Source: Nitrosopumilus sp. LS_AOA
Lineage (GTDB): Archaea; Thermoproteota; Nitrososphaeria; Nitrososphaerales; Nitrosopumilaceae
DNA: 40,798 nucleotides
Assembly (NCBI GenBank): GCA_001543015.1
Contig: LFLC01000043.1
Location: forward strand, 1 to 40,798
Direction of reading: 5' to 3'
The position numbers and the translations under genes are program-made. The number at the start of each line of letters is the position of its first letter. The first letter of the stretch is position 1. Below, in pieces: positions 1-40,798 of the stretch. Below the pieces are notes generated by a model. That model was not told the DNA's origin and did no database searches. It worked only from the letters and a program-made list of their open reading frames with translations.

Positions 1-138
1 TAATATCTGCTGTCTGTGAGTATCTAACATCTGATGCAGATCAGTAAATGCATCTTCTATCTCATTTCTTAGCTGAACAAACAGAAGTTTAGAATATTGT
101 GCTGTATTAGCTGAAGGCGGGGAAATATTAGTTGCCAT
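1..138 (-). CDS. Partial hypothetical protein, N-terminal 46 residues
   Basis: This is an open frame on the minus strand that starts at ATG (136-138) and runs off the left edge of the window. The visible residues begin MATNISPPSANTAQYSKLLF and continue as a charged, probably helical or coiled-coil stretch rich in Glu, Gln, Asp and His. A TATA-like palindrome lies about 27 nt upstream of the ATG, which fits a leaderless transcript. I do not recognise the family and the C-terminal part is not visible. It sits head to head with the broken coiled-coil gene at 236-733 and may belong to the same accessory stretch. Confidence 0.55.
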   Translation of the reverse strand, partial: MATNISPPSANTAQYSKLLFVQLRNEIEDAFTDLHQMLDTHRQQIL

Positions 139-160
139 TACTATTGATATTAATACCTAT

Positions 161-170
161 TAGTATACTA
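161..170 (-). promoter_or_regulatory. TATA box of the partial minus-strand gene
   Basis: TAGTATACTA is a perfect palindrome centred 27.5 nt from the first base of the ATG at 138. That is the archaeal TATA-to-start distance when a transcript begins at the start codon. Being symmetric, it could also fire to the right, but no intact gene starts at the matching place. Confidence 0.4.
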
Positions 171-235
171 AGTATATGTAAATATCTAACTAATGAATGT
201 GTACTAGCGGGCTTCGCTTGCTCGTCTTCTGGGAG

Positions 236-733
236 GTTAAGGAAGTGTTTCGTTACCATCTTTCCCCCCTAATTCAGAAAATATCAACAAGAAGTCAGAA
301 AAGCTCGACAAGAACAAAAGGATCTGGAGGACAGATTTGGAAAGTAAAGTAATAGTATGTGGAGTGAACTTACTAGAGAAAGCAGAGAAACAGGAAAAGC
401 TCTTAGAGAAGTCAGCTAAGGAATTAGAGAGACGAAAAAAGAAAGCTGAACTGAAATTGAAAAAAACTGAAGCGGAGCAGTTAGATATCGAAGAGAAATA
501 TGCGTCTCTACAGGAAGAAGATGATAAGTGTTTCAAATATGAGCAAGGTAGCTAAAGAGGAACTAAATGAACTGCAAGCAGAACGCCAAAGAGATACACA
601 GAACATGATGGAAACAATTGGCCAGCTCAACCGCGAACTAGAGATGTTGAATTTAATCATGTCCCAGGGGGGTCATTGGGGTCAAATAATCCCCATCCTT
701 GAGATTGTTGATGTAAACTTAGATACAAATTAA
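236..733 (+). pseudogene. Frame-broken coiled-coil protein gene
   Basis: Coiled-coil-like translation (Glu, Lys, Gln, Arg and Leu rich) moves between reading frames here. Frame 3 carries [20 protein letters not shown] from about 279 to 338 and meets a stop at 345-347. Frame 1 carries [20 protein letters not shown] and more from about 400 to 525. Frame 2 carries [20 protein letters not shown] and more from about 545 to its stop at 731-733. The pieces read as one helical protein interrupted by at least two frameshifts and a stop. Composition is richer in G and C than the neighbours, which hints at acquired DNA. The alternative is two separate small coiled-coil proteins, at 337-555 and at 539-733 (ATG at 539). 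I do not recognise a family. Confidence 0.45.
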
Positions 734-734
734 C

Positions 735-790
735 GAATGGTTAGATTGAGTTATTTCTTAGGTGGGGGACATAAGAGTTTCTAACCATTC
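735..790. repeat. 10-bp perfect inverted repeat after the broken gene
   Basis: GAATGGTTAG (735-744) is exactly complementary to CTAACCATTC (781-790), with 36 nt between the arms. It begins two bases after the stop of the preceding frame. It could be a terminator-like hairpin or the trace of a mobile unit. No transposase is nearby. Confidence 0.5.
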
Positions 791-901
791 AGTACTATTT
801 TGATTGTTACATTCTTTAAAAAAATAATGAAACGTATTCCAAATTTGGAAAGAGTTTCAATATTCTTAAATGTAAATACTCAATTATGAACATGATTACA
901 T

Positions 902-1045
902 ATGAGCAAACGTGTTACAATCATGATTAATGAAGACTTGGATAAAAAACTAAGACTGCGTCAAGCAAAACTAATTTCACAAGAACAAACATCATATAGT
1001 TATTCTAGAGTTATTAATGATATTCTTCGCAAATCTTTGAAATAA
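902..1045 (+). CDS. Ribbon-helix-helix (CopG/Arc-type) small DNA-binding protein
   Basis: A 47-residue protein starting at ATG. The N-terminal strand reads MSKRVTIMINEDLDKKLRLR, the usual RHH pattern of a short beta strand (RVTIMI) followed by helix 1. Helix 2 follows after SYSYSRVINDILRKSLK. This is the typical length of a one-domain Arc/MetJ/CopG regulator. Such proteins dimerise and bind operator DNA, and many act as antitoxins or plasmid-copy regulators. No toxin gene is directly adjacent, so a regulator role is more likely; its target cannot be read from the sequence. It lies in the accessory-looking stretch left of cysS. Confidence 0.75.
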   Translation: MSKRVTIMINEDLDKKLRLRQAKLISQEQTSYSYSRVINDILRKSLK

Positions 1046-1073
1046 TTATACAAATAAATTTTCTATGTGATTT

Positions 1074-1172
1074 TCAACATACATCTTTTCCACAACTAGG
1101 ACAAATTTTTGCTTTGCAATATTCGCAACCGCATCCACTACATGCTTTAATTGAATCCAGTGGAAATACCAT
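1074..1172 (-). CDS. Tiny cysteine-rich (zinc-binding) protein, 32 aa
   Basis: A minus-strand ORF from ATG (1170-1172) to TGA. The protein starts MVFPLDSIKACSGCGCEYCK and ends AKICPSCGKDVC, giving seven cysteines as CxxCxC, C, CxxC and a terminal C in 32 residues. That spacing is hard to get by chance in AT-rich DNA and points to one or two zinc (or other metal) sites. The function is unknown. It lies downstream of two other tiny minus-strand genes (1239-1573) and may be cotranscribed with them. Confidence 0.6.
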   Translation of the reverse strand: MVFPLDSIKACSGCGCEYCKAKICPSCGKDVC

Positions 1173-1238
1173 AACCTGTATTACAAAATTTGTTTTTAAC
1201 TACAACAGAGGACGTTGAGCATAATCTGGTATGTCTAG

Positions 1239-1403
1239 TCACATTAATCTTGTATTTCTTAATTTTCGTCTATTTCGATAAATTATCAAATGATATGTGA
1301 TAATATTTTTGAGTTTATCCTCTACTGATAATTCATCATCAATACAAATTGAGAGAAAATCAAGATAGTCTTTATCATTAATTTTGATTTCTATTTTTCT
1401 CAA
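1239..1403 (-). CDS. Small basic hypothetical protein, 54 aa
   Basis: A minus-strand frame that begins at TTG (1401-1403) and ends at TGA (1239-1241). It starts LRKIEIKINDKDYLDFLSIC and finishes with a strongly basic tail (YRNRRKLRNTRLM). The TTG overlaps the stop of the upstream gene in a TTGA tetranucleotide, a common translational-coupling arrangement that supports both genes. An acidic-to-basic alpha/beta pattern suggests a small nucleic-acid-binding or regulatory protein, but that is inference. No family is recognised. Confidence 0.5.
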   Translation of the reverse strand: MRKIEIKINDKDYLDFLSICIDDELSVEDKLKNIITYHLIIYRNRRKLRNTRLM

Positions 1404-1573
1404 TTCATAACTCTAATCCTAATGGTGCAATCTTCTCTTGAAATCTGTATGGCATGATTAACACAAAATCTCATGATCTCTTTACAAAATGGTTTTTTAA
1501 GTCCTTCCTCAAAATGATAAAACATGACATGGGTGTATGCCTCTGTGTTACAATCTAGTATGTTGCAAATCAT
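1400..1573 (-). CDS. Small Cys/His-rich hypothetical protein, 57 aa
   Basis: A minus-strand ORF from ATG (1571-1573) to TGA (1400-1402). It starts MICNILDCNTEAYTHVMFYH and carries further Cys and His residues (PFCKEI, RFCVNHA, EDC). The C-x4-C at the start with the later C and C-x2-H would suit a treble-clef or zinc-ribbon fold. The next gene starts inside its stop codon (TTGA), so the two are probably translated together. No homologue is recognised. Confidence 0.55.
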   Translation of the reverse strand: MICNILDCNTEAYTHVMFYHFEEGLKKPFCKEIMRFCVNHAIQISREDCTIRIRVMN

Positions 1574-1617
1574 AAGAGAATAACTATCAAATATTGTATC
1601 TAAAAGACTAGGTTATT

Positions 1618-1758
1618 ATGAAAACTGAAAAAGAAATTGACGAATACAGAAAAGATATTGAATCTAGATTGGTAAAAACTGAATCAATGGATGCTATGAA
1701 ATATTATCAAGGTGTTCTTAGGGCGTTGGATTGGACCATAACTGGCACAGATGTTTAG
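1618..1758 (+). CDS. Small hypothetical protein, 46 aa
   Basis: A plus-strand ORF from ATG to TAG. It starts MKTEKEIDEYRKDIESRLVK and continues as a single charged helix, ending with a hydrophobic/aromatic turn (LRALDWTITGTDV). It converges on cysS, and the two stop codons share the tetranucleotide TTAG (1755-1758). The same arrangement recurs three more times in this window, which supports the gene being real. No family is recognised. Confidence 0.6.
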   Translation: MKTEKEIDEYRKDIESRLVKTESMDAMKYYQGVLRALDWTITGTDV

Positions 1759-3143
1759 CCAGATGATTTTATATTTTCTTTTTTCATCCAGGTGGTTTTT
1801 CCTTTATGATCAATTAATTCAATATTCATTTCACTAATTTTATCTCTAATTTCATCTGCTTTATCAAACTGCTTTTCTTTTCTGAATTGCTCTCTACTAC
1901 TAATCAGACTGTCTATCTCTTGTTTTTCATTTTCAGTTATTTTTGGAATAATTAATCCTAAAATTTCTAACATTCTTTCAAATTCACTTTTAATTATGTT
2001 GGCATCTTTACTACCTAGTTTTTCTTCAGCTGCTAATCTATTGGTCTCTTTTACTAGTTGAAAAAATGCAGATAGTGCTAGATGTGTATTAAAATCATCA
2101 TCTAACGCATTATCAAACTCTACTCCTATTTTTGAAACTAATTCTTTTACATCTTCGTTACTATCATCACTTACATGAATTAATTCGTAATAACATGTCT
2201 CTGCCTGCCTCCATTTTGTAACATTTTCTTTTAACATCTCTTCAGAGTAATCAATTACTTTGGAGTAATGTCCAGATAAACAAAATAATCTAATGATGTT
2301 AGGCCCCCAGTTATCTAAAACTTGTTTAATTGATTTTGTATTTCCTAATGATTTTGACATTTTTTCACCACTAATTGTTACCATCCCTACATGCATCCAG
2401 ATTTTTGCAAATTGTGAATCACTACATGCCTCTGATTGTGCTATTTCATTTTCATGATGAGGAAAAATTAGATCACGTCCGCCTCCATGAATATCAAAAT
2501 TTTCTCCAAGATATTTTACACTCATGGCCGAGCATTCAATGTGCCATCCTGGTCTACCTTTCCCCCATGGACTATCCCATGTAGGCTCAAAATCTGATAA
2601 TTTCCATACTGCAAAATCTAGTGGACTTTTCTTTGATTCATCTATCTCCACTCTTGCACCTGACTGTAATTCATCTATTTTCTTTTTTGATAATTTTCCA
2701 TAACCTGGAAATTTTGTTACCTCAAAGTATACTCCATTTTTTGATGCGTATGCCATATTTTTTTCAATTAATTTTTCAATTAATTTTATTATATCCTCAA
2801 TGTGTTCTGTTGCTTTTGGGTAATTTGTAGCACGTTTTACATTTAATCTATCAAAATCATCAAAGTAATTTTCAATATACCTGGTACTAATTATTTTAGC
2901 AGTTGTATTTTCTGTATTTGCACGATTAATTATTTTATCATCGACATCAGTGAAATTCTGAACAAATTCTATCTCTATTCCTTTACTCTCTAAATATTTC
3001 CTCAATACATCAAAAACTATGATTGTTCTTGCATGACCTATGTGTGATTCATCATAAACTGTAACACCACACAGGTAAATTCTAATTTTATTTGAAACAT
3101 CTAACTCTTGCTCTACATTTGATAATGTATCTTGAAGTTTCAT
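1755..3143 (-). CDS. cysS: Cysteinyl-tRNA synthetase
   Basis: This class I synthetase charges tRNA-Cys with cysteine in the cytosol. In the 462-residue protein the HIGH signature is at residues 34-37 (ESHIGHAR) and KMSKS at 261-265. The zinc ligands that recognise the cysteine thiol are visible as C25, C204, H229 and E233 (FPHHENE). Family length is about 460, so it is complete. Start is ATG at 3141-3143. It lies 2 nt downstream of nadE on the same strand, so the two are probably cotranscribed. Its stop overlaps the stop of the convergent 46-aa gene by 4 nt. Confidence 0.97.
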   Translation of the reverse strand: MKLQDTLSNVEQELDVSNKIRIYLCGVTVYDESHIGHARTIIVFDVLRKYLESKGIEIEFVQNFTDVDDKIINRANTENTTAKIISTRYIENYFDDFDRLNVKRATNYPKATEHIEDIIKLIEKLIEKNMAYASKNGVYFEVTKFPGYGKLSKKKIDELQSGARVEIDESKKSPLDFAVWKLSDFEPTWDSPWGKGRPGWHIECSAMSVKYLGENFDIHGGGRDLIFPHHENEIAQSEACSDSQFAKIWMHVGMVTISGEKMSKSLGNTKSIKQVLDNWGPNIIRLFCLSGHYSKVIDYSEEMLKENVTKWRQAETCYYELIHVSDDSNEDVKELVSKIGVEFDNALDDDFNTHLALSAFFQLVKETNRLAAEEKLGSKDANIIKSEFERMLEILGLIIPKITENEKQEIDSLISSREQFRKEKQFDKADEIRDKISEMNIELIDHKGKTTWMKKENIKSSG

Positions 3144-3145
3144 TA

Positions 3146-3937
3146 TTAATTAATTTCCGGTTTTTGTGCCACTAATCTTTTATGTTCACTGTTTAAAATT
3201 AATATCTGTATTTTTTGAATAGTTAATTTATCTATTAGTGTGACTTTTTCAGTTTCTTCTGCAGATAGATTTTTTTCATACATACAATATAACACAGAGT
3301 CTATCTCTTCATATGATATTCCCAATTCATTTTCTGCTTCATGCTCTTTCCACAAGTGAGGGCTACTTTTTTTAGATATCACATTATCTGGAACTCCTAA
3401 ATATTTTGCAATTGCCCTTACCTGCAGTTTGTATAGTGAAATAATTGGTGTAATATCTGATGCACCATCTCCATGTTTTGTAAAATACCCTATCATGAAT
3501 TCACTTTTATCACTTGATCCTAAAACGAGATACTTTTTGGCATTTGCATAATAGTACAAAATATTTGTTCTAATTCTTGCTCGTAAATTCCCTTTAGATT
3601 TTTCATTTGGTTCTAAATACATTGAATATTCTTTTACAATTGGATTGATATCAACTAGTTTGTATTCAATTCCTGTAAGTGAAATCATTTTCATGGCATC
3701 TTCTGTTTCTGATTTTGGTGTAATTTCAGTATCTGGCATAATTATTGCAACTGTTTTTTCTTTTAGTTTATTTTTGCAGATATAAGCTAAAACTGCTGAA
3801 TCAATACCGCCACTTAATCCTAAAATGACTCCTTTTGAATGCGTTTCATCAATTTTATCTAATAGATATTTTTCAATTGATTCGCTGATTTTAGAATAAT
3901 CTTGATTTTGAATTTCATTGAGAATGTCTTGATTCAA
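3146..3937 (-). CDS. nadE: NH3-dependent NAD+ synthetase
   Basis: The enzyme adenylates nicotinic acid adenine dinucleotide and amidates it with ammonia to give NAD+, the last step of NAD synthesis. The PP-loop SGGIDS is at residues 42-47. Further family blocks are GSSDKSEFMIGYFTKHGDGA and the K(S)SPHLW region. At 263 aa it has only the synthetase domain and no nitrilase-like glutaminase, so free ammonia should be the nitrogen donor, which fits an ammonia oxidiser. The start is a TTG (3935-3937). It is the first gene of a probable nadE-cysS pair. Confidence 0.95.
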   Translation of the reverse strand: MNQDILNEIQNQDYSKISESIEKYLLDKIDETHSKGVILGLSGGIDSAVLAYICKNKLKEKTVAIIMPDTEITPKSETEDAMKMISLTGIEYKLVDINPIVKEYSMYLEPNEKSKGNLRARIRTNILYYYANAKKYLVLGSSDKSEFMIGYFTKHGDGASDITPIISLYKLQVRAIAKYLGVPDNVISKKSSPHLWKEHEAENELGISYEEIDSVLYCMYEKNLSAEETEKVTLIDKLTIQKIQILILNSEHKRLVAQKPEIN

Positions 3938-3995
3938 TTATTTCTTTTCAGAAATCTAAGAATAAAAATTATGCCTAATCTAAAATTTATAATTT

Positions 3996-4298
3996 CTAAA
4001 TATCTACGTAAATACCGTCATCTCTTGTTTCAACTGAGTATGTTTCAAGTTTTACGTCTTTGAGATAATCCATTAGTTGTCCTGTTTTGATGTTATAGTG
4101 CCAAAAATGTAATGGGCACTCTACAATATCCCCCTCTAGTTTGCCTGGTGCAATTGAACCATCTTGATGAACACATAGATCATCTATTGCATGATATCCA
4201 TCTTGGTTAAATATTGCAATCTGTTTTTTGTCAATTTTGAAGGCTTTACCTTTACCTTCTCCAATTTCTCCCTTTTCTGCAATCTTTTTCCAGGCCAT
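3996..4298 (-). CDS. Rieske-type [2Fe-2S] ferredoxin
   Basis: A 100-residue single-domain Rieske protein. The cluster ligands are C42-x-H44 (CVHQDG) and C61-x2-H64 (CPLHFWHYN), spaced as in NirD and in ferredoxin components of ring-hydroxylating dioxygenases. There is no signal peptide or membrane anchor, so it is a soluble cytoplasmic electron carrier rather than a bc1-type Rieske subunit. Its partner cannot be identified here; no oxygenase is adjacent. It diverges from the S-adenosylhomocysteinase gene across 75 bp that hold a promoter for each direction. Confidence 0.9.
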   Translation of the reverse strand: MAWKKIAEKGEIGEGKGKAFKIDKKQIAIFNQDGYHAIDDLCVHQDGSIAPGKLEGDIVECPLHFWHYNIKTGQLMDYLKDVKLETYSVETRDDGIYVDI

Positions 4299-4320
4299 TA
4301 ATTTGGTGAATTCTTTGTCA

Positions 4321-4352
4321 TTTATTTACATTCGCATGATAGGATTTTATAG
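4321..4352. promoter_or_regulatory. Divergent TATA boxes, Rieske gene / SAH hydrolase
   Basis: TTTTATAG at 4345-4352 is centred 25.5 nt before the TTG start of the SAH hydrolase gene. On the other strand TGTAAATAAA (4330-4321) is centred about 27 nt before the ATG of the Rieske gene. Both spacings fit leaderless archaeal transcripts, and they decide the TTG start of the hydrolase gene. Confidence 0.5.
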
Positions 4353-4373
4353 CCTAAATCAAGGTGTGATTTA

Positions 4374-5615
4374 TTGAGTAAAGTAAAATCTAGTCCAAAA
4401 TTGATCAAAGATGGTAAACTATCTTATGAATGGGCAAGATCTCATATGCAAATTTTAGATAATACCATTAATCGTTTTAAAAAATCAAAACCTCTCAAAG
4501 GCATTACTATAGGATTCTGTTTACACATTACAAAAGAGACTTCAGTTTTACTAATGGGTGCAAAAGAATTAGGAGCAACTGTTGCATGTTGTGGTGGAAA
4601 TCCATTAACAACACAAGATGATATTGCTGCATTTTTAGTATCTAAAGGAATTCATGTTTATTCTTGGTATGGACAATCAGTCAAAGATTATGATTGGTGT
4701 ATTGACCAAGTACTAAAACACAAACCAAGTATTCTAACTGATGATGGAGCAGATATGAACATCAAAGCTCATTTTGATAAAAGATTCATGGACATGAAAG
4801 TTTTAGGTGCTACAGAAGAGACTACTGCAGGTGTTACTAGAATTAGAGCTGTAGAAAATCAAGGTAAACTTCGCTATCCTGTAATTTTAGTTAATGAAGC
4901 ATACACAAAACACATGTTTGATAATCGATACGGAACAGGACAAAGTACCATTGATGGATATTTGCGTGCAATGAATCTGCTTATGGCATCAAAACGTGTT
5001 GTCGTTGTTGGATATGGTTGGGTTGGACGTGGTGTAGCATCAAGATGTAGTGGAATGGGCTCAAAAGTTATAGTTACTGAAATAGATCCTATCAAAGCAC
5101 TAGAAGCTCACATGGATGGTTTTGAAGTAATGCCAATGTCACAAGCAGCAAAAATTGGTCAGATTTTTGTTACCTGTACTGGGATGACTAGTGTAATTAG
5201 AAAAGAACACATTTTGACAATGAGGGATGGTGCAATACTTGGAAATGTTGGTCACTTTGATGTAGAAATTGATAGCAAATTCTTGTTAAAGCAATCAAAA
5301 TCTGTTAAACGAGTAAGACCTGCATTAGATGAATGTATTTTGAAAAATGGAAAGAAAATTTATCTTATCGGTGAGGGCCGTCTTGCAAATCTTGTTGCAG
5401 CAGAAGGTCATCCTCCAGAAGTTATGGCACAATCATTTTCAAACCAAATCTTATCTGTGTTGTATATTTTAAAGAACCATAAGACCATGGAAAATAAAAT
5501 TATTGATGTTCCAAAAGAAATTGATATTCAAATAGCAGTTGATGCATTAAAGGCAATGGAAGTTAAAATTGATAAACTTACTCCAGAACAAGTCAAATAC
5601 GCAAGCAACTGGTAA
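4374..5615 (+). CDS. ahcY: S-adenosylhomocysteinase (SAH hydrolase)
   Basis: It splits S-adenosylhomocysteine into adenosine and homocysteine, relieving product inhibition of methyltransferases. The 413-residue protein has the N-terminal substrate region with TKETSVLL and GATVACCGGNPLTTQDD, then TDDGADM and GATEETTAGV. The NAD-binding Rossmann segment is VVVGYGWVGRGVASRCSGMG, and the C-terminal part carries GHFDVEID and LAAEGHPPEVM. The length is typical of archaeal forms. TTG start, supported by a TATA box 25.5 nt upstream. metG follows 38 nt downstream, so a methionine-cycle transcript is plausible. Confidence 0.96.
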   Translation: MSKVKSSPKLIKDGKLSYEWARSHMQILDNTINRFKKSKPLKGITIGFCLHITKETSVLLMGAKELGATVACCGGNPLTTQDDIAAFLVSKGIHVYSWYGQSVKDYDWCIDQVLKHKPSILTDDGADMNIKAHFDKRFMDMKVLGATEETTAGVTRIRAVENQGKLRYPVILVNEAYTKHMFDNRYGTGQSTIDGYLRAMNLLMASKRVVVVGYGWVGRGVASRCSGMGSKVIVTEIDPIKALEAHMDGFEVMPMSQAAKIGQIFVTCTGMTSVIRKEHILTMRDGAILGNVGHFDVEIDSKFLLKQSKSVKRVRPALDECILKNGKKIYLIGEGRLANLVAAEGHPPEVMAQSFSNQILSVLYILKNHKTMENKIIDVPKEIDIQIAVDALKAMEVKIDKLTPEQVKYASNW

Positions 5616-5653
5616 AACTTCTTAACCTAAACATTACTCTTGAGAAATATCTG

Positions 5654-7312
5654 ATGAACAAAAAAGCTATCATTACAAGTGCTTTACCATATGCAAATGG
5701 TGAAATTCATTTAGGACATGTTGCATCTACGTATCTTCCAGCAGATGTTACTACTAGATTTTTGAAACAAAATGGAGTTGAGGCATACTATGTTTGTGCA
5801 TCTGATGATTATGGAACACCAATTCTAATTCAATCTGAAAAAGAGGGAAAAACTCCTGCTGAATATGTCGCTCATTGGAATAAACGAGATTATGATGATT
5901 TTACTGCATTTAACATTGATTTTGATTATTTTTACAAGACTAGTTCTACAGAAAATATTGAATTTGTTCAAGATGTTTTCAAAAAATTAAATGATGCTGG
6001 CCATATTTACGAAAAAGAAATAATTCAATTTTATTGCAATAATGACAAGAAATTCTTGCCTGATAGATATGTCAAAGGAATTTGTCCCTACTGTAAGGCT
6101 GAAGATCAATACTCTGATCTTTGTGAGAGTTGTGGTCGTGTCCCTGAAGAAATAACTGATCCTAAATGTTCATTATGTGGTCAAACGCCAACCAAAGAAA
6201 AAACAAATCACTATTTCTTCAAACTCAAAAATTTTGAAGATTCTTTATCTAAATGGCTAGATGAAAACAAAAATCTTCAAAAAGATGTTAAAAAATATGT
6301 TCAAAATTGGATTAAATCTGGTTTAATTGATTGGGATATCACTCGAGATATTTCTTGGGGTGTTCCAGTTCCTTTAGATGCTGCAAATGGTAAAGTATTC
6401 TATGGTTGGTTTGATAACCATTTAGCATACATTTCAACTGCAATAAAATTTCTAAATGAAAAAGGAATTGATGGAAAGGAATTTTGGAATTCATCTGATG
6501 TTTATCATTTTATTGGCAAAGATATTGTGTATCATCATTTTCTTTTCTTACCTGCAATGCGACTTGGAATAAATAATGAATACAAATTACCTGATTACAT
6601 CCCAACAAGAGGACATCTAACTCTACAAGGAAAGAAAATCTCTAAAAGCAGGAATTGGTATATTGGATTAAAACAATTCTTGGAGTATTACCGTACAGAT
6701 TATCTTAGATTTTATCTTGTATCAATTAATCCATATTCTCAAGATGATTTGAATTTTGATTGGGATGATTTCTCTACTCGAATAAATTCTGAACTAATTG
6801 GGAATCTTGGAAATTTTGTTAATCGAGCATTGGCATTTACAAAAAAAACATTTGATGGGAAAATTCCTGAAACTGAAACATTTGATGAAAAAGATTCTGA
6901 AGCAGAACAAAAAATAAAAAATCTTGCTACTGATGTTGGTTCACTAATGGAGCAAAATCATCTTGATAGAGCATTGAAAAAAATTATGGAATTTTCTTCA
7001 TTTTTTAATCAATATTTTCAGCACAAAGAACCTTGGAAAAATGGTCCTGGAACTACAAATTGTGTATTTCTTTCTGTTAACGCTGTTAGGAGTTTGGCTA
7101 TTGCAATTTTTTCATTTATGCCTGAATCTGCACAAAAAATATGGAATCAAGTAGGATTGGATGGAAATGTAAGTAAATTATCTTGGACTGAAATGTCTGA
7201 TTTGGGAATATCATCTGGTCATATTTTAGGTGATGTATCTCCTTTGTTTGCTAGAGTTGAAACAGCAGATATTGAAAATCATAAAAAACAACTAGGACCA
7301 TCATCACATTAA
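5654..7312 (+). CDS. metG: Methionyl-tRNA synthetase
   Basis: Class I synthetase for methionine, 552 residues. HLGH is at 19-22 (GEIHLGHVAS) and the KMSKS-type loop is KISKS at 328-332. The zinc knuckle in the connective peptide holds three Cys pairs, C144/C147, C157/C160 and C172/C175. After the anticodon-binding helical domain the protein stops, without the EMAP/Trbp111-like C-terminal tRNA-binding domain found in many longer MetRS. It follows ahcY at 38 nt. Confidence 0.96.
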   Translation: MNKKAIITSALPYANGEIHLGHVASTYLPADVTTRFLKQNGVEAYYVCASDDYGTPILIQSEKEGKTPAEYVAHWNKRDYDDFTAFNIDFDYFYKTSSTENIEFVQDVFKKLNDAGHIYEKEIIQFYCNNDKKFLPDRYVKGICPYCKAEDQYSDLCESCGRVPEEITDPKCSLCGQTPTKEKTNHYFFKLKNFEDSLSKWLDENKNLQKDVKKYVQNWIKSGLIDWDITRDISWGVPVPLDAANGKVFYGWFDNHLAYISTAIKFLNEKGIDGKEFWNSSDVYHFIGKDIVYHHFLFLPAMRLGINNEYKLPDYIPTRGHLTLQGKKISKSRNWYIGLKQFLEYYRTDYLRFYLVSINPYSQDDLNFDWDDFSTRINSELIGNLGNFVNRALAFTKKTFDGKIPETETFDEKDSEAEQKIKNLATDVGSLMEQNHLDRALKKIMEFSSFFNQYFQHKEPWKNGPGTTNCVFLSVNAVRSLAIAIFSFMPESAQKIWNQVGLDGNVSKLSWTEMSDLGISSGHILGDVSPLFARVETADIENHKKQLGPSSH

Positions 7313-7391
7313 TCTTAAATCAACATTAAACTTCATTTTAAAATAACTACATTTGAATACTAGATTAATTTAAAAAAAACTGAGAAAATTA

Positions 7392-8057
7392 ATGAATAAA
7401 ATTCTATTAACTGGAATTGGTGCTTTATTATTAGTTAGTTTTAGTTTTTCATTAAGTATTTTTGCTGAAGAACTCTCATCTTCAGAATCTGTTGGACACT
7501 CTGCTGATGATGCATATTATCTTGAAATGATAATTGGTATTGCTCACTGGTTTACTGGTATAGGTACTGTTGTATTGGCAGTTGCCCTCATTAGGACATT
7601 CAAGCATATGGAGGCTGTAACCAAAATGACATCAATTGAAACCGAATATCGTTTAAGACCTTGGATTGGACCTTCTGGCTCTATTACCAAAATGGAAAAA
7701 TCAATTAGTGATGATTGCCAGTTTGAAATTACAATAAAAAATTATGGTGAAATACCTGCAAAAGGTGTAACTGCAAAATTTGTAAAAAGTAATGAACCAC
7801 TTTCTCGTAAATCATTTCAGTCAAGTGATGTTATCTCTTATGAATTGGGCCCTGTAATGCCCACTATGGAGAAACATTATTGGTTTTTCATTAATTCTGA
7901 TGAATGGAAAAAAGCTGATTCTGGTTCAGAACCTCTTTTCACAGGATTGTATTTTGAATATGATGTTACAGGAAAGAAATCAGGGTATGGAATGCTGAGT
8001 GAATATAATCATACATCAAAGAATTTTGTTCACAAAGAAATGTGGATTGACCAATAA
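7392..8057 (+). CDS. Membrane protein of unknown function, 221 aa
   Basis: The N-terminus is a hydrophobic segment (residues 3-24, ILLTGIGALLLVSFSFSLSI) that works as signal peptide or first membrane helix. A second membrane helix covers about 46-68 (IIGIAHWFTGIGTVVLAVAL). From about 85 onwards there is a soluble beta-rich domain with FEITIKNYGEIPAKGVTAKF, resembling extracellular or periplasm-facing beta-sandwich domains in proteins with paired N-terminal helices. No catalytic motif is visible. It is flanked by 79 bp from metG and appears monocistronic. I do not recognise a named family. Confidence 0.75.
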   Translation: MNKILLTGIGALLLVSFSFSLSIFAEELSSSESVGHSADDAYYLEMIIGIAHWFTGIGTVVLAVALIRTFKHMEAVTKMTSIETEYRLRPWIGPSGSITKMEKSISDDCQFEITIKNYGEIPAKGVTAKFVKSNEPLSRKSFQSSDVISYELGPVMPTMEKHYWFFINSDEWKKADSGSEPLFTGLYFEYDVTGKKSGYGMLSEYNHTSKNFVHKEMWIDQ

Positions 8058-8122
8058 TTTGAAAAAATGTATGTTCTAAATTACACACATTTACCTATAT
8101 TTACAAAAAACAATCATTACGT

Positions 8123-8194
8123 ATGAGTAAAGTTGAAATCCCACATTATATGACTGAAGAAACTTCTATCAGTACTACTGATGATATTGGTTAG
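8123..8194 (+). CDS. Possible 23-aa micro-ORF
   Basis: ATG to TAG encodes MSKVEIPHYMTEETSISTTD and three more residues. It stops 2 nt before the stop of the convergent cyclase-like gene, the close tail-to-tail packing seen for genuine genes in this window. It could equally be a chance frame; there is no motif. Confidence 0.25.
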   Translation: MSKVEIPHYMTEETSISTTDDIG

Positions 8195-8196
8195 TA

Positions 8197-9399
8197 TTAC
8201 CAATCTATTCTAAAGGTTCTTCCTTTAGGAATGTCTACCATTTCCCATTTTACAGTCTCAATGTTTCCATCCTGAGTTATTATTGGTTGTACTTTTGATG
8301 GTGTACTTTTTTCTGTTTCTTGATTTACTTCTAAGAGATTAGGACGTTTGATGCCATTTCCAGTTGGATACTTGAATGACATGTTAAATTTTTGACAATC
8401 AATTAGAAATGCATTCTCAAAATATCTTTCTGGTTCTTCCACTTCATACTTTAGTGTGTATTTTTTCCCTTCATCTGATTTGGTAATTGGTTCATTAAAT
8501 TCTGTAGTGAATTCTTTACAATCTGGTTTATCTACATTAATTCCTGAAATTTTACATTCTCTATGTTTTTCATCATAAACTTCTATTTTTAGATCATTAA
8601 AGTCAGGAATGTCTACATCCATGGCAATCCCATGTAACACATTTTTTATTGGTTCATTTGATATGTTTACTACTTCGTATGTTCTTTTGTGTTGTACAAT
8701 CATTTTTTCTACATCTAAAACTGTGAGAACTAGATCAATTGATGGGTATAATGTGGTTTTTTGTAATCGAAGTACTTCTTCTCCATACTTGCTTCTTAGA
8801 GAAGCTCCTTTTTCTGGGTGTTTACTATTTCCAAAACCCTCCCCGTATGCTGAATACAGGAGCATAGTTGAACCATGTTTTAAAATTACATCGTGTACTG
8901 GTTTGATGATTGCATTATATTCATCTGATAGTGAACGTAAATCTTCTGCAAGACTTGGTGATAGTAAAATGTGCCCATCATCTCCGAAATCCATTACACG
9001 TCTTGCATAGATAATTCCAGGACCCCACGTGTTTCGTTGTCCAAGTAAATCATTTACAAGAAAACAATTTCCACTATGTAATCCTATTCTCACTCTAACT
9101 GTCTCACTAGGAATTTTTCCTTTATTGTATACAGCTAATTTTGTATGAAGCTCTACTGCTAATAAAAATGGCAATTCTGGACCTTGCATAAATCCAATAC
9201 AGCAACCGTCTCCTGTTGGTAATAGTATGAGTGAATCTAATGGAACTGACTTGAATGATGTACAATCAGAAATACACTTGTTTAATGTTTCAATTTTTTT
9301 TATCTGAGTTTTTGTAGACATTGAAGTATCTGATAATCCCACAATATCGACAAAAAAGAAATTTGCATGAATTAATTTCAATGAAGCTGTAAAATCCAT
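8197..9399 (-). CDS. Divergent class III nucleotidyl cyclase-like protein
   Basis: Residues 1-190 resemble the class III adenylate/guanylate cyclase catalytic domain. FFFVDIVGLSD gives the first metal Asp, TGDGCCIGF the second (in the GD pair), and VRIGLHSG is the third conserved block. The later block is WGPGIIYARRVMDFGDDGHI. The adenine-selecting Lys five residues before the GD block appears replaced, and the transition-state Asn (usual GxxVNxAxR) reads Ile, although the Arg is kept. Residues about 210-400 form a beta-rich domain that I do not recognise. Two metal Asp with missing base and transition-state residues suggest an unusual or inactive cyclase. No membrane segment. Confidence 0.75.
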   Translation of the reverse strand: MDFTASLKLIHANFFFVDIVGLSDTSMSTKTQIKKIETLNKCISDCTSFKSVPLDSLILLPTGDGCCIGFMQGPELPFLLAVELHTKLAVYNKGKIPSETVRVRIGLHSGNCFLVNDLLGQRNTWGPGIIYARRVMDFGDDGHILLSPSLAEDLRSLSDEYNAIIKPVHDVILKHGSTMLLYSAYGEGFGNSKHPEKGASLRSKYGEEVLRLQKTTLYPSIDLVLTVLDVEKMIVQHKRTYEVVNISNEPIKNVLHGIAMDVDIPDFNDLKIEVYDEKHRECKISGINVDKPDCKEFTTEFNEPITKSDEGKKYTLKYEVEEPERYFENAFLIDCQKFNMSFKYPTGNGIKRPNLLEVNQETEKSTPSKVQPIITQDGNIETVKWEMVDIPKGRTFRIDW

Positions 9400-9573
9400 T
9401 ATTTTTTTGAATTATTTTCTTGCAAATAATGTTTTTGTTGTATGGGATTTTCTTAGATTCTCACCTTCTTATCACTAATTTCCAATTTTTTTATACGCAC
9501 AAATTCACAGTATCTACCCGGAATTTTAATTCCAAAGTTAATAAAATACATAAAAAAACACGTTTTGTTAAAA

Positions 9574-10329
9574 ATGGGTATTACTGTTCCAAGAATTTCA
9601 ACAAGAGGATATTATGATCTTTCTACAGGAGAGACACTGAAAACAAATTCATATTTCCTATATCCTAAAAAATCATTTGATAATTTATCTAGTTCAAAAG
9701 AAGTGACAATCATGATTCATGGATTAAGAAATGATAATGCAGGAGCTATTGCCAAAGTACTTTTGGCAAAAAATCGCTTAAAAAAATTAGGATACTCTCA
9801 TCCTGTAATTGGATATAGCTATGACTCAAACACCACTGGTGCCCATTTAATCAAACATGCAAAACACTCCCTTGCAGTAGGCCAAATTATAGCACAGAAA
9901 AATGGCAGAAATCTTGGAAAATTTATTGAGGATTTCAAAATTACTAATCCAAAAATAAAAATTCGATTAATTGGTCATTCTTTAGGCTCTCAGGTAATAC
10001 TGAGCACTGTGGAATATCTTGCAAATAAGAAACAAAATAAAGGAATCATTGAAAGCATTTACTTTTTTGGTGCATCAATTACTGAAGATGTTCCATCTTC
10101 CAAAAAATATGGTAAATTACTTTACAAAATTATTAATAAAAAAATTCTTAATCATTTTGCTCCTACTGATGAGGTCTTAAAGTGGGCTGATAATGAAAAA
10201 TTTGTTAAAGGACCACTTGGTCTAAATGGAACTGTGGGAAAACCAATAAGAAAATATCAACAGAAATTAGTAAAGCCAAAAAATCATAGATTTGCAAGTT
10301 ATGTATTGACATTGAAATCGTTTCCATAA
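9574..10329 (+). CDS. Alpha/beta-hydrolase fold protein
   Basis: The nucleophile elbow is GHSLGSQ, preceded by a strand (KIRLIGHSLG) as in lipases and esterases. An upstream MIHGLRND supplies the HG oxyanion-type turn after a beta strand. Length from this start is 251 aa. The catalytic His is probably in the C-terminal KNHRFASYVL segment, with an Asp in HFAPTDEVLKW. There is no signal peptide, so it is probably cytoplasmic. Start: ATG at 9574 is preferred over the in-frame TTG at 9565, because an AT-rich TATA-like stretch near 9546 sits about 28 nt upstream of the ATG. Substrate unknown. Runs toward the SelB-like gene 73 nt downstream. Confidence 0.8.
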   Translation: MGITVPRISTRGYYDLSTGETLKTNSYFLYPKKSFDNLSSSKEVTIMIHGLRNDNAGAIAKVLLAKNRLKKLGYSHPVIGYSYDSNTTGAHLIKHAKHSLAVGQIIAQKNGRNLGKFIEDFKITNPKIKIRLIGHSLGSQVILSTVEYLANKKQNKGIIESIYFFGASITEDVPSSKKYGKLLYKIINKKILNHFAPTDEVLKWADNEKFVKGPLGLNGTVGKPIRKYQQKLVKPKNHRFASYVLTLKSFP

Positions 10330-10402
10330 AATTTGTTATTTTTTAAAAATTATAATCTATGAATTCAAAACTTCATAAAGTAGATTTCTCTTTGAAAAAT
10401 AA

Positions 10403-11323
10403 ATGGTTCTATCCATCAATTATGTAGTATTGGGAAAACAAGATCTTGCATCTGAGTTTGGAAAAAAAGGAACAGAAACTGATCTTACTCTTTATGATAG
10501 AAAAGAATCTGATATTATCAAGACGTGGGTAATCCCAAATGGGTTCCCTGAAAAAATCCAACCATTATTTCAGGCAATTAATTTGGCAGAATATGTTATT
10601 TTTCATGTAGATAAATTAGACAAATTTACTGGGGAGCAAATAATTGCGCTTGATTCTTTGAAAAAAGAGAAGGGAATTTTATCACATACTTTTGATGTCG
10701 ATGAAGCAAAATTAGATTTAATGATTAAAGGAACTGTTGTTGAAAAATATCTCAAAGTTGATCAAGATAAAATTAAAGAAGAAATGGATAACCTAGAACC
10801 ATTTTCAACTGAAGGACCATCTGAGATGTTAATTGATCATTGTTTTGATGTAAAAGGTGTTGGAACTGTAATTTTGGGTAAGGTCACTCATGGTAAAATC
10901 AAACAATATGATAATCTAAAACTATACCCTGCAGGAATTGATGTTTTGATAAAATCAATACAAATGCATGATGATCCAGTGGCTGAATCAATTTCACCTG
11001 CTAGAGTTGGACTTGCAGTTAAAGGTGCAAAACCTGATGAGGTTGGACGTGGTGATGTAATTGCACAAGAAGGAGCAGTTGATGTTAAAGCAGAAATTGA
11101 ACTCGATTTTACAAAAAACCCTTTTTACAAAAATGAAATTGCAGAAAATCAGGGATGCCTTGTAAATATTGGATTACAAATTAAAGCTGCCAAATTTGTT
11201 TCAATATCTCCTCTAAAACTATCATTTGAAAAACCAATTATATGTAAAAAAGGAGAGATAGCAGTTATTTTAAAACCTGAATCCACAACCATTAGAATTC
11301 TTGGAAGCGGCGCTATCAAATAG
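10403..11323 (+). CDS. SelB/EF-Tu-like protein lacking GTPase motifs
   Basis: 306 residues. The C-terminal two thirds match the beta-barrel domains II and III of translational GTPases of the SelB/EF-Tu class: FDVKGVGTVILGKVTHGKIK, LYPAGIDVLIKSIQMHDDPV, ARVGLAVKGAKPDEVGRGDV. The N-terminal 125 residues keep a Rossmann-like strand pattern (NYVVLGKQD; AEYVIFHVDK) but have no GKT/S P-loop, DxxG or NKxD. It therefore should not bind GTP in the usual way. Archaeal paralogues of this sort exist, but their role is unsettled; aid to ribosome or tRNA handling is inference. Confidence 0.8.
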   Translation: MVLSINYVVLGKQDLASEFGKKGTETDLTLYDRKESDIIKTWVIPNGFPEKIQPLFQAINLAEYVIFHVDKLDKFTGEQIIALDSLKKEKGILSHTFDVDEAKLDLMIKGTVVEKYLKVDQDKIKEEMDNLEPFSTEGPSEMLIDHCFDVKGVGTVILGKVTHGKIKQYDNLKLYPAGIDVLIKSIQMHDDPVAESISPARVGLAVKGAKPDEVGRGDVIAQEGAVDVKAEIELDFTKNPFYKNEIAENQGCLVNIGLQIKAAKFVSISPLKLSFEKPIICKKGEIAVILKPESTTIRILGSGAIK

Positions 11324-11360
11324 AACAAAGTATTTCTAAATCCTACAATAATTGCTATTC

Positions 11361-11480
11361 ATGGAACCTGTACGTGCTTGTCCAATTTGTCCAAAATGTG
11401 GCTCTAAACGATTTGAACGACTACCTGGAAATAATGTTACAGTAAAGTGTCGTTCTTGTGATAAAATAATTACCCTCTAA
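11361..11480 (+). CDS. Zinc-ribbon mini-protein, 39 aa
   Basis: ATG to TAA. The protein begins MEPVRACPICPKCGSKRFER and later has VKCRSCDKIITL. Two CxxC pairs separated by a short basic and turn-rich loop are the minimal rubredoxin-like or TFIIS-like zinc ribbon. It lies 37 nt after the SelB-like gene and just before the DUF2299-like gene, all plus strand. Function unknown; DNA, RNA or protein binding is possible. Confidence 0.7.
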   Translation: MEPVRACPICPKCGSKRFERLPGNNVTVKCRSCDKIITL

Positions 11481-11508
11481 GATTTTATAGTTAATATTTG
11501 TTGAACCT

Positions 11509-12033
11509 ATGTGTGATAGTATGTCCACACAACCTGACCCTGTAAAACAAAATATTGTAGATTGGTGTCAAGAAGATGATATACCCTGTGTAATTGCACC
11601 TGATGTACCTAATTTTGCATGGGTATTACAACTAGGTAGAGTAGGACACACCATAACCATTTACAAAACAACACAACATGATGATAGAATTTACATTCAA
11701 TCACAAATTTCATTTGGTGCAACTCATAGAACATTGGTTAATCAAACATGGAATGCACAACAAAGAAACAACATGACATTCAACATTAGAAAATTAGCAG
11801 TTCAGTATGATTGTAATTTGAATTTTCAATTAAATGGTGATGAAGTAATAGGAATCAACACATTCAAAATACATTTTCATGCCACAATATCAAAATCAGA
11901 GTTATTAGAAAAACACGTTAGAATGGAATCAATACACCTTATCCTTTTGAATCAATTAAATATTGAATTAGGTATTGCACTTCAAAATGATAGAACAAAT
12001 CAAAATCAAGATAATACCAATACGGGTAGATAG
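11509..12033 (+). CDS. Probable DUF2299-family protein
   Basis: A 174-residue cytoplasmic alpha/beta protein starting MCDSMSTQPDPVKQNIVDWC. A hydrophilic N-terminal helix is followed by strands (FAWVLQLGRVGHTITIYKTT; RIYIQSQISFG), a helix, strands (NTFKIHFHATI) and a final helix that ends in a Gln/Asn-rich tail. It resembles the archaeal DUF2299 family, whose fold is like that of secretion chaperones, but this is from memory of the pattern. An in-frame ATG at 11521 is an alternative start: a TTTTATAG box at 11483-11490 would place transcription start just before it. Function unknown. Confidence 0.65.
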   Translation: MCDSMSTQPDPVKQNIVDWCQEDDIPCVIAPDVPNFAWVLQLGRVGHTITIYKTTQHDDRIYIQSQISFGATHRTLVNQTWNAQQRNNMTFNIRKLAVQYDCNLNFQLNGDEVIGINTFKIHFHATISKSELLEKHVRMESIHLILLNQLNIELGIALQNDRTNQNQDNTNTGR

Positions 12034-12083
12034 TTACCACAATAACCTACTCTCTTTAATTCTAAAAACTACTTAGACCATTA

Positions 12084-12215
12084 ATGATAGTTTATTGTGC
12101 CTGTTGTCATAAACAGATGCCTTTTGATGAAGTACGTTTTAGATTCCAAAATTGGTATCATAGAAAATGTGTTTGGCATGTTGCACACTTGATCCGAATG
12201 GATAATTTCTTTTAG
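12084..12215 (+). CDS. LIM-like half zinc finger protein, 43 aa
   Basis: ATG to TAG. The start MIVYCACCHKQMPFDEVRFR is followed by FQNWYHRKCVWHVAHLIRMD. Ligand spacing is C5-x2-C8-x17-H26-x2-C29, the exact spacing of the first zinc module of a LIM domain or of a FLYWCH/zf-type treble clef. Aromatic WYH before the His-Cys pair also fits. A single half-LIM in so small an archaeal protein is unusual. Function unknown; it is probably an interaction or nucleic-acid-binding module. Confidence 0.65.
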   Translation: MIVYCACCHKQMPFDEVRFRFQNWYHRKCVWHVAHLIRMDNFF

Positions 12216-12505
12216 ATCTTTTTTGTGATAATCCTAAGTTTTGTACTGTATTGTTAAGTATCTAGTACTTTTCATTTCGCTACAAATCTTGATAATTAAA
12301 GTGTGGAATTAGTGAAACAATACGTTACGGATTGTTTGAAAATTACTTCTCATTACTTGATGAATCATAATGTAATTAGATCAACTTGAAAAACATATTC
12401 TTACATGATGGGCTAAGAATTGATCCTATTACGATAACTACTAAAATTTTATGAAAAACCAATTCTTTAATGGAATACTTATGTTCATAGTTTTTAATAA
12501 AAATT

Positions 12506-13261
12506 ATGGGGTTATTCGATAAATTTAGTAAAACATTTGACAAATTTGGATATGATTTAGATGGGTATGATAAAGATGGGTATGATAAAAAAGGATACAA
12601 CAAAAATGGATTTGGTAAAGATGGGTACAACAGCAAGGGGTATGACAAAAAAGAATACAACAGAGATGGGTACAACAAAAAAGGATACAACAAAAATGGG
12701 TATGACAAAAAGGGATACAAAGATGGATACGACGAAGATGGATACAATTACAAGGGATACAACAGAGATGGGTACAACAAAAATGAGTATGACAACAAGG
12801 GATACAACAAAGACGGGTATGATAATCGTGGTTTTTCTCTTGATGGGATTCACATTGATACAAAAATAAATTTTGATAAAGACGGATACAACAAAAAAGG
12901 ATACAACAAAAATGGATACAACAAAGATGGTTACAACAAAAATGGATACAACAAAGATGGTTACAACAAAAATGGGTATGACAAAGACGGATATGGTATA
13001 GAGGGATACAACAAAGATGGGTATGGTGAAAATGGATACAACAAAGATGGGTATGATAAAAATGGATACAACAAAGATGGGTATGGTGAAAATAGTTACA
13101 ACAAATTTGGATATGATTTAGATGGGTATGATATCAATGGGCATAACAAAGATGGGTATGATAGACTTGGATATGATCACCTAGGTTACAACAAAGAGGG
13201 GTACAACAAAGATGGATACAACAAATTTAATCAAAATAAAATCGAAGTAAAAAATGATTAA
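12506..13261 (+). CDS. GY(N/D)xx pentapeptide-repeat protein, 251 aa
   Basis: After MGLFDKFSKTFDKF, an amphipathic N-terminal helix, the protein is about 44 nearly uninterrupted five-residue units with consensus G-Y-(N/D)-(K/x)-(D/N/K). One short break lies around residues 108-125 (FSLDGIHIDTKINFDKDG). There is no signal peptide or membrane helix, so the protein should stay in the cytosol. Many units read DxDGY or NKDGY, recalling the DxDG part of calcium-binding loops, but the full EF-hand spacing is absent. The reading frame is kept throughout apart from one four-residue unit (GYKD), which shows selection on the protein. I do not know a function. A structural or ion-binding repeat, or a surface for assembly, is inference. 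Confidence 0.8.
   Translation: MGLFDKFSKTFDKFGYDLDGYDKDGYDKKGYNKNGFGKDGYNSKGYDKKEYNRDGYNKKGYNKNGYDKKGYKDGYDEDGYNYKGYNRDGYNKNEYDNKGYNKDGYDNRGFSLDGIHIDTKINFDKDGYNKKGYNKNGYNKDGYNKNGYNKDGYNKNGYDKDGYGIEGYNKDGYGENGYNKDGYDKNGYNKDGYGENSYNKFGYDLDGYDINGHNKDGYDRLGYDHLGYNKEGYNKDGYNKFNQNKIEVKND
12911..12970 (+). repeat. Perfect 30-bp tandem duplication in the repeat gene
   Basis: Bases 12911-12940 and 12941-12970 are identical and each encode ten residues (NGYNKDGYNK). Further 30-bp units with two mismatches follow at 13021-13050 and 13051-13080. The identity shows recent copying, probably by slippage or unequal recombination. Confidence 0.85.
13101..13133 (+). repeat. 33-bp direct repeat with 12540-12572
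   Basis: Bases 13101-13133 repeat 12540-12572 exactly, 561 bp (187 codons) apart. Both encode the KFGYDLDGYD segment. The copy suggests that the C-terminal block of repeats was founded by a copy of the N-terminal block. Confidence 0.8.
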
Positions 13262-13393
13262 TCATAAAAATTGTGACCTAAAAAAAATACAAAGATAATA
13301 AAATGGATGAGATCAAAACCAATCAAATTGAAATATTATGAATAATAACTATGAATTGATTTAGTTTTTATTTGCAATAACTTTGTTACAATT

Positions 13394-14392
13394 ATGGCAA
13401 AAACATGGAAAGATACTGATATCAGTCTTGATCCTCTAAAAGATCAAACCATAGCTGTAATTGGTTATGGAATCCAAGGTGACGCTCAAGCAAACAACAT
13501 GAAAGACTCTGGTCTGAATGTAATTGTTGGTCTTAAAGAAGGCGGAAACAGCTGGAAAAAGGCAGAATCTGATGGTCACAAAGTAATGTCTGTTGCAGAT
13601 GCAACAAAACAAGCAGATATTATTCACATATTGATTCCTGATATGGTTCAAAGTCAAGTATACAAAGATGAAATCAGTCCAAATCTTTCTGATGGAAATG
13701 CATTGTCATTTTCTCATGCTGCTGCAATCTATTGGAAATGGATTGAAGCCCCAAGTAATGTTGATTTAATCATGATTGCACCAAAAGGACCTGGCTCTAA
13801 AGTTCGAGAAACATATCTTGATAATTTTGGAACTCCAGCAATTGTTGCAGTTGAACAAGACCCTAGTGGTAAGGCTTGGGATAGAACATTGGGAATTGCA
13901 AAAGCAATTGGAAGTGCAAGAGCTGGATTAATCAAAACTACTTTCAAAGAAGAAGTAGAAACTGATTGGTTTGGTGAGCAAGCAGACCTTTGTGGTGGTG
14001 CAGCTTCTATGGTGACTAATGCATTTGAAACTCTAGTTGAAGCAGGATATCAACCAGAAATTGCATACTTTGAAGTTTTACATGAACTCAAACTAATTGT
14101 TGACTTGATTCAAAGATATGGAATTAATGGAATGTGGAGGCGTGTTAGTGAAACTGCTAGATATGGTGGTTTAACTCGTGGTCCAATGGTTATGGATAAA
14201 TCAAATAAAGAGAACATGAAAAAAGTTCTTACCATGATTCAAGATGGCACATTCAACAAAGAGTGGACTTCTGAATATCAGAAAGGTGGTAAAGAATCAT
14301 TTGACAAATACATGAAAGTGTATGATGAACACCAAATTGAAAAAGTTGGTAAAGAAATGCGTAAAATGATGTGGCCTGATTCCACAGAATAA
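13394..14392 (+). CDS. ilvC: Ketol-acid reductoisomerase
   Basis: Second step of branched-chain amino-acid synthesis: isomerisation and NADPH-dependent reduction of acetolactate or acetohydroxybutyrate. 332 residues, the short class I form. The Rossmann loop is IGYGIQG at residues 23-29. The catalytic metal region is ETDWFGEQADLCGG, followed by the all-helical knotted domain with EVLHELKLIVDLIQRYGINGM and ETARYGG. A TATA-like TTTTTATTT at 13365-13373 lies 25 nt before the ATG. It appears to be transcribed alone; ilvB, ilvN and ilvD are not nearby. Confidence 0.97.
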   Translation: MAKTWKDTDISLDPLKDQTIAVIGYGIQGDAQANNMKDSGLNVIVGLKEGGNSWKKAESDGHKVMSVADATKQADIIHILIPDMVQSQVYKDEISPNLSDGNALSFSHAAAIYWKWIEAPSNVDLIMIAPKGPGSKVRETYLDNFGTPAIVAVEQDPSGKAWDRTLGIAKAIGSARAGLIKTTFKEEVETDWFGEQADLCGGAASMVTNAFETLVEAGYQPEIAYFEVLHELKLIVDLIQRYGINGMWRRVSETARYGGLTRGPMVMDKSNKENMKKVLTMIQDGTFNKEWTSEYQKGGKESFDKYMKVYDEHQIEKVGKEMRKMMWPDSTE

Positions 14393-14526
14393 TTATTTTT
14401 TCTAATTTATTTTAATACAATTTCCCAAAAATGGGGCATTCGCTATCTCTTTTTTAATCAAATATTTGTCTTAAACAATAGTGTATTTGAAAAATTTGGT
14501 TTCTAAATATTTTAGAGGATTTTTTC

Positions 14527-14664
14527 ATGACCATTAAGGAAAAATCTCAAGGGAAAACACCTTGTTGGGAGTGTGGAAATTACATTGTTCAGTATTATGA
14601 GAAAAAATATAGTGGACTACGTGGGAAATGTCTTGTTTGTGAAATTGATTTTCCTTTAGAATAA
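14527..14664 (+). CDS. Zinc-ribbon mini-protein, 45 aa
   Basis: ATG to TAA. CWECGN near residue 13 and CLVCEID near residue 37 form two CxxC pairs separated by a Tyr- and Lys-rich strand-loop-strand, the layout of a zinc ribbon. The residues after the second pair are acidic (FPLE). It is convergent with the B12-binding mutase subunit, 14 nt away. Function unknown. Confidence 0.65.
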   Translation: MTIKEKSQGKTPCWECGNYIVQYYEKKYSGLRGKCLVCEIDFPLE

Positions 14665-14678
14665 TATTTTGTAATTTC

Positions 14679-15101
14679 TTAGAGTTTTCTTAATTTTGAT
14701 ACACCATTATTGATGTGATCAATTATTGTAGGCAATGTTGTACCTGGACCATATACATGATCTATTCCTGCCTTTATCAAATCCTTATGATCAACGTCTG
14801 GAATTACTCCGCCGCCAACAACTAGAACATCATTGATTTTTTTCTTTTTGAGTGCTTTTACTACTCTTGGGAACAATGTTCCATGTGCACCATTAAGCAA
14901 ACTAAGTGCAATTGCATCTACATCTTCATCTTCTGCAATCTGTGCAATTCTATCTGGTGTTGCAAAAAGTCCTGAATAGATTACCTCCATCCCTGCATCT
15001 CTAAATGCACGACATAGAACTAGTGCACCTCTATCATGTCCATCTAGTCCTAATTTTGCAACCAAAATTTTGACACCTCTTGTTGCAGTCTTTTGTTTCA
15101 T
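14679..15101 (-). CDS. mcmA2: Methylmalonyl-CoA mutase, B12-binding small subunit
   Basis: A 140-residue cobalamin-binding domain. The DxHxxG signature is D20-G-H22-D-R-G25, H22 being the lower axial ligand of the corrinoid. Later blocks are ALSLLNGAHGTLFP and VVGGGVIPDVD, with a GPGTTLP end. In archaea the mutase is split, this subunit pairing with the catalytic subunit encoded at 19070-20662. The reaction interconverts succinyl-CoA and methylmalonyl-CoA in the 3-hydroxypropionate/4-hydroxybutyrate cycle. It diverges from the M1 aminopeptidase gene; a TATA-like run at 15121-15130 is about 25 nt before the ATG. Confidence 0.95.
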   Translation of the reverse strand: MKQKTATRGVKILVAKLGLDGHDRGALVLCRAFRDAGMEVIYSGLFATPDRIAQIAEDEDVDAIALSLLNGAHGTLFPRVVKALKKKKINDVLVVGGGVIPDVDHKDLIKAGIDHVYGPGTTLPTIIDHINNGVSKLRKL

Positions 15102-15201
15102 GATTTAATTCGTATTTTCTATATTTTAAAGGGTTTATTTGATTTTCTGATTTAGATTTTAATGGAAAATCTACTTAAAGCGTATCTGGAATACTTTTCT
15201 C

Positions 15202-17697
15202 GTGGATGTTACACCTGTAAATTATGAATTAATCTTTGAGCCTGATCTAAAAAAGTTCATTTTTTCAGGGACTGAATCAATTACTGTAATTTGCAAAAAA
15301 TCTGTCAATATCATCACTATGCACTGTGCAGAATTAAAGATCAAATCATGTCTAGTTTCATTTGATGGAAAAATCATTAAATCCACTCCTAAAACTGATG
15401 AGAAAAAAGAAGAATTATCCATAAAACTAGAGAAAAAAATCAAGGGCAAAGTAATCATTAATTTAGAATTTCAAGGAATTCTTAATGACAAATTACTAGG
15501 ATTTTATCGTAGTCAATACAAGCAAAACGGAAAAACAAAATATCTTGCAACCACACAATTTGAGGCAGCTGATGCTAGACGTGCATTTCCATGTTGGGAC
15601 GAGCCTGCAGCAAAAGCAACATTTGAGATTTCAATTATTGCAGAAAACAAATTCACAGCAATATCAAATATGCCAATAAAATCAAAGAAAAAAATTAAAA
15701 ACAAAACTCTATACAAATTTGTAAAAACCCCAGTTGTCTCTACATATTTAATTTATCTTGGAGTTGGAGAATTTGAATACCTAACTGGAAAAACTGGTAA
15801 AGTTCAGATTCAAATAATTACTACAAAGGGACATAAATCAAAAGGAAAATTCTCCCTTGAATTAGCAAAAAAACTTTTGACATCTTATGAAAACTATTTT
15901 GGAATAAAATACCCCTTACCTAAACTTGATTTGATTGCAATTCCTGACTTTGCAGCTGGTGCAATGGAGAATTGGGGTGCAATTACTTTTAGAGAAACAA
16001 TTCTTCTTTATGATCCTAAAACATCATCAACTAGAACTAAACAATACATTGCTGAAGTAATTTCTCATGAAATTGCCCATATGTGGTTTGGAAATCTAGT
16101 TACTATGAAATGGTGGAATGATTTGTGGTTAAATGAAAGCTTTGCAACTTTTATGGCAACAAAATTTGTTGATAAATTTTACCCTGAATGGAATCTTTGG
16201 GATCAATTCATTGAAGATGCAATGAACAATGCAATGGGATTGGATTCACTAAAAACAACTCATCCTATTGATGTGAAAGTAAATTCCCCATCAGAAATTC
16301 GAGAAATCTTTGATGCAATTTCTTATGATAAGGGAGGATGTGTTTTACGAATGCTTGAAAATTATGTTGGTGAGACTAATTTTAGAACTGGTCTCAAAAA
16401 ATATCTATCATCATTCAAATATCAAAATGCAGAAGGTCAAGATTTATGGGATGCAATTGGAAAAGCATCAAAAATGCCAGTTAGTGCCATGGTAAATTCA
16501 TGGCTAACCCAGCCTGGATTCCCTCAAGTGGATATTTCTCAGAAAAATAATACCTTAATTCTCAAACAGAGTAGATTCTTAAAAGAATCCACACCTAAAA
16601 GTCAGAAAGGATTGTGGCAAATTCCAATTACATATGGGTTGGGAAAAGAGACCAAAACAAAATTACTAACAAAAAAATCAACTACTGTAAAGATTCCTAC
16701 TAGTCCTGGTTTTGTTGCAAATATTGGTAGAACTGGTTTTTACCGTGTAAAATATGATGATGGGATTTTACTTGATCTAAAAATGCTAGTTGACCAAAAA
16801 CAAATTCCTCATGTAGATAGATGGGCAATTCAAAATGATTTGTTTGCATCATGTATTGCAGGACAAGAAGACGTTCAAAACTATCTTGATTTCTCTGATG
16901 CATACTTTGATGAAGATTCATTTCTACCTCAGAAAAATGTAGCAAACAATCTATACTTTTTAGCACAATTGACATTTTTTGAAGATTATAATGAAGAAAT
17001 TAGATCTTATGCAATTAATTATTTCAGAAAAATTTTATCAAACCTTGGATGGACTCCACAAAAATCAGACAACCACACTGATGCATTTTTGAGAGGATTT
17101 GTAATTCTTGCATTAGGTAAATTAGATGATGAACAAGTATTAGAAAAAGCAAATATCAAATTCAAAGAATTTTTGAAAAATCCTGCTACACTTCATCCTG
17201 ATATTCGTGAACCAATATTTTCACTTGTTGCATGGACTGGAAATAAAAAAACATATTCACAATTAGAAACACTGTATAAAAAATCAAAATCTATGGAGGA
17301 AAAATTACGATTCTTAGGTGCAATGTGTAATTTCCGTGATGAAAAACTATTGCTTAAAACATTACAATTTTCACAAACATCTGAAGTACGTTCACAAAAT
17401 ATGCAGTTACCAATTATGAAAATATCTGCAAATCCATATGGTCGAAAAATTATGTGGCCATGGCTAAAGAAAAACTGGGGTAAAATGAGTAAAAAGGTTG
17501 GATATGGAAATCCTTTGTTTAATAGAATTGTGGCAAGTATTGCGTTTATTGCAGATGATTCTATGGAAAAAGATATCAAAAAATTCTTCAAATCCAACCC
17601 AACACCTGGAACTGAAAGAACTCAAGCCCAAACATTAGAGAAAATTAGAATACATTCAAAATTCTTACGACAAATGAAAAAAGAATTCAAAAACTAG
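15202..17697 (+). CDS. M1-family zinc aminopeptidase
   Basis: A large cytosolic peptidase (831 aa) that trims N-terminal residues from peptides, like the tricorn-interacting factors F2/F3 of Thermoplasma. The exopeptidase motif GAMEN is at residues 253-257. The zinc site is H289-E-x-x-H293 with E312 (NESFA), separated by the usual 18 residues. The N-terminal beta domain and the C-terminal helical ERAP1-like domain are both present. It starts at GTG, with TACTTAAAG about 26 nt upstream supporting this start. It lies between the two mutase subunit genes without obvious functional link. Confidence 0.93.
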   Translation: MDVTPVNYELIFEPDLKKFIFSGTESITVICKKSVNIITMHCAELKIKSCLVSFDGKIIKSTPKTDEKKEELSIKLEKKIKGKVIINLEFQGILNDKLLGFYRSQYKQNGKTKYLATTQFEAADARRAFPCWDEPAAKATFEISIIAENKFTAISNMPIKSKKKIKNKTLYKFVKTPVVSTYLIYLGVGEFEYLTGKTGKVQIQIITTKGHKSKGKFSLELAKKLLTSYENYFGIKYPLPKLDLIAIPDFAAGAMENWGAITFRETILLYDPKTSSTRTKQYIAEVISHEIAHMWFGNLVTMKWWNDLWLNESFATFMATKFVDKFYPEWNLWDQFIEDAMNNAMGLDSLKTTHPIDVKVNSPSEIREIFDAISYDKGGCVLRMLENYVGETNFRTGLKKYLSSFKYQNAEGQDLWDAIGKASKMPVSAMVNSWLTQPGFPQVDISQKNNTLILKQSRFLKESTPKSQKGLWQIPITYGLGKETKTKLLTKKSTTVKIPTSPGFVANIGRTGFYRVKYDDGILLDLKMLVDQKQIPHVDRWAIQNDLFASCIAGQEDVQNYLDFSDAYFDEDSFLPQKNVANNLYFLAQLTFFEDYNEEIRSYAINYFRKILSNLGWTPQKSDNHTDAFLRGFVILALGKLDDEQVLEKANIKFKEFLKNPATLHPDIREPIFSLVAWTGNKKTYSQLETLYKKSKSMEEKLRFLGAMCNFRDEKLLLKTLQFSQTSEVRSQNMQLPIMKISANPYGRKIMWPWLKKNWGKMSKKVGYGNPLFNRIVASIAFIADDSMEKDIKKFFKSNPTPGTERTQAQTLEKIRIHSKFLRQMKKEFKN

Positions 17698-17698
17698 T

Positions 17699-18106
17699 AT
17701 GGCTAGAAAAATAGTACCTATAATTTCTCTTGGAATTATTACTGCTTTTGCAATAATCTTCCTTTCTGGTGGTGGAACTGATGATAAAGATATTCTTCGC
17801 CAAACATTTCAAATTGATGCTGTCTATTATGATTCAGGACATGTTGAGATTTCATTTTTAGATAAAACTGGACAAACTGATTTAGTGATTATGGAAATTC
17901 TTGGAATGGATGAAACCTATCAAAAATCATTTTCTGATTCACAATTTATTGAAATTGTTCCATTTTCAAATGTGCCAAAGTATGGTTGGGCAATTCATCC
18001 AATAGTTTTAGAAATTGATCACAAAGAACTGGGTCATATTCAATTAAAAACTGAAATTCATCCTATTGGTGAATCAACTCCACCTGTAATTTATTCAAGA
18101 CCCTAG
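17699..18106 (+). CDS. Membrane-anchored hypothetical protein, 135 aa
   Basis: One N-terminal hydrophobic helix (residues 6-24, VPIISLGIITAFAIIFLSGG) is followed by a soluble beta-rich domain of about 100 residues. This topology suits an extracytoplasmic domain tethered to the membrane. Its ATG is 1 nt after the aminopeptidase stop, so it is cotranscribed with that gene. No motif or family is recognised. The pairing with a peptidase is a clue but not proof of function. Confidence 0.75.
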   Translation: MARKIVPIISLGIITAFAIIFLSGGGTDDKDILRQTFQIDAVYYDSGHVEISFLDKTGQTDLVIMEILGMDETYQKSFSDSQFIEIVPFSNVPKYGWAIHPIVLEIDHKELGHIQLKTEIHPIGESTPPVIYSRP

Positions 18107-18150
18107 ATCGGGTACAAGATTTTATTGTACCTCTGAAAACTTATGCTATC

Positions 18151-19068
18151 TTGGATTTACTTTTTGATTTAAAGAAAGGTAAACGTGGTGCCATTGCAAA
18201 AGCTATCACACTAGTTGAAAATGATCCAAAAGAAACAAAAAAACTCTTAAAGAAAATTTTCAAAGAAACTGGAAATTCAATGATTATTGGAATTACTGGA
18301 CCTGCTGGTGCTGGAAAAAGTTCTCTGATTAACAAAACTGTAATTGCACTAAAAAAATTAGGTACAAAACCTGCAGTATTGGCAATTGATCCAACTAGTC
18401 ATGTAACTGGTGGAGCAATTTTAGGTGATAGAGTTAGAATGAACGAATCTACTGATTCTGGAACCTACATTCGCAGTATTGCATCTCGTGGTGCAACTGG
18501 TGCAATTTCCCGTTCTTTGAGAAATAGTATCAGGATTTTAGAATATTCTGGATTTGATCCTATTATTATTGAAAGTGTAGGTGCAGGACAAACAGAAGTT
18601 GAGATATCAAATATTGCAGATATTACAGTTGTAGTGTTTAACCCAAACACTGGAGATAGTATTCAAACCATCAAAGCTGGCTTGACTGAAATTGGTGATA
18701 TCTACATTGTAAACAAGAGTGATCTTAGTGGAAGCAATCAACTATTTGATGCAGTACGCGATTTTATTGGAGATACTGAAAGAAATCCAATAATTTTAAA
18801 AACATCTGTTAAAAAGAATTCGGGAATTTCAGAATTTGCGAAAACTCTTAAAAAATTAATGATTTCTAAAAAGAAATTTAAAAAAGATAAAGAGTCTCAA
18901 CGACTAGAAACTGAATTAAAAGATATTGTTTTAAATAACATTAGAGAAAAGATTGATGACATGTTAGATTCTGATAAAACATTTTCAAATTATCTTAAAA
19001 AATTAAATACAAAAAAAATTGACCCATATAATGCAGGAGACAAGATTACAAAATCTTTGTTAAAATAA
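18151..19068 (+). CDS. meaB: MeaB/ArgK-type GTPase, mutase chaperone
   Basis: A G3E-family GTPase that loads and protects the adenosylcobalamin of methylmalonyl-CoA mutase. 305 residues, starting at TTG. The P-loop GPAGAGKS is at residues 50-57 and IDPTS follows as switch region. Also visible are the ESVGAGQTE block, and NKSD (base recognition) near residue 189. It lies 1 nt before the mutase catalytic subunit gene, as expected for a dedicated chaperone. The old annotation 'LAO/AO transport ATPase' for this family is misleading. Confidence 0.93.
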   Translation: MDLLFDLKKGKRGAIAKAITLVENDPKETKKLLKKIFKETGNSMIIGITGPAGAGKSSLINKTVIALKKLGTKPAVLAIDPTSHVTGGAILGDRVRMNESTDSGTYIRSIASRGATGAISRSLRNSIRILEYSGFDPIIIESVGAGQTEVEISNIADITVVVFNPNTGDSIQTIKAGLTEIGDIYIVNKSDLSGSNQLFDAVRDFIGDTERNPIILKTSVKKNSGISEFAKTLKKLMISKKKFKKDKESQRLETELKDIVLNNIREKIDDMLDSDKTFSNYLKKLNTKKIDPYNAGDKITKSLLK

Positions 19069-19069
19069 A

Positions 19070-20662
19070 TTGGCAACAAAAAAATCAACAAAACCTGCAA
19101 AAAAAATCTTTACTGATTCTAATTTTGAAGTAAAACGAATCTATCAAAAATCCTCTAAAAAGAAATCAATGGGTGATTCTGGAAAATATCCATACACTCG
19201 TGGTATTCATCCTGGGATGTATCGTGAAAGATTTTGGACTATGCGACAGTATTCTGGTTTTGGTGATGCCAAGCTTACAAATGAGCGCTTCAAATTCATG
19301 CTTGAAAAAGGCCAAACTGGACTTAGTATGGCATTTGATTTACCAACACAAATTGGATATGATTCTGACTCACCACAAGCAGAAGGTGAGGTGGGAAAAG
19401 TTGGGGTATCCATTACATCAATTAAAGATATGATGATTGCCTTTGATGGTATTCCTTTGGGTAAGGTTAGTTCATCAATGACAATTAATTCTTCAGCATC
19501 AACATTACTTGCATATTATATTGCAGTTGGAGAATCTCAGGGATTCAAAAGTCATGAACTTCGAGGGACCACACAAAATGATATTCTCAAAGAATACATT
19601 GCAAGAAATACCTACATCTATCCTCCACAACCATCTATGCGATTAATTGGTGACATGATTGCATATTGTGCAGAAAAAATTCCATCATGGTACCCTGTTT
19701 CAATATCTGGTTACCATATGAGAGAAGCTGGTTGCACTGCAACACAAGAAGTTGCATTCACACTAGCTAATGCCATTGCATATATCCAAACTTGTCTTGA
19801 TGCTGGTCTAAAAATTGATGACTTTGCTCCTAGATTATCATTTTTCTTTTGTTGTACTATAGAATTCTTTGAAGAAGTTGCAAAATTCAGGGTTGCAAGA
19901 AAAGTTTATGCAAAAATCCTCAAAGAAAAGTTTCATGCAAAGGATCCACGTTCCATTCAATTGAAATTTCACACTCAAACTAGTGGTGAATCACTAACTG
20001 CTCAGCAACCTGATAATAACATAATTCGTGTTGCTATACAGACCATGGCTGCAGTAATGGGTGGAACTCAATCACTTCATACCAATTCAAGAGATGAGGC
20101 ACTTGCTTTACCTACACAGGAATCAGCAAAGATTGCATTAAGAACTCAGCAAATTGTAGCTCATGAAAGCGGAATTACAAAGACTGTAGATCCAATGGGT
20201 GGTTCTCATTATTTAGAAGACTTGTGTGATCAAATTGAGGCTGATGTTTGGAAATATCTTAAAAAAATTGAGAGAATGGGTGGTTCAGTTAAAGCAATTG
20301 AGCTAGGATTCTTCCAATCTGAAATCCGAGCAAATGCATATCGTCTTAAAAAAGAAGCTGATGCAGGTGAGCGAATAATAGTTGGTGTAAACAAGTATGA
20401 AGAACAAGAAGAACAACCAGAATTATTAAGAGTTGATGGTAGAATTGAAATTCAACAAAATAAAGCTATCAAGAAATTACGTGCATCTCGTGATAATAAA
20501 AAATTAGAAAAAGCACTTTCTGCAATGAAGAGCGCTGCTGACACTGAAAAGAATTTGATGCCATACATTGTTACTGCAGCTAAAGCATTTGCTACAACTG
20601 GTGAGATTAGTAATACGTTTAGAGAAGTTTTTGGTGAATATCGTCCAAAGGAAGTATTTTAA
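19070..20662 (+). CDS. mcmA1: Methylmalonyl-CoA mutase, catalytic large subunit
   Basis: The TIM-barrel subunit that binds the CoA ester and carries out the radical rearrangement together with the B12 subunit (14679-15101). 530 residues. Family blocks are YPYTRGIHPGMYRERFWTMR, TGLSMAFDLPTQIGYDSD, GTTQNDILKEY and FHTQTSGESLTAQQP, with GGTQSLHTNS near the end. There is no DxHxxG domain, which shows the split archaeal form. The TTG start is 1 nt after the meaB stop, and the epimerase starts directly after its own stop, so the three genes form an operon. Role: carbon-fixation cycle. Confidence 0.96.
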   Translation: MATKKSTKPAKKIFTDSNFEVKRIYQKSSKKKSMGDSGKYPYTRGIHPGMYRERFWTMRQYSGFGDAKLTNERFKFMLEKGQTGLSMAFDLPTQIGYDSDSPQAEGEVGKVGVSITSIKDMMIAFDGIPLGKVSSSMTINSSASTLLAYYIAVGESQGFKSHELRGTTQNDILKEYIARNTYIYPPQPSMRLIGDMIAYCAEKIPSWYPVSISGYHMREAGCTATQEVAFTLANAIAYIQTCLDAGLKIDDFAPRLSFFFCCTIEFFEEVAKFRVARKVYAKILKEKFHAKDPRSIQLKFHTQTSGESLTAQQPDNNIIRVAIQTMAAVMGGTQSLHTNSRDEALALPTQESAKIALRTQQIVAHESGITKTVDPMGGSHYLEDLCDQIEADVWKYLKKIERMGGSVKAIELGFFQSEIRANAYRLKKEADAGERIIVGVNKYEEQEEQPELLRVDGRIEIQQNKAIKKLRASRDNKKLEKALSAMKSAADTEKNLMPYIVTAAKAFATTGEISNTFREVFGEYRPKEVF

Positions 20663-21061
20663 TTGAAAATTGATCATATTGCAATTGCTGTATATGATGT
20701 AGAGAAAGCAGCTGAAGTGTATCAACAAGCATTAGATGTTGATAGTATAGAGTTTGAAACAGTAGAATCTGAAGGTGTCAAAATTGCAATTATTCAGCTA
20801 GAGAATGGCAGAATCGAATTAATGCAACCCACAAATGATTCTAGTCCAATTAAAAAATTCTTAGATAAAAAAGGTGAAGGACTACATCATATGGCATTTG
20901 ATACTGATAATATTGAAGGTGAGGTAGACCGAATGGATGGTTGTGGAATCCAGTTTTTAGGTAAAATTAGGCCTGGATCTGCAGGAACTAAAGTCACATT
21001 CATTCATCCAAAATCACTTCATGGTGTTTTGACTGAACTCTGTTCTCATCCTAAAGACTAG
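20663..21061 (+). CDS. mce: Methylmalonyl-CoA epimerase
   Basis: A vicinal-oxygen-chelate (glyoxalase-like) enzyme that converts (S)- to (R)-methylmalonyl-CoA for the mutase. 132 residues, two beta-alpha-beta-beta-beta modules. Metal ligand candidates are H5 (KIDHIAIAV), H75 or H76 (GEGLHHMAF) and E125 (VLTELC), which correspond to the family's conserved sites. It begins at TTG directly after the TAA of mcmA1, so it is translated from the same message. Confidence 0.95.
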   Translation: MKIDHIAIAVYDVEKAAEVYQQALDVDSIEFETVESEGVKIAIIQLENGRIELMQPTNDSSPIKKFLDKKGEGLHHMAFDTDNIEGEVDRMDGCGIQFLGKIRPGSAGTKVTFIHPKSLHGVLTELCSHPKD

Positions 21062-21100
21062 ATTCTAAATTTCAATAATATCAAGTTCAAAAATTAATAA

Positions 21101-21238
21101 TTATTTTTTGGTTTTTTGTGGTTTGGAATGTGCTTTAACCATATGTCGCATAGTTCTTTCAGAGTTCGAAAATTCCATTTTACATATTTTACACATTAAA
21201 CCCACTTCTTGAGTTTGTTGTTTTCTAAATAAATTCAT
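21101..21238 (-). CDS. Single C2H2 zinc finger protein, 45 aa
   Basis: ATG (21236-21238) to TAA. The finger reads CKICKMEFSNSERTMRHMVK followed by AH, that is C-x2-C-x12-H-x4-H with a Phe at the usual hydrophobic position: a canonical C2H2 finger. The C-terminal tail is Lys-rich. A single finger plus basic tail can bind DNA or RNA, or mediate protein contacts. It is convergent with mce, 39 nt away. Archaeal C2H2 mini-proteins are known, but this one's target is unknown. Confidence 0.7.
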   Translation of the reverse strand: MNLFRKQQTQEVGLMCKICKMEFSNSERTMRHMVKAHSKPQKTKK

Positions 21239-21522
21239 AAAAAAACGACAATTTTCTGTCTATATAATCCAACACTGTCAAATAATTTCTAAAATAATAG
21301 AATAAAATAAAAATCAAATTAATTTTTTACACCAAATGATGATCTATTTTTGGAACTGAGAAAGAAAGTAGTATCTTTATTTTTCTTACTTTCAATCTAC
21401 ATTTTACCTTTCATTCTTAAAGAATAACCTATATTTTTTGATCGGTCATGGAAAACATGCTAACTATTAGTTAACACTTGTTAAACTTAATCTAAAAATA
21501 CACTGTCATAGTTTAGATATTT

Positions 21523-21621
21523 ATGAAGACAAATTGTAAATGCGGTTGCGATATCCCATTAACTGATTATGAATACAGAAAATGGAGTGGGTTTAAACGC
21601 GGTCATGAACCATTACCTTGA
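21523..21621 (+). CDS. Tiny cysteine-rich protein, 32 aa
   Basis: ATG to TGA encodes MKTNCKCGCDIPLTDYEYRK and a short tail ending WSGFKRGHEPLP. Three alternate cysteines (CxCxC) and a later His form a plausible metal site, and the ending resembles small HNH/treble-clef remnants seen in phage proteins. Too short to assign. It lies alone in a 435-nt space between the C2H2 gene and the HTH-CBS gene; 21239-21522 holds nothing else I can support. Confidence 0.45.
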   Translation: MKTNCKCGCDIPLTDYEYRKWSGFKRGHEPLP

Positions 21622-21672
21622 TTCTTGACTATATCGATATTTTTAAAATAATATTTTAATTATTTTTTTATT

Positions 21673-22230
21673 TTATTCCATCATTTTTAGAGTATCAGAA
21701 GCTGTAATGATTCCTATAATCTTTGATTTTTTTGAAACAAGAATACACATTGAATATCTGATTAACGGGACCAATACATTTGCTGGAGTATTTGAATCAA
21801 CAATTGGTGGAATTGGATCCATTACATCTTTTAGTTTTGATTTTTTTAATCCACTTTCCCCTAACTCTGCCAAGTGTTTTACAATTCCATTTTCAGAAAC
21901 AACTCCTACTACATTTGAATTATCAAATATTGGAATTTGGCTGATTGATAAATCACGCATTTTTTTGATTGCATCTTGCAATGTGTTGGTTGGTTTTAGT
22001 TTTACAATATCCTTACTACAAAAATCACCTGCAGTATGGGATGATGATTCTCCTTCTAATTTTGCAAGGCTGTTGAAAATTTTCTTTGCAGTTTCATAAC
22101 TTGGTTGGCTTCGTCCTGACTCTATTTGGTTGATCATAGATGTACTGATTCCTGCCATTACTGCCAATTTTTTTTGGGTTATTCCAATTTTTAGCCTAAT
22201 TTGCTTAATTGACTCAATTCTTGGTAGCAA
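21673..22230 (-). CDS. XRE-type HTH regulator with CBS domain pair
   Basis: Residues 1-60 form an XRE/Cro helix-turn-helix (IRLKIGITQKKLAVMAGIST, MINQIESGRSQPS). Residues about 68-185 hold two CBS domains (TLQDAIKKMRDLSISQIPIF and PANVLVPLIRYSMCILVSKK). CBS pairs usually sense adenosine nucleotides, so this is likely a DNA-binding protein gated by energy state. It starts at TTG. It lies 37 nt downstream of ppdK on the same strand and may share its transcript; control of the pyruvate/PEP enzymes is a guess from position. Confidence 0.88.
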   Translation of the reverse strand: MLPRIESIKQIRLKIGITQKKLAVMAGISTSMINQIESGRSQPSYETAKKIFNSLAKLEGESSSHTAGDFCSKDIVKLKPTNTLQDAIKKMRDLSISQIPIFDNSNVVGVVSENGIVKHLAELGESGLKKSKLKDVMDPIPPIVDSNTPANVLVPLIRYSMCILVSKKSKIIGIITASDTLKMME

Positions 22231-22267
22231 TTCATTTAGAATGTGGTCTGATTGGCTTTAAAATGTA

Positions 22268-24934
22268 TTATTTTTTCTTTTTTGGTTGCTCTATTGCTGC
22301 TTGAGCGGCTGCAACAATTGCTATTGGGATTCTGTGTGGTGATGCACTAACATAACTAAGTCCTTCAGCGTGACAGAATCTGATAGATTTTGGGTCTCCT
22401 CCATGTTCTCCACAAATTCCCATTTCCATATTTTTTCTAATTTTTCTACCTGCACTGATTCCTATTCTCATTAAACTTCCTACACCACTCTCATCAATTG
22501 ACTGGAATGGATTTATTTCAAGTAATTCTTTTTCCATATATTCTGGTAAGAATTTACCTTCAACATCTTCTCTGCTGAAACTAAATGTTCCTTGTGTAAG
22601 ATCATTTGTTCCAAAACTAAAGAATTCAGCAGTAGTTGCAAGTTCATTTGCAGTAAGTGCTGCTCTTACTACCTCAATCATTGTTCCAAAGTTTATTTTT
22701 AATTTCATTTTATGTTTTGTCTCCATCTCTTTCTTGATTTTATCATAAATTTTCTTTATGTGATTTAATTCCTCAATACTACTGATTTGTGGAATCATAA
22801 TTTGTGGATGTGCTTTTACTTTTTTCTTTGTTAATACTACTAGTGCTTCAAATACTGCACGAATTTGCATTTCATAAATTTCAGGATATGTGACTCCAAC
22901 TCTTACCCCTCTATGTCCCATCATAGGATTTACTTCAGCTAATTCTCTAGCTCTTTTAAGAATAACATTTGCTTTTTTAATTTCATTTGTTTCACCTTTT
23001 GATTCTAATTTTCGAATTTTTTCAACTAGTTCTTCTGGATTTGGCAAGAATTCATGTAGTGGAGGATCTAATAGTCTGATTGTAACTTCATACCCTTCCA
23101 TTGCTTTTAGAATTTCAATAAAGTCACTTTTTTGCAACTCTCCTAATTTTTTCAATATTTTATTTCGGTCTTCAACATTTTCAGCCATAATCATTTCAAC
23201 AAATAAATTAATTCTATCACCACCATTGAACATTCTCTCTGTTCTGCATAATCCAATCCCTTTACCTCCAAACTTTCTTGCAAGTTTTGCCCCTTCTGGA
23301 GTATCTGCATTTGCTCTGATTCCTAATGTTTTTGTTTTTTGAGCCCATTCCAAAATCTGCTCAAAGTCTTTTGTCACTTTAGGTTCAACTGTTGGAATCT
23401 CGCCTATGAATACAGTACCTTCACTACCGTCAATGGTGATTGTATCCCCTTCTTTTATCGTAATTCCATTTACAGTACATGTATTGTTTTCATAATCAAT
23501 CTTTAATTCTGAACATCCAACTATGCATGGCTTTCCCATTCCTCTTGAGACAATTGCTGCATGAGATGATTTACCACCCAAACTAGTCAAAATACCTTCT
23601 GCTGAAAAGAATGCAGGTACGTCTTCTGGTTTTGTTTCTTTTCTTACTAGAATGATTTTTTTGCCCTCTTCACCTAACTCTATTGTCTTTTTTACATCAA
23701 ATACTATAATTCCACTAGCAGCTCCTGGGGATGCTGCAATTCCTTTTGCAAATTGTTTGAAATCTTTAATTTTTGATTCATCCATTGTTCTATGTAGTAA
23801 TGCCTCTAATTGTTGTGCAGGAATTCTTGTAAGTGCTCTATTTTTATCAATTAATTTTTCTTTTACCATATCTACTGATGTTTTTACTAGTGCCACTGCA
23901 CTCATCTTTGCAGTTCTTGTTTGTAACAAGTAGAATTTACCTTGTTCAACAGTAAATTCAATATCTTGTGGTTCTTTGTAATGTTTCTCTAATTTTGTAC
24001 ATGCATCAGTTAATTCTTTATATGATTTTGGCATATCCTTTTTTAATAACTCAATATTTTTTCCAGTTCTAACTCCTGCAACAACATCTTCTCCTTGAGC
24101 ATTAATTAGATATTCTCCCTCAATCTCTTTTTTGCCGTTTTGACCATTTCTTGTAAAAACAACACCCGTTGCACAATCATCTCCCATATTTCCAAACACC
24201 ATTGTTACAATATTAACTGCAGTTCCATTAGCAACATCTTTTGTAATCCCATTTTTTTCACGATACACTATTGCTCTTTCACCCATCCAACTTTTGAAAA
24301 CAGCTTTAATTGATAATTCTAATTGCTCAATTGGCGAATCTGGGAATTTTCTTTTTGTATGTGCCTCGCAGATTTTTTTGTATTCTGAAACAATTGTTTT
24401 TAATGATTCAACATTTAGTTTACTGTCATCTGTTACACCTTGTTTAGTTTTTGCAGAGTCCAATACATGATCAAATTTTTCATCATGTACTCCAAATACA
24501 ACTTTACCAAATAATTGAATAAATCGCCTATACGAATCCCATGAAAATCTTGGATTTTTTGTTTGTTCTGCAAATCCTTCAACTGTTTTTTCATTTAATC
24601 CTAAATTCAAAATTGTATCCATCATGCCTGGCATAGAAACTGCTGCACCTGATCTTACTGAAACTAGTAGTGGATTCTTTGTTGAATTCCATTTTTTACC
24701 TGTCTTTTTTTCCATTATTGTGATATTTTTCATTACTGCGGGCATCACATCTTTTGGGAGTTTTTTGTTGTTATCGTAATATTTGTTACATACCTCAGTT
24801 GTTATGATAAATCCTGGTGGTACTGGAAGTTTTAGTCGAGTCATCTCACTTAGACCAGCTCCTTTTCCACCTAGCAGCATTCTTTTCTTACTATCTGCTT
24901 CTTCAAATGCATAAACTGATTTTGTTTTTATCAT
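22268..24934 (-). CDS. ppdK: Pyruvate, phosphate dikinase
   Basis: It interconverts pyruvate + ATP + Pi with PEP + AMP + PPi; in an autotroph it runs toward PEP for gluconeogenesis. 888 residues, the full family length. The N-terminal ATP-grasp domain begins LLGGKGAGLSEMTRLKLPVP. The swivelling phospho-His domain has GGKSSHAAIVSRGMGKPCIV, with the His near residue 457. The C-terminal TIM barrel carries RTERMF, LLDPPLHEFLP, FGTNDLTQ and the catalytic CGEHGGDP. It follows tpiA by 27 nt on the same strand. Confidence 0.97.
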   Translation of the reverse strand: MIKTKSVYAFEEADSKKRMLLGGKGAGLSEMTRLKLPVPPGFIITTEVCNKYYDNNKKLPKDVMPAVMKNITIMEKKTGKKWNSTKNPLLVSVRSGAAVSMPGMMDTILNLGLNEKTVEGFAEQTKNPRFSWDSYRRFIQLFGKVVFGVHDEKFDHVLDSAKTKQGVTDDSKLNVESLKTIVSEYKKICEAHTKRKFPDSPIEQLELSIKAVFKSWMGERAIVYREKNGITKDVANGTAVNIVTMVFGNMGDDCATGVVFTRNGQNGKKEIEGEYLINAQGEDVVAGVRTGKNIELLKKDMPKSYKELTDACTKLEKHYKEPQDIEFTVEQGKFYLLQTRTAKMSAVALVKTSVDMVKEKLIDKNRALTRIPAQQLEALLHRTMDESKIKDFKQFAKGIAASPGAASGIIVFDVKKTIELGEEGKKIILVRKETKPEDVPAFFSAEGILTSLGGKSSHAAIVSRGMGKPCIVGCSELKIDYENNTCTVNGITIKEGDTITIDGSEGTVFIGEIPTVEPKVTKDFEQILEWAQKTKTLGIRANADTPEGAKLARKFGGKGIGLCRTERMFNGGDRINLFVEMIMAENVEDRNKILKKLGELQKSDFIEILKAMEGYEVTIRLLDPPLHEFLPNPEELVEKIRKLESKGETNEIKKANVILKRARELAEVNPMMGHRGVRVGVTYPEIYEMQIRAVFEALVVLTKKKVKAHPQIMIPQISSIEELNHIKKIYDKIKKEMETKHKMKLKINFGTMIEVVRAALTANELATTAEFFSFGTNDLTQGTFSFSREDVEGKFLPEYMEKELLEINPFQSIDESGVGSLMRIGISAGRKIRKNMEMGICGEHGGDPKSIRFCHAEGLSYVSASPHRIPIAIVAAAQAAIEQPKKKK

Positions 24935-24961
24935 GCAAAATTTTGTAAATTATTTGGCTTT

Positions 24962-25618
24962 TTAAACTAATGCCTTGGCAAATTCAGAAATTACTTTATC
25001 CCAATTTTTTGCTTTGATTATTCCACTTGCAACCAATATTCCTTTAGAACCTAATTCAGATGCTTTTGAAACATCTTCTCCAGAAACAATTCCTGCACCG
25101 CAAAGTAATTTTGTTTTATTTTTTGCATCTTTAACTGCTGCAGAAGCTTTTGCAATTAGTTCTGGTTTTTCTTTTGAAACTGCTTTACCTGAACCAATTA
25201 ACTCTGGAGGCTCTATTGCAATATAATCTGGATTTAATTTTACATATTTTTTTACTTCTGCAACATCTTTTACACAAACTATTGAAATCATCTTTAATTC
25301 TTTTAATTTTAAAACCAAACTTTGAATTTCCTTACTTGAAATTCTATGTTCACTATGGTTGATTAATGATCCATAAACTTTTGATTTTTTTAATAATTCT
25401 GGAATCATAAATCCTGTAGTACTTCCAACTTTAGAGTCATCAATATGTTGGGCAAGTATTGGAATTGAACTATTTGATACAAGACCTATTAGATGTTGTG
25501 GTGGTGCAATAGCAATTTTAACTTTAAATTTTTTTGAAACTTTTTCTGCAATTTTTACAAATTTGATTATTTTATCTCCAGAAATTTGGTCATAGTTTTT
25601 ACAATTAATTACAAACAT
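24962..25618 (-). CDS. tpiA: Triosephosphate isomerase
   Basis: Interconverts dihydroxyacetone phosphate and glyceraldehyde 3-phosphate in gluconeogenesis. The short archaeal type, 218 aa from the ATG at 25618, where the protein starts MFVINCKNY as the family does. An in-frame ATG seven codons earlier (25639) would add MYRWSKK. Catalytic features: N-C-K near the N-terminus (substrate Lys), HSEHR with the electrophilic His, IAIEPPELIG with the catalytic Glu, and LLCGAGIVSGEDV phosphate loop. It is in a tight minus-strand run after the SemiSWEET gene. Confidence 0.94.
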   Translation of the reverse strand: MFVINCKNYDQISGDKIIKFVKIAEKVSKKFKVKIAIAPPQHLIGLVSNSSIPILAQHIDDSKVGSTTGFMIPELLKKSKVYGSLINHSEHRISSKEIQSLVLKLKELKMISIVCVKDVAEVKKYVKLNPDYIAIEPPELIGSGKAVSKEKPELIAKASAAVKDAKNKTKLLCGAGIVSGEDVSKASELGSKGILVASGIIKAKNWDKVISEFAKALV

Positions 25619-25655
25619 CTTCTTTGACCATCTATACATTCTATTTAATTCTTGA

Positions 25656-25940
25656 TTAGTTTTTTTGTAATTCTTTGTCGTATCTCATTTTCATAAATGA
25701 GACTATCATCATTAGCGTCAATCCTGCTGCATTTGTTCCTATGATGAACACATCTGAGACAATAATTCCATATGTTAACCACAAAATTGAACCTGCTGCA
25801 ATGAATATCATCAAAAATTTTGAAATATCCTTCATGCTTTTTGTCTTGTATCCTTTGTAGATTTGCTCCACCCATCCAGTTAGGATTAGTACTCCTGCAG
25901 ATACCCCTAAAATTGTTAATAGTGTTCCATCGACTTCCAT
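25656..25940 (-). CDS. SemiSWEET / PQ-loop sugar transporter
   Basis: 94 residues with three membrane helices (about 8-25, 40-58 and 64-85). The first helix ends in the TGWVEQIYKGYKTKSMKDIS segment, the usual PQ-loop/MtN3 region before helix 2. The Asn in the third helix (GTNAAGLTLM) matches the SWEET family position that lines the sugar path. SemiSWEETs dimerise to move sugars or other small solutes down their gradient. Its ATG is 1 nt from the polB stop, so it is cotranscribed with polB and tpiA. What an ammonia-oxidising autotroph moves through it is unknown. Confidence 0.88.
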   Translation of the reverse strand: MEVDGTLLTILGVSAGVLILTGWVEQIYKGYKTKSMKDISKFLMIFIAAGSILWLTYGIIVSDVFIIGTNAAGLTLMMIVSFMKMRYDKELQKN

Positions 25941-25941
25941 T

Positions 25942-28569
25942 TTAACTCCAGAAAAATTCGTCCAACCCTGTCTGTTTTGGCTTTCCTAAAATTGTATCAA
26001 AATCTAAATTCATTGATGATGTAATTTGTTCAAGTGTTGATTCTAAAAATTCCATATATTTTTTAGGATCCATTTCTTCTTTTTTTGCCAACTCTACTGG
26101 CTTTACACCTGGTTTGTTTAGTGTTTTGATAAATGATATTCTATCCCCTTTTTTTATTTCTCTTATTGATTCTAGTTGTCTTGCTGCCCTGATATGTTGT
26201 GGAATTGTTTTTACATATTCTGATGGGGCTTTACTAAGCATTACATTAAATGTTAAATCTTGCAATGGAATTTCTTTTGCCTCTACTTTTTTACCAACTA
26301 TTGCAATTTTTTCAGAAATTTCTTTTTTTGCATTATTGAAATCATCCATTGATTTTACTTTGGATAATACATCAATTAATTCAAAAAATAAATTTTTGAT
26401 AAATGCCGGTGTATGTGATTTTTTCCCTGTTAAACCTTTGACATCCACTTTCCCATCTTCTGTTACTCCAAAATAATTTTTCTTTCTGTTACTTAGTACA
26501 CAATATCTGTAAGTTTTATCAATCTCTAAATCTACACCATGATCTTTTTTTGCTTGATCAATCACTATTTTGATTTGTTCACTAGTTGGGTTTTTGATGA
26601 ATAGTGAATCTGTATCCCCATAAAGTACTTCAATTCCTGTACTTTCACATTTTTTAATTGTCTCAAGAATTGTATATCTGCCAATTGCTGTAGTTGATTC
26701 TGCTGCTGGAAGAAAATATAGTGGAAATATTTCTGCACCCATTACCCCATAACTTGCGTTTAGTATCACTTTGAGTGCTTGGCTGACTACTGTATACTGC
26801 TGTCTTTGCTCCTCTGTGAGTGTCTCTTTTTTTGATAGACTCTTGTAGTAATTTACCCTCAAATCTCGCAATGAGCCAATAATTAATGAAGTCATTCCAT
26901 TTTTCTTTGTACATGCCCAATGATTAGTTCCAGGGATTGTATTTTTTTTACATTCTTCATGTGGACATCTGACTGTCTCATATGATATGTTTCGAACTTT
27001 GATGATGCTAGGATATAGACTAGCAAAATCCATTACGACCACATTAAAATGAACTCCTTCTTTTGGTTCAATAACTAGACCTCCTCGGTATTTTTTGTCT
27101 TTGATTACTGCATCTGACATTACCCCCTCTGATCTAACTTCTAGTTCTACTCTTTTTGGAATTAGAGAATTTGTTTTTCTGTGTTCATAGTATAGCAGAC
27201 TTCTAATCCACTGTGATACCCCCATTCTTGCAATATCATCAATTGGCATTCTTGCAATCCTTGCAATAATTACAAGCAAGTTCATCAGTATTTCATTATT
27301 AAAACTTGTAAGCTCGTATGTTAGCGATGCATCATTGTAACAATAGTTTGCAGTTTGGTAAAGTGTTAACTCATCAAACTCTAATCCATAATCAATTTTC
27401 TCTTTTCCAAGTAACGCCTTTGATACTGCATTTAATGAAAAACTGGTATATTTTTGACTAAACGCATAGATTTGAAAAGATCTGTTCTTCAAAGTTCTAT
27501 ACAAATCAATATGAACTCCTTCTTTTAATGTGGCAGAGTCTCGCATCATGTAAAATGGATTATCTGAATCTTTGACCCCAAAGTTTTTAGCTCTGTTGTA
27601 AAGATATGGTAAATCAAATTCATCTCCGTTGTATGTAACTACAAATGGAAAACTCTTGATTATTTCAAATGCATCTTGCAGCATCTGTTTTTCATCTTCT
27701 AAATTATAAAATTTGACTTTGATGTTTGAATCTAATTCATTTACTCCTTGCTCTGTTCCTTCTGTTTTGAGCACAAAAATCTGGTCAAATCCATCTGTTC
27801 CTTTGAGTCCTATGGCTGTGACTTTTTTTTCTGCAAGTTTTGGGTCTGGAATTCTTCCAATTACAGCTTCAACTTCAATATCTACACTTAGACGCTTTAT
27901 TTTTGGAATTGGTTGATTTAGTAGTTCTGCCCATTCTGAAATGAATTCTTTGAACTGTTCTGCATCAACCATGTTTGTAGTATCTACTTTATCCCAAAGC
28001 AAACTTTTTAGTTCAATTTTTACTTCATCTGAAATTTCTAAATCCTCTTGAATTATTTTCCCATCTACTATTTTGTAATATTTTCCAACAATTAGTTTTT
28101 GATCATAAAGATAATTCTCATAATATTTTATGTCAGATTCCCATGTTTCAATTGTATTCCTGATACTATTTCCACCCATAGTTCCACCAATAGCAAGTGG
28201 ATTTTGTGCAATAATTTGTGACATTTCGATTTCTTCATCTTTTATTAAATCATATTTTTTGACAGTTTTAATTTCACGAACATCTTCCCTATCTTGTATA
28301 AATCCTAGTTCATCAACTGTTAATTTAGAATAACAATATGGATAATGTCCAGTTTCATCAGTCCATAGTTTTAGTTCTTGTGTTTTTGGATTATAAAATT
28401 TTAAAATCACTCCATTTTTTTTACCATCATATGTTGCAGAAACTAACATTGATGTCTCTAAATTTCGGTATGTATTTTTCTCTCTTTCATTAGTTGATTT
28501 TTCTTTATTGTCAACTTTTACAACAACGGTATTGTTGTTTACTCCATTATTGTTATTTTCATTATCCAT
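25942..28569 (-). CDS. polB: Family B DNA polymerase
   Basis: Replicative or repair polymerase with 3'-5' proofreading, about 875 aa. Exonuclease motifs: SVDIEVE (Exo I), VTYNGDEFDLPYL (Exo II), YCYNDASLTYE (Exo III). Polymerase motifs: DFASLYPSIIK (A), KVILNASYGVMG (B), YGDTDSLF (C). The C-terminus ends QTGLDEFF-type, a PCNA-binding PIP box. The N-terminus is an Asn-rich, low-complexity tail. Start: ATG at 28569 is preferred; an in-frame TTG at 28578 is possible. It overlaps the upstream deaminase gene by 8 nt. Confidence 0.97.
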   Translation of the reverse strand: MDNENNNNGVNNNTVVVKVDNKEKSTNEREKNTYRNLETSMLVSATYDGKKNGVILKFYNPKTQELKLWTDETGHYPYCYSKLTVDELGFIQDREDVREIKTVKKYDLIKDEEIEMSQIIAQNPLAIGGTMGGNSIRNTIETWESDIKYYENYLYDQKLIVGKYYKIVDGKIIQEDLEISDEVKIELKSLLWDKVDTTNMVDAEQFKEFISEWAELLNQPIPKIKRLSVDIEVEAVIGRIPDPKLAEKKVTAIGLKGTDGFDQIFVLKTEGTEQGVNELDSNIKVKFYNLEDEKQMLQDAFEIIKSFPFVVTYNGDEFDLPYLYNRAKNFGVKDSDNPFYMMRDSATLKEGVHIDLYRTLKNRSFQIYAFSQKYTSFSLNAVSKALLGKEKIDYGLEFDELTLYQTANYCYNDASLTYELTSFNNEILMNLLVIIARIARMPIDDIARMGVSQWIRSLLYYEHRKTNSLIPKRVELEVRSEGVMSDAVIKDKKYRGGLVIEPKEGVHFNVVVMDFASLYPSIIKVRNISYETVRCPHEECKKNTIPGTNHWACTKKNGMTSLIIGSLRDLRVNYYKSLSKKETLTEEQRQQYTVVSQALKVILNASYGVMGAEIFPLYFLPAAESTTAIGRYTILETIKKCESTGIEVLYGDTDSLFIKNPTSEQIKIVIDQAKKDHGVDLEIDKTYRYCVLSNRKKNYFGVTEDGKVDVKGLTGKKSHTPAFIKNLFFELIDVLSKVKSMDDFNNAKKEISEKIAIVGKKVEAKEIPLQDLTFNVMLSKAPSEYVKTIPQHIRAARQLESIREIKKGDRISFIKTLNKPGVKPVELAKKEEMDPKKYMEFLESTLEQITSSMNLDFDTILGKPKQTGLDEFFWS

Positions 28570-29077
28570 TTTTATCAATTAGTTTTTTTGCCCACGAACT
28601 AACTTTTTCTTTATCTAGATGAATTACTTCTACTCCTGCTTCTTTTAGTAAATCATAATCAGTTTCAGGATACGTGTCAAGACAAACAAATTTTTTAATT
28701 CCTATAGTTATTGCCATTTTCGTGCATTCTAGGCATGGAACAAACGTTGTATACAATATTGCCCCTGCAGTTCCTGCCTCAATTCCTAAAATCGCACAGT
28801 GCATTATGGCATTGGCCTCTGCATGGTTACACAGGCATCTATCAAGGGATTCACCTGACTTTATTTTTCCATCCATTCTATCTTGGCATCGTTTACATCC
28901 ACCCTCAAAACAATTCTTGATTCCAGGTGGTGTTCCGTTATACCCTGTAGCTAACTGTCTGTGATTTCTAACAATTACTGCACCAACTTTTCTTGTAATA
29001 CAATTTGAACGTAATTTTGCAAGTTCTGCTTGAAGCATAAAATATTCATCCCAATCCGGTCTCTCAAAAGTACTCAT
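28562..29077 (-). CDS. dCMP deaminase-like zinc deaminase
   Basis: Cytidine/deoxycytidylate deaminase family: hydrolytic deamination of dCMP to dUMP for dTTP supply is the likely reaction. The zinc site is NHAEANAI (His and catalytic Glu) with PCLECT (two Cys). A second Cys/His cluster (CFEGGCKRCQD, CLCNH) is typical of the ComEB/dCMP deaminase branch. The start is ATG at 29077 (MSTFERPDWDEYF), because a CCATATATGG box is centred 25.5 nt upstream; an in-frame ATG at 29101 overlaps that box. 171 aa. First gene of the polB operon. Confidence 0.9.
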   Translation of the reverse strand: MSTFERPDWDEYFMLQAELAKLRSNCITRKVGAVIVRNHRQLATGYNGTPPGIKNCFEGGCKRCQDRMDGKIKSGESLDRCLCNHAEANAIMHCAILGIEAGTAGAILYTTFVPCLECTKMAITIGIKKFVCLDTYPETDYDLLKEAGVEVIHLDKEKVSSWAKKLIDKNG

Positions 29078-29097
29078 ACCGATTCTGTTTGAGTGTT

Positions 29098-29107
29098 CCA
29101 TATATGG
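29098..29107 (-). promoter_or_regulatory. TATA box of the deaminase-polB operon
   Basis: CCATATATGG is a perfect palindrome, centred 25.5 nt from the ATG at 29077. It decides that start against the in-frame ATG at 29099-29101, which lies inside the box. Just upstream, GATCGC (29107-29112) and GCGATC (29131-29136) form an inverted repeat that might be an operator. Confidence 0.5.
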
Positions 29108-29238
29108 ATCGCGATATCAAAAAAATCACTGCGATCAAAATTATTCTTGATTCTAAAAATTTTATACTTTTTTTAACTATACAACTTGAAAAAGAAAATT
29201 ATCAATATGCTTAAGTTCGTAATTCATACAAAAAATTT

Positions 29239-29919
29239 GTGAGTAATGATCCAAACTACAAAGCTACATTGGTACTTTTAGATGATTTTGAGGTGCATGG
29301 ATTAGTTCAATTTAACAAAGAAAACTTTGATGAAGAATATTTTAAAAATTTCCTAGAATTTCAAAAGGCATTTACTCATTCATTTGGAGAACTTGTTGGA
29401 AAATTAGATCCATTTGTAAATGGATATGAAAATTTGATAATGTTTGCAATTTATTCAGAATTATGTTTTATTGTATCTCATTTGGATATTATGAAGAGCT
29501 TTCTGAAAATTATTATTAATCCTCAAAAAATTAAGGGTGGTTTTAATGATGAAACCACACTTGGGATGTTAATTAAAAAAATTTGTAATAAAATGCAATT
29601 CTCTGAAAAATTGAAAAATTCTGTACGTGGATTATTTTTAGAGGATTTTAGAGATGCGATAACTCATCAAAACTATTTGATTTACAAAAATGCTAATCTT
29701 GTAATTTACCCAAATGATGAAAAATTGAAAAAACACCTAAATCTTGAAGATCTTTACAATTACTCTCTACAAGTTATGGCTATCTTTGATGCGATGATTG
29801 ATTGGTCAAATGGACCAAATTCCACTTCAGATAGACCCGTTACTGAATTAGATGGGATAATTGATGATTTTAAAAAACAAGTAGAGACACTTGATAGAAA
29901 ACTTGAGAATCTTTCATGA
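29239..29919 (+). CDS. Helical protein with HEPN-like RxxxxH motif
   Basis: 226 residues, almost all helical, starting at GTG. The segment EDFRDAITHQNYLIY contains R138-x4-H143 inside a helix, the active-site signature of HEPN RNases and of related nucleotide-handling helical bundles. The C-terminal helix is long and charged (PVTELDGIIDDFKKQVETLD). A HEPN identification rests on one motif and on the helical pattern, so it is a suggestion. It lies 129 nt before the Hef-like helicase on the same strand; no antitoxin partner such as a MNT nucleotidyltransferase is adjacent. Confidence 0.6.
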   Translation: MSNDPNYKATLVLLDDFEVHGLVQFNKENFDEEYFKNFLEFQKAFTHSFGELVGKLDPFVNGYENLIMFAIYSELCFIVSHLDIMKSFLKIIINPQKIKGGFNDETTLGMLIKKICNKMQFSEKLKNSVRGLFLEDFRDAITHQNYLIYKNANLVIYPNDEKLKKHLNLEDLYNYSLQVMAIFDAMIDWSNGPNSTSDRPVTELDGIIDDFKKQVETLDRKLENLS

Positions 29920-30048
29920 CTATTGTTTAGCCTCATCTTTATTTTGAGATGTTTTTTGATGTTTAATTTATCACACAATGATGACTAGTACATAGTATTT
30001 TACTACACGAAAGCATAAAATCCTCAAATTCTAATTTTTCTTTATACG

Positions 30049-31557
30049 TTGACCCAATATCTTGAGAAAAAATATGTTCAAAAAGATTCCATAGAAAAAA
30101 GAGACTATCAGGTAAATCTTGCAACTCAGGCAATTAAAGAAAATTGTATTGTAGTTTTACCTACAGGACTTGGAAAGACTGCAATTGCATTACATATTAT
30201 CGCAGAATATCTATCAAAGGGAACTGGTGGTGTTTTATTTTTAGCTCCAACTAGAGTGTTAGTTAACCAACATTATGAATTTCTAAAAAACAATCTTACA
30301 CTAGATGATATAGCATTAATTACTGGTGAGGACACAATTCAAAAACGTACTAAACTTTGGAATAATAGTGTAATTTGTGCAACACCTGAAATTGCTAGAA
30401 ATGATTTTGCACGAGGAATTGTTACCCCTGATCAATTCACACTTGTGATCTTTGATGAAGTACATCGAACTGTTGGAGATTATGCATATTCTGGGATCGC
30501 TCAAAGATTTGAGGATTCTAATGCAAGAATTGTTGGAATGACTGCAACTCTACCTAGTGAAAAAGAAAAAGCAACAGAAATTCTAACCCGACTAAAAATT
30601 GCTAGTGTTGCTGAAAGAACTGAAGAGAGTCTTGATGTAAAACCATACACTCAGGAGACCCACACTGAATGGATTAATGTTGAACTTCCTGATGAACTCA
30701 AGGCAATACAAACTCTATTGAAATTATCTCTTGATCAAAGATATGATGCTCTCCGAGAAAATGGAATAAAGTTAGCTTCACAACAATCTCTTTCTGCATT
30801 ACTTCGAATTAGACAATTTGTATTAAATACAAACAGACGTTCAGCCAAGCCATTATTTACTGCAATTCGAATTCATTATGCTTTAACCATGCTTGAAGTT
30901 CATGGAATTACTCCTTTTTTGAAATTTTGTGACCGTGCACAAGCAAAAAAGGGCATTGGTGTCAAAGACCTTTTTGAAGTAGACCCTAATTTTACTCGTG
31001 CAATTCATCTTGCAAAAGATGCTCAATCAAAAGGAATTGAGCATTCGAAAATTCCTAAACTCAAAGAAATACTTGATTCTGTTCCAGGCAAAGCTTTGAT
31101 TTTTACTAGCTATCGCGACTCTGTTGATTTAATTTACAATAACTTAATTGGGATGGGAGTTTCTGCTGGAATTTTAATTGGAAAGGCAGGCACTACTGGG
31201 TTAAAACAAAAAAAGCAGATTGAAACAGTACAAAAATTTCGAGATGGAGTTTTTCAGGTACTAGTTGCAACAAGAGTTGGGGAGGAGGGATTAGATATTG
31301 CTGAAGTTAACCAAGTAATTTTTTATGACAATGTACCAAGCTCGATTCGATTTATTCAAAGACGTGGTAGAACAGGACGAAAAGATACAGGTAAACTTGT
31401 AGTGTTAATTGCTAAAAATACTATTGATGAGACATACTATTGGATTGGAAAAAGAAAGATAACTGCATCAAGAGGTATGGGTGAAAAAATGTCCAAAATC
31501 CTCGCAAAAAATAGAGAAACTGAATCAAAAAAAGAAGGATTAGATGCTTTTATCTAA
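30049..31557 (+). CDS. Hef-type SF2 helicase, helicase part only
   Basis: The Hef/FANCM/XPF-related DNA helicase, which remodels stalled replication forks. 502 residues. Walker A PTGLGKT is at 38-44. Then come LAPTRVLVNQH (Ia), DEVHR (II), TATLP (III), ALIFTSYRDSVD (IV), VATRVGEEGLDI (V) and QRRGRTGR (VI). The protein ends just after motif VI, with no ERCC4 nuclease or HhH domain, unlike euryarchaeal Hef. TTG start. It is convergent with the 91-aa gene, sharing the CTAA double stop. Confidence 0.93.
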   Translation: MTQYLEKKYVQKDSIEKRDYQVNLATQAIKENCIVVLPTGLGKTAIALHIIAEYLSKGTGGVLFLAPTRVLVNQHYEFLKNNLTLDDIALITGEDTIQKRTKLWNNSVICATPEIARNDFARGIVTPDQFTLVIFDEVHRTVGDYAYSGIAQRFEDSNARIVGMTATLPSEKEKATEILTRLKIASVAERTEESLDVKPYTQETHTEWINVELPDELKAIQTLLKLSLDQRYDALRENGIKLASQQSLSALLRIRQFVLNTNRRSAKPLFTAIRIHYALTMLEVHGITPFLKFCDRAQAKKGIGVKDLFEVDPNFTRAIHLAKDAQSKGIEHSKIPKLKEILDSVPGKALIFTSYRDSVDLIYNNLIGMGVSAGILIGKAGTTGLKQKKQIETVQKFRDGVFQVLVATRVGEEGLDIAEVNQVIFYDNVPSSIRFIQRRGRTGRKDTGKLVVLIAKNTIDETYYWIGKRKITASRGMGEKMSKILAKNRETESKKEGLDAFI

Positions 31558-31829
31558 TTATTGTATTCTTTAGATATTTTTTTAAATATTAACTGCTTTT
31601 TTTGAATAATTTTATTTTTCATTGAAGATTCTAAATGATGAATACTACTATTTTTTGATGACAATAAATTCTCTAGTCTAACATCAAATTGATTTTGAAG
31701 AAAATTCTCAATTCCTTGATACCCTCCTTCAATCTCTAAATTATCCAATGCATCTTTTGCTAAATTATTCATTGATTTTTCTAAATATGATAATAGTTCA
31801 TCAATATTTTTTTCTAAAATACTTGGCAT
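31554..31829 (-). CDS. Small helical hypothetical protein, 91 aa
   Basis: ATG (31827-31829) to TAG. The protein starts MPSILEKNIDELLSYLEKSM and consists of charged helices with a Gln/Lys-rich C-terminus, consistent with a coiled coil. Its stop is shared with the Hef stop through CTAA at 31554-31557. No family is recognised. The parvulin gene follows upstream on the same strand, 54 nt away. Confidence 0.65.
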   Translation of the reverse strand: MPSILEKNIDELLSYLEKSMNNLAKDALDNLEIEGGYQGIENFLQNQFDVRLENLLSSKNSSIHHLESSMKNKIIQKKQLIFKKISKEYNN

Positions 31830-31883
31830 GATTTTATTTGATATAGAATCCTGAAAATAATCTTATGTATTGAATATTCAGCG

Positions 31884-32162
31884 CTATCCCAATCTTTTGA
31901 TTATGTGATATCCAAATTCTGTCTTGATTGGCTCTGAAATTTCACCGATTTCTAGTTTGAATGCTGCCTCTTCAAATTGTTTTACCATCATTCCCTTTGT
32001 AAAATAGCCTAGATTTCCATCTTTTTTCCCACTTCCTTTGTCAGTTGACAACTCTTTTGCCAATTTTCCAAATTTTTCACCTGTTTTTATTCTCTCTAAA
32101 ATTGCTAATGATTCACTTTGTTTTTCTACCAGAATATGGGAGCATTTTATTTTATTTGACAT
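31884..32162 (-). CDS. Parvulin-type peptidyl-prolyl isomerase
   Basis: A 92-residue stand-alone parvulin that catalyses cis-trans isomerisation of X-Pro bonds. KCSHILVEKQSE opens the domain, followed by FGKLAKELSTDKGSGKKDGN, LGYFTKGMMVKQFEEAAFKL and FGYHIIKRLG, all expected blocks. Single-domain parvulins of this size, such as CsPinA of Cenarchaeum and NmPin of Nitrosopumilus, are known from thaumarchaea. No signal peptide, so it is cytosolic or surface-associated as described for NmPin. Starts at ATG. Confidence 0.94.
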   Translation of the reverse strand: MSNKIKCSHILVEKQSESLAILERIKTGEKFGKLAKELSTDKGSGKKDGNLGYFTKGMMVKQFEEAAFKLEIGEISEPIKTEFGYHIIKRLG

Positions 32163-32300
32163 AATACCATCTCATTTTTTTTCTGTTTCTTAATTGTTTA
32201 GAATTACATTGCCAAAAATCTCTAAAGAGATCTTAAAATAGATTATTCGTGCCTATTATTTTTTATTTTCATTTAATAAATAATATTTTTTTTCGAGCCA

Positions 32301-32339
32301 ATGACAGATAAGGAAAAGTGCCTTATCTGCCATGGTTAG
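32301..32339 (+). other. 12-codon micro-ORF MTDKEKCLICHG
   Basis: ATG to TAG with a CxxCH motif, preceded by an AT-rich TATA-like stretch at about 32272-32285. It lies mostly inside the hairpin at 32305-32329. It might be a leader peptide, a relic of a zinc-finger gene, or chance. Confidence 0.25.
32305..32329 (+). ncRNA. Stable hairpin, possible small RNA or regulatory element
   Basis: CAGATAAGG pairs perfectly with CCTTATCTG across the loop AAAAGTG, a 9-bp stem in otherwise AT-rich DNA. No T-run follows directly, so it does not look like a simple terminator. A leader RNA structure, a protein-binding palindrome or a small RNA are all possible. Confidence 0.35.
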
Positions 32340-32663
32340 AGTTTGCAATATTCAATAATTGTACATACTATATTGAGACTTGTTTAATCAGAATATTGGA
32401 ACTGTTCTTTTTTCTAAACAACAGTAATACCTTATCATATTCATCAATTTAATTTATTATTGATCATTTTTTATTTTGTTTGCATGAATTGTATCTTATT
32501 TTGAATGTTTGAATATTTTTTTTATATTATTTCATTATATTTTACAAAATAGACCGATTTGGAATCAAAAAAAGGGATCATTTTCCACAGGTAATTATAT
32601 CCATTAACCCTTAGATAGATTAATTGAAATCAAATCAATCACCATTAATCAAAGAGAGCAATT

Positions 32664-33467
32664 ATGTCAAATAAAGATGAAATTTACCGTTCATTAATCC
32701 ATTTTGGACTAGATGAGGCATCTGTAACAATTTACATTAGTTTGCTAAAGATGGGTTCGATGTCTGTTGGTGCGATGTCTCAAAAACTTGATCTAGATCG
32801 TGGCAAGACCTACAGGTCCTTAAAGGTATTAGAAGAACTGGGTATGACAAAATCTTCACCCACAACACCAATTAAAATAAGTGCAGTAGATCCATCTGAA
32901 GCTTTTCAAAATATTATCCAAAAAAAGAAAGAACAACTTGTTAAATTACGAACATTGACACGACCTTTAGTTGATGAACTAAAGAATTATGAAAAAGAAA
33001 CAATGCCTACTGATTTATCATATTTTTCAATTATTCAAGGAAGATCCAATATCTATACTAAAATTGGAAAATTGATTCAAAATTCAACTGAGAATGTTTT
33101 TCTAGTCACCACCTCAGATGATTTGATGAGGATGAATCATACATCCATCCCAGATAAAATACATCAAAAAATTGACGCTGGCGGCGAGGTTCGAATAATA
33201 ACTAATTCCTGTGATGAAAAATTTATGAAAGTTTTTGAAGATTTTGGTGCAACTCAAATCAAAATTGGAAAACTTCCATCAAAAAGTAGAATGATAATTG
33301 AATCAAAAAATCAAATGGCTATGTCTGGTGCAATGAATGAATCAATTGATCTAAATGATAATTCTGATTCAATTATGTATACAAATTCTTTTGAAATGGT
33401 CGAAAACATGTTTACACTATGTTCTCACTTGTGGAAAAAATCAAAACTAATGCATGTTTCTAATTAA
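32664..33467 (+). CDS. TrmB-family transcription regulator
   Basis: 267 residues. The N-terminal winged helix is LIHFGLDEASVTIYISLLKM, then MSQKLDLDRGKTYRSLKVLE, the TrmB/Sugar-regulator pattern. A coiled-coil linker (about 85-115) precedes a C-terminal domain that begins SIIQGRSNIYTKIGKLIQNS, the phospholipase-D-like effector region of the family. It probably binds a metabolite there. The effector is not readable. It is preceded by a 501-bp spacer with a hairpin and followed by convergent PPOX gene. Thaumarchaea carry many TrmB-like regulators. Confidence 0.9.
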   Translation: MSNKDEIYRSLIHFGLDEASVTIYISLLKMGSMSVGAMSQKLDLDRGKTYRSLKVLEELGMTKSSPTTPIKISAVDPSEAFQNIIQKKKEQLVKLRTLTRPLVDELKNYEKETMPTDLSYFSIIQGRSNIYTKIGKLIQNSTENVFLVTTSDDLMRMNHTSIPDKIHQKIDAGGEVRIITNSCDEKFMKVFEDFGATQIKIGKLPSKSRMIIESKNQMAMSGAMNESIDLNDNSDSIMYTNSFEMVENMFTLCSHLWKKSKLMHVSN

Positions 33468-33492
33468 TTAACCCCCTACAAAATTTTACTTT

Positions 33493-33891
33493 TTAATCTA
33501 ATCCCCAACTGACTTTGTTATTTGGAATTATTTTCAAAAATGGGGCTTCATTTTCCTTCCATGGATCTTTTCTTACCCATTGAAATTTTCTATAAAAAAT
33601 ATCATAAAATTCTCTAAATTCTAAACCTTTTTCAACAATTTCTGATTTTCCTTGAATACATATCGCTTTATGATTACCTGATTTGTAAATATCAATTACA
33701 ATACTTGTGTTGGCATTTAATTTAATGTTGGAAAATGTTCTTGTTTTGTAATCTGTGGCAACTAAAATCAAATCTTTCCAAAAAATAAATGAAACAGGCT
33801 TTACATGTGATATGTTCTCATGGGATGTAGCAATTCTTGCCTCCTCTAATGTTTCTAGAAACTTTGTTTCTTTATCACTAAATTTTATCAA
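33493..33891 (-). CDS. Pyridoxamine 5'-phosphate oxidase-like flavoprotein
   Basis: 132 residues of the split-barrel PPOX/FMN-binding fold: ARIATSHENISHVKPVSFIF, then WKDLILVATDYKTRTFSNIK, SIVIDIY, and KAICIQGKSEIVEKG. The cofactor may be FMN or F420, and the substrate is not evident. It starts at TTG (33889-33891), which overlaps the TGA of the upstream 92-aa gene as TTGA, so the two are translationally coupled. Confidence 0.85.
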   Translation of the reverse strand: MIKFSDKETKFLETLEEARIATSHENISHVKPVSFIFWKDLILVATDYKTRTFSNIKLNANTSIVIDIYKSGNHKAICIQGKSEIVEKGLEFREFYDIFYRKFQWVRKDPWKENEAPFLKIIPNNKVSWGLD

Positions 33892-34166
33892 CTGAAAATT
33901 CGTTCTCTTATCTCAGGTATGTGCTTGTATACAATATCTCTGACTTTGATTTGATCCTCTGCAGTTGGCATCTCTTTTTGTGCACTAAGTATGGCTCCAC
34001 TCATGCCTAATGCCATTCCCATTACTATTCCATACACAAATTCTTTTGGATTTTCTACTTTGAGTACATCTTTGTTTTCTTTAATCTCTTCCAAGTAATT
34101 TGGAATGGTTGCTACTGCGCCATTGATAGTTTGGAGTATTAGTGCCTCTAATTGATCTTCACTCAT
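33888..34166 (-). CDS. Conserved hypothetical protein, 92 aa
   Basis: ATG to TGA. Starts MSEDQLEALILQTINGAVAT and continues with a small-residue-rich helix (YGIVMGMALGMSGAILSAQK) that could be membrane-peripheral or amphipathic. It ends with a charged helix. It overlaps the PPOX gene by 4 nt (TTGA), suggesting a common role or at least a common message. No family is recognised. Confidence 0.7.
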   Translation of the reverse strand: MSEDQLEALILQTINGAVATIPNYLEEIKENKDVLKVENPKEFVYGIVMGMALGMSGAILSAQKEMPTAEDQIKVRDIVYKHIPEIRERIFS

Positions 34167-34226
34167 ATTTTACACTCTAGATGAATTCTTAATAAATTTG
34201 CACCTAAGATTTTTAATAAAGATACA

Positions 34227-34640
34227 TTGATTTTGAATATGTTTACCTTTTTTACAACTAATGAAGCAAATGTGGCACTTCCTGATGTAATAAAAAAATT
34301 TGAAAATGCATTGGCTAAAACAAATGAGATAAAAAAAATTGAAAAGCAATTACAAATGAGCATTTCCAGTACAAATTCTTTTGAAGAGTCTGTTCCCCTA
34401 AAACAATCTCTGAATTCTGCAATAACTAAATTTTATGAATCAGTAGAAATTCTAGAAAATACTGGAGTTGTAGTCAAAAGTATAGAACAAGGATTACTTG
34501 ATTTCCCATCAAAACGTTTTGATGAAGAAGTCTGGCTTTGTTGGAAATATGGTGAGACTGAAATAAAATTCTGGCATGAAAAAGATTCAGGATTTATGGG
34601 ACGAAAACCAATTGATGTTAGTGACGATACTCTAGTTTAA
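34227..34640 (+). CDS. DUF2203-family protein
   Basis: 137 residues. The pattern MFTFFTTNEANVALPDVIKK, a long antiparallel helical pair, then GVVVKSIEQGLLDFPSKRFD, VWLCWKYGETEIKFWHEKD and GFMGRKPID is the DUF2203 signature: GLxDFP, LCWxxGE, and WHExDxGFxGR. The function of the family is unknown. It diverges from the 92-aa gene and ends 3 nt before the convergent 70-aa zinc protein. Confidence 0.88.
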   Translation: MILNMFTFFTTNEANVALPDVIKKFENALAKTNEIKKIEKQLQMSISSTNSFEESVPLKQSLNSAITKFYESVEILENTGVVVKSIEQGLLDFPSKRFDEEVWLCWKYGETEIKFWHEKDSGFMGRKPIDVSDDTLV

Positions 34641-34643
34641 TTT

Positions 34644-34856
34644 TTAGTGTTTATTTTCTATTCTTTTTTTGTCTCTGCAAATACCGCAGAGGTATGATTT
34701 TTTGAAATTCTCTAACTCTGTTTTGAATGATTTTGTTTTAAAATACGCTTCTCCAGTTTTTAATCCACCTGGTACTTGTTTACCACAATTATTGCAAATT
34801 ATTTTTTCATTAAATTTTATTTTTCTCTCATTTTTTGCAATCTTGCCTATTATCAT
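34644..34856 (-). CDS. Zinc-binding protein with two CxxC pairs, 70 aa
   Basis: ATG (34854-34856) to TAA. The protein carries IICNNCGKQVPGGLKTGEAY in the middle and YLCGICRDKKRIENKH at the end, two CxxC pairs separated by about 34 residues, as in a zinc ribbon. A TATAAA sequence on this strand lies about 27 nt upstream, supporting the start. Unknown function. Confidence 0.7.
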   Translation of the reverse strand: MIIGKIAKNERKIKFNEKIICNNCGKQVPGGLKTGEAYFKTKSFKTELENFKKSYLCGICRDKKRIENKH

Positions 34857-34880
34857 TAGGCATCATTTGTCAAGTTTTGA

Positions 34881-34920
34881 TATAAACGATAGTCAAATTC
34901 AAAACTCATGAATATTATAC
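34881..34920. promoter_or_regulatory. Divergent TATA boxes, 70-aa zinc gene / UbiA gene
   Basis: On the plus strand TATTATAC (34913-34920) is centred 25.5 nt before the ATG at 34942. On the minus strand the TTTATA of 34886-34881 is about 27 nt before the ATG at 34856. Both fit leaderless transcripts. Confidence 0.45.
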
Positions 34921-34941
34921 TGAAAAATTAACAGAATCTTT

Positions 34942-35832
34942 ATGCTCTCAGTTTGGTTTCGTGTTATTCGAGTACGATTTTTGCTTGCATCAGTTATAGC
35001 AGTTTCAGTAGGTCTAGCACTAAATTGGTGGCAAAATTCATCATTTGATGCGTTTGATGCAGTTCTAACATTTGCAGGTGTTATGGCACTGCATGCAAGT
35101 ATAGATTTGTTAAATGATTTTTGGGATTTTAAAAGAGGAATTGATACTAAAACTAAACGTACCAAATTCAGCGGTGGCACTGGTGTATTGCCTGAAGGAT
35201 TACTCAAACCATCCTCTGTTTATCGTGCAGGTATTGCATTTTTAATAATTGGTACGGCTATTGGAGGATATTTTGTATTTACCGATGGTTTTACAATTGC
35301 GATAATTTTGGGATTTGCAATATTATCCATTTATTTTTATTCTACTAAAATTGTTGATTCAGGTTTAGGTGAATTCTTTGTTGCAGTAAAGGGATCCATG
35401 ATTGTAATTGGTACTATATTTATTCAATCAGGCCAAATCACTTTTGAGTCAATTCTTGCAGGAATTATTGTTGGTTCATTATCCTCTCTTGTTTTATTCA
35501 TTGTATCTTTTCCCGATCATGATGCTGACAAGTCAAAGGGAAGAAAAACACTAGTAATTGTAGTTGGAAAACAAAATGCTGTTAAACTATTTTGGATATT
35601 TCCACTAATTTCTTACTGTACTATACTAGTTGGAGTCTTTTTTGAATTATTTCCAATAATTTCTTTGATTTCATTTCTTAGTGTACCTTTGATGATAAAA
35701 TCTGGATTAGGATTAAAAAGAAATTATAATTCTATAGATGATTTAGTTCCATACATGTCATCTACTTTGATGTTTAGTAGAATTACTGGCGTCTTATTTG
35801 TCATTAGTTTTTTGATTCCACTTGCTTACTAA
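34942..35832 (+). CDS. UbiA/MenA-type prenyltransferase
   Basis: An integral membrane enzyme that attaches a polyprenyl chain to an acceptor such as 1,4-dihydroxy-2-naphthoate or a glycerol phosphate ether lipid precursor. 296 aa, about eight or nine helices. The first Asp-rich motif is N58-D59-x2-D62-x5-D68 (LLNDFWDFKRGID); the second is DHDADKSKGRKTL. MenA-like features favour menaquinone synthesis, since thaumarchaea use naphthoquinone-type quinones, but geranylgeranylglyceryl-phosphate synthase-like and haem O functions are not excluded. Start ATG, TATTATAC box 25.5 nt upstream. Confidence 0.88.
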   Translation: MLSVWFRVIRVRFLLASVIAVSVGLALNWWQNSSFDAFDAVLTFAGVMALHASIDLLNDFWDFKRGIDTKTKRTKFSGGTGVLPEGLLKPSSVYRAGIAFLIIGTAIGGYFVFTDGFTIAIILGFAILSIYFYSTKIVDSGLGEFFVAVKGSMIVIGTIFIQSGQITFESILAGIIVGSLSSLVLFIVSFPDHDADKSKGRKTLVIVVGKQNAVKLFWIFPLISYCTILVGVFFELFPIISLISFLSVPLMIKSGLGLKRNYNSIDDLVPYMSSTLMFSRITGVLFVISFLIPLAY

Positions 35833-35916
35833 ATCCCAATCTTGATTGAATTCTCAATATTATTTGATTTATCGAATTTTCTCTAAACATAAATTTACCA
35901 ATAATTGTGAATCTGT

Positions 35917-37020
35917 ATGATTTCAGGTTTTGCAACATCTGAGGGAACTCAAAAATTTGCCAAAAATTCAGGCATAAATCCAGTAAATTTCAAGGTTTTT
36001 CAAAATCTCTCACTATCCAATGTGGGGATTGGAACCTATCTTGGAGATGCTGATAATAAGACTGATGAATTAGTTACTAGTGCTGTAAAACAATCAATTA
36101 ATTCTGGAATAAATGTAATTGACACTGCAATTAATTATCGTTCTCAAAAGGCAGAACGCTCGGTAGGGAAAGCTATTTCTGAATTAGTCAATGATGGAAA
36201 AATTACACGTGATCAAATATTTCTTAGTTCAAAAAATGGTTATGTTACAAATGATGCTGATGTGCCACTTGGTTTTTGGGAATATGTAAAAAAAGAATAT
36301 ACTGAAAAAGGAGTTGTCAAAGAAGGCGATATTACTTCTGGATATCATTGCATGACTCCGTCATATCTCTCTGATCAATTAGATCGTAGTTTAAAAAATT
36401 TAGATTTAGAATGCATTGATTTAATGTATTTACATAACGCAGTTGAGGGACAAATTAAGGACATTTCAAAAGAACAACTTTTGGAAAATTTAAAACTAGT
36501 TTTTGAATTGTATGAACAAAAACGTAATGAGGGAAAAATTAAATTTTATGGTATGGCAACTTGGGAGTGCTTTAGAGTATCTACTGATGATCCACAATAC
36601 CTCTCCCTTGAAGATACTGTTACTATGGCAAAAAAAATTGGTGGAGAAAATCACGGCTTTAGATTTATTCAATTACCCTTTAACTTGGCATATGATCAAG
36701 CATTACTTGGGAAAACACAAATGCTTGGTGGTCAACCTACATCTTTACTTGAGACTGCAGTAAAATTGGGAATTGGTGTTTTTACTAGTGTGCCATTTAT
36801 GCAAGGACGCTTATTGTCCCCTGGAGCAATGCCTGATTTTTGTGATTTGAAACCATCATTACGAGCATTACAATTTATCAGATCTGCTCCTGGAGTTTTA
36901 GCTCCACTGGTGGGCCAAAAATCAACAGAGCATGTTTCAGAAAATATCGAAATAATGAAAATTCCTGTATTGCCTGAGGACGAATTTCTAAAACTAGTCA
37001 AAACATTAACCTCAAAATAA
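35917..37020 (+). CDS. Aldo/keto reductase
   Basis: 367 residues, a TIM barrel. SNVGIGTYLGDAD and GINVIDTAINYRSQKAERSV give the N-terminal signature with catalytic Asp/Tyr (DTAINY), SSKNGYV the Lys region, and LDLECIDLMYLHNAVE the His strand. NADPH-binding end: LVGQKSTEHVSENIE. The substrate is unknown. Insertions of about 40 residues make it longer than the usual 280-330. It follows the UbiA gene by 84 nt; a shared role in quinone or lipid metabolism is only a guess. Confidence 0.9.
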   Translation: MISGFATSEGTQKFAKNSGINPVNFKVFQNLSLSNVGIGTYLGDADNKTDELVTSAVKQSINSGINVIDTAINYRSQKAERSVGKAISELVNDGKITRDQIFLSSKNGYVTNDADVPLGFWEYVKKEYTEKGVVKEGDITSGYHCMTPSYLSDQLDRSLKNLDLECIDLMYLHNAVEGQIKDISKEQLLENLKLVFELYEQKRNEGKIKFYGMATWECFRVSTDDPQYLSLEDTVTMAKKIGGENHGFRFIQLPFNLAYDQALLGKTQMLGGQPTSLLETAVKLGIGVFTSVPFMQGRLLSPGAMPDFCDLKPSLRALQFIRSAPGVLAPLVGQKSTEHVSENIEIMKIPVLPEDEFLKLVKTLTSK

Positions 37021-37043
37021 TTCATTATTCTAAAAAAATTTCT

Positions 37044-37448
37044 GTGGAAGGATTAAATAGTGATCGCATGGATGTGAATAAATTGGCTGATAAAATTTAT
37101 GATTACCCTAAGATATGTAATGCGATTCTTGCAATTGACTCTAAAATTAGATTTGCAGGTGTAATTAATGAGCGAGGTAGATTAGTTGCAGGTGGAATGA
37201 AAGAAAATGTAGAACCATTGGAGAGTGAAAAGGATGATGAGATGATTTTCATGGAACTTGCATTACGAGTTAAAATGAGAAAAGAATTTGATAAACAACT
37301 TGGCTCTGTAAATTTTGCAATGGCCTCACGTGAACGTGCACTAGCAATTAGTGTGCCTCTTGGTGAGGATATTTTGTATGTTGCATCTGAACCTGATACT
37401 GATTATGCTATTTTGCCCAAAAAAATCATACAAATAATTAATTCATAA
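37044..37448 (+). CDS. Conserved hypothetical protein, 134 aa
   Basis: Alpha/beta protein with KLADKIYDYPKICNAILAID, FAGVINERGRLVAGGMKENV, a charged helix, then ALAISVPLGEDILYVASEPD. This recalls a roadblock/PAS-like single domain found repeatedly in thaumarchaeal genomes (possibly DUF6659), but the identification is tentative. Start is GTG at 37044; an in-frame ATG at 37068 (MDVNKLADK) may be the real one. Followed 44 nt later by the YHS gene. Function unknown. Confidence 0.75.
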   Translation: MEGLNSDRMDVNKLADKIYDYPKICNAILAIDSKIRFAGVINERGRLVAGGMKENVEPLESEKDDEMIFMELALRVKMRKEFDKQLGSVNFAMASRERALAISVPLGEDILYVASEPDTDYAILPKKIIQIINS

Positions 37449-37492
37449 TTTCTTTTCTCAATCTATAAATAGAATTCACATGAAAAAAATTT

Positions 37493-37639
37493 ATGCCAGT
37501 AGATCCTGTTTGTGGAATTGAACTAGATGAAGAATTAGCATTACTTCATGAACATGATGGAAAGAATTTTTATTTTTGTTGTAATGGTTGTAGAAAAATT
37601 TTCATCAAAAAACCTCGTAAATACAAGAAAAACTCTTAG
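37493..37639 (+). CDS. YHS-domain protein, 48 aa
   Basis: ATG to TAG. DPVCGIELDEE, then NFYFCCNGCRKIFIKKPRKY: the YHS domain (C...YxFC..C...F...P..Y), a small metal-binding module often linked to copper or heavy-metal handling. Its stop overlaps the stop of the convergent ATP-pyrophosphatase gene by TTAG (37636-37639). Ammonia-oxidising archaea depend on copper enzymes, so a copper role is attractive but unproven. Confidence 0.85.
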   Translation: MPVDPVCGIELDEELALLHEHDGKNFYFCCNGCRKIFIKKPRKYKKNS

Positions 37640-38595
37640 ATTGGAAAAGCACCACACATTCTACAAAACTTTGAAGATTCCTCTACTGTATGTTTGCAGT
37701 ATGGGCAATTATTCTCAGAGTCTTTATCAACGGGTGTTCCAAACGCTTTCTTAAAAATTTCATAATAATGCATTGATTCTCTGCTTCTAATTACTACTCC
37801 GTCTTCTTTTTCAACAGTCAGTTTTTTTTCAACATATTTCTCCTCACCTATAATTGAATCAAATAAATCAGTTAACCCTGATGTTCCTGCTCCTTCCTGC
37901 ATTGGAGATTTTCCTCTCCACGCAATTCGTTTTGGAATAAATTCTTCAAATGTTTTCCGCAGAATCCATTTTCCGTATCTTTTTCCTTTCTCTTCTTTTA
38001 CTTTTAGATTTGCAGGGATTGATTTAGCTAATTCTACTACTGAATTATTTAGAAAAGGCGATTCAATGCGTATTCCTAAGGATTTACCAATTTTTTGTGT
38101 AGGAAAATGCATTATTGAACATATTCTTTTGATCTCTTTTTCTAATTCCTCTTCTTCTTTGTTGATGAGAAAATTATATCCTGCAAATAATTCATCAGCT
38201 CCGTCTCCTGTAATAATTGATTTTTCACCATTTTCTTTTGCCCACTTTATTGCCAGATACATTACTATGTTGTTTCTAATCTCAATATCGTTAAAATTTT
38301 TCAAAATTTTTATTGTTTCTTCAACTGCTTCAAGAATTACCGTAGTCTTTACATTGTAAATCGATAAAGGCAACTGCATCTCTTTTGAAATCATTTGACA
38401 ATACGTGAGATCCGTTGAAACAAAGTCTTCAGCTATTATTGCAATAGTTTTTGGTTTTTTTTGTTTTAGAAAATATGCAATAATGGAACTATCTAATCCT
38501 CCAGATAATGAAATTAAATTTGAATTACACAAATTACATGATTCCTCTACCACATTGTAAAGATCTTTAGAAATATTTTCCAACATGTTACACAC
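37636..38595 (-). CDS. Asparagine-synthase-like ATP pyrophosphatase with zinc ribbon
   Basis: 319 residues. The PP-loop SGGLDSS is at 31-37, followed by EDFVSTDLTYCQMIS, ITGDGADELFAGYNFL and RIESPFLNNSVVELAKSIPA, all typical of the AsnB synthetase domain. The N-terminal glutaminase (class II amidotransferase) is absent. The C-terminus ends in a zinc ribbon (CPYC, CRMC). It may use ammonia, or act on a different acceptor. The start is a GTG at 38595; ATG at 38586 is an alternative. Convergent with the YHS gene. Confidence 0.82.
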   Translation of the reverse strand: MCNMLENISKDLYNVVEESCNLCNSNLISLSGGLDSSIIAYFLKQKKPKTIAIIAEDFVSTDLTYCQMISKEMQLPLSIYNVKTTVILEAVEETIKILKNFNDIEIRNNIVMYLAIKWAKENGEKSIITGDGADELFAGYNFLINKEEEELEKEIKRICSIMHFPTQKIGKSLGIRIESPFLNNSVVELAKSIPANLKVKEEKGKRYGKWILRKTFEEFIPKRIAWRGKSPMQEGAGTSGLTDLFDSIIGEEKYVEKKLTVEKEDGVVIRSRESMHYYEIFKKAFGTPVDKDSENNCPYCKHTVEESSKFCRMCGAFPI

Positions 38596-38691
38596 AGATT
38601 TGAAATTAAAATAGGTATGCCTAACTTTTATTTTTAAAAATTATTGGCTTATTGTAAACTTTAAATTCATTATAGAATAGTAAAGGAGTAA

Positions 38692-39108
38692 ATGTTACTT
38701 CCAGCTGAAATTGAATCTAAAACTCTAATTCCTGCATTGAGAGCAATTCTTGCTAAAAAACTTGCAGAAGAGCATGATATTAGAGAAGATGAAATTTCAA
38801 AGATGCTTGGTGTAACACAAGCTGCAGTCAGTAATTATATTCGAGGAACACGTGGTGATCCATCTTTAATTGCAAAACTTTTGCAAGAAGAACAAGTTGC
38901 AATCATGATAAATGAATTGTGTGATGGCTTGTCATCTGATTTGGCATACACTCCATCTAGTCTTTCAAAATTCATTGGATTATGTAATTACATCAAGTCA
39001 AGTTTGTTTATTTGTGAGATACATCACAATTTAGAATCAAACATTGATGAGCAAGTTTGCAAAGAATGTGAAAATATGCTACTAAAAGGCCCTGGTAGCG
39101 TTTATTAG
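38692..39108 (+). CDS. HTH transcription regulator, 138 aa
   Basis: ATG after AAAGGAG, a clear Shine-Dalgarno sequence of the kind few genes in this window have. An N-terminal helix-turn-helix (DIREDEISKMLGVTQAAVSN) is followed by YIRGTRGDPSLIAKLL, as in COG2522-type XRE regulators. The C-terminal part has C-x10-C-x2-C type cysteines (LFICEIHHNLE, VCKECENM) that may bind metal. Target unknown. It is convergent with alba by a TTAG double stop. Confidence 0.85.
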   Translation: MLLPAEIESKTLIPALRAILAKKLAEEHDIREDEISKMLGVTQAAVSNYIRGTRGDPSLIAKLLQEEQVAIMINELCDGLSSDLAYTPSSLSKFIGLCNYIKSSLFICEIHHNLESNIDEQVCKECENMLLKGPGSVY

Positions 39109-39419
39109 ATTTTATTTAAAATAATTTCAATAGTTGATGTCATATCCCCAATTCCTGCAGCTGCTACAGTATCTAGTATGATTTCTTGAACTTTAGAATT
39201 ACCTTTTAGCATTTTTTCTGTAATAATATTTGCCACTGCAACTGCGTTTGGAATAGAATTCCCCTTTGCTTTTAGAATAACCTTTTTTTTATTTCCCAAA
39301 ATAGGCAATATCTCTATAGCTAATTGCATAACTGGGTCGTATCCAATGTGTATGATGGTATCGTCAGACTTTTCGGTCTGCTCTTGACCATGCGGTTCCT
39401 CGATCTCTTCCATGAGCAT
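39105..39419 (-). CDS. Alba-family chromatin/RNA-binding protein
   Basis: 104 residues. After an acidic tail (MLMEEIEEPHGQEQTEKSDD) the Alba core follows: IIHIGYDPVMQLAIEILPIL, KKVILKAKGNSIPNAVAVAN, then DTVAAAGIGDMTSTIEIILN. The Lys that binds nucleic acid in Sso10b is represented by the KAKG segment. Alba proteins bind DNA and RNA as dimers and shape chromatin. The acidic N-terminal extension is unusual for Alba and may tune binding. Confidence 0.88.
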   Translation of the reverse strand: MLMEEIEEPHGQEQTEKSDDTIIHIGYDPVMQLAIEILPILGNKKKVILKAKGNSIPNAVAVANIITEKMLKGNSKVQEIILDTVAAAGIGDMTSTIEIILNKI

Positions 39420-39470
39420 TATTCAACATTTAGAAAATTTTAGTTCTTTTAAGTTTTATCGACCATTGAT

Positions 39471-39956
39471 TCATTTTTCAAAATAATCAATTGGAATATT
39501 TTGGTAGTCCCCATTTGGAAGTACACGTCTAATTGTAATTGGGATCACTCTTTGTTCTAACTCTTCCATTGAAATATCTAGTGAAATTATTGCAGATTTT
39601 GGAATTGGGATAAATGGTGGTGCACCTAGTGATAATTGTAAAGCTCTTGCGCCCATAATTCTTGCTTTTTCAAATCTAGTTAATGTTGGTGGTCCGATAC
39701 TAATTTTATTTTTTTCACATGGGATTTCTATTGGCTCATGATCCTCAACTCTTTCAATAACTTCTCTTTCTTCAATTTCTTTAATTTTATTCTCTAACTT
39801 ATCTTGTTCTTTTTCAGATAATGTTTCATCTTTGCCTGCTTTTTTCTCAATTAATTTTCGATAAGTTTCAAGTGCTTTGTCTAACCCTGCATTTTTATCT
39901 GGCACTGCTTCAGTATCTGGTGTTTCAATTAATTCAGTATTTTTAGCATCAACCAA
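39471..39956 (-). CDS. rpoK: DNA-directed RNA polymerase subunit K with long N-terminal extension
   Basis: The C-terminal about 75 residues are RpoK (RPB6/omega homologue): TLTRFEKARIMGARALQLSL, GAPPFIPIP, then ELEQRVIPITIRRVLPNGDY. The subunit stabilises the polymerase clamp. Residues 1-85 are a charged, Lys/Glu-rich extension that is not part of the usual 60-90 residue RpoK. The start is TTG at 39954-39956: an upstream ATG (39995) would lie beyond the TATA box, which is centred 26.5 nt from the TTG. Confidence 0.9.
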   Translation of the reverse strand: MVDAKNTELIETPDTEAVPDKNAGLDKALETYRKLIEKKAGKDETLSEKEQDKLENKIKEIEEREVIERVEDHEPIEIPCEKNKISIGPPTLTRFEKARIMGARALQLSLGAPPFIPIPKSAIISLDISMEELEQRVIPITIRRVLPNGDYQNIPIDYFEK

Positions 39957-39978
39957 GTACCGAAATTTTCTTAAAACG

Positions 39979-39986
39979 TTATATAA
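39979..39986. promoter_or_regulatory. Single palindromic TATA box shared by rpoK and the cyclophilin-like gene
   Basis: TTATATAA is its own reverse complement and is centred at 39982.5. The TTG of rpoK (first base 39956, minus strand) and that of the cyclophilin-like gene (first base 40009, plus strand) are each exactly 26.5 nt from the centre. One TBP site could thus drive two leaderless transcripts. Confidence 0.65.
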
Positions 39987-40008
39987 TCTAATCAATTTAA
40001 ACTACAAA

Positions 40009-40401
40009 TTGAGTACATTTTCTGTCTCCAAAAAACAACTAATTTTAGAAATTAGAGGTAAAGGAAAAATTACTTGTGATCTTAAACGACACTTGTCTCC
40101 ACGAACTGTTGGAACAATTATGAGATCATTACCCATGGAAGGAAACGCTCATCTTTTAGGCAAAAGTATTTTGTATTTTGAAACAAATGTTGATTCTGGA
40201 ACTGAGAGAGGAAGATCGGAATTCAAAAAAGGTGATGTTGCATTTTTACCATCATCGAGTAGTATCTGTTTTTTTACACATGATGCAGTCTTTGCAAAAA
40301 AGATGACTCCAATTGGTAAATTAGGTGAGAATATTGATGTGTTAAATGATGTAAAATCTGGAGATGTATTGCGTATCTATGAAGAGACACAAGAAAGCTA
40401 G
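40009..40401 (+). CDS. Cyclophilin-like fold protein (DUF369-type)
   Basis: 130 residues from TTG at 40009. Blocks GKITCDLKRHLSPRTVGTIM, RSLPMEGNAHLLGKSILYFE, GDVAFLPSSSSICFF and IGKLGENIDVLNDVKSGDVL match the archaeal and bacterial cyclophilin-like family (DUF369; TM1367-type). These proteins have the cyclophilin barrel, but the isomerase residues are not evident, so activity is unproven. Start: an upstream ATG (39877) would lie inside rpoK; the shared TATA box is 26.5 nt before the TTG, which decides it. Confidence 0.82.
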   Translation: MSTFSVSKKQLILEIRGKGKITCDLKRHLSPRTVGTIMRSLPMEGNAHLLGKSILYFETNVDSGTERGRSEFKKGDVAFLPSSSSICFFTHDAVFAKKMTPIGKLGENIDVLNDVKSGDVLRIYEETQES

Positions 40402-40798
40402 TCTGTATCGATAATTTACTTTAACAAAATGGTGCTGTGTATGGTGTGATGCATGAAGTCTGCATTGGATTTACTATAGTTTCATAATTTCAGGCGTAAT
40501 TATTAATGCCGAAACGTGGTTTTTTGGTACAAAGATTAATGGAGAACTTACACTGATTCTTCATTTTAGTTATAGGATTATTGTAGGTTATCTGATATAT
40601 CGACAAAAGATAATTGCGTATGTTTTAGCTATTATTTTATTTGTATTCATGACAATTTCTTTTAGATTATAATAATGAAAACTAGATTTTTGATAATTGT
40701 AATTGTTGCATTTTAACTGTGTCATAACAACTTTCAAAAATATAATTTATTTTTAAATTTCACACAATTGTTTGTTCATTTTAAGATCACACCACGCT
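40402..40798. other. Terminal 397 bp without an intact gene
   Basis: Neither strand has a supported intact ORF. There is an open stretch at 40457-40672 without a start codon, and at 40675 an ATG frame reading MKTRFLIIVIVAF then stop. That opening looks like the beginning of a thaumarchaeal signal peptide cut short. It probably represents decayed or rearranged genes. Confidence 0.4.
40457..40672 (+). pseudogene. Start-less membrane-protein-like ORF remnant
   Basis: Seventy-one open codons between a TGA and a TAA, with no ATG, GTG or TTG near the beginning. The translation is hydrophobic: ETWFFGTKINGELTLILHFS, then YRIIVGYLIYRQKIIAYVLA and further to a basic end. Two membrane helices are plausible. 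AT-rich DNA gives such residues by chance, so this is weak; a truncated membrane protein is the alternative. Confidence 0.25.

Follow-up and report, generated by a model that had tools for sequence, protein, structure and literature searches.

Within the window, that is, the whole stretch of 40,798 nucleotides that was analysed, a pentad-repeat gene of the form GY(D/N)xx lies at 12506..13261 on the plus strand, identified by its open reading frame (ORF), its orthologues and its dN/dS. The ORF runs from an ATG at 12506 to a TAA at 13261 without internal stop and encodes 251 amino acids plus the stop; its neighbours are KARI (ketol-acid reductoisomerase), an EFTu-domain protein and a DUF2299-like gene. 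In the preliminary description, nearly the whole product was read as a GY(N/D)xx pentapeptide repeated about 44 times, and this is confirmed: the unit is G-(Y/F)-(D/N)-K-(N/D/K), and on a fixed grid 21 units are counted through the GIHID position and 23 beyond it (44 in all). According to Tandem Repeats Finder, 12540-13225 is covered by arrays that overlap one another, at periods of 15, 30, 45 and 60 nt. Across orthologues, position 1 of the unit is G and position 2 is Y (76%) or F (23%), followed by D (61%) or N (35%) at position 3, K (57%), E (13%) and others at position 4, and N (32%), D (26%), K (22%) or E (8%) at position 5. The pentad protein contains no Cys or Trp and no cluster of His, Cys or Met suited to copper or iron, and its net charge is near-neutral to acidic, spanning +9 to -23 among orthologues.

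The pentads do not run on uniformly: their register is broken at conserved places. The N-terminal segment MGLFDKFSKTFDK (residues 1-13; 12506..12544, plus strand as for all features below) is conserved in the orthologue alignment as MG(L/F)(F/L)D(K/R)F(S/T)xTFD. It is amphipathic, as had been proposed, with a mean hydrophobic moment of 0.66 against 0.35 in shuffles, about 4% of which are equally high; residues 1-8 have low pLDDT in structure prediction. No signal peptide is evident in the sequence, in line with the earlier reading. An N-terminal arm of pentads covers residues 15-113 (12548..12844), and within it a conserved four-residue unit, GYKD (residues 70-73; 12713..12724), breaks the pentad register in the alignment. 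Next comes a 13-residue non-pentad element, GIHIDTKINFDKD (residues 114-126; 12845..12883; alignment consensus GIHIDTKIxFDKD), and then the C-terminal arm (residues 127-236; 12884..13213), the main site of recent exact duplications. A C-terminal cap, GYDHLGYNKEGYNKDGYNKF (residues 222-241; 13169..13228), is likewise conserved, the end of the orthologues in the alignment being GYDHLGYDKEGYNQEGYNKF.

Smaller paralogues of the same genus (L015, L018, L019, L020 and L053) carry a related motif, GIHKxTGTKFD, of which the 13-residue element seems to be a degenerate version. A second family of small Nitrosopumilus proteins was seen among these loci (L018:1483-2022, L019:1480-2247 on the minus strand, L020:1342-2034 and L053:5968-6735), in which GYD pentads are mixed with repeated GIHKxTGTKFD or TGTxFN motifs. 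One GIHKxTGTKFD paralogue has a C-terminal zinc ribbon, by a weak Pfam match.

The median dN/dS is 0.125 (57 usable of 91 orthologue pairs). Saturation is close for many of the dS values and repeat conversion is not taken into account by the method, so the figure is imprecise, but it shows the codons of the gene to be under purifying selection. The gene is indeed protein-coding and, as had been proposed, keeps its frame, the sole frame loss seen being an in-frame stop in the orthologue on a contig of the single cell AH-541-E13 (L050:6001-6276), which may be a pseudogene or a sequencing error.

Constant length and rewritten repeats

The copy number of a short tandem array is normally variable. 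Arm lengths of the pentad array were compared among 35 distinct complete orthologues. The Met-to-GIH distance of the N-terminal arm is 113 aa in 28 of the 35 and 114 aa in three more, and the GIH-to-GYNKF distance of the C-terminal arm is 123 aa in 28 of 35; the 28 orthologues with equal arm length share ancestry and so are not 28 independent observations. Total length is 246-252 aa in most orthologues, with exceptions of 109, 182, 212-241 and 286 aa.

The repeats themselves are rewritten from one orthologue to another. In the window gene, exact internal DNA copies reach 44 nt, at a 30-nt shift; the exact 30- and 33-bp copies reported before are of this kind. Shuffling synonymous codons of this gene gives a mean of 21 nt and a maximum of 27 nt; the 44-nt copy exceeds this maximum, and DNA-level duplication is therefore real. 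Nearly all orthologues have exact internal repeats of their own, 28-121 nt long (null means 18-30 nt under synonymous-codon shuffling), and these exceed the shuffle maximum in 26 of 27 orthologues. The duplication steps are 1, 2, 3, 4, 5 and 8 units, with differing periods and places. Since the orthologues carry their own duplications while arm lengths are nearly fixed, the repeats turn over while the length of the array is held. The exact copies had been taken as a sign of recent expansion, which does not fit these results: they substitute for units instead of adding to them, most orthologues stay at 246-252 aa, and the comparison of repeat number across orthologues gave turnover at fixed length.

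Identity between orthologues is 0.69 in register versus about 0.50 when shifted in the N-terminal arm, and 0.64 versus about 0.55 in the C-terminal arm. Such values are as expected if the C-terminal arm turns over faster than the N-terminal arm. In-register gene conversion leaves length unchanged, and the constancy may thus be partly a product of the mutation process rather than of selection. An array that has been homogenised repeatedly and recently in each lineage and yet keeps the lengths of both arms offers a natural experiment on repeat turnover versus selection on length.

Genomic sites, flanks and descent

Only one locus (L038), from a close relative, shares the neighbourhood of the window gene, and its flanking genes are 98-99% identical. 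A functional link with the adjoining ketol-acid reductoisomerase was considered and rejected, because no other locus has the same neighbour. According to our reading of the clustered flanks, about 20 different sites are occupied among about 32 loci. As a background, 22 of 29 sister genomes retain the EFTu-domain gene upstream of KARI. Where the interval was inspected among them, the site is empty of the repeat gene and contains a small zinc-ribbon ORF followed by the KARI promoter; the L038 locus has the repeat gene between these two. The window also has a DUF2299-like gene (11509-12033; E 1.1e-4, just under the cut-off) after the EFTu-domain gene and before the repeat gene. L038, though otherwise almost identical here, lacks it, which points to a second recent insertion or loss at the site.

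Similarity across sites ends about 40-90 nt upstream and 50-110 nt downstream of the ORF. The 3' flank of 76 nt (13262..13337) goes with the gene: L027 has it with about 95% identity, although its copy of the gene occupies another site. Upstream, the last 40 nt are conserved at about 82%, versus 42% further up. The alignment of these regions shows a CTTAT box 28 nt before the ATG (12478..12482 in the window), a candidate TATA element whose promoter role is inferred, and CTTATCTGAATTGAATTCATGAAATTCTGTT stands directly before the ATG in most orthologues; the window and L038 have a divergent version, offset by 3 nt. The conserved upstream box moves with the gene, and we infer that the CTTATCTGAATTGAATTCATGAAATTCTGTT region would be the core promoter of a leaderless transcript. 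No recombinase, integrase, transposase, terminal repeats or target-site duplication was seen around the examined loci, whose neighbours were annotated non-exhaustively, or in the empty-site comparison.

Intergenic copies of a dispersed repeat some 65 nt long, CCACGGGGATTCACCYACCAAATTGGGGATAAAATGGACGCAGATAGGC, were also observed in 21 of 40 Nitrosopumilus genomes, up to 8 in number (e.g. L028:5910, L032:5910, L043:5911, L049:5910 and L051:5557). In the genome from which the window comes (G000), copies lie outside the window, at C6:13003-13065 and on C35, C34, C22 and C7. Some copies start with GGGCCCACGGGGATT, resembling the 3' end of a tRNA gene close by, whose anticodon seems to be UAC, and in about 12 loci the repeat stands directly upstream of the pentad gene.

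In the first genome set, orthologues occur in 13 other genomes of the same genus. The orthologue alignment matched 37 loci from named-species genomes; at 33 of them, all in Nitrosopumilus or the family to which it belongs, the match is this gene or a paralogue, which places the genome of the window with Nitrosopumilus. With weak and paralogous matches counted, 18 of 316 near-complete genomes match in the phylum sample and 26 of 119 in the family sample. Full-length forms occur in three genera of the family, as a rule in one copy per genome, and the gene is missing from about half or more of Nitrosopumilus genomes. Wholesale horizontal transfer, raised by the changing neighbourhoods, is weakened by the Mantel correlation of orthologue distances with those of KARI (r 0.67, p 0.005, over ten genomes; mean distance 0.256 vs 0.057). 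Because the distances of the pentad protein track this core gene, descent is mostly vertical, with loss of the gene and its relocation on its own.

Predicted structure and possible function

AlphaFold2 models of two orthologues (run with 27 and 20 orthologues, respectively) have mean pLDDT of 85 and 88, with peaks in the C-terminal arm, over most of which the value is above 90, and pTM of 0.38 and 0.43. Perfect repeats can inflate pLDDT, and AlphaFold may be overconfident on them. Both models contain almost no regular helix or strand; isolated beta bridges at residues 66-75 and 105-116 are common to both and coincide with the irregular elements. Foldseek found no fold match for either model in the PDB, and nothing useful came from BFVD (viral folds) or VIA-align. 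A solenoid with three pentads per turn, suggested by a 15-residue bridge spacing in the N-terminal arm of the first model, was rejected: the second model lacks the spacing, unit features have no lag-3 period or any other supra-period, and duplication steps are 1, 2, 3, 4, 5 and 8 units.

Scans of Pfam, NCBIfam and PHROG gave no family above cut-off, consistent with the earlier statement that no function is assigned. With E up to 1, Pfam returned only an irrelevant weak PMG match and no PF00805, RTX or EF-hand; the PDB sequence search returned only DotG (chain 7muc, E 0.08), the protein search of annotated phages no match, the plasmid search only weak Gordonia matches, and the literature search for motif strings no relevant paper among those covered. 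The DotG/IcmE repeat region of type IVB secretion (NF033900) matches weakly (E 0.00054, 18.1 bits), but the curated cut-off is 750 bits and the pentad gene has no other DotG parts or secretion genes with it. The MXKDX family (TIGR02953) likewise has a five-residue repeat rich in Lys and Asp, but it scores 12.5 bits against a cut-off of 41 and has Met where the pentad protein has Gly-Tyr. A short tandem-repeat protein is a known kind of protein; this variant is set apart by its fixed unit number and by having no relatives of assigned function.

Membership in the classical pentapeptide-repeat (Rfr) family, with its right-handed quadrilateral beta-helix, is scarcely credible. Rfr proteins (PF00805) have a tandem five-residue unit with a fixed aromatic or hydrophobic position and are often cytosolic, and the five-residue period with a regular aromatic recalls them. 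However, their consensus, A(D/N)LXX, calls for L/F at i and, two residues before it, for one that is small or uncharged (PMC7337050). The pentad protein has Y (76%) or F (23%) at i and Gly at i-1, and 87% of its units have N/D/K/E at i-2. The sequence thus departs from the consensus and PF00805 gives no profile match, so the assignment fails on sequence. As to the four-sided beta-helix of this family, with four pentads per coil, the two models are without strands and had no Foldseek hit in the PDB.

Of the functions that the preliminary description had offered, that of a structural array or of a scaffold for assembly is still the one we would guess first, while an array binding calcium or another ion is very improbable. 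The D/N-x-D/N-G spacing is superficially like that of EF-hand or RTX, but position 3 is Asn in 35% of units, position 4 is Lys in 57% and position 5 is Lys in 22%, net charge ranges from +9 to -23, and His, Cys or Met clusters for copper or iron are lacking. RTX repeats, moreover, are GGxGxDxUx nonapeptides, versus a period of 5 here, and neither RTX nor EF-hand was matched in Pfam.

We tentatively favour a conserved cytosolic spacer or scaffold, rod- or matrix-like, with an amphipathic N-terminal anchor, in Nitrosopumilus and near relatives. Because array length is constant, the array would act as a spacer, rod or matrix element of defined length. The Y or F at every fifth position would pack against neighbouring units or chains, and the N-terminal segment would be the point at which the array is attached to a partner or a membrane surface. 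Repeats would turn over by in-register gene conversion or by balanced duplication and deletion, and selection would remove most length changes. We count in favour of the spacer or scaffold the independently fixed arm lengths, the conserved irregular units and ends, the exact repeats particular to each orthologue, dN/dS, the upstream box that moves with the gene, the empty sister site, the tracking of KARI, pLDDT and the amphipathic N-terminus. Counted against it are the low pTM (0.38-0.43), the missing PDB fold match, the bridge spacing of the first model that was not reproduced, the lack of a supra-period, the length exceptions, the possibility of conversion without length change, and the patchy presence.

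The main rival to the spacer or scaffold is a disordered polymer, in which spaced Y/F act as stickers and drive cytosolic condensation or gelation (a 'YG' phase), while the amphipathic N-terminus directs it to a surface. This is possible, though rather unlikely. The free exchange of Y and F at an aromatic position that recurs every fifth residue, spacers of G/D/N/K, the lack of Cys and Trp, the near-neutral to acidic charge and the absence of a matching solved or predicted fold would all suit it, and Y/G-rich domains of this general type in PEX13 are reported to form a pore-like phase (PMC9795577). PEX13 has repeated Tyr and Gly and a possible cohesive phase in common with the pentad protein, but it is a eukaryotic membrane protein, likened to it by composition. 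We know of no fixed pentad or fixed length in Y/G-rich meshwork domains such as that of PEX13. Disordered sticker arrays also seldom keep an exact unit count or fixed irregular units, and both models are confidently predicted, though pLDDT is a weak measure for repeats. It is quite unlikely that the gene is instead a roaming selfish or accessory unit, perhaps derived from a virus and made up of promoter, ORF and a 3' flank of about 50-110 nt, whose product would serve its own spread or a conflict with viruses and not cell structure. The approximately 20 different sites, with flanks common only to about -40/-90 and +50/+110, the patchy presence, the frequent position behind the 65-nt dispersed repeat and the pentad arrays in viral contigs speak for such a unit, but no integrase, transposase or target duplication was seen at the examined loci, divergence tracks KARI, and there is usually one full-length copy per genome. 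A more specific form of the spacer reading, an undescribed pentad-repeat fold serving ammonia-oxidising archaea as a fixed-length cytosolic ruler or rod, rewritten continually by recombination, with unit number selected in each arm and the promoter-plus-ORF unit roaming the chromosome, is doubtful as a whole.

Similar pentads in other organisms

Similar pentads were found beyond the family. A Syntrophomonas protein of 1050 aa (L047) contains them together with zinc ribbons (Pfam) and hydrophobic, membrane-like segments, and short runs occur in proteins of Selenomonadaceae (L055), Clostridiales and Prochlorococcus (L056). The unnamed GYDxDG arrays of L047, L055, L056 and the viral contigs L072 and L115-L124 have the same pentad, and some adjoin an H-x-x-(T/N)-G-T-like motif; in contrast, they are either appended to or inserted in other domains or form small arrays whose length varies, and the N-terminus is not shared. 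GY(D/N)xx looks like a recurrent simple module of archaea, bacteria and viral contigs, not necessarily of common descent. The module has no entry in the family libraries searched, and it occurs in the marine ammonia-oxidising archaea, many of which carry the pentad protein and which are among the most abundant marine archaea.

One viral contig (L072:1812-8004) contains five tandem paralogues of about 320-440 aa, whose domain is related to ones on further large viral contigs; one is without a GYD array, and the other four carry a C-terminal one of differing length. Small ORFs of other viral contigs (L115-L124) carry similar pentads as well. For example, the viral contig IMGVR 3300027996_002390 (L115:192-3829) has at least six small ORFs rich in GYD, GFD or GFN pentads.
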